Below are positions 1 through 57,745 of a stretch of DNA of 57,745 nt, piece after piece. Every line of letters starts with the position of its first letter. The first letter of the stretch is position 1. A program made the position numbers and the translations under genes. A model generated the notes under the pieces. It was not told the origin of the DNA, made no database searches, and saw only the letters and a program-made list of their open reading frames with translations. This stretch comes from Planctomyces sp. (GTDB lineage: Bacteria > Planctomycetota > Planctomycetia > Planctomycetales > Planctomycetaceae): assembly GCA_027483405.1 (NCBI GenBank), contig JAIXUU010000047.1, positions 1-57,745 on the forward strand, written 5' to 3'.

Positions 1-128
1 AGATCGAGGCAATATGCCGCATCAATAGTTGAGGTCTGGCCTGTCTCAAGATTTGAGAATCGCTCGACATCATGATCGAAGCGATTCCGAATCTCTTCAA
101 CGGTGGATTTGCGGGCTGCAGGATGCAT
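1..128 (-). CDS. N-terminal fragment, possible class I SAM methyltransferase
   Basis: An open frame begins with ATG at 128 and runs off the left edge, giving about 42 residues. It starts four bases after the last base of the der stop codon, so the two genes look co-transcribed. The visible part contains RKSTVEEIRNRFD, then DVERFSNLETGQ, then TIDAAYCLD. From memory, this N-terminal pattern resembles planctomycete proteins annotated as class I SAM-dependent methyltransferases. The SAM-binding glycine motif would lie outside the window, so the function is an inference. The tight spacing and protein-like composition make the gene itself more secure than its product. Confidence 0.5.
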   Translation of the reverse strand, partial: MHPAARKSTVEEIRNRFDHDVERFSNLETGQTSTIDAAYCLD

Positions 129-131
129 GGC

Positions 132-1622
132 TTAATCCTGTTCATCATGAGCGCTGGCAGGGCCTGCATCAAAATCCTGCTCGCCATCATAGAGCGTTTC
201 TTCATCTTCGAAATCATCGACTTCGGAATCAAAGACTTCCTGCATTTCGTTGCGGTCATCCTGGTTTTGCGGCTTAAGGCGACCAGCCGAGTCTGTCTCT
301 CGACTGCGGAAATACAGCTTGATAGGAACTTCCTTGAAGGGGAGCTCTTCTCGGAAGACGCCCAGCAGGTAGCGTTTCCAACTGTCGTCCAGCAGGTTGG
401 CGTCATTACATTTTAAGACGATGGTGGGGGGCTCAGCAGCCACTTGAGTCGCATAGTACAGCTTAACGTTACGATTCTGCCGCATCGGCGGCGGCCAGTT
501 CTTGACCGCTTTTTTGACCAGCCGATTGAGTTCACCTGTGCCAATACGCATCAATGCCTGCTTGAAGATTGACTGTGCAAGATTGATCAACTTCTTGACG
601 TTCTTGCCGGTCATTCCGGTGATGAAGGCCAGAGGAACATGCCGCATGCTGGCAAAGTTCTGCAGCAGGTACTCATTCCAGGCTTCCATTTCCTGGTCGC
701 CATGCAGATCCCATTTATTGACCACAAAAATACAGGGTTTGTGATACTCGTAGATCTCATGCACCAGTTGTTTATCGACGCGTGAGATGGGCTGCGTGCA
801 ATCGAAGAACATGAGCACGACATTCGCACGCCGGATACTGCGCTTGGCTCTGGCCAGGCCATACCACTCGATATCGTTTGCCAGTGACTTTCGCTTGCGA
901 ACCCCGGGTGTATCAATCGCGACGAACGATTTCCCATCGAGTTCAAATCGCACATCGACACTGTCGCGCGTCGTCCCGGGAATCTCGCTGACGATCATTC
1001 GCTCCGTCTCAGCCAGCGAATTCACGAAGGTGCTTTTCCCCACATTGCGGCGACCAACAATGGCCAGTTTCAATTCGGGTTCGGCTGTATCCTGCTCTCC
1101 GTCCTGCTGCTCGTCGGCATTGGCATCAGGAAGATTCTCCAGGATGGCGGCCATCAGGTCATTGCGATTTCGATTTCCTTTAACACTCGTGACCACAATC
1201 GGGCCATCGGCCAGAGCGTAGAAGGGCCCCAACTCAAGATCGAGCTTCGGTGAATCGCACTTGTTAACCACCACCAGCTTGCGTGTGGAAATCGGGCGCA
1301 GTCTTCGTGACACTTCGAGGTCGAGTGCCGTTAAACCGGCTGAACCATCGACGACAAACAGGATCAGGTCAGCTTCCTGAATCCCTACGTTGATCTGATA
1401 GTCGATCTCGTTACTGAGGTCGTCAACATCAACAATTCCAATTCCGCCGGTATCCACCAGTTCAAAATAACGATCCCCCTCATGCATCAGATACATGACG
1501 CGATCACGCGTGACACCGGCGGTGGGGTCGACCACCGAGATTCTCTTCTGAGCCAGCCAATTGAGAATCGAGCTTTTGCCGACATTGGGTCGGCCGACGA
1601 TAGCAACTTTGGGAATCGACAT
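132..1622 (-). CDS. der: Ribosome biogenesis GTPase Der (EngA)
   Basis: Der is a double GTPase needed for late assembly of the 50S ribosomal subunit. Both G domains are visible in the 496-residue product. The first has GRPNVGKS at residues 10-17, DTGG at 57-60 and NKCD at 120-123. The second has GRRNVGKS at about 190-197, DTPG at 237-240 and NKWD at 302-305. A KH-like C-terminal domain follows at about 360-450. The last 40 or so residues are a strongly acidic tail (VDDFEDEE and similar) that goes beyond the usual end of the family. An acidic linker also separates the two G domains at about 165-182. The ATG at 1622 puts the first P-loop at the normal distance from the N-terminus. A methyltransferase-like gene follows directly downstream. 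Confidence 0.97.
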   Translation of the reverse strand: MSIPKVAIVGRPNVGKSSILNWLAQKRISVVDPTAGVTRDRVMYLMHEGDRYFELVDTGGIGIVDVDDLSNEIDYQINVGIQEADLILFVVDGSAGLTALDLEVSRRLRPISTRKLVVVNKCDSPKLDLELGPFYALADGPIVVTSVKGNRNRNDLMAAILENLPDANADEQQDGEQDTAEPELKLAIVGRRNVGKSTFVNSLAETERMIVSEIPGTTRDSVDVRFELDGKSFVAIDTPGVRKRKSLANDIEWYGLARAKRSIRRANVVLMFFDCTQPISRVDKQLVHEIYEYHKPCIFVVNKWDLHGDQEMEAWNEYLLQNFASMRHVPLAFITGMTGKNVKKLINLAQSIFKQALMRIGTGELNRLVKKAVKNWPPPMRQNRNVKLYYATQVAAEPPTIVLKCNDANLLDDSWKRYLLGVFREELPFKEVPIKLYFRSRETDSAGRLKPQNQDDRNEMQEVFDSEVDDFEDEETLYDGEQDFDAGPASAHDEQD

Positions 1623-2036
1623 AAAACAGTTTCACTTCGAGCACTAAAGCAGACAAATTCTGGAAATCGCGAGAGCACTTCCCGAAGGAGTGGGGTCTCG
1701 ACAAACCAATCGTCGAGTTTTCAAACGGCCATCTGATTTCGTGGCCGCTTTCGTAACGATTTGTGCATTATCGTCTGATCCAACGGGAGAAGTTGCAATC
1801 AATGCAATGGTGAATCAGACAACTCATTTTCATTGAGGATAACGAATCGATACGAATTTCGCATCTGCCGGGCTGATTTGTGATTCGGTTCAATCGAAGT
1901 CAGAATCTCGTTTGGGTTTGCGGATCTGATGGCTATTCGTGCCATCCTTTCAACCCGGATTGAATCAGCGAGAGCGGTTGGTGGAAAACTTAGCGCTCAG
2001 GTCGAAGAGCGAATTTTCCTTTTGGGTGGACGATTT
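1623..2036. other. Divergent intergenic region, der / hpnC
   Basis: About 410 bases separate the der start from the preferred hpnC start. Transcription diverges from here, so both promoters should lie within it. I see no convincing sigma-70 pair, inverted repeat, RNA gene or coding frame. An upstream in-frame ATG at 1929 could lengthen hpnC by 36 residues, but it lacks a Shine-Dalgarno sequence. Confidence 0.5.
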
Positions 2037-3008
2037 ATGCCTGAGAGTAGGGAACGGTGGCGATCCTTTGACGAAGAGATCAGGGAGTGGGGACCTCAGG
2101 GTTCTCGAAGCGCCTGTTCTCTGGCTGAGGCAGAGAGCTATTGCCGAAAGCTGGCCACGGGACATTACGAGAATTTCCCGCTCGTTTCGCTGCTGTTACC
2201 TAAAAAGCTGCATCAGCCATTTTTTAATGTCTATGCCTTTTGCCGCTGGTCTGATGATCTCGGAGACGAAATCAACGATCCCACTCGATCACTGCAGCTG
2301 CTCCAGTGGTGGCGCGAGCAGATGGTCTTATGTCACCAGGTGGCCAGCGGTCAGGAGTTATCCGGGGAAATCTTTCTCGCACATCCAGTGATGATTGCTC
2401 TGCAAAAGACCATTCAAGAATTCGGAATTCCTTTACAGCCGTTTGTTGATCTGATTTCCGCGTTCGAGCAGGATCAGTGCCGGACGAGATATGAGACTTT
2501 TGAGGATCTGCTGAATTATTGTGAGCGGAGTGCGAATCCAGTTGGGAGACTCGTGTTGTACCTGGGCAGGGATGTTTCCGAGCAGAATTTTTTCTGGTCT
2601 GATGCGATTTGTACGGGATTGCAACTGGCAAATTTCTGGCAGGATGTCGCGCGAGACTATCAGATTGGCAGGATCTACCTTCCGTTGGCAGAGATGAAGG
2701 AGTTTGGTGTTTCTGAGGAGACGATTCGAGAGCGAATTTCGACGGAAGCGTTTCAAAAGTTGATGACTTTTCAAGTGGAGCGAACGCGTCTCTTCTTTGA
2801 AAAGGGAAAGCCACTTGTGAACCATGTCACCAACGACTTGAGGCTCGACGTCGATTTGTTTCTTCGCGGCGGAGAATGCATTCTCGTTAAGATTGCCAGG
2901 ATCAATTATCGAGTTCTGGAAACCAGGCCCAAAGTCACCAAGTGGGATGGAGGACGATTGCTGATCATGGCGCTGGGGCGAAGTCTTCGGAAAAGGTTTT
3001 TTGGCTGA
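2037..3008 (+). CDS. hpnC: Squalene synthase HpnC
   Basis: This is a trans-isoprenyl diphosphate synthase of the squalene/phytoene synthase fold. In the HpnCDE route, HpnC converts presqualene diphosphate to hydroxysqualene. With the ATG at 2037 the product has 323 residues. It carries the first Asp-rich motif DDLGDE at 73-78 and the second, DVARD, at 203-207, followed by GRIYLP. The segment YCRKLATGHYENF is typical of HpnC. A longer frame opens at 1929, but its extra 36 residues are unlike the family. hpnD follows 191 bases downstream on the same strand, which supports a squalene/hopanoid role. hpnE and squalene-hopene cyclase are not in the window. Confidence 0.9.
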   Translation: MPESRERWRSFDEEIREWGPQGSRSACSLAEAESYCRKLATGHYENFPLVSLLLPKKLHQPFFNVYAFCRWSDDLGDEINDPTRSLQLLQWWREQMVLCHQVASGQELSGEIFLAHPVMIALQKTIQEFGIPLQPFVDLISAFEQDQCRTRYETFEDLLNYCERSANPVGRLVLYLGRDVSEQNFFWSDAICTGLQLANFWQDVARDYQIGRIYLPLAEMKEFGVSEETIRERISTEAFQKLMTFQVERTRLFFEKGKPLVNHVTNDLRLDVDLFLRGGECILVKIARINYRVLETRPKVTKWDGGRLLIMALGRSLRKRFFG

Positions 3009-3199
3009 TTTCAGGTAAGGTTAGTGACATATGCGTCATTTCCCTGAAGAGCACTCATCCCAAGAAACAAGCACACAACAATCGACAGAAATGTTAGATC
3101 CCAAAGGCTAATCCCCAGCGGAGAAACAAAATTTCATTTGTTCTTCTCTTTGGTGATCGTATTGATTAGTGAAACAGTCTGCGGAAATCCAGAGGTCTT

Positions 3200-4111
3200 A
3201 TGGCTCCTGCCCCTGCATCCGAGAGTTTACCGCAGTCTGCTCGCCAACTCAGCGTGGCGGAATCGTTCCAGTGGGCCGAAGAGGTCACCAGGCGATCCCG
3301 ATCCAATTTTCGCTGGTCTTTTTTCACACTGGATCGCCCGCGGCGGCAGGCCATGGAAGCCTTATACAGCTTCATGCGACTGACTGATGACCTGGGGGAT
3401 GACGAGGGATTATCGATCTCTGAGCGAACTGAGCAACTGATCGCCTGGCGAAAAATGCTGGACGCTGCCCTGGCTGGCGAGAGTCAGCCACATCCTTTAA
3501 TGCCGGCTCTGGTGGATACGATTTCCAGGTACCAGATCCCAGCCTGTTATCTGCATGATGTGATCACTGGAGTCGAGATGGATTTACATCCAGTTCAACT
3601 CAAGAGCTGGGCCGAACTGGAAAAGTATGCCTATCATGTCGCGGGAGCTGTGGGGCTGTGCTGTATTCACATCTGGGGATTTCAAGGGGATCAAGCACAG
3701 GCCCGGGCACTCGCCTGTGGCAGAGCCATGCAATACACGAACATCCTGCGCGATGTGAACAGTGATCTTGCACTAGGGAGAGTTTACCTACCAGAAGAAT
3801 TGCTGCGTCAGCATCAGTACTCTCTTGATGACTTGCGGCAAAGGGCGTACACGGCACCGTTTGTCAGTGCGATGCGAAAGTTTGCCGAGGTGACCAGGGC
3901 TAACTACAGGGAGGCAGCACTACTGGTGAGTGAACTGGAGCCACCGGGGAGGCCGATTCTTCGGGTGATGCTCGATACTTATCAGACTTTGCTGGAACGG
4001 ATTGAACATGCAGAGTTCCGTGTTTTCGAACAGCGAATTCGTGTTCCGGTCTGGCAGAAACTCTGGTTTGTAGGCCGCACCTTCCTGCCAGGTGGATTTC
4101 GCAGGCCGTGA
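3200..4111 (+). CDS. hpnD: Presqualene diphosphate synthase HpnD
   Basis: This is the second squalene/phytoene synthase-fold enzyme of the pair. HpnD condenses two farnesyl diphosphates to presqualene diphosphate. The 303-residue product has FMRLTDDLGDD (Asp motif at 63-68) and NILRDVNSD (185-189) followed by GRVYLP, which are the two Mg2+-binding sites. It is clearly paralogous to hpnC upstream, but it has the DVNSD form of motif two expected of HpnD. The ATG at 3200 leaves a short Ala/Pro/Ser-rich N-terminus before the fold begins near residue 20. A hairpin at about 4196-4223 ends the unit. Confidence 0.9.
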   Translation: MAPAPASESLPQSARQLSVAESFQWAEEVTRRSRSNFRWSFFTLDRPRRQAMEALYSFMRLTDDLGDDEGLSISERTEQLIAWRKMLDAALAGESQPHPLMPALVDTISRYQIPACYLHDVITGVEMDLHPVQLKSWAELEKYAYHVAGAVGLCCIHIWGFQGDQAQARALACGRAMQYTNILRDVNSDLALGRVYLPEELLRQHQYSLDDLRQRAYTAPFVSAMRKFAEVTRANYREAALLVSELEPPGRPILRVMLDTYQTLLERIEHAEFRVFEQRIRVPVWQKLWFVGRTFLPGGFRRP

Positions 4112-4186
4112 TTCGGTTGCCATGATCGAACATCGCTTGTGTCGGATGCATGCGCCGAGGCAGACATGATTTTGATTTGGTTAAAA

Positions 4187-4232
4187 ACAAAAAAAGCCCT
4201 GCAAGGATCAAAATCCGTGCAGGACTTTTCTT
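4187..4232. terminator. Bidirectional terminator between hpnD and lexA
   Basis: The stem pairs CCTGCA at 4198-4203 with TGCAGG at 4218-4223. An inner GGAT/ATCC pairing extends it, and the whole is flanked by an A-tract on the left and T-rich DNA on the right. The minus-strand reading ends in a long T run, which fits lexA best. The plus-strand reading can also serve hpnD. Confidence 0.75.
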
Positions 4233-4280
4233 GAAAACAAATAGCGAGAAACAATCAGCGAGTGAGTTCGCTGGCGTCTC

Positions 4281-4883
4281 TCAGTTGAATTGGCGAATGA
4301 CACCGACCAGCACGCCCAGAACTTCGACTCGATTCGAGTAGATCGGCTTCATGGTGCTATTGGCAGGTTCAAGACGGATTCGAGTTGGTTCACGATAGAA
4401 CCGCTTGAGTGTGGCATCCACGCCATCAACAAGGGCCACAACGATTTCGCCATCGCGGGCATCGGCTTGGCGCTTGATGACCACGTAATCGCCTTCAGCA
4501 ATCTGATCTTCGATCATGGAGTCACCTTTGACTCGCAGACAGAAATGATCTTCCGAATCGAAGAGATGGCTGAAATCGACTCGTTCTTCCTGTTGTTCTG
4601 CCAATACAGGGATACCGGCAGCAATCTGGCCAGCCATGGGAAGAGTCATACGGGAGGCTGGGCTGTCAGCCAGTTGAATCGCCCGCGACATGTGAGATTC
4701 ACGGGAGATCAGTCCTTTTCGTTCGAGGGCCTTCAAGTGGCACATCACCCCGTTGGGAGAGCGAATACCAAAGTGAGTCCCGATTTCTCTGACAGTCGGA
4801 CCGTATCCTCGATTCATAATCTTGTCGCGGAGAAAATCGTAAATCTCTTTTTGCCGCGTTGTCAGATTGACCTTCATGCTCAT
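4281..4883 (-). CDS. lexA: LexA SOS repressor / autoprotease
   Basis: LexA represses DNA-damage genes and is inactivated by RecA-stimulated self-cleavage. The 200-residue product has an N-terminal winged helix (about residues 3-70, with QKEIYDFLRDKI and GYGPTVREIG) and a C-terminal S24 peptidase domain. The scissile Ala-Gly is at 89-90 within GQIAAGIP. The catalytic Ser is at 122 (KGDSM) and the catalytic Lys at 160 (ATLKRF), matching the usual Ser-Lys spacing. The ATG at 4883 is preceded by AGGA. A second ATG two codons later is also possible. A sigma-70-like promoter and an inverted repeat lie 115-180 bases upstream, so autoregulation is plausible, but the planctomycete operator is not known to me. 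Confidence 0.96.
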   Translation of the reverse strand: MSMKVNLTTRQKEIYDFLRDKIMNRGYGPTVREIGTHFGIRSPNGVMCHLKALERKGLISRESHMSRAIQLADSPASRMTLPMAGQIAAGIPVLAEQQEERVDFSHLFDSEDHFCLRVKGDSMIEDQIAEGDYVVIKRQADARDGEIVVALVDGVDATLKRFYREPTRIRLEPANSTMKPIYSNRVEVLGVLVGVIRQFN

Positions 4884-4996
4884 GCCATCCTGTGTTTAGG
4901 CATTGTCTTTCGACATTTCATGGTGAATACACGCCGACAATGAATCCAAATCGTCGCCTGTTACGAAGTGTTCTCTTGCCGGTGATACTAGCAAAA

Positions 4997-5025
4997 ATCC
5001 TAATATACTGACGTGAACGTGACAA
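4997..5025 (-). promoter_or_regulatory. Candidate sigma-70 promoter for lexA
   Basis: On the minus strand TTGTCA (5020-5025) is separated by exactly 17 bases from TAGGAT (4997-5002). This gives 5/6 and 4/6 matches to -35 and -10, with the ideal spacer. It lies about 115 bases upstream of the lexA ATG and points towards it. There is no experimental support. Confidence 0.35.
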
Positions 5026-5040
5026 GTGAGTATCGACACC

Positions 5041-5059
5041 TTTGTCCACATGTGACAAA
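5041..5059. promoter_or_regulatory. Inverted repeat upstream of lexA promoter
   Basis: TTTGTC and GACAAA form perfect 6-bp arms around a 7-base centre that contains the palindrome ACATGT. It sits 16 bases upstream of the candidate -35 box. The size and dyad symmetry suit a dimeric regulator. Whether it is a LexA operator is unknown, because the arms match neither the E. coli nor the Bacillus SOS box. Confidence 0.3.
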
Positions 5060-5254
5060 TTTCTTTAGTAAAAACCAGAATGGATACTTATCCAGATAAC
5101 AAAGATGTCATGATTCAATAGCCCGACCAAATGTATACAGTATTTTCCAAAAACTCTTTCAGAAGATCTCTCATTTTCTGCACATAATCGTGAAATTCCT
5201 CGATCAAGCCGGCGCGTCTTGGAAGCGAGTCGGTCCATGTTTTGCTGGAGTTTC

Positions 5255-5312
5255 TCACAAAAAACGAAACAGCCACGGTGCCCGCACAACATGCGAACAT
5301 TCGTGGCTGGAT
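5255..5312 (-). terminator. Rho-independent terminator of the redoxin-like gene
   Basis: Read on the minus strand, CAGCCACG (5302-5309) pairs perfectly with CGTGGCTG (5270-5277). The loop is about 24 bases and the stem is followed by TTTCGTTTTTT. It lies just downstream of the stop codon at 5343. Confidence 0.75.
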
Positions 5313-5342
5313 CAGCTTGTGGTAGAAAACGAGACAGAGAGA

Positions 5343-6728
5343 TTAGTTCTGGTTAGTCTCCTGGGCTTTGGCTGCCCGCAAATGCTTGAGCAGCACTTCT
5401 CGTAATTCTGGTTCGAGAGTCGAAGGCTGAACCTGTGTAGAAATGACTGTTCCCTGAGGATCGATCAGCCAAATTGTGGGCAATGTATTAATGCCGTAGT
5501 GAGTGGCCAGTGGATGATTCCACCCGCGCTTGGCTCGCTCTGAATGGAAAATCTGTGGCCAGGAGACACCTGTTTCCTCCAGGAATCGATCGACTGCGGA
5601 TTCTTCGAGATCCAGATTGACACCCACTGTGACGCAGTATTTCTCGTATTTTTTCGAGATTTCGAGCAGTTGGGGAAGTTGATCGCGAAAAGGTTTGGAA
5701 GCTGTTGACCAGAAGACCACGAGAACGGCTTTGCCGCGATACTCATCCATGGTGATGAAATTGCCATCCAGAGCCGGCCCGGCGAGTTCGAGTGATTTAC
5801 CAGGGAGATCAATCCGGCGCAGGACGTTGGTGATTTGCTGTGCTTCGGGAGTTCCTGGAAATTTCTGCTCGATGAGGCGGTAGCAGGTCACGGCTTCTTC
5901 GAGTTGACCATTCATTTCGCAACTTGTGGCTGCAGCTAAGAGGAACGGTAAGCTTTTGGCTGAATCTTTGGGAAAACGTGTCGCATACAATTGCGACTGT
6001 CTGGAGAGTTCAATCAGCCAGCGTGGCTCAGTTTCTGAAGAACGCAGTGCATTGGAATGTGCCAGGCTGACAACGGTCTGCTGGGCTTCGGCAGCGGCAT
6101 CTGACTCCGGTCGATTCTCGAAAAAGACTGCAGCAATGTCATACAGGGCCGACGTACTTTCGGCATCTCCTTGCAGAGCCAGTTGCAGGTGGCTTTCGAG
6201 GAGGTGATGGGCTGAAACGGTAAAGAGTCGCTCTTGAGCTTTGTCTTTCGCTGTGACAGCCAGAGCCCCGGTCGCAAGTTCGATAATCTGTTTGTTTCGT
6301 TCCGTGCGGAGTTTCTTCTGCGCTTCCATTTGTTCCCGGAGTTTTTCCTGAGCCGCTGGGTTATCGGCAGCGGCAGTCTCAATCACAGGGTAGGGGAGCA
6401 GGCGAATTCGCAGAATTTCACGAACGGCCCATTCAGGTGAGCCTTTCTCCGGTTCAGGAGTCTCGGTGAGTGGTTCGAGGGGTTCTTCAGGTTCATCATC
6501 GTCCACGTTTCCGGGGGGTGCTGCAGTTCCGGGGGCAGGAATCGAAGCCACTGGCAGGGCACTTCCTGGCTGGCCTGAAGTGACCGCGGACGGTTTGGCA
6601 CCGGGAGAGACAGCCTCGGAGGCTGAGTTTGTGCCCACAGATGTTGTGCTGGCAGTGTCGCTGCAGCCAGCAGCTGCGAAGGTCAAAAGGCTCAATATCA
6701 ATGCATAACTGCAGTTTATTCGAGGCAT
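5343..6728 (-). CDS. Redoxin-fold lipoprotein lacking the CxxC motif
   Basis: The C-terminal 150 residues form a TlpA/AhpC-like thioredoxin fold, with GKAVLVVFWSTA, VTVGVNLD and GINTLPTIWLIDPQG. The usual WCxPC is replaced by ASKPF, so both catalytic cysteines are gone (Ser344 at 5697-5699 and Phe347 at 5688-5690). The cis-proline region TLPT is kept. The N-terminus is a lipoprotein signal ending in FAAAGC, so the protein should be anchored in a membrane facing the periplasm. A Pro/Ala/Glu-rich linker follows, then a helical, TPR-like middle (about residues 95-300). The ATG at 6728 has AAGGA eight bases upstream and gives 461 residues. Longer frames only add residues before the signal. The role is unknown, perhaps a structural or binding redoxin. 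Confidence 0.85.
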   Translation of the reverse strand: MPRINCSYALILSLLTFAAAGCSDTASTTSVGTNSASEAVSPGAKPSAVTSGQPGSALPVASIPAPGTAAPPGNVDDDEPEEPLEPLTETPEPEKGSPEWAVREILRIRLLPYPVIETAAADNPAAQEKLREQMEAQKKLRTERNKQIIELATGALAVTAKDKAQERLFTVSAHHLLESHLQLALQGDAESTSALYDIAAVFFENRPESDAAAEAQQTVVSLAHSNALRSSETEPRWLIELSRQSQLYATRFPKDSAKSLPFLLAAATSCEMNGQLEEAVTCYRLIEQKFPGTPEAQQITNVLRRIDLPGKSLELAGPALDGNFITMDEYRGKAVLVVFWSTASKPFRDQLPQLLEISKKYEKYCVTVGVNLDLEESAVDRFLEETGVSWPQIFHSERAKRGWNHPLATHYGINTLPTIWLIDPQGTVISTQVQPSTLEPELREVLLKHLRAAKAQETNQN

Positions 6729-6905
6729 TCGTGACATCCTTGTCGAGAACATTGGCTGCAGAGGTCTATCCAGCACCTCTTCGGCAAGCCATACGTTCTA
6801 CGGCAAGAACTGCCGATTCGACAAGAGCGGTTGCAGAATGTTCTGTGAAAAGGAACACTCGGTATCCAAATTCACGCGCAATGCCCGAATGTCGAGAGAG
6901 CTGAG

Positions 6906-7586
<681 letters not shown>

Positions 7587-7634
7587 GTCGCGCCCAACTC
7601 CAATCGCTGACTGAGAAGGCCGATTCTCAACAAG

Positions 7635-8927
7635 TTATGCAGCCTGCGCTGTGTGCTCGCGATTGCCTGAACTCTTGAAGTGGTCAGGGCTTCGGCGTAG
7701 TGATTGGCCGTGAAGGAGTCGATCGGCCAGGCTTCCTTCAATCCAGGCGTGGTAGCTCCACCACGAAAGGGCAAATCCGACTCCAGCAACGAGCAAAAAC
7801 TGAATGGTCGCGGGCAGCGATGTCCGTACGGCCCCAATTTCTAAAGCCACAATCAGCGGATGATGAACCAGATAGATCCAGAAAGAGGCTTTTGCCAAAC
7901 GAAAAACCAGCGGCGGAAGTGGGGGCAATTTGGTGGCCATCATCCAGCAGGTGAGTGTCCAGAAAAATGCTGTCGCCGCCAGCAGGATGCCTGACAGCCA
8001 GCGGTGTGGTGAGGTCCACGTTTCGTTGGCAAAATTCAGCATTTGAGGCGCATGAGTGAGCTGATAAACGGCGATTAAGGCGGCTATGGCCGTCAATAGC
8101 GATAACCCAAGAACTGCAGGATGATCGAGAAACCGAGGCTGGCCGCAGGCAGCCAAGGTTATGCCGAGTAGAAAGAACTCGGCAGAATAAGCGAATTTGG
8201 CAGGATCTGGGAGAAATCCGTGCTGAAATCCAGTCACAACATCAGGTCGCCAGGTGAGAGTCAGGCTGACGATGCCTAAAAATGCGAGACCGCAAAGCAT
8301 GGCTTGCAGGGTTCCTGGATTCTTTCTTGAAATCGAAAGCACGGATGCTGCCTCGCTCGATCCTTCAGGGATTGAAGTCCACGGTTGAATTTTCCAGAGG
8401 GCGAGGGGAAGGCTCATCAGTAGCAGGTACTGTAAGTACCAGAGGTGGCTGAACCCCCAGAGTTGAGCGTATTCACCTGTCAATTTCAGGCTACGTAGTT
8501 TGACGGCTGGTAGCTCTCCACTGAGAACCCAGCCACCAATCCACAAATACATCTCGATGGGCAGGATGATCATGCAGCCTGCGAGGAAAGGTCTTCCCAG
8601 TCGTTTGAGTCTAGATCTCATGAATTCGACGGCACTGCGGTTTTTCAGACTATGCCAGCAGCCGTAGCCACTCAGACAGAAAAACAGTGGCATGATGAAC
8701 GACTCGATCCACCAGAAGAGTCCGTCGGCGAGACTCGAAGAGGCTGAGGACCGGGCCGGCCAAGCCAATCCCTGAAGGGGATGATGCAGATACGGGATCG
8801 CTGCATGGAGCACGACCACCAGAAATGCTCCACCACCGCGGAGGGCATCCAGTCCCCGATCCCGGTTGGCAATAACAGGCGGCGGAAAAGTGTTCGAGCC
8901 CACCATGGCTCCTGGAACACGCAGCAT
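7635..8927 (-). CDS. Acyltransferase-3 family membrane protein
   Basis: This is an integral membrane acyltransferase of the OafA/MdoC-like family, which O-acylates polysaccharides or other surface glycans. The 430-residue product starts with RDRGLDALRGGGAFLVVVLHAAIPY, cut here as the typical first segment: an Arg-rich start, then a helix with the conserved His. About ten hydrophobic segments follow. PLFFCLSGYGCW matches the family's FF.LSG motif. YLVHHPLIVALE near residue 350 is the usual late HxP segment. The product is most like the MdoC/OpgC-type subgroup. The ATG at 8927 has AGGGA upstream. It converges on the DtxR-type gene with 48 bases between the stops. The substrate cannot be read from sequence. 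Confidence 0.88.
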   Translation of the reverse strand: MLRVPGAMVGSNTFPPPVIANRDRGLDALRGGGAFLVVVLHAAIPYLHHPLQGLAWPARSSASSSLADGLFWWIESFIMPLFFCLSGYGCWHSLKNRSAVEFMRSRLKRLGRPFLAGCMIILPIEMYLWIGGWVLSGELPAVKLRSLKLTGEYAQLWGFSHLWYLQYLLLMSLPLALWKIQPWTSIPEGSSEAASVLSISRKNPGTLQAMLCGLAFLGIVSLTLTWRPDVVTGFQHGFLPDPAKFAYSAEFFLLGITLAACGQPRFLDHPAVLGLSLLTAIAALIAVYQLTHAPQMLNFANETWTSPHRWLSGILLAATAFFWTLTCWMMATKLPPLPPLVFRLAKASFWIYLVHHPLIVALEIGAVRTSLPATIQFLLVAGVGFALSWWSYHAWIEGSLADRLLHGQSLRRSPDHFKSSGNREHTAQAA

Positions 8928-9377
8928 AACATCCCTGTTCGACGAGTGAGGAAGAGCCGGGAGATATCAGAATTTCACTGATACTGGCAGATCAGATTTG
9001 CGGACTCGCGCCAAAATTTCTTCGTCGAGCAGAAGGCGAAGATGCAGATTTTTTCCGACAGCACGCAGAGGTTTCCTTCTGCCCTTTGGAACTCGATCTA
9101 GTGGCTTGATTTCATATCGGAAGAGCCGATTTCACTCATATTCCGCCACTTCATCAGTTGATGATGTGTGTATCTATCTCTATGTGGGACAATAATTTAT
9201 CGCGAATTCTTGCTTTTATTGCTTCAGGTTCTCAGGTACTTTGGTATTTTGGAAAGACATGCAAATATTATGTGTTTGCAGTGTTGTTCGATCTCTGGAT
9301 TGAGAACATTCTGGATGATCCAGCCCAGCCACTGGGCACAGCCATCAATCAAAATTTGTTGCTCATGCGGTGCAAAA
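8928..9377. other. Divergent intergenic region, acyltransferase / DUF58
   Basis: About 450 bases with no supported gene. A frame in phase with the DUF58 gene is open from 9168, but its first 70 residues are Cys/Leu-rich and unlike the family, so I treat this stretch as upstream DNA. No clear promoter pair or RNA fold was found. Confidence 0.5.
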
Positions 9378-10670
9378 ATGTTGGGCCGTCTTTTGTTGAA
9401 AGTCAGTTCGGCGGCTCACGGTCTGCTCACCTATGATTTTTGTCCCTGGGCGAATCGTTGGGTCTATTGGGTCAAGCACCCATTGTCTTTTCTGTCGCTG
9501 ACAACCATCGCTGCCATCGCCTGCGCTATCTGGATCAATCCTTATTCGTTCATTGGTGTTGCGGGTGCGTTATTGATCCTGGCGGTGGGGTATGTCTGGC
9601 CCTACCTGAGTATGTGGGGGGTCTCTGGGGAGATTGAATTTGAACAGACTCATTGCAATGAAGGGGAGTCGGCTCGAATTCAACTCGTCGTCAACAATCG
9701 GTGGCCATGGCCTGTCTGGGGTCTGAAAATCGTCTGTCCGAAATCTCCGCATTCAAGGCAGGCAACCGGTGATGGTCATCCGGTCCCAAGAGAAGTCTGG
9801 GCATCGCTGGCATCGATCCCTGCTGGAACTCATTCAACCTTTACGTGGGAGTGGTTCCCTTCAGTAAGAGGAGAGTATCCTCGAGTGATTCCTTGCCTGG
9901 AATCTTCGTTTCCGTTTGGCTTCCAGGTGGCATCTCGAAAACTTCAGGTCAGGAATCGACTGATTGTCTGGCCAAGAGTGTGGCCTTTGACATCGTTGCT
10001 GGATGCGATTGAAGTCTTTCCCACTGCTGAAGTTTTTTCTGATCATCGGGTCGGTGATCAAGGTGATCTTCTCGGGACGCGGGCGTTCCGGCAGGGTGAT
10101 TCGCTACGCCGTGTGCATTGGGCACAGACAGCCCGGCATGGGCAGATGATTGTCGTTGAAAGGCAGGCCTCAATCCAATCCAGGGTCGAAATCGATCTGC
10201 CCACAGATCGCTCAGTGCATGCAGGAAGCGTAGACGATTTCAATGCTTCTTTGAACTGGGCAACGCGTCTGGCAGCCAGCCTCGGCTTAGCCTATCTGGC
10301 GGCGGGAAGTACTGTCACCGTTCGCACGGGGCAGCAGGTACTCACTGTGGAGAACAGCACCAAAGGCAAAACGAAACTATTGGATGCGCTGGCGCGAGTT
10401 CAAGAAACAACAGATGGGCGTCATGTTGGGCATCGATGCGATCGCCGGGGATTCCATCTGGCAATTGTGACTGACAAATGTGTGCAGGGGATGCACCTGC
10501 CTCATGAAATTTCCGGGCGCATGATCGTTATTCGAACCTGTCACGAAGGGCATTGCGAAGATCAGCATGCTCATGACGATGCGTGTCTTCATGGACTCTG
10601 GCTGGATCTGAACCCACATCTGGGAGAGCAGTTTCAACGCGAGTGGAAGAGAGTGTGCCATGCCGGCTAA
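9378..10670 (+). CDS. DUF58 domain protein
   Basis: DUF58 proteins are membrane-anchored and usually encoded next to MoxR ATPases and transglutaminase-like membrane proteins, as here. With the ATG at 9378 the product has 430 residues. Two transmembrane helices lie at about 30-75, followed by a beta-rich domain (ESARIQLVVNNRWPWPVWG). The diagnostic motif is GTRAFRQGDSLRRVHWAQTAR at about 235-255, with LIVWPRVWPL before it. The MoxR-associated complex is generally thought to act as a chaperone or assembly system for envelope proteins. The stop overlaps the start of the next gene by 11 bases, implying coupled translation. The start has no strong ribosome binding site, so it is provisional. Confidence 0.85.
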   Translation: MLGRLLLKVSSAAHGLLTYDFCPWANRWVYWVKHPLSFLSLTTIAAIACAIWINPYSFIGVAGALLILAVGYVWPYLSMWGVSGEIEFEQTHCNEGESARIQLVVNNRWPWPVWGLKIVCPKSPHSRQATGDGHPVPREVWASLASIPAGTHSTFTWEWFPSVRGEYPRVIPCLESSFPFGFQVASRKLQVRNRLIVWPRVWPLTSLLDAIEVFPTAEVFSDHRVGDQGDLLGTRAFRQGDSLRRVHWAQTARHGQMIVVERQASIQSRVEIDLPTDRSVHAGSVDDFNASLNWATRLAASLGLAYLAAGSTVTVRTGQQVLTVENSTKGKTKLLDALARVQETTDGRHVGHRCDRRGFHLAIVTDKCVQGMHLPHEISGRMIVIRTCHEGHCEDQHAHDDACLHGLWLDLNPHLGEQFQREWKRVCHAG

Positions 10671-13248
10671 CCAGCGAGTCAGCACGCTGCTCACGTACAC
10701 ACTGGCAGTGTTATCGAGCATGACTTTTGAGGTTGTGCTTGGTGAACCCGAGCGGGCAGTCTGGCTTTCATGCGTCATTGGCATTGGAAAAGTCGCTCTG
10801 GCATTGCTGGCTGGATGGCTGCTGAAATTCAGTTTACCAACTTATTTTTCCAGGTCAGAAGGTCAGGATCACTCACTCCCCATCATCGGCGGGTTGGTCG
10901 TGGCCATTTTGGGTATCGAACTCATCACGCGGGCACAACTGGGGCTCTGGCTACCTCTGGAACTGCTTCTGCTCCTGGCGTTGCAAGCCGTCATGATGGC
11001 ACTGGTCATCATCAGTGGCTGGGGGAACTATCACGGCATGGTCGCGGTGATGTCGACGTTTTTGATTCTGTTTTCGGCAGCACTTGGCAAGCCCTGGTGG
11101 TTGCAGATTCTCGTACTGGGATATCTCGCTGCCGGGATCTGGTGGCTGATGGGAAAACATTGGGAGAGTCTGCATTCCCATCTGATCTCGTCCAGTTCCA
11201 GGAAGTTTCCGCGCACATGGCTATTGATTGTGCCTCTGCTATTGGGATTGACGATGCTCGCCATTCCGCTGGGTTATGCCGGTGTGACAGGCTCGCTTTC
11301 CGGGTTTATGCCCAGTTCGGGTGGAAATGGAGATTCCAGCCCCTGGGCACGAGGGGGTGTTAATGATGGCGACTCGGTGATTGCCGGAACGGAGAATGTC
11401 AAAAGTTTTGCCCCGATTGATGACGCACCGTTCATGACATCTCATGACCCGAGTCTGTACGACCTCTTTGATGATTCCTATAACGAACCCATCATTCCCA
11501 AAAATCAGGATCGAGCCATCGCTCTGCCTCGACAGTTTCGATCAACTGCCGAGCAGAAAATGGCGAAGGCTCAGACGGGTGGCCGTCCTTTTTCCATGTT
11601 GAGAAAATCAGAGACGGAGAAGAAGACTCTTCCCACCAATATCTCGACGGACGCCGTGGCATTTTTGGTCGGGCGAGTCCCACTGCATCTGTCACTGCAG
11701 ACTTTTGCAGAGTTTGATGGTGTGGTCTGGCAGGCCGAGGCTGAGCCGTCCATCGCATCGATGCAGGGAACAATCCAGACGATCGAGGGGAAGCCCTGGT
11801 TTGTCCTTCCGGTGGAAACTCGCCCAATGGGGTTTGGCCAGAGTGAGCTGCATGCCATCAAACTCGTACAGCTCGATACCAATGCGATTCCATCGCCACC
11901 CGGTCTTGAAGCCATCATGATTGATCAGTTAACGGATGCCACTTTTTACAAGTGGGCAGCCCCCGGCCGATTACGGCTTGATCGCGAGAGATTGCCTGAC
12001 CTGACGGTAATCCATCTTCAATCAGCACCTGTGGCAGAGAAATCCCTGCGATCGAGTCGAGCGAACTTTCCTGTCGGTGCGATGCAGTATCTGGGAATGC
12101 CTGATGATGAATTTCTCTTGGGTGTCGAAGAGTTAGCAGAACAGATAACCAAGCCCTATCCTCGTGGCTGGTCTCAGATTGCCGCCATTCGAGATTACGT
12201 GCGTTCACATTACCAGCTTGATCGAGAAATTCGCCCCTCTGTCGACTGTGAGAATGTCCCAGCCTGGTTTCTATTCGAATCGAAGAGGGGAAGCGATTAT
12301 CACTTTGCAGCAGCGACAGCCATGCTCCTGCGAGCTGCTGGTTATCCCTCCCGGTTAGTCACCGGACTGTATGCCCGGGATGATCGATACGATTATCGAC
12401 TGAGGCATACAGCGATCCTCAAAGAGGATGTGCATACCTGGGTCGAGATTCATGCCGGTCTCAACTGGTGGATCACCGTCGAGCCCACTCCCGGCTACAA
12501 AGTCTTGCAGCCGGTTCCCACAATTTCCGAATCGATCATGTTGGCGATCTGGTGGATGTTCCGAACCATCTGGCAGAATTTTTTCATTCTGTTGGCGAGC
12601 TTCGTGATGACTTCTGTCGCATTCTGGCAGCGCCATCATCTGCTGGCGGAATGGAAGGCTTACAGGTGGCGGAAATCTTGCCATCAACTGAATCGAGAAG
12701 CTCTGCTGGAGGCCGGGAAAGTCCTTTCGTTGAGACTCAAAGCCGCATCGTGGGATAAGCCAGACTCCTACACTTTGGGGCGCTGGCTGCGACAGATCCG
12801 GCGAAGCCTGAAGACCGCAGTTTCAAGAATCGATGGCCTCGAATCAGCATGTGCCATGGATGAATCACTGACGAAAACACGTGAAAAAATGCGGATGCTG
12901 GCTCCGTCGTGTCTGGAGTTATCGCGATTATTCGAGTGTTTTGCGGAATTGCACGATGCGGCTCTTTATGGCCCTGAGGAGTATTTCGAAAGGCTCCCGT
13001 TAGTTGAAGCTCAATTATCACTGGCCCGGTTGAAGCAACTGGATGGCTATTGGAGCAGTTGGAACCTCAAACGAGTACACAAAGTTCTGGCGAAGGAATT
13101 TGAGCAAAGTCAGGCGTTGAGCCAAGCCACGAATCAGTCAGGTGAATTCACGGAAGGTTCATCCTCAGGTGCGGTGATTTCGGCAGATACTCGAAAAGCA
13201 GCTGCCAGTTTCAGGCTGAATCAGGATCAGCTGATCGTCAGTGCTTAA
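10660..13248 (+). CDS. Transglutaminase-like membrane protein (TgpA-type), catalytic Cys replaced
   Basis: The 862-residue product has about six transmembrane helices in residues 15-220 and an extracytoplasmic region that includes a transglutaminase-like core (about 480-620). A further membrane helix near 630-660 and a cytosolic helical tail follow, which is the TgpA/DUF3488 layout. In the core the position normally held by the nucleophile (G-x-C-E-x-F-A) reads RGSDYHFA, so Cys is replaced by Asp (within codons at about 12287-12306). The His survives in VHTWVEIH, and the acidic third residue is Glu in WITVEPTPGY. The domain therefore probably binds rather than cleaves or crosslinks. It lies between DUF58 (11-base overlap) and MoxR (55-base gap). 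Confidence 0.85.
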   Translation: MPANQRVSTLLTYTLAVLSSMTFEVVLGEPERAVWLSCVIGIGKVALALLAGWLLKFSLPTYFSRSEGQDHSLPIIGGLVVAILGIELITRAQLGLWLPLELLLLLALQAVMMALVIISGWGNYHGMVAVMSTFLILFSAALGKPWWLQILVLGYLAAGIWWLMGKHWESLHSHLISSSSRKFPRTWLLIVPLLLGLTMLAIPLGYAGVTGSLSGFMPSSGGNGDSSPWARGGVNDGDSVIAGTENVKSFAPIDDAPFMTSHDPSLYDLFDDSYNEPIIPKNQDRAIALPRQFRSTAEQKMAKAQTGGRPFSMLRKSETEKKTLPTNISTDAVAFLVGRVPLHLSLQTFAEFDGVVWQAEAEPSIASMQGTIQTIEGKPWFVLPVETRPMGFGQSELHAIKLVQLDTNAIPSPPGLEAIMIDQLTDATFYKWAAPGRLRLDRERLPDLTVIHLQSAPVAEKSLRSSRANFPVGAMQYLGMPDDEFLLGVEELAEQITKPYPRGWSQIAAIRDYVRSHYQLDREIRPSVDCENVPAWFLFESKRGSDYHFAAATAMLLRAAGYPSRLVTGLYARDDRYDYRLRHTAILKEDVHTWVEIHAGLNWWITVEPTPGYKVLQPVPTISESIMLAIWWMFRTIWQNFFILLASFVMTSVAFWQRHHLLAEWKAYRWRKSCHQLNREALLEAGKVLSLRLKAASWDKPDSYTLGRWLRQIRRSLKTAVSRIDGLESACAMDESLTKTREKMRMLAPSCLELSRLFECFAELHDAALYGPEEYFERLPLVEAQLSLARLKQLDGYWSSWNLKRVHKVLAKEFEQSQALSQATNQSGEFTEGSSSGAVISADTRKAAASFRLNQDQLIVSA

Positions 13249-13303
13249 TCAATAAAGTTGTAAGTTTCGAAATCAATTTAGTCTCTAGGAATGGATAACT
13301 TCA

Positions 13304-14335
13304 GTGAATAACGCCGTCATCGACAATTCATCGCGATGGACTCGTTCTGCGAATGAACACGATCCTGCTCATCGTATGAATCCCACCGGGGAAAGTGATC
13401 TGGCGAACTTCCGTCAGAAGATCGATCAATTAAGAGGCCGCTTGAATTCCGCATTGTTGGGAAAACCGGCTGTTGTGGAGTATGTGCTGGCTTCATTGCT
13501 CGCACAGGGGCATGTGCTTCTGGAAGATAAGCCAGGGTTAGGGAAAACAACGCTGGCCATTGCCCTCTCTCAATCGATCGGCAGCCGATTTCGCAGAGTT
13601 CAGTGTACTCCCGATCTGCTTCCCAGTGATCTGACGGGTTTCAATATCTACAACCAGAAAACCCAGGAATTCGAATTTCAGAAAGGCCCGGTATTCACTG
13701 AAGTGCTCCTGGCCGACGAAATCAATCGCGCCACTCCACGAACCCAGAGTGCGCTGCTGGAGGCCATGGCCGAAAAGCAGGTGACGATTGACGGAATGAC
13801 TTATCAGTTACCTGCCACTTTTTTCGTCATTGCGACGCAAAACCCGCATGAACAGCATGGGACTTACCCCTTGCCTGAGGCTCAGCTTGATCGCTTTGCC
13901 ATGAAGCTTTCGATTGGTTATCCCCAGCAGGATGATGAAGCTCGCATGCTGGCAGCGGCAGTCAAGTCGAGTCCAGAGCAGGTAAAGTCCGTCAGAACCA
14001 CGGCTGATGAAAGCTGCCTGACGCCTGCCGAATTGCTCCATTTGCAGCAGTTGACGGCAGCGATTCATGTGCAGCCGAATGTGCAGAATTATCTGGTTCA
14101 GGTAGCCCGTGCCTCTCGTCATCATCCCCGCATTGCTCTAGGGCTGAGTCCTCGCGCGCTGCTCATCTGGCAACGACTGGGGCAAGCCTGGGCATGGTTA
14201 CAGGGCCGGGATTTTGTCACGCCCAGCGATCTTCAGGAGGTCGCTTATCCGGTACTGGCTGTCCGTCTGGTGATCGATGAAGACTCGACCGAAAAAATGA
14301 TCACAGAGCTGATTTCATCGGTACCAGTCCCTTGA
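13304..14335 (+). CDS. MoxR-family AAA+ ATPase
   Basis: This is an AAA+ ATPase of the MoxR family, which remodels or matures partner proteins, commonly with DUF58 and TgpA-like partners encoded alongside. The 343-residue product has Walker A EDKPGLGKTTLA near residue 70-81, Walker B VLLADEINRATPRTQSALLEAM (trimmed: LLADEINRA) near 135 and sensor 1 FFVIATQNP near 170. The C-terminal lid holds sensor 2 (GLSPRALL near 285). The frame opens with GTG at 13304. An ATG at 13373 (MNPTGES) is a shorter alternative that would still keep the whole ATPase core. It is third in a same-strand run with DUF58, the transglutaminase-like protein and, 74 bases later, a permease. Confidence 0.93.
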   Translation: MNNAVIDNSSRWTRSANEHDPAHRMNPTGESDLANFRQKIDQLRGRLNSALLGKPAVVEYVLASLLAQGHVLLEDKPGLGKTTLAIALSQSIGSRFRRVQCTPDLLPSDLTGFNIYNQKTQEFEFQKGPVFTEVLLADEINRATPRTQSALLEAMAEKQVTIDGMTYQLPATFFVIATQNPHEQHGTYPLPEAQLDRFAMKLSIGYPQQDDEARMLAAAVKSSPEQVKSVRTTADESCLTPAELLHLQQLTAAIHVQPNVQNYLVQVARASRHHPRIALGLSPRALLIWQRLGQAWAWLQGRDFVTPSDLQEVAYPVLAVRLVIDEDSTEKMITELISSVPVP

Positions 14336-14409
14336 TCGTAAGTCTGCAATCATGATCGAGATCTTTTGAGTCGTTTTAAGCCTTGATACTTTTTCGTCGT
14401 GAGTGACTT

Positions 14410-15978
14410 ATGATCGTACTGGTGACATTTCTGATTCGCACATTACAAGCCGCTGTCGATGCGGCCCCCACTTTGCTCGCTGGCTGTTTTTGTGCTGCAT
14501 TTCTGCATGTCGTCGTGGGGCGCTCTCGATTGCACGCAGCATTTTCGGGTTCGGGCTGGCAGGGAGTGGTCAAGGCGACTATCTACGGATCTCTGGTGCC
14601 AGTCTGCTCGCTCGGTGTGATCCCCCTCTTGTTTGAAATGCGATCTGCCCGGGTAAACATGGGGCGCATTATGGCCTTTGGAGTCTCGGCCCCATTGCTG
14701 AATCCGATCACTGTCTGTTATGGGTTGACGGTCCTTACGGTTCCTATGTTCTTGACCGTTGTTGGTTGCGCCTTACTAATTTCGATCAGTGCGGGATTGC
14801 TGATCGAAAGATTTTCATCTGAAAGTGAGCCGGATTCTTCCGCTCTTGCCAATCCAGAAGATGAGCGGCATGTCCATGTTTATGGCCTCGTTCGCATGCT
14901 CAACCTGATGATCATGACTCTCCGCATGCTGGCGGGGCCGGCACTCGCATGGGTCATTCTGGGAATGGTGATCTCTGGGGCGACGGCGGCAGTCATTCCT
15001 GCGGACAGTCTGGGTCATGAAATGGTACATACAAATCTGTGGGCACCTTTTCTGATGATGGCCGCAGTGACGACGCAATTCGTCTCACCTGCCACGGGGA
15101 TCATGCAGATGGCGGCGATGGAGAAGGTACACTGGTCACTTGCTGCAGCGCTCATGCTCCAGACAGCAGGTGTCGGGCTGACAGCCTCCAATCTGATCAT
15201 CTTCAGCCGAGTCCTGGGTTTGAAGAAAATGCTGGTCGTTCTAGGAATGATCTGCTCTTTAACGCTGGCCATTGGCTTTGCTGCCAACGAGACGTTGCCG
15301 CGGATTCCAACAGACGACGATGAAACACATGCCTTGGATAATCTCTCACAGCCATTTGGTTCATTTTCGACGATTCCACCCTTCCAGCAGATCTGGGCCA
15401 GTGCCACGACCTTTTCGAGCGAGGCCAACGCCTGGGCCTTGGATATCCTGCTGATAGGTGTTGTCCTCGGTGGTGTTTTGAGATGGCGGAGAATTGGCTT
15501 GTTCTTGCCGCAAGCCATAGAAGAAGCGGCGGAAAAGACTCGGAACAACAGCTTCAATCGCCCACTTTCACCCGGAATATTAAAGGGCTTAGGTCTTACT
15601 GCCACGACGGCTGGCCTCTTGCTGGTGGTCTATATTTACTATCCACCTGCTGAAGAGGTGTTCGATGAGATGGGTGCGATTCGTGCGGAAGCTTTGACGG
15701 CGATCAATCAGGGGCAATGGGATATTGCTGAGACTCGGTTATCCGCCTGGAATCAGCAATTGAGCAAACTGAAAACCAGTGAAATGCTCAGGGGAAGGTT
15801 CACGACGGAGGCGAGAGAAGAGGCTGTCCGCAAACTCAGTCTCAGGCTGAAAGAAGTCCATGAGGCCATTCGGAAGAATGCGGCAGAGGAAGCGAAAGAG
15901 CTTTCCAGAGATCTCTTCAGCATGAACAGCGAGTGCCGCCGCATCTTTTTGAATCAGGATGCGAAGACTGCTCTGTAG
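14410..15978 (+). CDS. Permease of the ArsP/DUF318-like family with C-terminal helical domain
   Basis: The 522-residue product is a polytopic membrane protein resembling the PF03773 permeases, a family including methylarsenite exporters. The two half-repeats have the signature PxCSxGVIPLLFEM near residue 64 and APLLNPITVCYG near 97, with a second NP/SP pair later (ATTQFVSPATGIMQ). The family's CSC is reduced to CSL, so a thiol ligand is missing. After the last membrane helix (about 395-415) there is a roughly 100-residue charged helical tail, probably coiled coil, with QQLSKLKTSEM and LRLKEVHEAIRK. It lies 74 bases downstream of moxR and may belong to the same unit. The substrate is unknown. 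Confidence 0.75.
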   Translation: MIVLVTFLIRTLQAAVDAAPTLLAGCFCAAFLHVVVGRSRLHAAFSGSGWQGVVKATIYGSLVPVCSLGVIPLLFEMRSARVNMGRIMAFGVSAPLLNPITVCYGLTVLTVPMFLTVVGCALLISISAGLLIERFSSESEPDSSALANPEDERHVHVYGLVRMLNLMIMTLRMLAGPALAWVILGMVISGATAAVIPADSLGHEMVHTNLWAPFLMMAAVTTQFVSPATGIMQMAAMEKVHWSLAAALMLQTAGVGLTASNLIIFSRVLGLKKMLVVLGMICSLTLAIGFAANETLPRIPTDDDETHALDNLSQPFGSFSTIPPFQQIWASATTFSSEANAWALDILLIGVVLGGVLRWRRIGLFLPQAIEEAAEKTRNNSFNRPLSPGILKGLGLTATTAGLLLVVYIYYPPAEEVFDEMGAIRAEALTAINQGQWDIAETRLSAWNQQLSKLKTSEMLRGRFTTEAREEAVRKLSLRLKEVHEAIRKNAAEEAKELSRDLFSMNSECRRIFLNQDAKTAL

Positions 15979-16035
15979 TCATCCCATGCGAAGTCACCGG
16001 CATGGCAGTGGCGGGCTGGTGCGACATCACTGGGA

Positions 16036-17355
16036 TCAAGAATCTGAAGTGGAAGGTTCTATGACAATCTCGCTGGGTTGCTCGATTCTCAATCGAAGGA
16101 TTTTTCGTTTATCCGCTTCAATAATCGTCATCTTGAGATTATTCCAGTCGAAGATCTCACCCGTCGACGGCATACGGCCCAGTTGAGAAAAGACAAAGCC
16201 TCCAATGGTGTCGAATTCGCCATCTTCGGGAAGCCCATAGAGAAACTGTTCGTTCAAATCGTCGATATGCATTCGAGCATCGATTTCGACGATGTTTGGA
16301 GCAATCTTCTTAACAGGCGACTCACCTTCGAGAGTGTCATACTCGTCGGCAATTTCACCGACGATCTCCTCAAGGATGTCTTCCATTGTCACGAGACCAG
16401 CGACACCGCCATATTCATCGAGAACAATTGCCATTTGAAAATGTTCCCGCTGCATCATTTCGAGGAGGGCGGCGATGCCAGTCGTTTCGGGGATGTACTT
16501 GGGTTCGCGGAGAATTTCGCTCAGTTTCGGGAGTGAATCCCGTGCGCAGGCAGGGTCGAGAGCTTTGAGAAGATCTTTTGAATAGAGCAAGCCCACAATC
16601 TCATCCGGGCTGTCGGCCACGACGGGAACGCGGGAATGACCCGATGAAATCAGTTTCTGGCGAGCTTCTTCCAGAGAGGCCCCCAGAGGGATCGAGAACA
16701 TATCGGTGCGCGGGGTCATGATTCCGCCCACATCTTCGTCCTGCAGTTCCATCACCCGGTGGATCATCACGCGGGCCCCCTGTTCGAGGTAACCCTCACG
16801 CTGCCCCTCATCGACCACAGTACGTATTTCATCACTTAAGACCGAGGCATCATCTTCTTCGGGTTCACCGCGTCCTACGAGCCGATGGGCCATGCGATCG
16901 AGCCATTTGGCCAAAGAAAGTAATGGCCACAGTAGATATTGCACGCTGTTGATCACTGGCCACCAGCGGTCCAGAAATGGCTCACTGGCAACCCGTGCGA
17001 TACACCAGGGAAGAATGTCCGCAACGAGCAGCACCGCCAGAACCAGGAAGACGTACTCGGCCACAAAATCCCAGGGAAAACTCTGGGTTAATGCTGCTTC
17101 CTGGGCACGAGGCCAACCGATTCCAAGGCCAACGGAAGCCGCCACGCATAAAGTTGATAATGATAAGAGCAACTCAAGCCCCAGCAGGGCTGATTCCTGT
17201 TGCCTGAGAATTTCGCTGAATCTCTGGGAACGTCCCCTCTGATTGCAAATTTCTTCGAGACGGCTGTAAGAAAAATCTCTCAGTGCGTAGCAACCCAAGG
17301 CGCTCCAGCACGCCACCAGCAGAAACCCGCCGATTGCAATCAGAACAATCATCAT
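16036..17355 (-). CDS. CNNM/CorC-type transporter with CBS domains
   Basis: This is a membrane protein of the hemolysin C / CorC family, linked to Mg2+ (or Co2+) transport. Residues 1-150 hold three or four transmembrane helices of the CNNM (DUF21) domain. Two CBS domains follow at about 205-330, starting with VGGIMTPRTDMFSIP, then VPVVADSPDEIVGLLYSKDLL. The C-terminal CorC/HlyC domain (about 350-430) contains FDTIGGFVFSQLGRMP. The 439-residue length is normal. The ATG at 17355 is followed immediately by another ATG. It is the last gene of the phoH, pgpH, ybeY, corC order, which is conserved in many bacteria. The stop lies 57 bases from the converging permease. Confidence 0.92.
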   Translation of the reverse strand: MMIVLIAIGGFLLVACWSALGCYALRDFSYSRLEEICNQRGRSQRFSEILRQQESALLGLELLLSLSTLCVAASVGLGIGWPRAQEAALTQSFPWDFVAEYVFLVLAVLLVADILPWCIARVASEPFLDRWWPVINSVQYLLWPLLSLAKWLDRMAHRLVGRGEPEEDDASVLSDEIRTVVDEGQREGYLEQGARVMIHRVMELQDEDVGGIMTPRTDMFSIPLGASLEEARQKLISSGHSRVPVVADSPDEIVGLLYSKDLLKALDPACARDSLPKLSEILREPKYIPETTGIAALLEMMQREHFQMAIVLDEYGGVAGLVTMEDILEEIVGEIADEYDTLEGESPVKKIAPNIVEIDARMHIDDLNEQFLYGLPEDGEFDTIGGFVFSQLGRMPSTGEIFDWNNLKMTIIEADKRKILRLRIEQPSEIVIEPSTSDS

Positions 17356-17502
17356 GGCAGCGCGACCAGGCTCCTTGGATAATTCAAAGTTCGATCATTC
17401 CCTGGAAGCAAAATCTCTCCCAACATTTTCAATCAGTTCTGGAGTTGCTGAGATAGGCACTGATTCAACAAAACCGTCTTGCCAGTCAATGAAGTCGTGG
17501 GG

Positions 17503-17994
17503 TCAGTCTGATGGATCAACCTGAGGATCGAGACCTAATGGCAACAGATAAAACCGCTCGCGTTCACGCATCCTGTTTCGCTCAGATGCGACGAGATCGT
17601 CATATCCACAAAGATGTAACGATCCGTGCAGGCAGTATAACAAGACTTCGGAAGCGATGCACCAATTGTTCTCGACAGCCATACCCGCTGCGGTTTCCAC
17701 ACTGACGATGACTTCGCCAATCAGTGGTTCAGGGAAATCCGGATCCGCATGATCGTGATCATGCGAGACTGAATCCTCACTTCCATTCAGTACGAAGCTG
17801 ATGACATCCGTGGGGTAGTCATGATTCAGAAAGTCGCGATTGACCTTGTGGATCTGCTGGTTATCGACAAGGGCAATACTGATTTCTGCCTCTGGAAAGC
17901 CTTCGGTTTCGAAAACATGTTTTAGTAATGTCTGGATAGGTTTCGGGTCGATCGAGGCGATTGATTGATGATCTGTGATTTCAATATCAATCAT
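17503..17994 (-). CDS. ybeY: Endoribonuclease YbeY
   Basis: YbeY is a zinc-dependent RNase for 16S rRNA 3'-end maturation and ribosome quality control. The 163-residue product has the family core VNRDFLNHDYPTDVISF at about 52-68 and the metal motif near 114-124. That motif reads HGSLHLCGYDD, where the usual form is HGxLHLxGYDH, so the third zinc ligand His is replaced by Asp (codon at 17596-17598). Asp can coordinate zinc, so activity may persist. A His/Asp-rich insert (SHDHDHADPD) follows the first core motif. The ATG at 17994 overlaps, as ATGA, the stop of a 19-codon frame upstream. The position between pgpH-like and corC-like genes matches the conserved cluster. Confidence 0.94.
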   Translation of the reverse strand: MIDIEITDHQSIASIDPKPIQTLLKHVFETEGFPEAEISIALVDNQQIHKVNRDFLNHDYPTDVISFVLNGSEDSVSHDHDHADPDFPEPLIGEVIVSVETAAGMAVENNWCIASEVLLYCLHGSLHLCGYDDLVASERNRMRERERFYLLPLGLDPQVDPSD

Positions 17995-18050
17995 TTGCGC
18001 AAGGTCTTGTCCAAAAGAAAATTCATCTGGCTCATGTTCATCTGGCTCAT
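17991..18050 (-). CDS. Possible 19-codon leader ORF at the pgpH-ybeY junction
   Basis: An ATG at 18050 opens a 19-residue frame that begins MSQMNMSQMN and ends in a TGA overlapping the ybeY ATG as ATGA. It is in the same phase as pgpH, continuing the frame six codons after the pgpH amber stop. The doubled MSQMN comes from a perfect 15-bp tandem duplication. No Shine-Dalgarno precedes it, so it could be a translational-coupling bridge, a relic of a longer pgpH C-terminus, or chance. Confidence 0.25.
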   Translation of the reverse strand: MSQMNMSQMNFLLDKTLRK

Positions 18051-18051
18051 G
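18022..18051. repeat. Perfect 15-bp tandem duplication
   Basis: Two adjacent identical copies of TTCATCTGGCTCATG occupy 18022-18036 and 18037-18051, in the 74-base gap between pgpH and ybeY. The unit length is a multiple of three and keeps the overlapping minus-strand frame open. Confidence 0.9.
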
Positions 18052-18068
18052 GAAGAGAAGTTGATGGG

Positions 18069-20384
18069 CTAGGCCGTTTTCTGGTCAGGGTATTTGATGC
18101 GGCCGTGGTAAATCGAAATGAGCGATTTAACCAGTGAGTCTTCCACAATCGCCAGCTCAGTCAACGTCAGGCCGCTTTCATCGAACTGGCCGTCGAGCAG
18201 CCGCTTAAGCAGAATTTCGTGCACCAGCGTTTCAATACGTTTCGGAGTCGGTTCGCTGAGAGTTCGGCTGGCACCTTCGACAGCGTCAGCCAGCATCATA
18301 ATGCCGGTTTCTTTGGATTGAGGCTTTGGCCCCGGATACCGGAAGGATGATTCTTCAACTTCGGTTCTCACCTCGGCAGATTGTTGCCCTGCATATCGGG
18401 AAGCTTTGTGAAAGAAAAACTCCACAAGTGTCGTGCCATGATGCTGTTCAATAAAATCAATCAGTGAGTCTGGCAAATGGTGCTGGCGTCCCAGGTCGGC
18501 GCCATCTTTGACATGACCAATGATAATCAGAGTACTCATGGCGGGGGCGAGATTTTCATGCCGATTCAACTCACCCGCTGTCATGTTTTCCACAAAATAC
18601 TGGGGTTTGAGCATCTTCCCGATATCATGAAAGTAAGCTCCCACCCGACATAATAGACCATTGGCGCCAATTGCATCGGCCGCTGTTTCAGCAAGTGTCG
18701 CCACGCCAATCGAGTGGTTGTATGTGCCCGGTGCCCGGCGAACGAGTTCCTGAAGTAAAGGGTGCGAGACATCGCTCAATTCCAGCAGACTGATGTCTGT
18801 CACCACGCCGAAGGTCGATTCAATAAATGGCAGGCTGCCAGCCACGAGATAACCGGCAGCAATGCACCATCCAGCACCTCGCAACGCGTGCCAGAAGAGT
18901 TCGTGGTCGACCCACAGCCTGTCGGGACGCTGACTGACAATGACACCCATCGTCATCGTCAGCAAAAAGTAAGTTCCGGCAGTGGCAATCCCAACTTTGA
19001 TGAGTTTGGATCGGGAAGAGACCTGACCAATACTGACAATGGCCACGCAGATGGCACCAAGAATCGCGACAAACTCTCCTGTGTCAAAACCATTCGAAAG
19101 CACCAGGATCAAGGCCAGGCTGAGCCCTGTTAGAGCCGCGATGACCTGCTGATAGGCGATGGTCAGCACCATGACGACGCAGAGCAGGGGAATCAGTTCC
19201 GCTCGCCACGGATCGAAAGACATCCAGCGGGCGAGGGCGATTGCCAGGAGCAAGCTGCTCAAGTAAACGGTCAAGCGGGCAGTGCTTTTGACCAGTCTTG
19301 GTTCGGAACGAACAATGTAATAACCATTAACGGCAGCGAGAACAGAGAGCAGCAGAAAGACGACGACAGCTCTTAACAGGCCTTCGTACCAGGCGATCCC
19401 AGCCGCGATCTCATCGAACTGAGCCTTCAGAATATTCAAGGTTTCGGGACTGATGTTCGTCCCCGGGGCAACCAGCAGTGTTCCCCGTTTATATTTATCG
19501 ACAATTATTTCGGTCTGCAGCCGGGCTTCATTGAGGGCTTGTCGCGAGCGTGCTTCATCAAACTCCAGAGTGCTGGGAGCTCGATTGACCAGCCAGCGTT
19601 CCAATAAGGGTTGCAGAGGTTGCAGCAGATCAAAAGATTTCCAGCTGCGTCCCAGTTTGCCGGTGCTTTTGAGCACTTCTTTCAACAGAACCTGAGTGAT
19701 GGCAATATCCTGCTCATCGGCTGGATTTTCATCAGGAATGATATGAATGACGGCATCTTCTCGGAGATCGTGAAGTGCCAATTCGGATGGATCCAGAATC
19801 CCTGTCTGACGCAAAGGCTCAATAAACTTGGTGAACTCACCAATCATCTGCTCAATACGCTGTTCACCTGTTTCCTCGGAGCCGAGTGTGGATTTGAGAG
19901 TCTCCCAAGCCTTGAAATTATCCCCCATATTGCCATTCATATCGATGGATAAACCAAAAGATATGAGCACATCGGCAGGCACATCTGCCGGCTGTTTGGC
20001 ATTGAGAATCGCGAAGAGTGATTCTCTTAATTCATCGATCAGAGTACGCCAGGCTGCTGTGTGGGCCAGGTAGACCGGTGGAGTTTCTGCTTCGTTCCTT
20101 TGCCTGGCCATCTCGGTTTTTTCGTCATTGAGGCGACCGAAATCAATGCGGGCGACAATCCCATCCCGGCTGTACTGTCCCTGCCGGTAAGGGAAGGGGG
20201 CCGTCCAGCCCTCGACACAGACCACCATCAGCACGAGCGAAATCATGACCAGCAGCAGACGAAGCAGGATGTCTGCCTGGCCCATCTGTTGCGAAAAACG
20301 ATTCAGTAATGAACTGGAACTGCCCAGGTTGGCAGCTCGACCAATGCGTGTCTTGCGAGGCGAAAACAGTGGCATAGATGTCAT
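18069..20384 (-). CDS. PgpH-like 7TM-HD phosphohydrolase (c-di-AMP phosphodiesterase family)
   Basis: The 771-residue product has the full PgpH/YqfF architecture. There is an N-terminal signal anchor (about 37-60), an extracytoplasmic 7TMR-HDED domain (about 70-335), seven membrane helices (about 340-530) and a cytosolic HD domain (about 555-720). The HD metal residues are visible in TYNHSIGVATLAE and FHDIGKMLKPQYF, with HVKDGADLG later. Characterised members hydrolyse c-di-AMP. No c-di-AMP cyclase is in the window, so the substrate is inferred. Two starts are possible. The ATG at 20375 has GGGGA nine bases upstream, and the longer one is at 20384. It lies between phoH and ybeY, as in many genomes. 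Confidence 0.92.
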   Translation of the reverse strand: MTSMPLFSPRKTRIGRAANLGSSSSLLNRFSQQMGQADILLRLLLVMISLVLMVVCVEGWTAPFPYRQGQYSRDGIVARIDFGRLNDEKTEMARQRNEAETPPVYLAHTAAWRTLIDELRESLFAILNAKQPADVPADVLISFGLSIDMNGNMGDNFKAWETLKSTLGSEETGEQRIEQMIGEFTKFIEPLRQTGILDPSELALHDLREDAVIHIIPDENPADEQDIAITQVLLKEVLKSTGKLGRSWKSFDLLQPLQPLLERWLVNRAPSTLEFDEARSRQALNEARLQTEIIVDKYKRGTLLVAPGTNISPETLNILKAQFDEIAAGIAWYEGLLRAVVVFLLLSVLAAVNGYYIVRSEPRLVKSTARLTVYLSSLLLAIALARWMSFDPWRAELIPLLCVVMVLTIAYQQVIAALTGLSLALILVLSNGFDTGEFVAILGAICVAIVSIGQVSSRSKLIKVGIATAGTYFLLTMTMGVIVSQRPDRLWVDHELFWHALRGAGWCIAAGYLVAGSLPFIESTFGVVTDISLLELSDVSHPLLQELVRRAPGTYNHSIGVATLAETAADAIGANGLLCRVGAYFHDIGKMLKPQYFVENMTAGELNRHENLAPAMSTLIIIGHVKDGADLGRQHHLPDSLIDFIEQHHGTTLVEFFFHKASRYAGQQSAEVRTEVEESSFRYPGPKPQSKETGIMMLADAVEGASRTLSEPTPKRIETLVHEILLKRLLDGQFDESGLTLTELAIVEDSLVKSLISIYHGRIKYPDQKTA

Positions 20385-20393
20385 TCCCCGGAA

Positions 20394-20418
20394 GCGGCAC
20401 CTTTGGGAAAAGTGCCGC
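20394..20418 (-). promoter_or_regulatory. Hairpin just upstream of the pgpH-like start
   Basis: GCGGCAC (20394-20400) and GTGCCGC (20412-20418) form a perfect 7-bp GC-rich stem with an 11-base loop, directly before the Shine-Dalgarno of the pgpH-like gene. No T-tract follows on either strand, so it is not a standard terminator. It could be an mRNA processing or translational control element between phoH and pgpH. Confidence 0.4.
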
Positions 20419-20511
20419 CTCTGATTTCCGCTCGTTCTCTATCAACCTGAGATTTCAGTCCATATCAGGTCTGAAACTCATTGAGAGAGCGAGCGGAAGT
20501 TGATCGGGGTT

Positions 20512-21582
20512 TCACTCCTGCACAGCGGTGCTGTCTTTTGGATCCGGAGGACTGTTGTTTGCAGTCTGGGCTTCAGTTAAGGCAGAACCGGCAATAGGGT
20601 TGGGCGTACGTTTGGCCTCAAATTGTGTTCGAGGACGGAAGTCATTCGACTTTCCGGTATCGTAAGCCGCAACGATACGCCTTACCAGTGGGTGTCTGAC
20701 AATGTCGCCTCCAGAAAGCTCGATGACGGAGATTCCTTCGACATTTCTCAGCCGCTGGACAGCGTCGGCAAGGCCGCTGGTCACGTTGTCCGGGAGATCG
20801 ATCTGGGTGGCATCACCTGTCACCACGATTTTTGATCTTTGGCCCATACGGGTCAAAAACATCTTCATTTGCACACTGGTTGTATTTTGTGCTTCGTCGA
20901 GGATGATAAACGTATTGTTAAGTGTCCGTCCTCTCATGAATGCCAAGGGTGCGATTTCGATCACATCGCGATCGAGGTATCGCTGCACTGTGTCAAAATC
21001 GAGAATGTCTCCCAATGCGTCGAGAAGTGGTCGCAGGTACGGATTGACTTTTTCAAGCATATCACCCGGGAGAAAACCGAGCTTTTCGCCGGCTTCAACA
21101 GCCGGTCGAACGAGCACGATCTTGCGAACCTGCTCGTTTCTCAGAGCGTTCACTGCCATAGCGACAGCCAGATAGGTTTTGCCGGAGCCGGCCGGGCCCG
21201 AGCAGAAGACCAGATCATGTTGGCGGATCGCTTCAATATAAGCCGCCTGCCCCTGGCCCATGGGGAAGACTTTTTTGGCTTTATGGAAGACATCAATCGA
21301 TGATTCCGCGCCCAGCATGGCTTCTGCATTGCGCCGATTGAGCACTCGTTCAAACTCTTCGTCCGAAAGCATGCCCCGTCTTTCGATGGTTCCCCGGAGT
21401 TCGCCAATGATATCGCTGCCTAAATCCACCTGCTCGGAGGGCCCGGATAAGCGGATTTCGTCTCCGCGAAAGACCACTTCGATACGAAGCTTCTCACGCA
21501 GTTTACGCAGATTGCGATCATTCGGGCCAAAGAGCAGCTTGAGATGCTCGTGATTCTGAAATGCGATTTTGCGATCTGTCAT
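20512..21582 (-). CDS. PhoH/YbeZ-family ATPase
   Basis: This is a PhoH-like P-loop ATPase, thought to act with YbeY in RNA metabolism. The 356-residue product has an N-terminal KH-like segment (about 5-60, LKLLFGPNDRNLRKL). The ATPase has Walker A GPAGSGKTYLA near residue 133 and Walker B NTFIILDEAQNTT near 227. VTGDATQIDLP and IELSGGDIVRHPLV follow. The C-terminal 30 residues are disordered, Pro/Ala/Thr-rich. It is the first gene of the phoH-pgpH-ybeY-corC block, 127 bases from pgpH. Its own promoter should lie in the 560-base divergent region upstream. Confidence 0.94.
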   Translation of the reverse strand: MTDRKIAFQNHEHLKLLFGPNDRNLRKLREKLRIEVVFRGDEIRLSGPSEQVDLGSDIIGELRGTIERRGMLSDEEFERVLNRRNAEAMLGAESSIDVFHKAKKVFPMGQGQAAYIEAIRQHDLVFCSGPAGSGKTYLAVAMAVNALRNEQVRKIVLVRPAVEAGEKLGFLPGDMLEKVNPYLRPLLDALGDILDFDTVQRYLDRDVIEIAPLAFMRGRTLNNTFIILDEAQNTTSVQMKMFLTRMGQRSKIVVTGDATQIDLPDNVTSGLADAVQRLRNVEGISVIELSGGDIVRHPLVRRIVAAYDTGKSNDFRPRTQFEAKRTPNPIAGSALTEAQTANNSPPDPKDSTAVQE

Positions 21583-22150
21583 CCTGATTCCGCTTCAATA
21601 ACGTCTTTATCGTCGATCGGCTTTCGGTCTGCTTCGAAGACAAACTGCGATCTTCCATGGTACACGCTCAGAAGGAGCGATAACGACCGCATTGACATTT
21701 TCTTGTCATGAGTCTGATTAATTATTGCCAAGCTAATGAGAATGGCCATTTTGAAACCAATTGGCCAGCCTGATGAGAAATGCCGCCAAGTGTGCTCGAT
21801 GATTAAACGTTTTGTCCGATTGGCAGTTCATTCATCGCCAGTCTCTTGTGTGTCTAGGGATTGATGTCTGGTGGCAACTTCTGCCGCCAATGGACACATG
21901 CAGGCACGCCGGGTTCAAAAATTTTTCTTTGAATCCGCATTTCGAGTCAAGAATGATCCGCAGAGAGACATTACTGACAGAAGTTAATCAGTCAGCCATG
22001 ATCCTGACGCTTTTCTTGATGCAATTGCTATCAAGTGCCTTACCCGAATAACTCGATTTTACTGATACGCGGGTTGGTGCCGCCGCGTGCGGTCGTGGGC
22101 GGAAACCAGGCCAGGATGGCCGGTCTACGAAACGACAGGGATGTTTGAAC
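21583..22150. other. Divergent intergenic region, phoH / ExeA-like ATPase
   Basis: About 570 bases that should hold both divergent promoters. I found no convincing -35/-10 pair, RNA gene or hairpin with a T-tract. A 79-codon plus-strand frame (21812-22051) has no ribosome binding site and a non-coding composition. Confidence 0.5.
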
Positions 22151-24934
22151 ATGTATGAAGCGTTTTTCCATCTGGCTCGCCGACCTTTTGTCGGGACACC
22201 AGATCCGAATTGCTGGTTTCCGACTGAGCTTGTGCAGCAGGCTCACGATGCGATCCTGCTGGGGCTGCGCGAAAGAGCAGGGGTTGCGATACTCAGTGGT
22301 GCGGCAGGTGTTGGAAAAACATTGCTATGCGAGCGATTTGCCCGTGAGTTGGGAAATGATCACCCGGTCGTTTTTTTAAGGCATCCTCGTTTTGCGACGC
22401 GCCGCTCGCTGCTGCAAACCATTCTGGGCGAGTTGGAACTTCCTTTCAGTCGCTTGAGCGAGCAGGAGTTACGTCAGGAGTTTGAACGTTTCCTGAATCA
22501 AATGGTCGAGCAGGGGCATCAGTTTTTTCTCATCTGTGATGAGGCTCATCTGCTGGAAGACAAGATCGTTGAAGAATTGAGAGCCTTCAGTGATCTCCAT
22601 TTTCATGGGCAATCGGTCGTGAGATTACTGCTGGCTGGTCAGCTGGAGCTCGAAGAACGTTTAGCGACGCCGGAACTTCAATCTCTGGCACAGCGAGTCA
22701 CGACGCATTCCGCATTGGAAACGTTGAATCGTGCTGAATCGCATGAGTTTCTGGATTATCGTCTGACATGGGCAGGTGGTCGGCTCGAAGAATGTTTCAC
22801 GCCAGATGCCCTTGCCCTGATTGCCGAAGTGAGTGGTGGATCGCCTCGATGTCTGTGCCTGTTGGCCGATCATGCCCTGCTCCTGGCCTTTGCTCTGGGA
22901 GAAAAGCCCGTTTCTATATCGATCGTCGAAAACGCACTGAACGACCTCAAGCATCTGGCTTTGCCATGGCAATTGAAAATGGTCCGCAGTACTGAGCTTT
23001 CTCTGTCGGGTCTGGCTGATGAGCCGGCCAGTCTGCAGGAAGCTACCGACTCGAACATCGACAAAGCTCTCACTGATGCCGTGAATTCTCCGGCTGTTAT
23101 CGAAAACGACACTGAATCTGCGAGCCATCTGCTTGCTGACAGCTCTGCCATTAATCCTTTGCAAGTCGTTGAAACTGGGAAAATTTCCGAGCGTCAGGCC
23201 GTTGATGACTGGGATCAACTCGAACTCTCTTCGATTGAGATTGGTGCTGGAGTGGAGACAGAAAATCATCCGGTAGCGGTGCTGAGTCAGGATGATTTAT
23301 CGGCGATTGAAGAAGAGTTCGCAGAGGAGTCCTCTCGACTGGCACAGTCTTCCACAACCGGCTTGCCGGGGAAGTTTGATGACTGGTCGGTCATGAGTTC
23401 TGAACCTGAACTCAAGGGGCAGCACTTTGCCGCCCAGGTTGTGGAACGACAAGAGACTTCCATTCAGCAGCAAACGTTTGACGACATCGCCATGGATGAT
23501 TTTGGCCAGGAAGATGTTGCCAGCCATGAGATTGAAATTCGTTTCGAGGATCCTCAGGCGAGATCCGACGAGCCCGCTTTGAGTGATGCCTTACCAGCAT
23601 ATGCAGGCCATCACGAAGACAGCGATGCTGCGACTCATGACTCAGCCGTTCCAGTTTCGGAACAGGAAGCTCTCGAACAGCGTCTTGAAAGGATGCTGGC
23701 CAAGTGGCGTCTGGCCACGGATCAGGATCAGATCAAAGGGCCGCACACGCCATTTTCCAGTCAGTGGAAGCTGTTGGATCAGGTCGAAACTCCCGAGTCG
23801 CGACAGACTTCGACGGGTCCTGGTTCGAGCAGCCTTAGCTCGAATCTCGGAGACATCGATGCCACTGGTCTTTCGGATGATGAACATCCTGCCTTTAGTG
23901 CAGCGGAAGACCATTTGAAATCGACCTCATCATCGAATGCGACATCAGATCTGAAGGGTGCCGATCGTCTCGAAGCAGAATTCATAGAGACCGAAGTTCC
24001 ATCCAGTCTGTTTGTCCATCCTTCCTGGGGTGTGTCACAATTTCCTCAGGATTTTGTCCCCTTTTCAGATCCTACAAAGCTGTTCGAGGCCATCGAGAAT
24101 CATGAGCGACCGATTGAAGTTGCCATGACCAACGATGTGATTCCCGTGATGCCGCTTCCCGAAGCGGAACCGGCGGTGACCAGCGCTGCCTCTGAGTCGG
24201 AGGGGCCAGTCGAAACAACGTCTCCTGATCGCATGATTGATTCTGAGCAGACTGGAATTGCCGCTGCCATTGATCAAATTCTGCCTTGGATCGATGTCGC
24301 GGAAGGGCGCCATTCAGAACTGATAGCGGAACAAACTCAGGAGTTGGATCGGAAGTATGCCGAGATCAACTCGACTGTAGAGCATCGCTCGGAAATGTCG
24401 CCTGCCGACCGACAGGCTGCACGACTGGCGAAGTATGTGGCTGGTGACCTGGATGAGATTCGAGAGCGTGCACTGGCTGCTGAGGCGATGGATCTGGCCG
24501 AGGGAACACGGGCGGCTCTGAATGTTCTCTCTCAAGGTTCAAACTTGGGCAGCAGCCAGTCACCCCAGCAGGAAAAGATTCCGGAAGAGGCTCTGGAGCC
24601 TTGGGAAGCCGATTTGCGTGGGGCAGAAACCGAATCCGAGGACTGGCTGAATCCAGTTGATGAATCTTTGCTGAGCGAAGATGCCTTGTCACACGATGAG
24701 TATGATCCCGTACTTGATGCTGATGACAAGATCATGAACGGGATGAATGAAATTCAGCAGCAGGCATTCCATCCCGCGCAGGATGCCGAGAGAATTTTCT
24801 CGAAAATGGATGGCCATACTGAGCAGGAAGCAGGGGAGGCGATTGATACCCCTGAGCTTCAGCCGACATTGGCAACAAGGTACAGAAACCTTTTCAGTAT
24901 CTTAAGGCGTCGAGCAACTCGGCAGCGTCGCTAG
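22151..24934 (+). CDS. ExeA-like AAA ATPase with very long acidic disordered tail
   Basis: Residues 1-265 are an ExeA/GspA-type AAA domain. It starts MYEAFFHLARRPF and has Walker A GAAGVGKTLLCE near 56, Walker B FFLICDEAHLLED near 123 and a sensor region LLLAGQLELEERL. The remaining 660 or so residues are acidic and of low complexity, with many Glu/Asp/Ser, few hydrophobic runs and only scattered helical segments. A short basic end, FSILRRRATRQRR, closes the protein. No peptidoglycan-binding domain or membrane helix was seen, unlike classical ExeA. ATG at 22151 is preferred over 22145 because the family begins MYxxFF. No type II secretion genes adjoin. The stop overlaps that of the converging protease by 4 bases. 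Confidence 0.85.
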   Translation: MYEAFFHLARRPFVGTPDPNCWFPTELVQQAHDAILLGLRERAGVAILSGAAGVGKTLLCERFARELGNDHPVVFLRHPRFATRRSLLQTILGELELPFSRLSEQELRQEFERFLNQMVEQGHQFFLICDEAHLLEDKIVEELRAFSDLHFHGQSVVRLLLAGQLELEERLATPELQSLAQRVTTHSALETLNRAESHEFLDYRLTWAGGRLEECFTPDALALIAEVSGGSPRCLCLLADHALLLAFALGEKPVSISIVENALNDLKHLALPWQLKMVRSTELSLSGLADEPASLQEATDSNIDKALTDAVNSPAVIENDTESASHLLADSSAINPLQVVETGKISERQAVDDWDQLELSSIEIGAGVETENHPVAVLSQDDLSAIEEEFAEESSRLAQSSTTGLPGKFDDWSVMSSEPELKGQHFAAQVVERQETSIQQQTFDDIAMDDFGQEDVASHEIEIRFEDPQARSDEPALSDALPAYAGHHEDSDAATHDSAVPVSEQEALEQRLERMLAKWRLATDQDQIKGPHTPFSSQWKLLDQVETPESRQTSTGPGSSSLSSNLGDIDATGLSDDEHPAFSAAEDHLKSTSSSNATSDLKGADRLEAEFIETEVPSSLFVHPSWGVSQFPQDFVPFSDPTKLFEAIENHERPIEVAMTNDVIPVMPLPEAEPAVTSAASESEGPVETTSPDRMIDSEQTGIAAAIDQILPWIDVAEGRHSELIAEQTQELDRKYAEINSTVEHRSEMSPADRQAARLAKYVAGDLDEIRERALAAEAMDLAEGTRAALNVLSQGSNLGSSQSPQQEKIPEEALEPWEADLRGAETESEDWLNPVDESLLSEDALSHDEYDPVLDADDKIMNGMNEIQQQAFHPAQDAERIFSKMDGHTEQEAGEAIDTPELQPTLATRYRNLFSILRRRATRQRR

Positions 24935-26094
24935 TCAATGTCCAGATCGAAACTCGATGCTGGTTCTGGAACTTGCTTTGTCTGCACCCGAGGACTGGTC
25001 GTGGAATCAGAAACAACATCGTCTGATTTTGGAAGAGTTTCGTGATGCTCTTGAAGAGCGGTCTCGGATACTTGCGTTTGAGTTTTGGCCCATTCAATAA
25101 ACTGAGAATTCAGCTGGTCAAGATCAACGGTCTTCGTCAATTGACAGAGGATGATGGCCGAGTCTTTTGCAGCGGTAGACCGGCGTAATCTCCGATAGAA
25201 CGATTCCAGTACTCCCTGTTGCTGGAGGTAAATGCAGAACAGCCGCGAGTGGGCATACTCGATGGCTGGAGCATTCGATGTGGCGAACGGCTGGCTGATC
25301 AATGTTTTCAGCGCAGGAGCCTGTGACCGATGGAGTGCTTCGCGGAAATGTTGATATCTCCAGTTGGGCAGACCTTTGAGTGCTGTGCCTGTCTCGTTGA
25401 ATTCACATTCCTCGTGCAATGAAGCGAGGCCTTCATCAAACCACTCAGGACAGTTTTCAAAGTCACTATGAATCAGTGCATGTGTCAGTTCATGAGCTAA
25501 TGAACCGATCCCGGTTTCCAGATTGATGGCGATACAGTGATCATCTCGCGAATAAAAACCTGCGTATTCGACAGGTCTGAATCCTGGCCAGCGAGGACGG
25601 AGTGAATTCCAGCGTGCCGCCGATTTCACAAGAATGATTTTGATGGGTTTGCTGACTGGTGCGTCAAAATAGCTGATGGAAAGGGCATGCTGGCTGGGAA
25701 GCAGGACATTCGCATAGATCCACTGCAAATCTTCCATGGAACTATCGCTCGCCAGGACAAAGGGGGCTCGAGCGAGGATTTGAAAGTCGGTTCCTAATTC
25801 AATGCGCAGTTGATTGGCAGCTTCCTGTACGTTTTTGGTGATTTCTTCCTGGGGCAGGGACTCCTTATCGAGTTTTTCGGCGTTCTGATCTGTGTTGAAC
25901 AAACTGGAGACGGGCTGCCACCATCCGGATGAGGCTGGCGAAGTTGCCAGAGTTGATGGATGGTTTTGCCACGCAGATGTCTCATGCGAGAGGGCCGGAG
26001 GTCTGGTCAGCCAGAAGCAGCACCCGATGATCGCGAATGGGCCGAAAATCAGCACCATATGTCGCGTTCGTTGATGTGCTGGGGCCGTCGCCAT
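24931..26094 (-). CDS. Membrane-anchored gluzincin-type metalloprotease
   Basis: The 387-residue product has an N-terminal hydrophobic segment (about 13-30, MVLIFGPFAIIGCCFW), so it is exported or anchored. The zinc motif HELTHALIH lies near residue 193, followed about 20 residues later by EWFDEGLASLHEE. That supplies the third ligand (Glu) in the order HExxH...DEG, as in peptidase MA-like proteins (DUF1570 group common in planctomycetes). The C-terminal tail is Thr/Ser/Pro-rich. ATG at 26094 is preferred to a GTG two codons upstream. It converges with the ExeA-like gene, with a 4-base overlap of the stops. The substrate is unknown. Confidence 0.8.
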   Translation of the reverse strand: MATAPAHQRTRHMVLIFGPFAIIGCCFWLTRPPALSHETSAWQNHPSTLATSPASSGWWQPVSSLFNTDQNAEKLDKESLPQEEITKNVQEAANQLRIELGTDFQILARAPFVLASDSSMEDLQWIYANVLLPSQHALSISYFDAPVSKPIKIILVKSAARWNSLRPRWPGFRPVEYAGFYSRDDHCIAINLETGIGSLAHELTHALIHSDFENCPEWFDEGLASLHEECEFNETGTALKGLPNWRYQHFREALHRSQAPALKTLISQPFATSNAPAIEYAHSRLFCIYLQQQGVLESFYRRLRRSTAAKDSAIILCQLTKTVDLDQLNSQFIEWAKTQTQVSETALQEHHETLPKSDDVVSDSTTSPRVQTKQVPEPASSFDLDID

Positions 26095-26732
26095 AAACAC
26101 CAGATCTCAAATGAGCAGGCAAAATTGAAGAGCGGATCCTCACGGCGAGGGCAATAGTCATTCAATCGGAGTAAGTATCCGAAGAGAGGATTCATCTATA
26201 TTCAGGCGGAATGTTTCCGAATCATCGATTTCCCTGCACATCGTTTTCACTGTGCAACGGTAGATCAAATATGACCGGGTATTTTCAACAGGCGGCCTGT
26301 TTCTGCTCGCTTTAGGAAAAATGACAAAAATCCTGAGGAAAGCACCGGGTAACTTTTCCACCACAGGAATGCTCTCCTGACTGAAAGAATCGAAAGAATC
26401 GAAAGAATCGTTCAGGTCATGGAATGGTCAGGTAGACTGGGCAAAAAAAGTTAAGGTGAAACTGATCGATTCCCCCCTAAAACTTCCTTTTCCCAAACTG
26501 CTGATTCCCCTAGGCTAGATGCTCATGCAAACTAGACAGGTGCCTCAAAGTCCCAGCATTCTTGACATAAGACCTTGCGTCATCGAAGTATGCGGTTTTT
26601 TGATGAGATGATTTCATGGCCTGTGAACTTGAATCATGGTGGCGAAACGAGTTGATCGTTGAATACCGTGCTGCCTGATGGAGAGTGAACAAGCCGCCTC
26701 TAACGTGGCCGACTTATAACTGACGGAACCTC
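26095..26732. other. Divergent intergenic region, protease / glgB
   Basis: About 640 bases without a supported gene. It contains the three-copy 9-bp repeat at 26383-26409. Two short minus-strand frames (26158-26364, 26510-26692) lack ribosome binding sites and were not accepted. Confidence 0.5.
26383..26409. repeat. 9-bp tandem repeat, three copies
   Basis: Three exact copies of GAAAGAATC lie end to end at 26383-26391, 26392-26400 and 26401-26409, in non-coding DNA 320 bases upstream of glgB. Copy number could vary by slippage. Confidence 0.9.
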
Positions 26733-28622
<1,890 letters not shown>

Positions 28623-28856
28623 ACCGCTGCGGAATGTTCTGATCAGGTGTTCTGGCAGGGAAAAACGGCAGTATAACTGCTCAAGCTTTACCAGGACGGA
28701 AGAGTTTCTCTGAACAGATCTTTCGGATTCGTCCGTAAAATCGATTCATGTTTCGCCGGACTTGCACTTCTTGCCGAATCCAAGGCACTCGGAACCTGCT
28801 CGCCGCAGTTTTGAGGGCAAGTTTCTGATATTCCCTCAAGAATATCGGAGACGATC

Positions 28857-29813
28857 GTGCATCGTGACCAGAAAATCGGTCTCGCCCTGGGTGTCCTGCT
28901 GATCGGAGCAGTCGCGGCATTTTTCTTTCGAAACGAACGCTCAACAATGGATGGAGTTCCCGTGATCTCCGACGTTGTTGAACTGGATGCTGTGATTGCC
29001 GAGAAGAACTTCAGGCCTTACCTGGGAGATTCCAGCCGCTCGTCAGACCGGACGGTCGCCCGTCCCGTCAATGATACACTCATCATTCCACCGTTGAATG
29101 ATCCGTGGGAGGGGTCTGCGTCTGGCAAGATGGAAGCACCGGTAACGCCGACCGACAATCCTAAGCAGGCGATGAACCGTGCCTCTGACGAAACGACTCA
29201 GGATTTGCCGGCCATTCCCTGGCCTGATGATGTGCTGGAAGTGGAGTCCGTTGCGCCAAAACAGACCGGTAGTTCACCGGCAGCTAATGGAACTCAAGGC
29301 TTTCGAAGTGAACGCCAGGACCAACGTGGACTGACTGAGGCCACTGGCGATTCATCATTTGTCAATCAATCGGGAATGGATCGTTATCAACGATCAAGTG
29401 GTCATCGTCCGGGAGATGCTGGCAGCTCAGATTCTGAGGCCGTCACGATGGTGACTCATGTCGTCAAAAAGGGTGAAACTTTATCGTCGCTCTCACAAAA
29501 ATACCTGGGACGCGAAAGCCGTTATCTGGAAATCTTTGATGCCAATCGAGACCAGTTGCGGGATGCTCATGGCGTGCGTACTGGAATGACACTCAAAATC
29601 CCTGTCACCAGGAACTCGAGAAACATCGCGGAAACTCCTCGGCAGACGAGGGATGATGCTGCTTCCCCAGCGCCCGCCAATGGAGAGAAACGATTGTTTG
29701 TACCCTTCAAGCCGCGTCCTGCCAACGCCGCCACCTGGGGGCCAACGACGGAGTTACCGGAAGCGGCACCCCGCCGCCTGAGTCAGCAACCACCCGAATC
29801 CAGCGTGTTGTGA
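28857..29813 (+). CDS. LysM-domain membrane-anchored protein
   Basis: The 318-residue product begins with a short basic end and a membrane helix (residues 7-24, IGLALGVLLIGAVAAFFF). It should be anchored in the inner membrane facing outward. A long Ser/Pro/Asp-rich linker leads to one LysM domain at about 200-250 (HVVKKGETLSSLSQKYLG, then GVRTGMTLKIP). LysM binds N-acetylglucosamine-containing polymers such as peptidoglycan. The last 60 residues are Pro/Arg-rich and probably disordered. Translation starts at GTG 28857, with GGAG seven bases upstream. There is no catalytic domain. It ends 110 bases from the converging truB. Confidence 0.82.
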   Translation: MHRDQKIGLALGVLLIGAVAAFFFRNERSTMDGVPVISDVVELDAVIAEKNFRPYLGDSSRSSDRTVARPVNDTLIIPPLNDPWEGSASGKMEAPVTPTDNPKQAMNRASDETTQDLPAIPWPDDVLEVESVAPKQTGSSPAANGTQGFRSERQDQRGLTEATGDSSFVNQSGMDRYQRSSGHRPGDAGSSDSEAVTMVTHVVKKGETLSSLSQKYLGRESRYLEIFDANRDQLRDAHGVRTGMTLKIPVTRNSRNIAETPRQTRDDAASPAPANGEKRLFVPFKPRPANAATWGPTTELPEAAPRRLSQQPPESSVL

Positions 29814-29922
29814 TAAGGATATCCGCGGGTTTTTGGCATTCGATTCCCTCACATTCTTCAATGCCGCAACGCGAAGAATTTGACTGATCCCAACGAAGAC
29901 ATCACTTTGTTGATGCGATCCA

Positions 29923-30864
29923 TCAGCAGGAGTGTGCCTCCAGGAAATGTTTGGGGATGCCGATGCGCGGACGAAGAAGTTTCGTCTGCGGGCAAAACTC
30001 GGCGACCGCAATCACTTCCCGGTCTTCATTCAGGATGCAGGCATGGGCAGGAATCTCTGGTTGACTCTCTGCCGTTGAGTGCAGGGCCTGCAAAGCATCA
30101 CCTGAGATGTTTTTGCCATGCTGCAGATCTACGACGGCCTGGCGCGTGGCCACCCAGCGCTGAGATTCAGTAAATGCCAGCATGGGGTGGAGCAACAGCG
30201 GCTGGAGATCAGCCAGGCTGAAGCCATTCGGCAGGCTGTCGAGCCGCAGTGCGCTATCGAGGTGAAATGGTCCAATATGTGTGCGTGTCAGTGCGGACAT
30301 ATAGGCTCCGCACTGAAGTTTCTCCCCGAGATCTCTTGCCAGGGATCGAATGTAAGTGCCACTGCCACATTCGATCTGCAATTCGATGTCCGGGTTGGCG
30401 TGCTTTGTCAACGCGATTTGATGAACTTCCACCGTTTTAGGCGTCAGCTCAAAATCCTGCCCAGATCGGGCCAGGTCATAAGCTCTTTTCCCCGCCACAT
30501 GGACGGCACTGAAGCGAGGGGGAATCTGCTGAATCTGGCCACAAAAATGAGTGAGTTCCTGTTCGATCAATTCGCGAGTGAGATGTTGCGTATCGACCTG
30601 GGGCGAGAGTCGTCCCTCGGCATCGTCTGTTTCGGTGGTTTGCCCGAGATGGAAGGTGGCAGAATATCCTTTGGGCAGCGCCTGAACATGCTCCGTCAGA
30701 CGAGTTGCCGGGCCGATTCCAATGACCAGAACACCTTCTGCGAGTGGATCGAGAGTTCCAGCATGCCCGACCTTCAGGGGGCGAACAGCACGTTCGATTT
30801 TGCTGACCACATCCCGTGAGGTCATTCGCAGTGGTTTATGGATATTGAGAAAGCCCCACTTCAT
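29923..30864 (-). CDS. truB: tRNA pseudouridine-55 synthase TruB
   Basis: TruB isomerises U55 in the T-loop of tRNAs. The 313-residue product starts MKWGFLNIHKPLRMTS. It has the catalytic motif VGHAGTLDPLAEGVLVIGIG near residues 34-53 (Asp in GTLDP), then GYSATFHLGQTTETDD, RFSAVHVAGKRAYDLAR and CGSGTYIRSLARDLG near 175. The C-terminal PUA-like part is poorly conserved. An ATG four codons upstream is possible, but the chosen start fits the family. The tRNA-His gene and its terminator lie upstream on the same strand. Confidence 0.95.
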   Translation of the reverse strand: MKWGFLNIHKPLRMTSRDVVSKIERAVRPLKVGHAGTLDPLAEGVLVIGIGPATRLTEHVQALPKGYSATFHLGQTTETDDAEGRLSPQVDTQHLTRELIEQELTHFCGQIQQIPPRFSAVHVAGKRAYDLARSGQDFELTPKTVEVHQIALTKHANPDIELQIECGSGTYIRSLARDLGEKLQCGAYMSALTRTHIGPFHLDSALRLDSLPNGFSLADLQPLLLHPMLAFTESQRWVATRQAVVDLQHGKNISGDALQALHSTAESQPEIPAHACILNEDREVIAVAEFCPQTKLLRPRIGIPKHFLEAHSC

Positions 30865-30929
30865 GGTGGCAAACATCGTTCTGAAGAGACATGTTTAAGG
30901 GTTAAGGCATATTCGAGGGTTATGGCAGA

Positions 30930-30968
30930 CAAAAGCCCTTGTCATGATGTTCATGACAAGGGCTTCGA
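30930..30968 (-). terminator. Strong terminator of tRNA-His
   Basis: A perfect 15-bp stem (30933-30947 with 30951-30965) closes on a 3-base loop. On the minus strand it is followed by a short T run. It begins just three bases after the tRNA 3' end region, between tRNA-His and truB. Confidence 0.85.
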
Positions 30969-30970
30969 GG

Positions 30971-31045
30971 GGTGGCTTACCGGGATCGAACCGGCGACCT
31001 CCAGAACCACAATCTGGCGCTCTAACCAGCTGAGCTAAAACCACC
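30971..31045 (-). tRNA. tRNA-His (anticodon GTG)
   Basis: Read on the minus strand the sequence folds as a full cloverleaf. The acceptor stem pairs GTGGTTT with AAGCCAC. The D arm is GCTC...GAGC, the anticodon stem CCAGA/TCTGG encloses TTGTGGT with anticodon GTG, and the T arm is GCCGG-TTCGATC-CCGGT. An encoded G at position -1 (31045) faces the discriminator C73 (30971), the identity element of tRNA-His. The 3' CCA is not encoded. A strong terminator follows directly. Confidence 0.97.
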
Positions 31046-31333
31046 ACGCAGAACAGTTGCACCGTTCTGTCTGTAATTTATCTTCGATTGAGGCAGCCAG
31101 CAAGTCAAAAGCACAGGGTGGTCTCTGGGGACAATTTTCTTTTGACTGGAAAATCTGGCATTTCCCGAATCGAGTTCTTTGAAGCGGGATTGGGAATAGC
31201 CCTTCCAGTTTGACACAATACAATCGAACTCACTCAGTCTAGCAGGCTGACGACGAGAAGGCACTGGACGTGCTTTCATATTGAGCTGTCGCGAGAAGCG
31301 TCATCCCACCGAAAACGGCAGGAGCAACAGGAA

Positions 31334-33199
31334 TTGATTGAGACGACAACTGCAGTGTTGAAAATCGATCACCTTGTGACGCAGTTCCGTACGGAGAACG
31401 GCTACTTTACCGCAGTGAATGGTTTGACACTGAATATTGGAAAAGGGCGAATTCTCGGACTCGTGGGAGAATCTGGTTCAGGCAAGTCAGTTACTTCGCT
31501 CTCCATCATGCGGCTGTTACCAGAAAGCAGCGCCAGGATTGCCGAGGGCACGATTACATTTCTTGGCAAAGATCTGGTGAGATTACCCTCACGGCAGATG
31601 CAGGAACTGCGCGGCCATGACATCAGTATGATTTTTCAGGAGCCGGGGACATCGCTGAACCCGGTGTATAAGGTCGGAAGTCAGGTCGCCGAAGTATTGT
31701 TACTTCACAAGCAGGCCACCAAAAAGAATGTCATGCAGCGAGTGATCGAGCTTTTTCATGAAGTGGGAATTCCCAATCCAGGTGAGCGAATTCACAGCTA
31801 TCCTCACGAGATGTCTGGTGGCCAGAAACAGCGTGTGATGATTGCCATGGCACTGGCTTGTAATCCCCAGTTGCTCATTGCGGATGAACCCACAACGGCG
31901 CTTGATGTCACGATACAGGCACAGATACTGGGGTTGATTCGAAAATTGCAGCAGACACGGCAAATGTCTGTATTATTCATTACTCACGACCTGGGTGTGA
32001 TCGCAGAAATTGCGGATGATGTTGCCGTCATGTATCGAGGGAAACTGGTCGAGCAGGGGCCCATTGAAAAGATCTTCACGAATCCGCAGCATCCTTACAC
32101 CCGAGGATTGCTCGCCTGCCGCCCGACGCTTGAGTCACAAAAGAAGCGGTTGAACACAGTGGCGGACTTCATGGACGTCGTGGAAAACCAGGCGACTGGT
32201 GAGTACACAATCGTGGAGAAGCATGCCAACAGCGAACGATTGGTGCTGGCGGAGAAGAATGCCCGGGATCGCTTGTTTTCTCCCAGATCCGAAGTGATTT
32301 CGTTAGGCTACGATGTCTCGGCGATTCCTGAGAATCGATTCATTCCGGAAGGAACCAAGCCTCTATTATCAGTACGTGATCTACAGGTCTATTACCCTGT
32401 ACGCACTGGTTTCCTGCGTCGAGTCACTGGGCATATTAAAGCTGTGGATGGAATCAGTTTTAATGTGTATCGAGGCCAGACATTGGGGCTTGTTGGAGAA
32501 TCGGGCTGCGGAAAAACCACGACGGGAAGAGCCCTGATGCGGCTGATTTCATTCACGGGTGGAGAGTTTGACTTTAACGGAATCCCGTGGAGCCAGTTAT
32601 CGGAGCGAAATTTAAGACATCATCGCCGCAAACTGCAGATTGTCTTTCAAGATCCTTACGCATCGCTGAATCCTCGCATGACTGTCGAGGCGCATTTGAC
32701 GGAAGCGATGGCTGTGCATCAGCTTGGTGCCAGCAAAAATGACCGCCGCGACATGGCAGCACAATTGCTTGTCGAGGTGGGTCTCAAAGATGAGCATCTC
32801 CCCAGGTATCCGCACGAGTTTTCCGGTGGTCAAAGGCAACGGATTTGTATTGCCCGGGCACTGGCAGTGGAGCCGGAATTCATTATTTGCGATGAGTCGG
32901 TGTCGGCACTGGATGTCTCGGTTCAGGCGCAGGTGCTCAATTTGTTGAAAGATCTGCAGGAAAAACGCGGGCTGACTTACATCTTCATCAGTCACGATCT
33001 CAGTGTGGTGAAGTTCATGTCGGATATGATTGCCGTCATGAATCAAGGGCGTCTTGTGGAGTACGGCCCGTCCGAACTGATCTACGCTGATCCGCGGGAT
33101 GAGTACACGAGGCGTCTCATCTCCGCGATCCCTCAGGTCTCTGAGGAAAAACTCAGGCAAAGGATTGCGGCTGGCAACAAAGAAACTGCTTTATCGTAA
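31334..33199 (+). CDS. Fused DppD-DppF-type peptide ABC transporter ATPase
   Basis: The 621-residue product joins two oligopeptide-transporter ATPase domains. Domain one has Walker A GESGSGKS at 45-52 and signature MSGGQKQR near 158, then the Dpp/Opp C-terminal segment with [11 protein letters not shown]. Domain two has GESGCGKT near 386, signature FSGGQRQR near 494 and [11 protein letters not shown] at the end. Such fusions energise import of di- or oligopeptides, nickel or glutathione. No permease or binding-protein gene adjoins, so the partners must be elsewhere. The frame starts with TTG at 31334, with GGAG nine bases upstream. No ATG lies close enough to replace it. It converges with the following lipoprotein gene. 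Confidence 0.92.
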
Positions 33200-33245
33200 G
33201 CGAATTTGCAGCACTTGATGCTCGCCTTTCGCTGCATCCTCCTCT

Positions 33246-34118
33246 TTAAGGGAGTGTCTCTGGCTTGTGCATGCCGGCAAAACGTACCACGAGAACCTTC
33301 TGCTTGGGTTGCAGTTGTTTAGGCTGGCCAAAGAAGTTGCCCCCCAAAGTGGTTTCTGCAGCATTAGTGCAGGAGGCGACGGCCATTTCACCCGTATTGA
33401 GGGTGACAGAAAACTTCTGTGCATAACAGGTTTCGACCAGTTTTCCGCCCCGAAGTTCCCAACCGGCATCTGTCGGTGTGTGTCGCATCTGCTCCTGCCC
33501 GTGGTGGAGCTCTGGGATGAAATCGAGGCGAACCCAACCATCCTGCAGTCGATGTGGGCGCAGCTTCAGGACACACTGAAGTTGCTCAAAGGTTTTGGAG
33601 GTCGTTTTTCCGTTTTCATTCAGGCTGACTTCCATAGGATCCAGCCATGATTTGACATCAATATCAGTGGTGGCACCCGATTGAACGACCACTTTTCTGC
33701 GAACGCATTGACTGAGTGAATACTCATCTTCGATCTGCCGCGACATTCCCAGGAGTGCTTGCAGCATCGGAGGAGGCGAGGCACCGACAGTGCCAATCCG
33801 CAGCCCGTTCTGTTGCATCAAATGCCTTAAGCCGGGTGCTGCCGCACCGACTTCATCAATTTCCCGCCAGAGTTGCTCACTGACTGTAGGGTCTGAGGCC
33901 GGGCGTTCGACAAATAGGATTTCCAGTTGAATCGAGTTCGCGGGCGCGTTGATTGGAGGGAGTGGATTCGTACTCGATATCGATTGTTTTTTGAGAAGCT
34001 GATGTGCTTCTTGTGTGAGTCCTGGCACCAGCACACAACCGGCAAAAACGGGGATCAGCAGGGAAGTCATTCCCAGCAGAAAGACCCCACAGAGCCGGTA
34101 TGAGCAATGCCAGTTCAC
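33246..34118 (-). CDS. Predicted lipoprotein of unknown function
   Basis: The 290-residue product starts with a lipoprotein signal (YRLCGVFLLGMTSLLIPVFAGC, cut: the lipobox is VFAGC with Cys at about 28). The mature part has no family that I recognise. It contains SIQLEILFVERP, then REIDEVGAAAPGLRHLMQQNG. After that comes a beta-rich region with WVRLDFIPELHHG and a conserved-looking WELRGGKLVET. Translation begins at a GTG. No partner gene is evident. The metK side lies divergently, about 600 bases away. It is probably a planctomycete-specific envelope protein, inferred only from the signal and the lack of relatives known to me. Confidence 0.7.
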   Translation of the reverse strand: MNWHCSYRLCGVFLLGMTSLLIPVFAGCVLVPGLTQEAHQLLKKQSISSTNPLPPINAPANSIQLEILFVERPASDPTVSEQLWREIDEVGAAAPGLRHLMQQNGLRIGTVGASPPPMLQALLGMSRQIEDEYSLSQCVRRKVVVQSGATTDIDVKSWLDPMEVSLNENGKTTSKTFEQLQCVLKLRPHRLQDGWVRLDFIPELHHGQEQMRHTPTDAGWELRGGKLVETCYAQKFSVTLNTGEMAVASCTNAAETTLGGNFFGQPKQLQPKQKVLVVRFAGMHKPETLP

Positions 34119-34715
34119 GGTAAGTTTTGTCCTGAGATCGAGGGATGTAATTTTGAGGAGGGGAGCCAGCGATCAAAACGATCAAATCGAGAAGAGGGCA
34201 GTAATCGTCAGCAATTGTGTGAGATATCGCCCAGCGGACAGGCCATTTGGTAGAGACATCGAAGTGGTTTGAAGCAGGGTAGGGAAATGTGGCAGGTGAG
34301 ATGAATGGCAGAGAAAATGGTTACTGAGCAGTTAGTGTCAGACTGAAGAGGAAAAAGGCTTTGAAGGGAAAGGATTTGGTTGAGAGGAGAATTCAGTGCT
34401 TGTAGAAAGCAGATGTCGTGGGGGAAAAAGGATCGAGCGGAGGTGCGAAGAGATTTTGCGGAGTAGTGCTTCTAAAAAGTGACACAAAACATGTCAACAT
34501 CAAAAATCGTCGCCATATCTCGTTTCAGAGGGGGTGGTTAACATTTCAGACTGTGCGGAAGTCTGCGGGAATGCGTGACATTTCAAATGGCTTTTCAGTC
34601 GAGATCTGGTTGAAAACGGAGATTAGGTTGTGACGATTCAACCGAATGCCTAGAATCGCAAACGTTTCGAAGTGGCCTGCAAGGCTTTCCATGCGGTGGG
34701 ATTTTGGAGTTTGGC
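34119..34715. other. Divergent intergenic region upstream of metK
   Basis: About 600 bases with no supported gene. I looked for a SAM-type riboswitch ahead of metK and saw no SAM-I core or comparable conserved fold. Promoters for both divergent genes should lie here, but none is clear. Confidence 0.5.
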
Positions 34716-35894
34716 ATGTCGACGTTTCTGTTTACGAGCGAATCAGTCAGTATGGGGCATCCTGATAAGGTATCTGACCAGGTTTCGGATGCTGTCCTGG
34801 ATGCATTGTTAGCCCAGGATCCTCGAGCTCGTGTTGCCTGTGAAACGTTATGCACAACAGATTTTGTATGTCTGGCTGGTGAAATCACTGCCAATGCTCA
34901 GGTCGATTACGAAAAGGTCGCTCGCGAAGCCATTCGGCAGATTGGCTACACCAGTGACGACATCGGCTTTAATGCCGCAACCTGCGAAGTGCTGGTCAAG
35001 CTGCATAGCCAGAGTGCAGATATTGCGATGGGTGTCGACCGCGATGGTGCCGGCGATCAAGGGTTAATGTTCGGGTATGCCTGTGATCAGACACCAGAAC
35101 TCATGCCTCTGCCGATTGCACTCTCTCACCGAATCATCAATCGCTTGACCGAAGCTCGCCAGAAAGGTGAGGTCAACTGGTTAAGGCCAGACAGCAAGAG
35201 TCAGGTCACTGTCGAGTACGATGCCAAGAACAATGCGGTCGGGATCTCTGCAATTGTCGTTTCGACACAACATGCCGAGCATGTTTCGCAAGATGAGATT
35301 TCTGAGTTTGTGCGTTCGGCTGTGATCGGGAAATCTGTTCCAACATCCCTGCTGAAGCCATCCACCAAGTACCACATCAATCCGACAGGTCGATTTGTGA
35401 TCGGTGGGCCACATGGTGATTCCGGACTGACAGGCCGCAAGATTATCGTCGATACTTACGGTGGTTGGGGTCGTCATGGTGGTGGAGCCTTCAGTGGCAA
35501 GGATCCCACGAAGGTGGATCGCTCTGCCGCTTACATGGCTCGCTACATTGCCAAGAATATTGTAGCGGCTGGTCTGGCTAAGGAATGTGAGTTGCAACTG
35601 GCCTACGCGATTGGTGTGGCCGATCCCGTCAGCGTGCGAATCAACACCAACGGTACTGCCCTGATTGCTGAAGACAAAATTGCCGAGCTGGTTCGCGAAA
35701 ACTTCAAGATGACTCCGATGGGAATCATTGAGTCGTTGCAATTGCGTCAACCGATCTATCAGCGAACAGCGGCTGGTGGCCACTTTGGCCGTAATGAACC
35801 GGGCTTCACATGGGAAGCCACAGATAAAGCCTTGAAACTCCGAGAGCAGGCGGGGCTGGGATCGACCTTGCCGCCAGTCGGCCATATTGCTTAA
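34716..35894 (+). CDS. metK: S-adenosylmethionine synthetase MetK
   Basis: MetK makes S-adenosylmethionine from methionine and ATP. The 392-residue product has [16 protein letters not shown] near residue 14, [12 protein letters not shown] near 113 and the P-loop-like [19 protein letters not shown] near 255-275, all complete. ATG at 34716 has GGAG seven bases upstream and gives the normal family N-terminus ([11 protein letters not shown]). A TTG four codons earlier is rejected. A rho-independent terminator directly follows. The encoded SAM would feed the radical-SAM and methyl-transfer enzymes in the region, for example MtaB. Confidence 0.97.
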
Positions 35895-35904
35895 TGAAAT
35901 GATC

Positions 35905-35945
35905 ACCACCCCGGCCTTGTGCGAGCAAAGCCGGGGTTTTCTGTT
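35905..35945 (+). terminator. metK terminator
   Basis: CCCCGGC (35909-35915) pairs with GCCGGGG (35930-35936), extended by an outer A-T pair and followed by TTTTCTGTTT. It starts about ten bases after the metK stop. Confidence 0.85.
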
Positions 35946-35971
35946 TGAGAGTGAATGCCGGAATAGTTGCC

Positions 35972-36865
35972 ATGGATGGCCTGTTTCAATTGATGCATCG
36001 ATCGAGGCCTGTCATGCAGGTCTTTCTTGCGGCATTAAGCACCGTAATCAGTGTCAGCGTCTTTGCGATACCTGCTGATCGATTTCCGGTGATCGCGTCG
36101 CTTCTGGCCGGAATCTGCCTGCTGATCTGGCTGGTGCTGACCATCACCCGGCGTATTGACCCAGAAGTCGCATATCAAAGTTGGTTGCTGGTCGCGGCTG
36201 GTGGTTTCAATGCGGCCTGCTGGTTGAGCTTCGCTATCAGTTCGGGCTCACCTTTTTTTGCCGGCGTGTTGGCAGGGCTGATACTGATTGCGTTTCTCTG
36301 CCAGTCGCTGGCTTGTTCGTTTCACGAGGCAGAAACGAATCTGGTTAAAGACCAGCTGGATAAGTCTGCACCGGCTTCCTCAGAGGTGGTTACTCAAGGT
36401 CTTTTGCCTGGGTTTGAGAAACAATTGGCTCAGGCCGCTTATGATGCTCATCCGCAAGAAGTCGTTCATCTGAATGAAATCAAGAGAAGCCTGGTCGGAA
36501 GTCTCTGGCCAAATTCCGCAGACGATGATCTGCCAAAAATTGATGATGAGACAACGACTCCCGACGATTCTGTGAGTCATGTTGTCCGCTTTAAGTACGA
36601 TGATCGCGACGTTCAGGAAGGGCACTTGCGGATTGAGTTTGAGCAGGGAGCCAGGGAGTCTCTCTTTCATTTGGTGTTTTCACCGCCGTTTGATCATGTG
36701 CCTTGCATTGAAATGGAGGACACGACTGCCGGCGAACTTGAGCTGGAGCCACTGGTGGTTTATCGATTTGGAGCGAGAATTAAAGCTCGTCGATCAAGCT
36801 CGGTTGAAATTCCTTCGCTATTCGAGATTGCCTATCAGGCTGCTGCTCCACGCCGGGCGGCATGA
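35972..36865 (+). CDS. Four-helix membrane protein, unknown function
   Basis: The 297-residue product has four hydrophobic segments in the first 120 residues (for example VFLAALSTVISVSVFAI and GVLAGLILIAFLCQSLA). A charged linker leads to a soluble C-terminal domain (about 200-297) with HVVRFKYDDRDVQEGHLRIEF and PCIEMEDTTAGELELEPL. The pattern suggests two pairs of membrane helices and a beta-rich cytosolic domain. I do not recognise the family. ATG at 35972 has CCGGAA nine bases upstream. A TTG 27 bases earlier is the alternative. It sits between the metK terminator and a divergent or converging unknown gene, with no functional context. Confidence 0.65.
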   Translation: MDGLFQLMHRSRPVMQVFLAALSTVISVSVFAIPADRFPVIASLLAGICLLIWLVLTITRRIDPEVAYQSWLLVAAGGFNAACWLSFAISSGSPFFAGVLAGLILIAFLCQSLACSFHEAETNLVKDQLDKSAPASSEVVTQGLLPGFEKQLAQAAYDAHPQEVVHLNEIKRSLVGSLWPNSADDDLPKIDDETTTPDDSVSHVVRFKYDDRDVQEGHLRIEFEQGARESLFHLVFSPPFDHVPCIEMEDTTAGELELEPLVVYRFGARIKARRSSSVEIPSLFEIAYQAAAPRRAA

Positions 36866-36961
36866 GACTCTGCTGAGTCGAGTCATTGCCCGCAATTGAT
36901 CAGGTGGGCAATAGAGATCGTTGCTATCGAATCTCTCGTCATCGTGCAGTGGAGAGGAAGG

Positions 36962-37411
36962 TCATTCTTCGATTCGCAGATAAACAGGGCCAAAGAGCCC
37001 GGCAGGAAGTTTCTGAGTCAGCAGTTCTTCGTTGACGGAAATCAACACTCTCAGCTTCGAGAAAATGTTCTGTGGTTGAGGGAGCAGGAATGAATGCTGT
37101 TCACTCGTTTCGTTGAAAGTGCCGACAAGCTCGGAATTGAATTCAACGCTCCCCGTTCCGCGCATTCCAGAGAACTCGACAAATACCAAGCTAGCTGCTG
37201 GAGCATTGGTGAGGTCTTGTTGAGCCTTGGGCTGGGTTTGAATCCGGGGGTAATGGAAGCTTCGGGAATACTGCACTTCACCAGCTTCGTCTCCATGTAG
37301 GCGGGTGTATTCGACAGGCATCTTTGCAGAGCCTTGAAATTGCTGGTTTTTCGTCAAACTGGTCCACAGATAGTCCCATGGGCCCTTCAGGGCAATGCGA
37401 TGGCTGGACAT
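36962..37411 (-). CDS. Small beta-rich protein resembling a GH2 sugar-binding domain
   Basis: The 149-residue product from ATG 37411 (AGGAA four to five bases upstream) starts MSSHRIALKGPWDYLW. It contains SLVFVEFSGMRGTGSVEFNSELVG and ends KLPAGLFGPVYLRIEE. The order GPWDY, V.F.G..G...V..N..LVG, GLFGPVYLRI resembles the jelly-roll sugar-binding domain of GH2 enzymes. It occurs here as a free-standing domain with no signal peptide. The resemblance is by eye only. A 20-codon longer frame (from 37471) looks unlikely. Whether it binds sugars or is a conserved planctomycete scaffold is unknown. Confidence 0.6.
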   Translation of the reverse strand: MSSHRIALKGPWDYLWTSLTKNQQFQGSAKMPVEYTRLHGDEAGEVQYSRSFHYPRIQTQPKAQQDLTNAPAASLVFVEFSGMRGTGSVEFNSELVGTFNETSEQHSFLLPQPQNIFSKLRVLISVNEELLTQKLPAGLFGPVYLRIEE

Positions 37412-37608
37412 GAGTTTCCTACAGCGAAAATGGCAATTCGTGGACCCGTGAAAATTCGTCGGGAAGTCCATCAGGTCCCGATATGTTGGCTAGAATTCAA
37501 AGTGCGTAAGCGGTAGCATGCAACGGAGTTAAGTTTTCCATATTGGTTGACACAGATCATTGAAAGCATCGACACCTTTGTCTGGCACCGGGTGTTCACG
37601 ATGTGTCG

Positions 37609-38910
37609 ATGATTCGAGTGTTCTGGATTCTCGATATGCATGATGCATCGATCGGACAAAAGATTCGAGAGTCGATGATGCCCGAAGGTCTGCCGCTGGA
37701 TCTTCTGCAAATGGCAGAGACGCACCGAATTGCCGAAGAGGCTCAAGTGATAGAAAAAATTGTCGAGTCGACATCATCTGAGATCACATCCTCATATGAG
37801 ACCAGTCCGAGTTCTCAGAAAACCAATGGTCATCTTCAGTCAGTATCCCATGGTGAACCAGCACCCGGTGGCGAAGTTGTGAAGAAGCCCGTGAGAACTG
37901 CAGACCCTCAATGGCCCACGCGGACATCACAGCTTTTGGGTTTTCAGATCCTGGGTGTCGGGGCGTATGTTCCCGATCAGGTAGTAACCAATGCCGAGCT
38001 TCAGGAGCGTTGTGGCATTGATCCCGAGTGGATTGAACAGCGAACTGGAATTCTCTCGCGTCGTTATGTGGCTGAAGGGCAGGCCACCAGCCACTTGTGC
38101 ATTATGGCCGCACAGCGGGCAATGGCCGATGCGGGAGTCACAGCCGACGAAGTGGATCTCGTTGTGATCGGTACTTTTACACCGGATCATCTCTGCCCAT
38201 CGACGGCGAATCTTGTGCAGGCTCATCTGGGTATCGAAGCTCCAGCCATGGATCTGGCAGCGGCCTGTTCAGGATTTACTTATGCATTAGCGACTGCAGC
38301 GCAGTTTATTGTCACTGGAAATAGCCGCCGGGCATTGGTGATTGGCGGCGATTGTAACAGCCGGATAGTCAATCCGCAGGATCCTAAGGTGGCACCATTG
38401 TTTGGAGATGGCGCCGGTGCTGTTGTCCTGGGCCGGGGCGACGAAAAGCAAGGTCTGGTGCGATATCAGCTAGGTTCGGATGGCTCCGGGGCGAGTCTTC
38501 TGGATCGGCCTGCTGGCGGGACACTCCACCCCTTCACGGAGTCTGATCTTCGTGAAGGGAAAACCTATCTGCAGATGGACGGCAGGAATGTTTTCAAATG
38601 GGCCGTGAAAGCCGTCTGTAACAGTATCCTTGTTACACTGGAACAAGCTCAGGTTTCCATTGAGCAGGTTTCCATGTTTATTCTCCATCAGGCTAACCTG
38701 CGCATTATCAACCATGTTGCTGAAGATCTGGGGATCCAGCAGGATCGTATTTATAACAATCTTGATAAGTACGGAAATACATCGGCTGGCTCAATACCTA
38801 TTGCCCTGGCTGAAGTGATTGCCAGCGGACGCCTGCAGCGGGGTGAACTGCTGTTGATCTGCGGTTTTGGAGCTGGGTTAACGTGGGGAACCTGTCTCCT
38901 GAGATGGTGA
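37609..38910 (+). CDS. FabH-like beta-ketoacyl-ACP synthase III with N-terminal extension
   Basis: KASIII enzymes condense an acyl-CoA with malonyl-ACP to begin fatty-acid synthesis. The thiolase-fold core starts near residue 110 (LGFQILGVGAYVPDQVVTN). The catalytic triad is complete: Cys in AAACSGFTYA near 223, His in HQANLRI near 365 and Asn in GNTSAGSIP near 395. The extra 105 or so N-terminal residues are Ser/Thr/Glu-rich and look disordered. They begin at an in-frame ATG at 37609 (a GTG lies two codons before). A later GTG near 37879 could be the true start, leaving a normal-sized FabH. With no other fab genes adjacent, a role in hydrocarbon or polyketide priming is also possible. Confidence 0.88.
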   Translation: MIRVFWILDMHDASIGQKIRESMMPEGLPLDLLQMAETHRIAEEAQVIEKIVESTSSEITSSYETSPSSQKTNGHLQSVSHGEPAPGGEVVKKPVRTADPQWPTRTSQLLGFQILGVGAYVPDQVVTNAELQERCGIDPEWIEQRTGILSRRYVAEGQATSHLCIMAAQRAMADAGVTADEVDLVVIGTFTPDHLCPSTANLVQAHLGIEAPAMDLAAACSGFTYALATAAQFIVTGNSRRALVIGGDCNSRIVNPQDPKVAPLFGDGAGAVVLGRGDEKQGLVRYQLGSDGSGASLLDRPAGGTLHPFTESDLREGKTYLQMDGRNVFKWAVKAVCNSILVTLEQAQVSIEQVSMFILHQANLRIINHVAEDLGIQQDRIYNNLDKYGNTSAGSIPIALAEVIASGRLQRGELLLICGFGAGLTWGTCLLRW

Positions 38911-39614
38911 TATGTTCGTTTCCAGGCAGCGTCTGTATCTGCAAGGCTGTACATGACCCTCTCGTGCTTTGAAGTTCTCCACCTGAAAATGGGTTGTTGA
39001 GAGCCTGGCATTCCCAATCTTTCTTAAGGTTGCTGGCTATGCCGCAAGTTTTTATGGCGCAGGCTTACTGGTAAACTCGGCTAAAACACACCTGATCTGC
39101 TTAGTGTAAATATCAGACATTTGTTTCCCTGATAGGGGGAGATAAGCCGGGTCAGACTGCTAAAAAATTCAGTTGAATGCTTGAAAGCGAGTTGAATAGT
39201 CAAACTCTACTACGCTTTTCGCCAGCAGGGTTGTTGTGAACAGTAATTCTGTGTGTCTATAGTTTATTCAAGTGTTTTTGTAGTCGTGGTACTTAAGCTG
39301 GAGCAAAGGGCTCGATTCAGCTGGCTAAGTCGGATTTTTGTTGATTGGCAGCAGCAAGTAGTCGTTAGATAAACCGGAAAATCTTCTAAAAGCCATGGGC
39401 TATTCATTCAGTAGCCAGATAGGCTTGCAAAATGAACGATTGGGCTGCACTATAGTAAATGACAATACCAGCACTCTTGATAGTGATTCATGAAGTTGCT
39501 GAGTTGTGATCAGGTTCCCGCAGGTTGTGGCAGCATTCTGAGGGATATGTCCAGTCATTATGTTCTAGTGCTGACTCGCAAAAAATGTGAGCAGTTGCTT
39601 CTCAGGAGATTCTC
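38911..39614. other. Long intergenic region upstream of the basic-linker protein
   Basis: About 700 bases, AT-richer than the genes, with no supported CDS. No tRNA, tmRNA, RNase P, SRP or 6S core was found. A TATAGT at about 39451 could be a -10 box for the next gene, but no -35 at normal spacing supports it. An unrecognised small RNA cannot be ruled out. Confidence 0.5.
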
Positions 39615-40058
39615 ATGGCTAAGGCAAAGTTTGACAGTTCGATCAACAAGTCTGCTCTCTATCGTGAAACCATCATTGCCTTGGGTGGGCCGGAAAAGGC
39701 CACCAACGCTCAGGTGAAGAGCAGTATTGAGTCGCAGTACGACGGTTGGGAATGGGGTAGCAATCCTGCTGCCGCCATTGGTCAGGTTCGTAAGTCAATG
39801 TTGGCTGCCGATGGCAAGCCAGTACCAAAGCGGACCAAGAAGGTCGCCAAGAAGAAGACCGGAGCCAAGCCCGGGCGTAAACCCGCAGTGAGCGTCGCCA
39901 CGAGTGGTTCGTCATCTGCCGTGGCAGTGGCTGCTGCACTGAGCTTCCTGACAACCTATAGCGATGCTGAAACTGCTCTGAGCAAAGCCCGTGAAATCGT
40001 GCAGACCGTGGGCCCGGAGTTGGCGAAGCAGATGGCCGACATGCTTGCTGGCCACTAG
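39615..40058 (+). CDS. Small two-domain protein with Lys/Ala-rich basic linker
   Basis: The 147-residue product has an N-terminal helical part (1-65, NKSALYRETIIALGGPEKA and VKSSIESQYDGW). A histone-like linker follows at about 70-92 (KRTKKVAKKKTGAKPGRKP), then a C-terminal helical region (about 108-147, LSFLTTYSDAETALSKARE). The basic stretch suggests nucleic-acid contact. The family is not one I can name. ATG at 39615 has AGGAG seven bases upstream, the strongest ribosome binding site in the region. A near-perfect 16-bp terminator follows. A strong ribosome site, its own terminator and a long upstream region suggest an abundant monocistronic product, possibly nucleoid-associated. Confidence 0.75.
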   Translation: MAKAKFDSSINKSALYRETIIALGGPEKATNAQVKSSIESQYDGWEWGSNPAAAIGQVRKSMLAADGKPVPKRTKKVAKKKTGAKPGRKPAVSVATSGSSSAVAVAAALSFLTTYSDAETALSKAREIVQTVGPELAKQMADMLAGH

Positions 40059-40103
40059 AGATAATCTGACAGCTTTGCAGCTGTTGGAAAAACCATGATT
40101 TAT

Positions 40104-40152
40104 CGCTTGCCCGGTTAGCAATTTCATTTGCTGACCGGGCAAGGTTGTTTTT
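40104..40152 (+). terminator. Terminator after the basic-linker gene
   Basis: A 16-bp stem (40106-40121 with 40128-40143, one G-U wobble) closes on a 6-base loop and is followed by GTTGTTTTT. It is among the strongest terminators in the window. Confidence 0.88.
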
Positions 40153-40217
40153 GGCAGGGATCCTGTGAGAATATGGGATCGAAGCGAATGGTAGATGTTT
40201 GAGTGAGGGAGAAGGCT

Positions 40218-40619
40218 GTGCTTGTCCAGATGGAACTTGTGCGGATCATCATCAGCGAGATCAATGATCAGCAGGTCATTTATCTGAAGGAAGTCGATGG
40301 CTCGCGAGCCTTCCCGATTCTGATAGGTCTCTTTGAAGCGACCAGCATCGACCGGCGTGTGCGAGGCGATGTACCGCCCAGACCACTCACTCATGATCTA
40401 CTGAAGAATATTGCCGAGCAATTGGGGGCTGAAGTGCAGGATGTGGTGATCAATCATCTGGAGGATCACACTTACTATGCCTCGATTCGCATCCGTCAAC
40501 AGGGGGAACTGATTGAGATTGATAGCAGGCCCAGTGATGCCATTGCATTGGCCGTGCATTATCAACCATTTCTTCCCATCTATGTGACAGAATCGGTTCT
40601 TCAGGATGTGACCGGCTGA
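40218..40619 (+). CDS. Bifunctional nuclease (BFN/DUF151) domain protein
   Basis: The 133-residue product is essentially one BFN domain (DUF151). It has QMELVRIIISEINDQQVIYLKE, the hallmark GSRAFPILIGLFEATSI, then RPLTHDLL and DSRPSDAIALAVHYQPFLPIYV, which are the conserved blocks. Plant members act as DNase/RNase, while bacterial ones are mostly unstudied. GTG at 40218 is preferred because GAGGGAGAAGG precedes it at the right distance. The GTG at 40203 would lie inside that ribosome site. Terminators flank it on both sides, so it is transcribed alone. Confidence 0.88.
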   Translation: MLVQMELVRIIISEINDQQVIYLKEVDGSRAFPILIGLFEATSIDRRVRGDVPPRPLTHDLLKNIAEQLGAEVQDVVINHLEDHTYYASIRIRQQGELIEIDSRPSDAIALAVHYQPFLPIYVTESVLQDVTG

Positions 40620-40643
40620 TCAATTGACTATTGACTGAATTAA

Positions 40644-40690
40644 GCAGGCCCGGAAGTCACGACTGGCTTCCGGGCAGTTTGTCTTTTGGT
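40644..40690 (+). terminator. Terminator after the BFN-domain gene
   Basis: GCCCGGAAG (40648-40656) pairs with CTTCCGGGC (40667-40675) around a 10-base loop, followed by AGTTTGTCTTTT. It could also act for the converging dienelactone hydrolase gene. Confidence 0.82.
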
Positions 40691-40745
40691 CATCGAGGAA
40701 CCTGGTATCCACCTTCAAGCGTGAATAACCAATCCATAGTGTCAG

Positions 40746-41540
40746 TTACTTGCTCAGTTTGCTCAACAGATCAAGAGTCGCCTCCCAGGAGGTTTTGTCC
40801 GCCTGTTCATCGTACTTCATCCCTTCGATCCCATGTTTGCCGGCATCGGGGACAGTGAAGCTATGACGAACCCCCGGGAAGGAAACAAAGGTGAGTTGAT
40901 TGCCAGAGCCTTTAAATGCTGTCTGGAATTGCTCGACGACTTCTTTGGGAATAAAAGCGTCGTCCGCTCCGTGAAAGACCAGAACTTTCGCTTTGACCTG
41001 GCCAGCTTCTTCAGGCGTGACTTTGGGGAGGGCCCCGTGATACGAGACAACTGCATCCAGATCGCTACCTTTTAATGCGAGTTGAAGAACGGTCGATCCT
41101 CCAAAACAGTAGCCAATCGCCACCAGATGCTCGGGATTCACGTGCTCGTCTTTCTTCAACACATCCAGGGCGGCATTTGCGCGAGCCAGCCATTCCTGTT
41201 GATTGGAACGGACACTGGTCGCCATGGTGCCGGCATCTTTGGGGTGCTGTGTCGTCTTGCCTTCGCCGTACATGTCACACGCAAAAGCGACGTAACCTGC
41301 CTCTGCCAGTTTTTGAGCACGATTCTTGGCATATTCGTCTAATCCCCACCATTCATGAACGACAAGGACTCCCGGGCGGCGTCCCTGAATCTCATCATTC
41401 CAGAAGAGTGTCCCTTTCGATTTCACGGTGCCGGCCTGATATTCGATCTCTTTCGAACGGATTTCCGCGACGCAAATAGCGGTCGAAAATGACGTTATCA
41501 GGCATAGGGTCGTTGCGAGCAGAATTCTTGGTGACCACAT
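40746..41540 (-). CDS. Secreted dienelactone hydrolase-family protein
   Basis: This is an alpha/beta hydrolase of the dienelactone hydrolase family, which opens ester or lactone bonds of carboxymethylenebutenolide-like substrates. The 264-residue product starts with a signal peptide (about 1-25, LLATTLCLITSFSTAICVA). The catalytic triad is complete: Cys in GYCFGGS near 144, Asp in GADDAFIP near 195 and His in VRHSFT near 227. VVHEWWGLDEYAKN is the family's oxyanion region. Export is unusual for classic DLH enzymes, but it is common in planctomycete and acidobacterial paralogues. ATG at 41540 leads straight into the signal. It converges with the BFN gene. The natural substrate is not known. 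Confidence 0.9.
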   Translation of the reverse strand: MWSPRILLATTLCLITSFSTAICVAEIRSKEIEYQAGTVKSKGTLFWNDEIQGRRPGVLVVHEWWGLDEYAKNRAQKLAEAGYVAFACDMYGEGKTTQHPKDAGTMATSVRSNQQEWLARANAALDVLKKDEHVNPEHLVAIGYCFGGSTVLQLALKGSDLDAVVSYHGALPKVTPEEAGQVKAKVLVFHGADDAFIPKEVVEQFQTAFKGSGNQLTFVSFPGVRHSFTVPDAGKHGIEGMKYDEQADKTSWEATLDLLSKLSK

Positions 41541-41777
41541 GAGTTTGTATCCCTCCTGAGATAAAGATTCGGGGTTTAAAGTTGAGCTTCGGCAGAAGTA
41601 TTCACCATCTCTTGAGCATAGTCAGAGAAGAGTTCTGTTCCAATTCTGACGTCTTCTCGATTTGATTTCGTAATCAAGGGCGCCAGTGTCTGGAAAACAA
41701 CTTCTGGCAGTGGATCCGAAGCTCAATGTGGAGTCGACCTGATAATCAAGCATTGTTTGACGAGATCAACCGCCTGC

Positions 41778-42539
41778 TCAGCGTGCCAGCCAGCCGCCAT
41801 CGATATCGATGATACTGCCATGCATGTAGTTGGATGCACTGGAGGCCAGAAAAACGCACAAACCACCCAGTTCCTCGGGTTGTGCCCAGCGCCCTGCAGG
41901 GATACGGCTGAGAATCTGCGGGCCTCGAACAGGATCGTTGACTAATGAGCCCGAGAGTTCAGTGAGCATATAGCCCGGACAGATGCAGTTGACGTTGATC
42001 CCATGAGCCGCCCAGGAGTTGCAGAGTGATTTTGTCAGTCCGGCCAACCCATGCTTGGCGATGGCATAAGCGGGGATCTGCCAGCCACCCTGATGGCTCA
42101 TTACAGAACCAACATTAATAATTTTTCCCGAGCCTCGCTGGATCATTGGTTGGGCGACCTGCTGGGCGAGATCGAAAGCCGCTTCAATATGTACCGCCAG
42201 CATAGTCTGCAGGTGAGTGAGAGGATACTCCTCGGGAGGAAAGCGGGCTGTTAAACCCGCGTTGTTTACGAGGATATCGATTGATCCCGCAATCGATCTG
42301 GCTTTTTCTACAAGACCAGTACGGTTTGCCCGATCACTGAGATCGCACGGGAGGAAGTGGAAATGTCGGCCCAGAGAGAGGATTTTTTCAATGTGTGCCT
42401 GTGTGGGTGAGGTTCTTGAGACACAGACGATATCTGCACCAGCTTCTGCCAATGCTAAAGAGATGGCCGCTCCCAGCCCTCTGGAACCACCCGTGATCAA
42501 AGCGACCTTGTGATCCAGCCGAAAGAGATCGAGGATCAT
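41778..42539 (-). CDS. SDR-family oxidoreductase
   Basis: This is a classical short-chain dehydrogenase/reductase of 253 residues. The cofactor motif TGGSRGLGAA lies near 15-24, and NNAGLTARFP follows near 92. The catalytic Tyr and Lys are in PAYAIAKHGLAGL near 153-165, with a Ser at about 140 in VGSVMSHQG. The end DIDGGWLAR is typical. The overall pattern is closest to gluconate 5-dehydrogenase or 2-deoxy-D-gluconate 3-dehydrogenase (KduD-like) enzymes, but the substrate cannot be fixed by eye. It starts 27 bases after the purine nucleoside phosphorylase stop, on the same strand, so the two may form an operon. Confidence 0.88.
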   Translation of the reverse strand: MILDLFRLDHKVALITGGSRGLGAAISLALAEAGADIVCVSRTSPTQAHIEKILSLGRHFHFLPCDLSDRANRTGLVEKARSIAGSIDILVNNAGLTARFPPEEYPLTHLQTMLAVHIEAAFDLAQQVAQPMIQRGSGKIINVGSVMSHQGGWQIPAYAIAKHGLAGLTKSLCNSWAAHGINVNCICPGYMLTELSGSLVNDPVRGPQILSRIPAGRWAQPEELGGLCVFLASSASNYMHGSIIDIDGGWLAR

Positions 42540-42566
42540 GTCGAAAGGTCTCCCGAGGTGCTGTTG

Positions 42567-43394
42567 CTAGAGGGTGATGCGTGGCAAAATCTCGGGGATG
42601 AGGCGGGCCAGTTTGGCACCGCCACGCGCAGCCACTTCCAGAATTTTATTCAGTTCCACCGGTTCCAGAGCATCGGGAAGGCAGAGGTCTGTTACGACAG
42701 AGAAGCCGAGAACACGTAAGCCCGCATGGACTGCGACGAGCACTTCGGGAACTGTTGACATTCCGACGACATCGGCTCCCATAAGCTTCAGCATGCGGTA
42801 TTCAGCACGGGTCTCGAGATTTGGCCCGCTGACTGCGACAAACACGCCTTTGGGGCAATGAATTCCAAGTTCCAATGCTACCTGGCGGGCGACTTCGATG
42901 TGGTGGCGGTCATAGGGGTGGCTCATGTCAGGAAAACGAGGGCCCAATTCTTCATCGTTAGGGCCACGCAAGGGGTTCTCGGGCATGAGATTGATGTGAT
43001 CTTCGATGATCAACACATCCGAGAGATCCAATTGCGGATTGATTCCGCCAGCAGCGTTGGTCACAAGGAGTGTTTTCACTCCCAGGGCCTTCATGACACG
43101 CACTGGAAAAGTGACTTGTTCGAGAGAATACCCTTCGTAGTAGTGAAATCGACCTTCCATGGCGACGACAGGAATGCCGCGCAGACGTCCGCAAACCAGC
43201 CGACCGGCATGAGATTTCACGGTCGAGGTAGGGAAGTGAGGAATGTCGCTGTAAGGAATAGCGATATCCTGCTCGATTTGTTCCGCCAGACCACCCAGAC
43301 CAGTTCCCAGAATCATGCCTACGGCAGGTTCACCTTGCCAGAGCTCGGAGATTTTGGCAGTGGCCTGGTCAATGCGTGATTTCAGTTCGGACAT
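42567..43394 (-). CDS. Purine nucleoside phosphorylase (trimeric type)
   Basis: PNP cleaves inosine or guanosine with phosphate to free base and ribose-1-phosphate. The 275-residue product has [12 protein letters not shown] near 29, [10 protein letters not shown] near 60, the phosphate/ribose loop [12 protein letters not shown] near 82 and [12 protein letters not shown] near 110. The base-site block is [28 protein letters not shown] (cut: NLETRAEYR and [12 protein letters not shown]) near 190-215. All conserved PNP-I residues seem present. ATG at 43394 is chosen, and a GTG nine codons upstream is possible. The SDR gene follows 27 bases downstream. Confidence 0.94.
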
Positions 43395-43479
43395 CTCAAT
43401 TTCCGGATGAGTTCTGCTCACAAGGCGAATGAAATACCAGGTGAGCCATTAACGAGTAGAGCAAAGAAGGTGGAATAAG

Positions 43480-43523
43480 AAACTCAGGGAGAGCCCGCAA
43501 AACGGCAGACTCTCCCTGAGAAA
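43480..43523 (-). terminator. Terminator downstream of the poly-Asp gene
   Basis: A perfect 11-bp stem, CTCAGGGAGAG (43483-43493) with CTCTCCCTGAG (43510-43520), encloses a 16-base loop. On the minus strand it is followed by TTTCTTATT. It lies between the acidic-protein gene and PNP. Confidence 0.7.
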
Positions 43524-43715
43524 ACATCAAGTCTTGATTTCAGATGCTGCGCGAAGGAAATGTTCCAACTCGAAAACTATCGGTTCGCAGCGGTCAAAAG
43601 CTGTCACAGTCAATCGTATGAGGCCCAGTCTGCTCAACTTCAGCAGGCTGAATCACCATTTCAGCGCTGTGTTCAATCTCATCGCAGGATTCAGCATTCG
43701 CTGAGAGTTCGATGA

Positions 43716-44063
43716 TTAGTAGTCATCATCATCGTCGTCGAGATCATCATCGTCGTCGTCATCGTCATCATCGTCATCATCAAAATCATCGTCGTCGTAT
43801 TCGTCATCGAAGTCTTCTTCGTCATCGAAGTCATCGAGATCGTCATCGTCGAGGTCATCGACGTCTTCATCGTCGAATTCATCATCCTCGTCGTCTTCTT
43901 CGTCATCTATGTCTTCATCCTCATCCTCGTCTTCATCGCGAGCGCAGACGGGCGAGGTGATGAAGGGAAGATCGAATTCCGAAGTCCACGAGGCTGCGAA
44001 CAGAGGATTCAACGTGTCTGGCGAGACTGCCAATACTGCCAAGCTCATGAATACGAACCTCAA
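43716..44063 (-). CDS. Exported extremely Asp/Glu-rich protein
   Basis: The 115-residue product starts with a probable signal peptide (about 1-24, FVFMSLAVLAVSPDTLNPLFAA). From about residue 42 it is nearly all Asp and Glu, broken only by scattered Phe, Leu, Val, Tyr and Ile. It includes a run of 13 or more Asp and ends in DDY. The aromatic or aliphatic residues recur every few positions inside the acidic stretch, which suggests selection rather than pure repeat drift. Such composition fits calcium binding, mineral interaction or a charge brush at the surface. No cysteines or known domain are present. It has its own terminator. The DNA is a GAT/GAC triplet tract, so length may vary between strains. 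Confidence 0.7.
   Translation of the reverse strand: MRFVFMSLAVLAVSPDTLNPLFAASWTSEFDLPFITSPVCARDEDEDEDEDIDDEEDDEDDEFDDEDVDDLDDDDLDDFDDEEDFDDEYDDDDFDDDDDDDDDDDDDLDDDDDDY
43719..43930. repeat. GAC/GAT triplet-rich tract
   Basis: Roughly 210 bases are dominated by GAT, GAC and GAA/GAG triplets (ATC/GTC on plus), coding the Asp/Glu run of the minus-strand gene. The plus strand shows matching Arg/His-rich frames, which are shadows. Confidence 0.85.
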
Positions 44064-44802
44064 TCCTATTGGTGTCGTTCCTGTATTGACTCAAAGTCCG
44101 ATCTGACGAGTTTTGAGTCACATTGTGATGTTAATAACAAATGATCATCGTATCGCAGGTCGGAAGATTTCCTGCCACTGGTATTCGAGCAGACCGTCGA
44201 TGTCAAGGCTCATCTGTTAGCCGAAAATTGAGAATTTTCGAGAGAACATCAAAGTCGGTCACCAGCCATACACAATCACAGTTCGGTCTTCCGGGCGCGG
44301 TCACTATAATCATGCTGGGTCAATGAGCAAGTCTGAGTCGTGGTCGTCATCAAGAAATTATTATGATTTTTTTTGCAGTGACCCGGCGGAATTCGGAAAA
44401 AGTTTCTCGCAATACTTCTACAGCGGTGGAAATCTGTAAGTCAGGCATGTCTCAGGGAGATACCTGAAAATCGCTGAAAACACAAATTGCAGCCAATAAT
44501 TCTCAGGAGTTCAATTTCTGACAGGTCGAGAGAAAGTTTGCTGATTAGCATTTCCAGTTGAATTGTCTGCATTTTACGCGATGGGAGAATCCATTGTGGG
44601 ATGCGAGTTGAGGCTGACTCGTAACCTCGGCTGGCGCTCAACGTCCCACGGCCCCCCAAGAGAAGATGATGTCTACGGGATGGCAAGCACTTTCGTGACT
44701 TCTCACGACCAATAAAACGACTTCGGCATCGTGAAAAATGGCAGTGTGGTTCTAAGATCAATTGTGACGCGAGTTTCTGGTTTTAGCGTGAAGGCAGCAC
44801 TC
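44064..44802. other. Divergent intergenic region, poly-Asp / DUF454
   Basis: About 740 bases. No tRNA, terminator or recognisable gene was found. A minus-strand frame at 44441-44761 and a plus frame at 44141-44326 lack ribosome sites and protein-like composition. A frame in phase with the next gene opens at GTG 44731 and is treated as upstream DNA. Confidence 0.45.
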
Positions 44803-45411
44803 ATGTGGACAGTTCCCAAGAATGCCGAAAGCGGGATGTCGACTGTGTTGTGCCCACCATCACCTGCTGATGACGGAACATCCTGCGGTGAATTGGAGGT
44901 TCGCCCGTTTCTGGTAGATCAAGAGGAGAATGAGGCTGGGGATGTTGTTGGTATCTGTGCAGAAATCAGGCATCCGATGGTGGTTGCTTCCGGGATACGG
45001 AGAATTGTTTTTCAGGTGGGTGGAGTCAGTTGTATCGGTTTAGCGATTGCAGGCGTGTTTCTACCGGTGTTGCCGACGACTCCCTTTCTCATTCTGGCCA
45101 GTTTCTTGTTCTACCGGTCATCTCCCGAACTGTACCTTCGCTTGCATCAGCACCGTTTTTCAGGGCCGCTTTTGCGAAAATGGGAGCGTGACCGGGGAGT
45201 AAGTTTCAGGGTAAAAATGGGCGCTGTGGGAGTTGTCCTGCTGATGGTGGCGCTCACACTGCTGTCAGGTCGCATCAGCTCTCCAATGCAATGGCTGATC
45301 ATGGGATTGGCGAGTATCGGTATTATGGTCATCCTGCTTCTGCCATCCCCACGTCGACAGCCAGTTTCTTTGGTACGAATCGAGGAATTCGCCAGCAAAA
45401 AAGTGGGCTAA
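44803..45411 (+). CDS. DUF454 (YbaN-like) membrane protein
   Basis: The 202-residue product has a 65-residue variable N-terminus and then a DUF454 domain. The domain carries GVSCIGLAIAGVFLPVLPTTPFLILASFLFYRSSPELY (cut: FLPVLPTTPFLILAS and FYRSSPELY), the family signature near 85-115. HRFSGPLLRKWERDRGVS follows, then two more membrane helices (VGVVLLMVALTLL, WLIMGLASIGIMVILLL). The function of YbaN-type proteins is unknown. ATG at 44803 has AAGGCA upstream. GTG at 44731 and ATG at 44836 are other possible starts. There is no operon partner. Confidence 0.82.
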   Translation: MWTVPKNAESGMSTVLCPPSPADDGTSCGELEVRPFLVDQEENEAGDVVGICAEIRHPMVVASGIRRIVFQVGGVSCIGLAIAGVFLPVLPTTPFLILASFLFYRSSPELYLRLHQHRFSGPLLRKWERDRGVSFRVKMGAVGVVLLMVALTLLSGRISSPMQWLIMGLASIGIMVILLLPSPRRQPVSLVRIEEFASKKVG

Positions 45412-45793
45412 CGGTTCCTTGAGACTGACAATCAAGCCGACGAATTTCAGCCACTGGTGCGAAAGTGCCGTTTGAGAGCAGGTGATCACCCCGAAAGGCA
45501 GGTGATTCTTCAGCAATGACGGGTGAGATTCCCCAGCCAGGACGACGATTCTGACGTGAAAGAACTGGTGGTCGTCAAACTGGACTTCCTCGATTGATCC
45601 CAATTTCGTACGAATCAACCAGGAGCATTTGCGTTGATTAAATGCAGGCGATGCCTCTGTTGATCAAGGGCGATGCTGCGGTCGCCATGCATCACGATGG
45701 TCCAGCCGATAAGTCCCTGAGCGCGAGCTGCGGATCATGTTAGACTGACGGGTGATTAGAAACTGATGAAGTCTGCGAGGGCGGGGTGGTTCC
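45412..45793. other. Intergenic region after DUF454
   Basis: About 380 bases. A minus-strand frame (45265-45618) overlaps the end of the DUF454 gene and reads rather like protein (KLGSIEEVQFDDHQFFHVRI). It has no family match or ribosome site, so it is listed only as a possibility. Nothing else was seen. Confidence 0.4.
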
Positions 45794-46144
45794 ATGAGCC
45801 AGCGACACGCACTGATGATCGACGATAATCGCATCTGGATTCGACATCGCGGGCGTGTCTTTGGTCCGTTTGACTACGAGTGGAGCCCCGATTTTTGCGG
45901 AGCCGAGTTTCACTATTCGGGACAGAAGTTTGGCGAGTATTGCAGCGTCGATGAGATTTACGTCGATGCGAAAGATCTGGGGCTGCCCCGCGCTGTTTCA
46001 GAGGTGGCGGTGCTCGTTATTGGCAGTCTCATTTGTGGAGTTCTGGCAGGCGAAGTTCTGGCTGAACGGATCGATCGCATCAACCAGTGTTTAAGTCGAT
46101 TTGGTTTTTGTCGCTTTCTGCCTGTGGAAATGCATCAGCCATAA
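45794..46144 (+). CDS. Conserved-looking small protein, unknown function
   Basis: The 116-residue product starts MSQRHALMIDDNRIWIRHRGRVFG and continues PFDYEWSPDFCGAEFHYSGQKFGEYC, rich in aromatics and Gly, then a hydrophobic helix (about 67-85, AVSEVAVLVIGSLICGVLAG). It may be membrane-associated by its C-terminus. I do not recognise the family. The ribosome site GGGGTGG before ATG 45794 supports expression. Its 3' end is separated from the MFS start by 140 bases, though an upstream extension of the MFS frame would overlap it. Confidence 0.62.
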   Translation: MSQRHALMIDDNRIWIRHRGRVFGPFDYEWSPDFCGAEFHYSGQKFGEYCSVDEIYVDAKDLGLPRAVSEVAVLVIGSLICGVLAGEVLAERIDRINQCLSRFGFCRFLPVEMHQP

Positions 46145-46284
46145 ATCTGGCCAGTGTGGGTAACTTTTCCGATTCCGGGGGATGTGATAGAACGCTGTCT
46201 GGTGGCGTCGGGGTCTGTTTCCACCAAAGTTGCGATTCGGTTTTTCACCGATGCCTCCCCGACGATTTGGCTAAGCCTGCCGAC

Positions 46285-47757
46285 ATGATCGCCGCGACCG
46301 CGAATCGTCCTGTGTCCCCGGTGGAGAACGTCTCGTCAGACAGACAGCCTGTCCGTCGTGATCTGGCTGCGAGTATGGGTGATGGCGCTTCCTACGGAGT
46401 GATGGTTGGAATCGGCGAGACGTATGTTCCTGCTTTCGTCCTGGCGGCTGGATTGGGCGATGTCTTTGCAGGCTTGATTGCGAGCGTTCCCGTGTTTTTA
46501 GGGAGCGTGCTGCAATTGATTTCGCCAGCAGCGATTCGAATTCTGAAGTCGAACAAGTTGTGGGTCATGCTCAATGCATCGATTCAGGCGGCGTGCTTCA
46601 TTCCATTGATCGTTGCGGCGACGTATGGAGCGATTTCCCAGTGGCAGGCGCTCTTCATTACATCGGTTTATTGGGCCACCAGTCTGGCGACAGGCCCGGC
46701 ATGGAACACCTGGATGGGGGCCGTTGTTCCTAAGTCTGTACGCCCACATTTTTTTGCGAAGCGGGCACGTTTCAGCCAGGCGATGACGCTGGCAGGATTT
46801 CTGGCAGGAGGGTTTATCCTTCAGGCGGGTACATCCTCCTCTGCGCCGACCAGAGCTTATGTGCTGCTGTTTCTGATCGCGGGGATCAGCCGGGTGATTT
46901 CGGCATTCTGCCTCTCTCGTAAGAGTGAGCCCCAGCCTGTGCGACTGGTCGATGATCTGCCATTCATGCAAAGAGCCATGAGTTTCGGTCAGGGAAGGGC
47001 GGGGCGGCTGTTGTTGTTCGTGGTCTGTATGCAGGTGGGGGTCTGTATTTCGGGGCCGTTCTTTGTGCCCTATATGCTCAAAGGATTGAAGCTGACCTAC
47101 ATTGAGTATGTGATATTGATCGGGACCTCATTTGTGGCCAAGTTTTTAACTTTGCCCTACTGGGGGCGGCTGGCCAAAAAAGTGGGTGCCCAGCAACTCT
47201 TATGGATTGGTGCCATTTGCATTACACCGCTCGCGGCTGCCTGGGATGTCAGTTTTAATTATGGCTGGCTCGTGCTGGTGCAGATCCTGGCTGGAACGGC
47301 TTGGGCCGCTTACGAACTGGCTGTGACGTTGCTGTTCCTGGAAGCGATTCCCGAACATGAACGAACCGGAACGCTGACGATTTACAACGTGGCGAATAAT
47401 GCGGCTTTGCTGGCAGGCTCTTTGATCGGGACGTTCATGCTGCGATCAATGGATGTCACCATTGAGGCATACCTTTGGGTTTTTGCAGCTTCGACAGCAG
47501 CCCGGGGAGCGAGCCTCTTGATTCTGGCGACCGTACCAAAAATGAGTTCCGGTGTGGTTGAACCCACGTTCCGACCATTGTCTGTTCAGCCTTCGATGGG
47601 CTCGATCGATCAGCCAGTTCTGGCAGGATTGCCGGCCGATGCCGAGAATCAGCTGGCTGAGAACGAGCGTCCATCTTCCGGAGAGAGCGATGCGAACAGC
47701 AGCACCTCCTTGAAGAGCAGTATTTCCAGCGGAGATACTGGTAAAGAGCCCGTTTGA
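46285..47757 (+). CDS. Major facilitator superfamily transporter
   Basis: The 490-residue product has about twelve membrane helices. The first begins in GDGASYGVMVGIGETYVPAFVLAAGL (cut: GVMVGIGETYVPAF) and the last ends near residue 415. A disordered Ser/Glu/Asn-rich tail of about 60 residues follows. Loop 2-3 and the YWGRLAKKVGAQ loop (near 290) are MFS-like. The substrate is not evident. The closest look-alikes are generic MFS proteins of planctomycetes. The frame is open from 46087, but the extra 66 residues are Ser/Gly-rich and overlap the previous gene, so ATG 46285 is preferred, although its ribosome site is weak. The stop overlaps a small ORF. Confidence 0.85.
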   Translation: MIAATANRPVSPVENVSSDRQPVRRDLAASMGDGASYGVMVGIGETYVPAFVLAAGLGDVFAGLIASVPVFLGSVLQLISPAAIRILKSNKLWVMLNASIQAACFIPLIVAATYGAISQWQALFITSVYWATSLATGPAWNTWMGAVVPKSVRPHFFAKRARFSQAMTLAGFLAGGFILQAGTSSSAPTRAYVLLFLIAGISRVISAFCLSRKSEPQPVRLVDDLPFMQRAMSFGQGRAGRLLLFVVCMQVGVCISGPFFVPYMLKGLKLTYIEYVILIGTSFVAKFLTLPYWGRLAKKVGAQQLLWIGAICITPLAAAWDVSFNYGWLVLVQILAGTAWAAYELAVTLLFLEAIPEHERTGTLTIYNVANNAALLAGSLIGTFMLRSMDVTIEAYLWVFAASTAARGASLLILATVPKMSSGVVEPTFRPLSVQPSMGSIDQPVLAGLPADAENQLAENERPSSGESDANSSTSLKSSISSGDTGKEPV

Positions 47758-48002
47758 AGAATCGGATCATTCTCAACGTGCTTCTTCACTGCAGGCATGA
47801 CGTGGAAATTCGGCAGAATCGTCTTGCAGCAGGCGATTGCAGCTATCTCAAGAGTTTACGGAACGAACGATCGATTCATTCCAGACGGCAGGCAACCGTT
47901 CTTCTGATTGATCGAGAGGTTGCGATGGAGGAGATTGACATCGCTTCCCGGCGGATGGCAAGATTAAGTGGGGTGCATCCTTACAGCGAGACGAGTTTAT
48001 GA
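47754..48002 (+). CDS. Possible small ORF bridging MFS and FHA genes
   Basis: A TTG-started 82-codon frame overlaps the MFS stop (TTGA) and ends in ATGA overlapping the FHA start. Codons look gene-like and the end LLIDREVAMEEIDIASRRMARLSG is plausible helix, but no family is recognised. The neat fit at both ends argues for a real gene. The lack of an ATG and of homologues argues against. An internal ATG at 47924 would give a shorter 26-residue form. Confidence 0.35.
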   Translation: MKNRIILNVLLHCRHDVEIRQNRLAAGDCSYLKSLRNERSIHSRRQATVLLIDREVAMEEIDIASRRMARLSGVHPYSETSL

Positions 48003-48427
48003 AGGCAGAATTGACGCCACTGAAAGGTGGCCCTGTGATTCCTATCACGCGAGACATTACGCTGATCGGCCGTCAGGAAGATCTGTGCGATGTCTTTATT
48101 GATAAAAGCAGTATTTCCAAGCTGCACTGTCTCATCGTCCGGACCGATGGATTGCTGTTCATCCGCGATCTGGGAAGTACGAATGGCACGAAGGTCAATG
48201 GGCAACGGGTTGTCAGGGGAGCACTTTTGCCAGGGGATGAACTTTCACTGGCCAGCGAGAAGTTCCGCGTCACCATGGGGCCAGCCGATCCCGTGGTTCA
48301 TCAGCAGGAAGCACATACTGAGGTCATCGAAGTCGCTATTCCTGAGGATCGGCTGAAGCTCTCTCCGGAAACACCACTGCCAGCGAACGTGCCATCTCGC
48401 AGTGATGTCAAGCTGATCGAAGAATAG
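47999..48427 (+). CDS. FHA-domain protein
   Basis: The FHA domain binds phosphothreonine on partner proteins. The 142-residue product is mostly one FHA domain (about 15-95), with TLIGRQEDLCDVFID, then SSISKLHCLIV and the loop DLGSTNGTKVNGQRV. The phosphopeptide contacts R (in GRQE), S (in SSIS, SK) and N (in STNGT) are all present. A 45-residue Glu/Pro tail ends in RSDVKLIEE. No kinase gene adjoins, so the phosphorylated partner is elsewhere. ATG at 47999 overlaps the preceding small frame, which suggests translational coupling with it. Confidence 0.9.
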   Translation: MKAELTPLKGGPVIPITRDITLIGRQEDLCDVFIDKSSISKLHCLIVRTDGLLFIRDLGSTNGTKVNGQRVVRGALLPGDELSLASEKFRVTMGPADPVVHQQEAHTEVIEVAIPEDRLKLSPETPLPANVPSRSDVKLIEE

Positions 48428-48521
48428 CTCGCCATGGGATGTCTGGTTCACACTGCATGTGCGTCGGCAGGCGGATTTCTATTCTTCCGAGTGATGTGAT
48501 TTACTCGCTGCATGGGCTGGG

Positions 48522-49001
48522 TTAGAGCGGACTGATTGAAGAAATCTCATCGAGACCGATCGGCAAAGTGGTCGTTAGCTGCTGTGAATGACCGTCGCGA
48601 TAGACCAGAACGATCTGCTCACCACGGCTCAATCGACCATTGATATAGCCCGAAATTTCGCTCCCATTACAAAGCGAAACTTTCCACTGGCGAGATTCAT
48701 CAAAGCCAAGCTCCGTATGTATCACCCCTTCAAAACGCTCCCAGGCCCAGGGCCATAAGGTGGCATCTGGCGAGATCTGCCCGGCGAGATCAACCCAATT
48801 CAAGGCGGCAAGCCGAAGTTCGGTGACATGGGCAAAGCGGCACCAGGGGCGCAACACGTGCTGAATCCAATGCTTTCGGGATTCCACAAGACTGACAAAA
48901 TCAGTGACGTCAGAAACCTCTCGTGGGGAGTTGGTCGCCAATCCTGACAGTGGAACGAAAGTGGATGACGCTGCAGCCATCGATGCTTCCAACTCGTCCA
49001 T
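48522..49001 (-). CDS. Conserved-looking protein, unknown function
   Basis: The 159-residue product has an Ala/Ser-rich start, then a helical block with RKHWIQHVLRPWCRFAHVTELRL and ALNWVDLAGQISPDATLWPWAWERFEGV (Trp-rich), then a beta segment GYINGRLSRGEQIVLVYRDG. I see no known domain. The Trp-rich block is distinctive enough to suggest a conserved family. Ribosome site AAGGTGG lies nine bases before the ATG at 49001. It is followed by FHA on the other strand and preceded by tmk with a 106-base gap, so it may belong to a minus-strand series with tmk. Confidence 0.62.
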   Translation of the reverse strand: MDELEASMAAASSTFVPLSGLATNSPREVSDVTDFVSLVESRKHWIQHVLRPWCRFAHVTELRLAALNWVDLAGQISPDATLWPWAWERFEGVIHTELGFDESRQWKVSLCNGSEISGYINGRLSRGEQIVLVYRDGHSQQLTTTLPIGLDEISSISPL

Positions 49002-49107
49002 GAACTCGCCACCTTCCTTTCATTCACTCTGCAGGTAAACAAGTGCAGCATAATCTGCCGGCTCTCGTTCCTGTTTTGGCTTCAGTGGGCTTGAACTGAA
49101 AACCCGA

Positions 49108-49818
49108 TTAAATCCGCCTGGAGATGAAGGATTCTACAAGCGTGTAGATTTCCTCAGCAATTTCTGTCTGCGAACGGAGCATCGAATTCTGGAGGCAGGG
49201 GACGACATGCCAGTAAGGGTTATTCGCGGCCAGATTTCGATATTCAATCAGTACGCGTTCCAGATAATGCTGATCCGCCTCATGAAGATCGGCCTTAGAT
49301 GTCGTGTAGTCCCGCGCCTGTTTGCGATCAATCAACGTTGTCGCAGTTTCCGCAGTGGTATCCAGAAGCACCACCAGATCGGGCCTGGGCATTTGATAGA
49401 GATGATACTCGACGTGCTCAATCCACTGTTGCATTTCGGCTCGCAACTCGGGCTGGGCCTTGGTGAGTTGATGAGCCAGATTCGAAGGAATGTATCGATC
49501 GCAAAGTACAATCTTGCCTTCGTTCAACGCGGTTTGGAGAAGATCACGACTCTCGAAGCGATCGCCGGCATAGAGCATTGCTGCCAGAAAAGGGTGAACC
49601 TGCTCCAAAGTGCCAAATCTCCCATTGAGAAAATCGGCGACGCGCTGTCCGAAGAATGTGCTTTCGTAGCGAGGAAAGCTCAGCGTAAAAACGTCTCGTG
49701 ATGTTGACTTGAGACGTTCGTGGAGGAGTTTGGTCTGGGTTCCTTTCCCCGCACCGTCGATTCCTTCAATGACAATCAATAACCCGGAAGATGGATGCGG
49801 ACGATGTTCGAGAACCAC
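49108..49818 (-). CDS. tmk: Thymidylate kinase
   Basis: Tmk phosphorylates dTMP to dTDP. The 236-residue product has P-loop EGIDGAGKGTQTKLL near 18-32, DRYIPSNLAHQ near 108 and a lid with RKQARDY near 175. DRFESRDLL precedes the DRY motif. Residues 1-12 are an extra lead-in, and the frame starts with GTG at 49818 after AAGGCGG. The length is slightly above the usual 205-215 residues because of the lead-in and a longer region before the lid. It is followed by the Trp-rich unknown protein and preceded by a STAS gene. Confidence 0.93.
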   Translation of the reverse strand: MVLEHRPHPSSGLLIVIEGIDGAGKGTQTKLLHERLKSTSRDVFTLSFPRYESTFFGQRVADFLNGRFGTLEQVHPFLAAMLYAGDRFESRDLLQTALNEGKIVLCDRYIPSNLAHQLTKAQPELRAEMQQWIEHVEYHLYQMPRPDLVVLLDTTAETATTLIDRKQARDYTTSKADLHEADQHYLERVLIEYRNLAANNPYWHVVPCLQNSMLRSQTEIAEEIYTLVESFISRRI

Positions 49819-49910
49819 CAGGACAACCGCCTTCTTTATGGAGCTGTTTCTACCGTTCGAAAATCTTTCGATGGGAGAATATCGAGGATCGTCCTCGTTG
49901 CTGCAACTCG

Positions 49911-50285
49911 TCAGGTGGCCTGCAACTGGCTGATCCCTGAAGGAACATCGATGGCCATCAGGAAGTAATCCTGCAGGCGACTCAGTTTCAGCACATCGGC
50001 AACTCCACCATTGGCGGCTGCCAGGACCATACGACCATCTTTACGATGAAGACGCCGATGAAGAGTGATTAACTTTCCGAGAGCTGCGCTGGTCACAAAG
50101 GTGACACGTTCCAGACTGACCACAAGTTTACGGCAGTTAAATGTATCGATTAAGGACAGAAGTTCCTGCGACATCTGTTCGAGGTTTTCGTCCTCAGTCA
50201 ATAACTTGCGGCTAATGGTGGCGACAAGCACATCACCGTTAGGCTGAAGGTCAAAAAAACTTGCTTGAAACTCAGGTTGACTCAT
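49911..50285 (-). CDS. STAS-domain protein (anti-sigma factor antagonist-like)
   Basis: The 124-residue product is one STAS domain. It has GDVLVATISRKLLTEDENLEQM near 16, KLVVSLERVTFVTSAALGKLITLHRRL near 53-79 and GRMVLAAANGGVADVLKLSRLQDYF. The usual phospho-acceptor segment D-x-S-x-x-x-L-x-S-x-G reads VTFVTSAALG. A Ser/Thr is available, but the usual Asp two residues before it is not obvious, so partner-switching is uncertain. ATG at 50285 has AAGGTGG upstream, and the longer frame (to 50393) overlaps mtaB and is rejected. No anti-sigma kinase or phosphatase gene is nearby. Confidence 0.88.
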   Translation of the reverse strand: MSQPEFQASFFDLQPNGDVLVATISRKLLTEDENLEQMSQELLSLIDTFNCRKLVVSLERVTFVTSAALGKLITLHRRLHRKDGRMVLAAANGGVADVLKLSRLQDYFLMAIDVPSGISQLQAT

Positions 50286-50359
50286 TCGAACCACCTTCGC
50301 TCTGCCTGAATTCACAACAAGGAACACCGCCAACTCGGACAGTAGAGTCGAGGTGTTTC

Positions 50360-51682
50360 TTACACTTGCAAGACTTCTGCCCCTTGACCCCAAAGCATAC
50401 CCTGCCGCACGCCAATCACCAATGTTTCTCTCAATTGTCCTAAATCGGAGGCATTTCCCGCGAGGATTACGGGACAGTAACGCTCGTCGGTACCAACGAC
50501 TAAATCAGGATGGTCAGGATGAATGGACTCGACCATAACCTCGATTCTGGAACCTTTCAGATTTTCTCCAAAGGATTGCGCCAGTTGGAGTTCGAGATCT
50601 TCGAGAGCCTTGATCCGAGCATTGATCACATGTCCATGGACACGGTCAGGGAATGTGGCGGCTGGAGTTCCTTCGCGGGCACTGAAGGAGAAGGCATGAA
50701 TTTTTGTGAATCCTACGTTCTGGCAGACGTCGAGAGTTTCAGCAAACTCTTCGTCGGTTTCACCGGGAAAACCTACGATGACATCTGTGGAAAACCCCGG
50801 GTGAGGCAAAGCTTCTTTGAGTTGATCGACAATGTCGATGAATTTTTCTCTGGTATAGCGCCTTCTCATTCGCGACAGCACGGCATTCGAGCCACTTTGC
50901 AGGGCAGGGTGGAACTGAGGACAGAGGTGTTCGGCACTACTGACAGAGCTGATGAATTCATCCGTCATTTCAGCCGCTTCAATGCTCGATAGACGCATTC
51001 TCCAGTGACCAGGGATCTTGTCGAGCCGGTCAATCAGATGCCAGAGCCTGATCCGGGCAGCACCGGGTGTTCTCCTCCTGAGATCCACTCCGTAGTGACC
51101 GATGTGGACACCGGTCAGGATGATTTCCTGATATCCATTGGCGATCAGCTGGCGGACTTCCCGCTCGATGTCTTCGGGTTCGCGACTGATCAGATGGGGA
51201 CGCACCTGGGGAATAATGCAGTAGGTGCAGCGCAGAGCACATCCATCCTGAACTTTCACATATGCCCGCTTGCGTCCCTCAAACCGTTCAATCCCTCGTG
51301 GAAATTCAACCACCCCATATCGCTGGAGAACATCGGGCAATTCGCGGCGATCAGTGACGACCTCATGCACTGAGGGGAGTTGGCGAAACGATTCCGGTGA
51401 TCTCGTCACACCACAACCAACGACAATCGTCCGTGTCCCTGGATTCGACTTTGCTAACTGGCGGACGACTTGCCGCGATCGGGATTCACCGTTCGCTGTG
51501 ACAGTGCAGGTGTTTACGAAGCACAGGTCGGCGATTTCGTGTTCATTAACTTCGCGATATCCGTGTCGGGCCAGCGCTTCTTTGACAAGTTGTGTTTCGT
51601 ACTGATTCACCTTGCAGCCGAGCGTGACAAGGCGGCAAGTTCGCGAAGGAGTGCCAGCTGAATTCGGTTCGACAGACGACAT
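50360..51682 (-). CDS. mtaB: tRNA t6A37 methylthiotransferase MtaB
   Basis: MtaB is a radical-SAM enzyme that adds a methylthio group to t6A37 of tRNA. The 440-residue product has the N-terminal domain with cluster cysteines in RLVTLGCKVNQYE, VNTCTVT and VVGCGVT. The radical-SAM CxxxCxxC is in VQDGCALRCTYCIIPQ near 150. LTGVHIGHYG and RLSSIEAAEMTDEF follow. The C-terminal TRAM-like region covers about 370-435. ATG at 51682 is chosen over TTG at 51691. MtaB uses SAM made by MetK. It has a minus-strand neighbour (STAS) 75 bases downstream. Confidence 0.94.
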   Translation of the reverse strand: MSSVEPNSAGTPSRTCRLVTLGCKVNQYETQLVKEALARHGYREVNEHEIADLCFVNTCTVTANGESRSRQVVRQLAKSNPGTRTIVVGCGVTRSPESFRQLPSVHEVVTDRRELPDVLQRYGVVEFPRGIERFEGRKRAYVKVQDGCALRCTYCIIPQVRPHLISREPEDIEREVRQLIANGYQEIILTGVHIGHYGVDLRRRTPGAARIRLWHLIDRLDKIPGHWRMRLSSIEAAEMTDEFISSVSSAEHLCPQFHPALQSGSNAVLSRMRRRYTREKFIDIVDQLKEALPHPGFSTDVIVGFPGETDEEFAETLDVCQNVGFTKIHAFSFSAREGTPAATFPDRVHGHVINARIKALEDLELQLAQSFGENLKGSRIEVMVESIHPDHPDLVVGTDERYCPVILAGNASDLGQLRETLVIGVRQGMLWGQGAEVLQV

Positions 51683-51929
51683 TGGCAGCAAAAAATCCTG
51701 ATGAGCGAAGCTAATTCAAATCTATTGTAGAAGAAACCTTGGTATTGGCTTGAAATACCTTCTGGCAATGTGAATAGCTGCCAAGACCCAGAGCTTGATT
51801 GTGCAGGCAACAGAACCTCGTAGAACTCATGATGCGATTCATTTATCCGCACCATCAGTCAACTTTACTCACTGGCGCCGTTCCTGATCAGCAAACTTCA
51901 CCGACTGGAAGTCGTAGTAGATCCGAGAC

Positions 51930-51952
51930 AGCCGCTCAACAGATGAGCGGCT
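51930..51952. repeat. Inverted repeat, 8-bp arms
   Basis: AGCCGCTC and GAGCGGCT form a perfect 8-bp stem with a 7-base loop. There is no T-tract on either strand, so terminator function is doubtful. It lies between mtaB and the disordered-protein gene. Confidence 0.5.
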
Positions 51953-51961
51953 GCTCTGATT

Positions 51962-51995
51962 CAGCTGTGACCCATTTTCAGCTGTGACCCATTTT
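51962..51995. repeat. Perfect 17-bp tandem duplication
   Basis: Two adjacent identical copies of CAGCTGTGACCCATTTT (51962-51978, 51979-51995) lie 18 bases before the stop codon of the minus-strand disordered-protein gene. Confidence 0.92.
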
Positions 51996-52013
51996 CGGCG
52001 ACGGTCACCTGAT

Positions 52014-53840
52014 TTAACTGCGATATCTGTCACCTCGCCGATGATCGTCGCGGCGCGGCCTGGAGGAGCGATCTCCTTCAGTGGATGCTGGTGTTTTGAC
52101 GAGCATCCCGATCGCTTCTTCCCAGGTGGGGATATCGTCGTAGTTGGCAGGAGTTACCGGATCGTGCGAAGCTTCATCAACAGTTTGTGAAACGGTTGCT
52201 ACCGGTCGCCTCGATGGAGGAACTTCGAGGTCGCGTGGAGATCGTTCGGTGTAGTTTTCATCACTCACCGGCCGACGCGACCTGTGCCTGGGCTCATCAA
52301 CAAACTCGTTGTCCCGATCACCGATAACAGGATCACTTTCTTTTTTGACACGAGGCGATTCGCTACGGGCAGATTCTGCACGGGGTGGCCTGGCTGGTCG
52401 ATCAGTGCGTTCCTCTGACGCTCTGCGGGGACTACGGTCACGCCTTGAACGATCCCTCGCTGGTTTGTCCGCAGAGCTTTTCTCTGTTCGTGGTGCAGGC
52501 CGTTCGCGCTCGGAGAGCTCGAGCTCGGGTTCATCTGGATCAAGTGCGCGACTGTCTTCGAGATGCTCCTCAAGTTCATCACTGTCTGTACCAAACTCTT
52601 CGGCGACCAAAGGATCGCGCGAAGTTTCGCCAGGCCGATTTCCTGGACGACGACGACGGCGACGGCGGCGACGGCGGCGAACTTCACCTTCTTCTGAAAT
52701 CTCAGAAGATTCTGCGACGAAGGCGACGTCATCGATTTCTGTCACGTCGTCCAGTTCATCATCTTCAGCCAGAGCGTCAACGGGAACTGGTCGTCGTGGT
52801 TGTGAAACCGGTCGAGGAGGGCGGCGCGATGGAGATCGCTCAGAAGTTCCTGCGGACTCACTCAAGCCTGAGCCAAATTCGTCATCATTGGCGGACTGAT
52901 AAGCGGCACGCTCCGTTGCTGGAAGTCGTTCTTCAGCAACTCGTCTCTGGCGTGGTTGACTGGAGGGAGGATACGAATCGTCTCGAGCGGCTTTGGATCG
53001 TGGCACTCCTGAACTTGAATCAGTGGCTCCGGCATGAGCTTCAGCCGATCGGGGTCTCCGTTCCTGCGGAGTTCCTTCGCGAGTGCCAGACTTTCTTTCA
53101 GACCGTCTTTCTCCGGGAGCCGCCGATGAGGAGGGGCGACCACTACGCTCAGATTCTCCTCCGGAATCTCTGGAGGCAGAACGGCGACCTCTCTTCTCAG
53201 CCGCATGGGGATCTGCGAGTTCACGTGCCTGGCGAGAATTCCTCGCAACTTCCGCTTCGAGAGTCTTGAGCAGATCTTTCGGGCGAGACTCGCGGGACTT
53301 GCCTTGCGGTTCGTCCCAGTTCCAGCTTTCGAGGGCATCCCAGTAGTCATCACCCTGTTCGGCGATCGTCATGGGGAATTCATTGTCGGAAGGAACGTCT
53401 TCAAGTTCGTCCTCGTCAAGCTCACTTCTGGGGGGCTCGACGCGACTGGTTGTCTCTTTTGTGACAGATGCTTTTTGAGGAGCACGGGGTGCAGGTCTGG
53501 CTGGACTAACGTCTCGAACTTCAGCCACAGCTTCAAACTCTTCGGCCTCTTCCTCGATATCGGAGTCGAACAGGTCGCTTCCAAACGCATCGTCGATCAC
53601 TTTTTTTCGCCGTGCAGGAGCCGGCGAGGCCGGTGCAGGCAGTTCGGTGATGGAGGGCGTTTCAATGATGGGCTCTTCCTGAGGAAGAGTTGCTGCTGTG
53701 GGAATCGATTCGTTCAACTCGTCAGGATCTGGCAGATCCAGTTCATCGTCGACACCGAACTCAATACCGAACAAATCAGAAGCAAGTTTGCCCCAGGAGT
53801 CATCATCGTGGGCCAAAGGGCGTTTTGGCGGGTTCGTCAT
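52014..53840 (-). CDS. Large intrinsically disordered charged protein
   Basis: The 608-residue product is almost all Asp/Glu, Arg, Ser and Pro and should be disordered. Three ordered-looking islands stand out: DDSWGKLASDLFGIEFG near 10-26, DDYWDALESWNWDEP near 150, and IPTWEEAIGMLVKT near the end. An 11-Arg run (VRRRR...RPGN, about 52646-52681) lies in the middle, and the tail is Arg/Asp/Ser-rich (RRDDHRRGDRYRS). The basic patches fit nucleic-acid binding and the acidic ones ribosome- or chromatin-like partners. The function is unknown. ATG at 53840 is preferred to one 28 codons upstream because it has GAGAAG nearby and a protein-like start. Long antisense frames here are composition artefacts. 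Confidence 0.75.
   Translation of the reverse strand: MTNPPKRPLAHDDDSWGKLASDLFGIEFGVDDELDLPDPDELNESIPTAATLPQEEPIIETPSITELPAPASPAPARRKKVIDDAFGSDLFDSDIEEEAEEFEAVAEVRDVSPARPAPRAPQKASVTKETTSRVEPPRSELDEDELEDVPSDNEFPMTIAEQGDDYWDALESWNWDEPQGKSRESRPKDLLKTLEAEVARNSRQARELADPHAAEKRGRRSASRDSGGESERSGRPSSSAAPGERRSERKSGTREGTPQERRPRSAEAHAGATDSSSGVPRSKAARDDSYPPSSQPRQRRVAEERLPATERAAYQSANDDEFGSGLSESAGTSERSPSRRPPRPVSQPRRPVPVDALAEDDELDDVTEIDDVAFVAESSEISEEGEVRRRRRRRRRRRPGNRPGETSRDPLVAEEFGTDSDELEEHLEDSRALDPDEPELELSERERPAPRTEKSSADKPARDRSRRDRSPRRASEERTDRPARPPRAESARSESPRVKKESDPVIGDRDNEFVDEPRHRSRRPVSDENYTERSPRDLEVPPSRRPVATVSQTVDEASHDPVTPANYDDIPTWEEAIGMLVKTPASTEGDRSSRPRRDDHRRGDRYRS
52646..52681. repeat. CGN triplet run encoding eleven Arg
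   Basis: A short CG-rich triplet tract (ACG/GCG on plus, CGT/CGC on minus) gives eleven Arg codons in a row in the minus-strand gene. Confidence 0.85.
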
Positions 53841-54017
53841 ATCTTCTCGCAGTCCATTGATATGCCGGAAGCGATCACAGGAACGCAGGACGCTGCGCTC
53901 AAACCGGACTGCTTGCCACGGCAAACAAGATCATCCCATAAGCGGCCCCGAACCGCAAATGTGATGTGGGTGACTACGACCGAAATATCGCAGTAAACGG
54001 GACTTGAGTAAGATTTT

Positions 54018-54491
54018 TTACGAGGGACGGGTCTGTGTATGGCGAGCCTGCAGGATTTCTGATTGCCGACGAATGGCTGATTGCAGAATTTCTGCGTATT
54101 TGTCGGGCTCATGAAATCCTGTGGATCGAGCGAGAAGTTCAGCCTCCGTATTGATGACGACAGTCGCCGGGAGGGCTTCGACATCGAGAATCTTGGCCGC
54201 TTTATCGTCCTTGTCAAAATCGAGTTTGACGGGTACGAATTCGCGCATCACAAACTGCGCAAGCCGTTTATCCCCAAGGGTTTCCTTCTCAAGTTTATGG
54301 CAGAATCCGCACCAGCTGGCACCGAAGATAATTAGCAGGGGTTTTTGCCTCGAAAGGGCCTGCTGATGGGCTGGTTTAAGTGCCGTAAACCAGTTGACCT
54401 TCGAGGTCTCGGAAGCCATCGATAACTGGCTCAGCAACGGTTGTGCTGCACAAGTGCTGACAAATGCCTGCAGGAATGTCCGGCGATACAT
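54018..54491 (-). CDS. Tat-targeted thioredoxin-fold protein
   Basis: The 157-residue product has an N-terminal YRRTFLQAF, matching the twin-arginine motif (RRxFLx), then a short hydrophobic stretch and MASE. Folded export by Tat is therefore likely. The thioredoxin domain has IFGASWCGFCHKLEKETLGD with an intact CxxC (near 62-65), FVPVKLDFDKDD, and cis-Pro in VEALPATVVIN. It resembles the DUF255/thiol-disulfide group rather than classic Trx. ATG at 54491 is preferred to one 13 codons upstream, because it begins the Tat signal. The neighbours are the disordered protein and DUF4340. Confidence 0.86.
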   Translation of the reverse strand: MYRRTFLQAFVSTCAAQPLLSQLSMASETSKVNWFTALKPAHQQALSRQKPLLIIFGASWCGFCHKLEKETLGDKRLAQFVMREFVPVKLDFDKDDKAAKILDVEALPATVVINTEAELLARSTGFHEPDKYAEILQSAIRRQSEILQARHTQTRPS

Positions 54492-54815
54492 GTTTTGGCC
54501 CCCAAAAATGAGGGCGCACCAGACAAGCATCAGACGCCAGCCCTCACTTGGGGAAATATCGGCACAACTGCCAATCGCACTATCTTCAATTTTGGCGAAT
54601 CACTCGACTGGCAGCTTTTACCGGCAAAGTTCGGCCAGTTCGTCATAACCTTCTTTGGCGTTGATGCTTGCGAGGATTCAATCGACCTCGATCTGCCGAT
54701 TGTGGGTGGTTGGCACACAACATGTCGGGGAATCACGGAGTTTTTTTCTGCTCGCAAGCAGCCAAAGTTGACCGTTTCTGCCAGTACGCTGACAAATCTC
54801 AATCAAGGCGATGGT
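54492..54815. other. Intergenic region between thioredoxin-like and DUF4340 genes
   Basis: About 320 bases. A minus-strand frame at 54530-54802 has no ribosome site, no family match and Ser/Val-rich composition, so it is not accepted. No terminator or promoter is clear. Confidence 0.45.
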
Positions 54816-56456
54816 TTATGGAGCCCCTGGAAGTGTGATTCCCGGTGGGGTGGGAGCAGCAGATTGACCGGTCGTTTCTTCAGCTTTTTTGGGTTGAATG
54901 AGCGTTTTACGACCCTGCTGCAAAGCGTCGAAACTGTCAGAACTGATCACGTAGTACCAATCCGCAAAACGCTGATTGAGTTGCTTGACCTGTTTTTCGC
55001 CGAACATCTTCTTCGTTTCCCATTCCTGCAATTCATCCTTGTACTTGCGAGTCTCTTCCATAAAACGGGCCTGTGCTTCGGCAGCAGCTTTTTGGGAGGC
55101 GGCGATATCATCAGCATTTAAAGTCGTATTCGCCGGAGCGGTCGCACTGGCTGGGCCATCGGCTGTCGTGACGGAATCCGCAGGTTTTACACCCTCCGGC
55201 ATGACAAACGGTTTGGGTTCAACGGGCGGTGTGGGCTTCGGCCCTAAGGCCTCAGGATTAAACTGTGCCATCACAAACAGATACCGATTCTTCGCCTTGG
55301 AAGGATCGGTACTGGCTGGCTGGGTTGCCTTGGGATCGTTCGAATTCTCATCGCCCTTCTTTGTCGCAGCATCCTTGGAATCGTCTCGATTGGCGAAGCC
55401 AAATTCAACTTCCTCTTCGGTCCCGTTAAAGACATTACCAAACCGCAGGACATAGACCACACCCTCGTCGGTCATAGACACGAGATCACCTTCTTTGGAG
55501 TAGATCTCGGACGTTCCGTCTTCCGATTTGACAGGGAAGAAGCCACTGGAAAGTAAATCCATTTGAGTGGCTGGGTCGATGGCAATGCCTTTGTCAAACT
55601 TCAGATCGCGGCTGAGTCTCGCGGGCTTGGGACGGACACCGACAATTTTGAGATTGTCGAGGCCATCGACGAGTTTTTTCATTTCGGTCTCATTCACTTC
55701 CTCTTTGGAAGGGTCAAGACCTGTCATGACCCAGGGGTCCGTCGGCTTTTCTCGGGTCAGTTGATTCGTCTCGCGGCCCATCAATCGACCGCGGTTCTCA
55801 TCCACTGTGTATTTGTCGATAATAATGGTCTTGATGTTATTCGCTTCAAGTTTGAGCAGGTCAGGCTCAATCCAATCTGCAAATCGAGTTGAGAGATTGA
55901 TGTTCAGCTTGGCTGCATAGACATTCTTGTCATTGGAGTCGAGTGGACGAATGTAAAACTGGCCATTGTGGCCGGGAACAGCTTTACCAATCACATAGGA
56001 GGCCAGAACTTTACCATTCTCGTCCTTTAGGGTGATTCGCTGGCCGCGACCGGTCAGTTGAGTTGTATCCTCGGAGAGCGGGTCGATCACATCGAAGTCA
56101 CCATATTGAGAGGGCTGCCGACTGATCAGCTTCTCACGTTTGATGCCCGACATGGAAACAGCGGTTTTGGCAAGGCGGTCTTTGCCATCAGCCGGATAGT
56201 TATGCCTCGAAGGAATTCTCCAGACGCCATCTTTGAAGTCGACGGCAAACACTCGGGCCTCGGCGGTTTCCTTATCATAGGAGACAACCTCCAGAGATTT
56301 CGCATCCGAGGCGTTAGTGAATTCCGGGAAGAATTCCTTACCGACCGAGTCAAAATCCTTGGGAGGTTTGGGAGTCGATGGCCCAGCGAAAAGTGCGGCC
56401 ACCAGCGCGACTAAAGCCACACCGGCAAAAATAAGAGTTCGCTGTGTTTCTCGCAT
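54816..56456 (-). CDS. DUF4340 domain protein
   Basis: The 546-residue product starts with a membrane helix (about 6-26, RTLIFAGVALVALVAALFA), so it is anchored facing outward. The DUF4340 region (about 40-330) has GVWRIPSRHNYPADGKDRLAKTAVSM (cut: WRIPSRHNYPADG), GRGQRITLKDENG and FYIRPLDSNDKNVYAAKL. A Pro/Ala/Lys-rich segment (about 380-460) leads to a helical end with RKYKDELQEWETKKMFGEKQ. DUF4340 proteins are usually encoded next to GldG-type ABC transporter components, as here. It lies ten bases after a 44-codon ORF and near a GldG-like gene, probably one operon. Confidence 0.85.
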   Translation of the reverse strand: MRETQRTLIFAGVALVALVAALFAGPSTPKPPKDFDSVGKEFFPEFTNASDAKSLEVVSYDKETAEARVFAVDFKDGVWRIPSRHNYPADGKDRLAKTAVSMSGIKREKLISRQPSQYGDFDVIDPLSEDTTQLTGRGQRITLKDENGKVLASYVIGKAVPGHNGQFYIRPLDSNDKNVYAAKLNINLSTRFADWIEPDLLKLEANNIKTIIIDKYTVDENRGRLMGRETNQLTREKPTDPWVMTGLDPSKEEVNETEMKKLVDGLDNLKIVGVRPKPARLSRDLKFDKGIAIDPATQMDLLSSGFFPVKSEDGTSEIYSKEGDLVSMTDEGVVYVLRFGNVFNGTEEEVEFGFANRDDSKDAATKKGDENSNDPKATQPASTDPSKAKNRYLFVMAQFNPEALGPKPTPPVEPKPFVMPEGVKPADSVTTADGPASATAPANTTLNADDIAASQKAAAEAQARFMEETRKYKDELQEWETKKMFGEKQVKQLNQRFADWYYVISSDSFDALQQGRKTLIQPKKAEETTGQSAAPTPPGITLPGAP

Positions 56457-56465
56457 AGTGATGAC

Positions 56466-56600
56466 CTATTCAGACAAACTGACTTCAATGGGGATTTCAG
56501 CAGTTGGCTGTCGAGTGAAAATTCCTGAAGGAATGAGAGGCTTTTTGCCTCGTTTGTTTTCCAGATGTTTCTCGACCGGGAGTGAACCGAAAAACTTCAT
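56466..56600 (-). CDS. Possible 44-residue ORF between gldG-like and DUF4340 genes
   Basis: An ATG at 56600 opens a frame of 44 residues starting MKFFGSLPVEKHLENKRGKK and ending in EIPIEVSLSE, with its stop 9 bases before the DUF4340 ATG. It has a Lys/Arg-rich middle and no membrane helix. It lies on the same strand as its neighbours, in an otherwise empty 208-base gap. No good Shine-Dalgarno precedes it and no family is known, so it is tentative. Confidence 0.35.
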   Translation of the reverse strand: MKFFGSLPVEKHLENKRGKKPLIPSGIFTRQPTAEIPIEVSLSE

Positions 56601-56664
56601 GATGTAAGTTTCTCAAACCAGGTCGAGGGATGCTTTGTTTTGATAGTCCCTTGCGAAAGATGCT

Positions 56665-57745
56665 TTACGACTTAATCCGGCGCGAGGGCATGATGTCATT
56701 TTGTTCGTTGCGAAGTCTGATCATTAATACGAGCAGACCCAGGATTGCGGGGGGGATCGGAGCCAGTAGAAACGCAGCGAGGAAGAAATTCTGCTCGACC
56801 ACACGAATCTGTCGGTCGGTTTGTCGCTGATTTTTTTCCAGCTTCTGCTGTTTCAACTGTTCGATATTACTTTCAGCCACCTGGACTTTCCGCGTTTCGC
56901 TTTCCTGAGCAATGGAGAGCGCCTGCAGCTTCGCAATATCATCGAGCGAATCATCCTTGCGGATCTTTTCGACTTCAGCTTTTAGGCGTTCTTTGGCCTG
57001 ATCGAGTGCCTGCTTGGCCTCTTCGTTCGCTTTCTGCTGCTCGTCGGAGCGTTGCTTGACGAAAGGGGCTGTCTGCCGCTCGACGGCAGTTAATGTCCGA
57101 GCTTTTGCACGGCGTTTGCGCAGATCGATGAAGGTCTGGTCATCAGCCAGCAGATCGACGGCATTCAGCACGAAGGTCACGTTGTCGAGATCAAGATTCA
57201 GCAGGCGGCGTTCGCGAACCTGGAAGAACCAGTCAGCAATCAGGTCTGTATCCGCCACGTAAATCACATTCACAGGGGGGCCGCCGGCGGCAGTATCGCC
57301 CTCAATGCGGCACGCGACGATATGGGAATACTCATCCTTAATGCGGGGAGGATCCTCCACGATCTGCAATCCACCACCAAAGAACCCGGGTCGCACCAGA
57401 TCAGCCCAGGCAATCAATCCGGAATCAGGCCCAGTCTGCATCAACGGGGTGACTTTCACATTGGCTTTATCACGCTTACGAATGGTGCCTGAGAAAAACA
57501 GCAGGACTTCCTGCAGACCACTCGTGACAGGGCTGGTCATCGAGAAGGCGTTCTTGACGCCACTTTTGGTACTGATCGCCACGATTTCCGGGCGAACGAC
57601 GTCGGAGAATTCGGGGTGCAGTACTTTGATCGTATTGTCAAACACGACCTCGTCATAATTCCATTGAATACCCAGCAGGTTGACCAGAGACGTCGCTTTA
57701 CCCCCATCGGCTTTCGGCTCACCGGGAGGTGACATGCCTCCCATC
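56665..57745 (-). CDS. GldG-like ABC transporter auxiliary protein, C-terminal part
   Basis: The frame enters from the right edge, so the N-terminus is missing. About 360 residues are visible. They include IVAISTKSG, VNVIYVADTDLIADWFF, a long coiled-coil segment (Gln/Glu/Lys-rich, about 215-310, AEVEKIRKDDSL), and near the end a membrane helix FLLAPIPPAILGLLVLMIRLR. This matches the GldG-type (ABC_transp_aux) protein that pairs with DUF4340 and an ABC transporter. In Bacteroidetes GldG is involved in gliding motility. Planctomycetes lack it, so the role here is probably another export or surface process. DUF4340 and a small ORF follow. Confidence 0.82.
   Translation of the reverse strand, partial: MGGMSPPGEPKADGGKATSLVNLLGIQWNYDEVVFDNTIKVLHPEFSDVVRPEIVAISTKSGVKNAFSMTSPVTSGLQEVLLFFSGTIRKRDKANVKVTPLMQTGPDSGLIAWADLVRPGFFGGGLQIVEDPPRIKDEYSHIVACRIEGDTAAGGPPVNVIYVADTDLIADWFFQVRERRLLNLDLDNVTFVLNAVDLLADDQTFIDLRKRRAKARTLTAVERQTAPFVKQRSDEQQKANEEAKQALDQAKERLKAEVEKIRKDDSLDDIAKLQALSIAQESETRKVQVAESNIEQLKQQKLEKNQRQTDRQIRVVEQNFFLAAFLLAPIPPAILGLLVLMIRLRNEQNDIMPSRRIKS

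Follow-up and report, generated by a model that had tools for sequence, protein, structure and literature searches.

The protein described in this study is encoded on the minus strand of a 57,745-nt stretch of Planctomyces sp. DNA (the whole of contig JAIXUU010000047.1, assembly GCA_027483405.1; the whole stretch is referred to as the window) and is probably a free-standing disordered scaffold for RNA-metabolism enzymes, i.e., a degradosome-like hub that is not fused to RNase E and to which partners would dock through short motifs. Constraint is strong in an N-terminal W box (N-box), an FG box, a W..L..W.W box (W-box), the Arg runs, and, towards the C-terminus, a P[TS]WEEAI box (C-box). Sequence comparison shows that the FG box also occurs, well above chance, elsewhere in the class: in Rho, Ski2-like helicase, NYN-LOTUS proteins, one SpoVG, and the inserts that RNase E carries in other families.

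Overall character of the protein

Translation of the minus strand confirmed the open reading frame recognized in an earlier sequence-only reading, with its three Trp-containing islands, 11-Arg run, and Arg/Asp tail (Table 1). The islands SWGKLASDLFG, DYWDALESWNW, and TWEEAIGMLV occupy residues 15 to 25, 165 to 175, and 572 to 581, respectively, and contain all five Trp residues of the protein, which ends in RSSRPRRDDHRRGDRYRS. The protein is acidic overall (pI 4.85, net charge of approximately -37), as are its relatives (pI 4.0 to 5.2 across the scaffold family), and its gene is present in a single copy in its own genome. Searches with the protein sequence retrieved no families from Pfam, NCBIfam, or PHROGs, no matches in viral contigs, and nothing among PDB chain sequences but a low-complexity match with an E value of 0.09. 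The dN/dS ratio against two sister species is approximately 0.14, and none of the approximately 105 island codons carries a nonsynonymous change in these comparisons, while the linkers do change; the frame is therefore coding and constrained.

Table 1. Features of the scaffold locus in the window
Feature	Coordinates	Strand	Residues or sequence	Basis or remark
Scaffold protein ORF	52017..53840	minus	608 aa; ATG at 53840, stop at 52014-52016	Translation
N-box	53757..53807	minus	12-28, DDDSWGKLASDLFGIEF	Single-island profile; AlphaFold2 helix 15-24
Weaker FG-like box, nearer the N-terminus	53559..53594	minus	DDAFGSDLF	FG profile, second match of own genome, E 0.67
W-box	53310..53354	minus	163-177, GDDYWDALESWNWDE	Single-island profile; AlphaFold2 helix 165-172
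Predicted charged helix	53214..53282	minus	187-209, DLLKTLEAEVARNSRQARE...	AlphaFold2; alignment
FG box	52863..52886	minus	319-326, DDEFGSGL	Motif common to RNase E inserts, Rho, Ski2-like helicase, NYN-LOTUS, SpoVG
FG-box peptide			NDDEFGSGLSES	
Arg run	52647..52679	minus	388-398, 11 Arg	Translation
C-box	52095..52145	minus	566-582, NYDDIPTWEEAIGMLVK	Profile; AlphaFold2 helix 573-581
Arg/Asp tail (RG-rich in relatives)	52017..52094	minus		Translation; family comparison
mtaB-type tRNA methylthiotransferase, next gene downstream	50360..51691	minus		TIGR01579 above cut-off; synteny

Conservation of the islands and predicted disorder

The orthologues in the genus share 97, 94, and 57% identity with the protein, the first two being those of the sister species. 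For the third (57%), dN is 0.03 in the islands versus 0.50 in the linkers. In other genera of the family, the overall identity falls to approximately 24 to 34%, yet the order of N-box, W-box, FG box, Arg run, C-box, and Arg/Gly tail is kept, and the islands occur in the same order in more than 12 genera. The Arg-run columns are invariant or nearly so among 24 aligned members, with 9 Arg residues in G001, a relative whose orthologue lies at G001:C1:2845672-2847489, and 11 in two others (G002 and G003). A C-box profile matched 89 of 101 family genomes, almost always once each, and N-box and W-box profiles, run singly, matched most of 41 genomes and did so in the ORFs that the C-box had picked out; all three profiles thus lead to a single ORF per genome.

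When distant members were added, the broader C-box profile reached families f5, f7, f8, and f10 and several of f72 to f80 in the same class, although about one in two genomes of f5 and f7 remained without a C-box match at an E value of ≤0.005. In the scaffolds of these further families, two W..LA..LG boxes are found along with Arg runs, and the C-box is of the type HRNIPTWxEAIxxMVxxNLExR; the FG box and the W..L..W.W box are absent from these Pirellulales-type proteins.

The AlphaFold2 model, calculated from a 24-sequence alignment, has a mean pLDDT of 44, and 497 of the 608 residues lie under 50. Helices are predicted at residues 15 to 24, 89 to 104, 165 to 172, 187 to 209, and 573 to 581, of which the first, third, and fifth coincide with the Trp islands; the helix at residues 187 to 209 is clearly conserved in the alignment within the genus only. 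According to the model, this is a disordered protein with short helices at its three Trp islands. The sequence-only reading had suggested that these islands may be docking motifs, and their presence in the homologues of relatives, within the family and beyond, together with their predicted helical form, supports that suggestion.

An FG box shared with RNA-metabolism proteins

A fourth conserved island, which the earlier reading had overlooked, is the FG box, with the pattern acidic-F-[GAS]-x-G-[LI]. F[GAS]xG[LI] occurs 44 times in 44 nonredundant scaffolds versus 0.4 times in shuffled sequences and 20 times in 9 RNase E inserts versus 0.18 times in shuffles; the motif had been picked after inspection of the sequences, and scans of genomes are the fairer test. 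A profile built from RNase E inserts only (A7) was run against 16 genomes of the scaffold family at an E value of ≤0.25 and gave 14 matches, namely, 5 to the scaffold, 4 to Ski2-like helicase, 1 to Rho, and 4 to other proteins, with 4 matches expected by chance. In the reciprocal direction, a profile built from scaffolds only (A8), run against 16 genomes of the scaffold-less families f2, f3, f4, and f71 at an E value of ≤0.2, gave 17 matches against 3.2 expected: 8 to RNase E, 3 to Rho, 3 to NYN-LOTUS proteins, and 3 to others, two of which were read, the third being a protein of 111 residues. Rho, the helicase, and the NYN proteins were part of neither training profile. Chance was taken to explain the FG-profile matches to DUF1501 proteins, a LysM protein, a secreted repeat protein, and ORFs that look antisense. 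Against the RNase E-only profile, the scaffold of the window genome scores weakly at its own FG box (E value of 1.2), and no strong FG box was found in Rho or the helicase of that genome.

Pfam confirmed the DEAD/Helicase_C, NYN plus OST-HTH/LOTUS, SpoVG, and Rho domains of the FG-box proteins, with the OST-HTH matches lying just under the family cut-off. The box stands at or next to the extreme C-terminus of the NYN-LOTUS proteins, one SpoVG (G061), and one helicase (G047), and it lies near the C-terminus of a helicase from the genus Planctopirus (G003); such terminal boxes have the layout that would be expected of a docking tag. Five NYN plus LOTUS-like proteins (L241, L242, L230, L201, and L206) end exactly in the box (...DDDEFGAGL*), and the SpoVG (L248, G061:C25) has a zinc-ribbon-like insert and a long tail that ends in DDDFGSGII*. 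The Rho proteins of three scaffold-family genomes (L199, L235, and L247) carry disordered N-terminal extensions with an FG box and an Arg-rich run. The association with RNA that had been proposed from the Arg-rich parts thus gains indirect support through the FG box that the scaffold shares with RNase E, Rho, Ski2-like helicase, NYN-LOTUS, and SpoVG, and not through the Arg run by itself.

RNase E in scaffold-bearing and scaffold-less families

RNase E is present in nearly all genomes checked. In the window genome, it is encoded by a separate gene (G000:C146) with an open frame of 553 residues, and the scaffold is not covalently joined to its catalytic domain. The open frame is 525 to 649 residues long in most of the scaffold family and mostly 800 to 1,476 residues long in the scaffold-less families f2 to f4 (956 to 1,476 in most of the genomes first examined); these are open-frame lengths, some of which are cut by contig ends or include frame upstream of the true start. 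The extra length in f2 to f4 is a disordered insert of approximately 410 to 950 residues inside the S1 domain. All 11 of these inserts for which the full sequence was read have FG boxes, and many have Arg runs. No FG box was found in the RNase E of the scaffold families or in the two f71 inserts that were read (225 and 233 residues). We know of no description of a layout with giant disordered inserts inside the RNase E S1 domain, of which L117 to L125, L264, and L265 are examples from families f2, f3, and f4. A third layout is seen in an f6 genome (G041), the RNase E of which (L131) has a disordered C-terminal tail and which gave no scaffold match.

In the class sample, the C-box was found at an E value of ≤0.005 in none of the f2, f3, f4, f6, and f71 genomes and in most others. 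These five families form one clade in a tree of the catalytic part of RNase E (support 93/86), and the complementarity of scaffold and long RNase E therefore amounts to a single evolutionary contrast; the Fisher value of this distribution was accordingly rejected as independent statistical evidence. An origin of the scaffold as a split-off C-terminal tail of RNase E was also rejected, since the disorder of the long RNase E lies inside S1 rather than at the C-terminus and is without W and C boxes.

Genomic context

The mtaB gene lies directly downstream of the scaffold gene, on the same strand, in up to 10 of the sampled loci; this linkage is missing in most genera although the scaffold protein persists. 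Upstream (54018-56456 and beyond), a thioredoxin-like gene, a DUF4340 gene, and further conserved genes precede the scaffold gene in several genera. Synteny was set aside as a main functional clue because mtaB, the thioredoxin-like and DUF4340 genes, and a few others adjoin the scaffold gene in only part of the family and the arrangement is too variable. Just 3' of the scaffold stop codon, positions 51960-51993 hold two exact head-to-tail copies of TTCAGCTGTGACCCATT, and positions 51929-51953 form a perfect 10-bp inverted repeat (CAGCCGCTCA/TGAGCGGCTG) with a 5-nt loop and without a T run.

Comparison with known systems

The C-terminal scaffolds of RNase E in the degradosomes of E. coli, Pseudomonas, and Caulobacter are disordered and contain short linear motifs and Arg-rich segments (PMC11964227, PMC4435900). 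The window protein is likewise long and disordered, with short conserved motifs and Arg-rich segments; unlike these domains, it is the product of a separate single-copy gene, has unrelated motifs of its own, and lacks a catalytic domain, and its partners are putative. A further mark of the RNase E scaffold domains is an amphipathic membrane-targeting helix; the helices predicted in the window protein are those of the islands, the one at residues 89 to 104, and the charged one at residues 187 to 209. Its layout works like that of the proteobacterial RNase E scaffold, but as a separate protein it falls outside that family.

Cyanobacterial RNase E has an Arg-rich PNPase-binding nonapeptide, RRRRRRSSA (PMC12489471, PMC10989914), at its very C-terminus (PMC10989914). 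The window protein shares with it a run of at least six Arg residues in a disordered segment, whereas this run is internal (residues 388 to 398 of 608), is followed by PG, and belongs to a separate protein. The S1 inserts of planctomycete RNase E in f2, f3, and f4 resemble the scaffold in being disordered and acidic with FG boxes, often with Arg runs, and differ from it in lying inside RNase E and in lacking the N-box, W-box, and C-box. The R. capsulatus degradosome contains RNase E, Rho, and two DEAD-box helicases (PMC3071783), which is a functional set similar to that considered here; however, no stand-alone disordered scaffold is described there.

Alternative explanations

The FG motif is short and was chosen after inspection, and acidic disordered segments are common in the class, so that the box might be a mere habit of such segments, with no shared complex behind it and a role of the scaffold unrelated to RNA decay. 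We consider this unlikely, as the matches outside RNA-related proteins do not exceed chance in either scan (4 versus 4 and 3 versus 3.2); the matches beyond the chance number are to RNase E, Rho, Ski2-like helicase, and NYN-LOTUS. To about the same degree, we doubt that the protein is a condensate organizer without specific docking of RNA enzymes, in which the Trp and FG islands would be self-association stickers and the Arg runs and RG tail would catch RNA. Its disorder, its Arg runs and RG tail, and the strong charge and low complexity of its sequence would suit such an organizer, and phase separation is described for a Bacteroides Rho that has a disordered region (PMC10284900); however, stickers need no such exact sequence or order, whereas the islands are unchanged in the genus and can be retrieved by profiles across genera, and the FG box is common to particular enzymes, often as one terminal copy. 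Condensate formation in itself, which the sequence-only reading had also put forward, is plausible.

A factor acting in translation, with tRNA modification or with ribosomes through its Arg-rich parts, would fit the mtaB neighbour and the contacts that Arg-rich segments of E. coli RNase E make with ribosomes (PMC11964227). Most genera, however, keep the protein without the mtaB linkage, and the FG-box proteins found belong to decay, termination, and helicase functions, none being ribosomal, which makes this role improbable. For the ribosome interaction suggested in the sequence-only reading, nothing was found in favor beyond the frequent MtaB neighbour. Planctomycetes have condensed nucleoids, and a disordered protein with Arg runs might bind DNA there; its net charge of approximately -37 and the acidic pI throughout the family set it apart from basic nucleoid proteins, and the FG box suggests a link with RNA proteins instead. 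A nucleoid function is more improbable still.

Proposed function and implications

In the favored explanation, a disordered scaffold for RNA-metabolism enzymes, one common partner would read the FG box and might thereby gather the scaffold, the helicase, Rho, the NYN protein, and RNase E (the last in other families) into a single complex. Further partners may dock at the W boxes and the C-box, and the Arg run and RG tail may bind RNA or an enzyme, PNPase for example, by analogy with the cyanobacterial nonapeptide. In scaffold-bearing lineages, the scaffold would make up for the docking region missing from their short RNase E, although the link between the scaffold and the RNase E of its own family is one that we only infer; in the scaffold-less clade, similar motifs would be carried inside the RNase E S1 domain. 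It is possible, and we suggest it tentatively, that the Planctomycetia have a degradosome built on a non-nuclease disordered hub, with a class-specific FG-box code on RNase E, Rho, Ski2-like helicase, NYN-LOTUS, and SpoVG, and that one lineage moved docking into an RNase E insert.

A survey in 2011 recorded planctomycete RNase E of 509 to 588 residues, without a scaffold region, and for this reason credited the Planctomycetes with no degradosome-forming potential (PMC3071783); no description of a planctomycete degradosome was found in the literature searched. If our explanation is true, a separate scaffold gene would overturn the view that planctomycetes have no potential for a degradosome (PMC3071783) and suggests a way to look for degradosomes in further phyla whose RNase E is short. 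With the FG box there is a concrete bait for its reader protein, and tests are feasible because P. limnophila, a close relative, has been the subject of a genome-wide essential-gene study with transposon mutants (PMC10632474). If this is true, a single docking code, carried by Rho, RNase E, and helicases alike, would link transcription termination with RNA decay.
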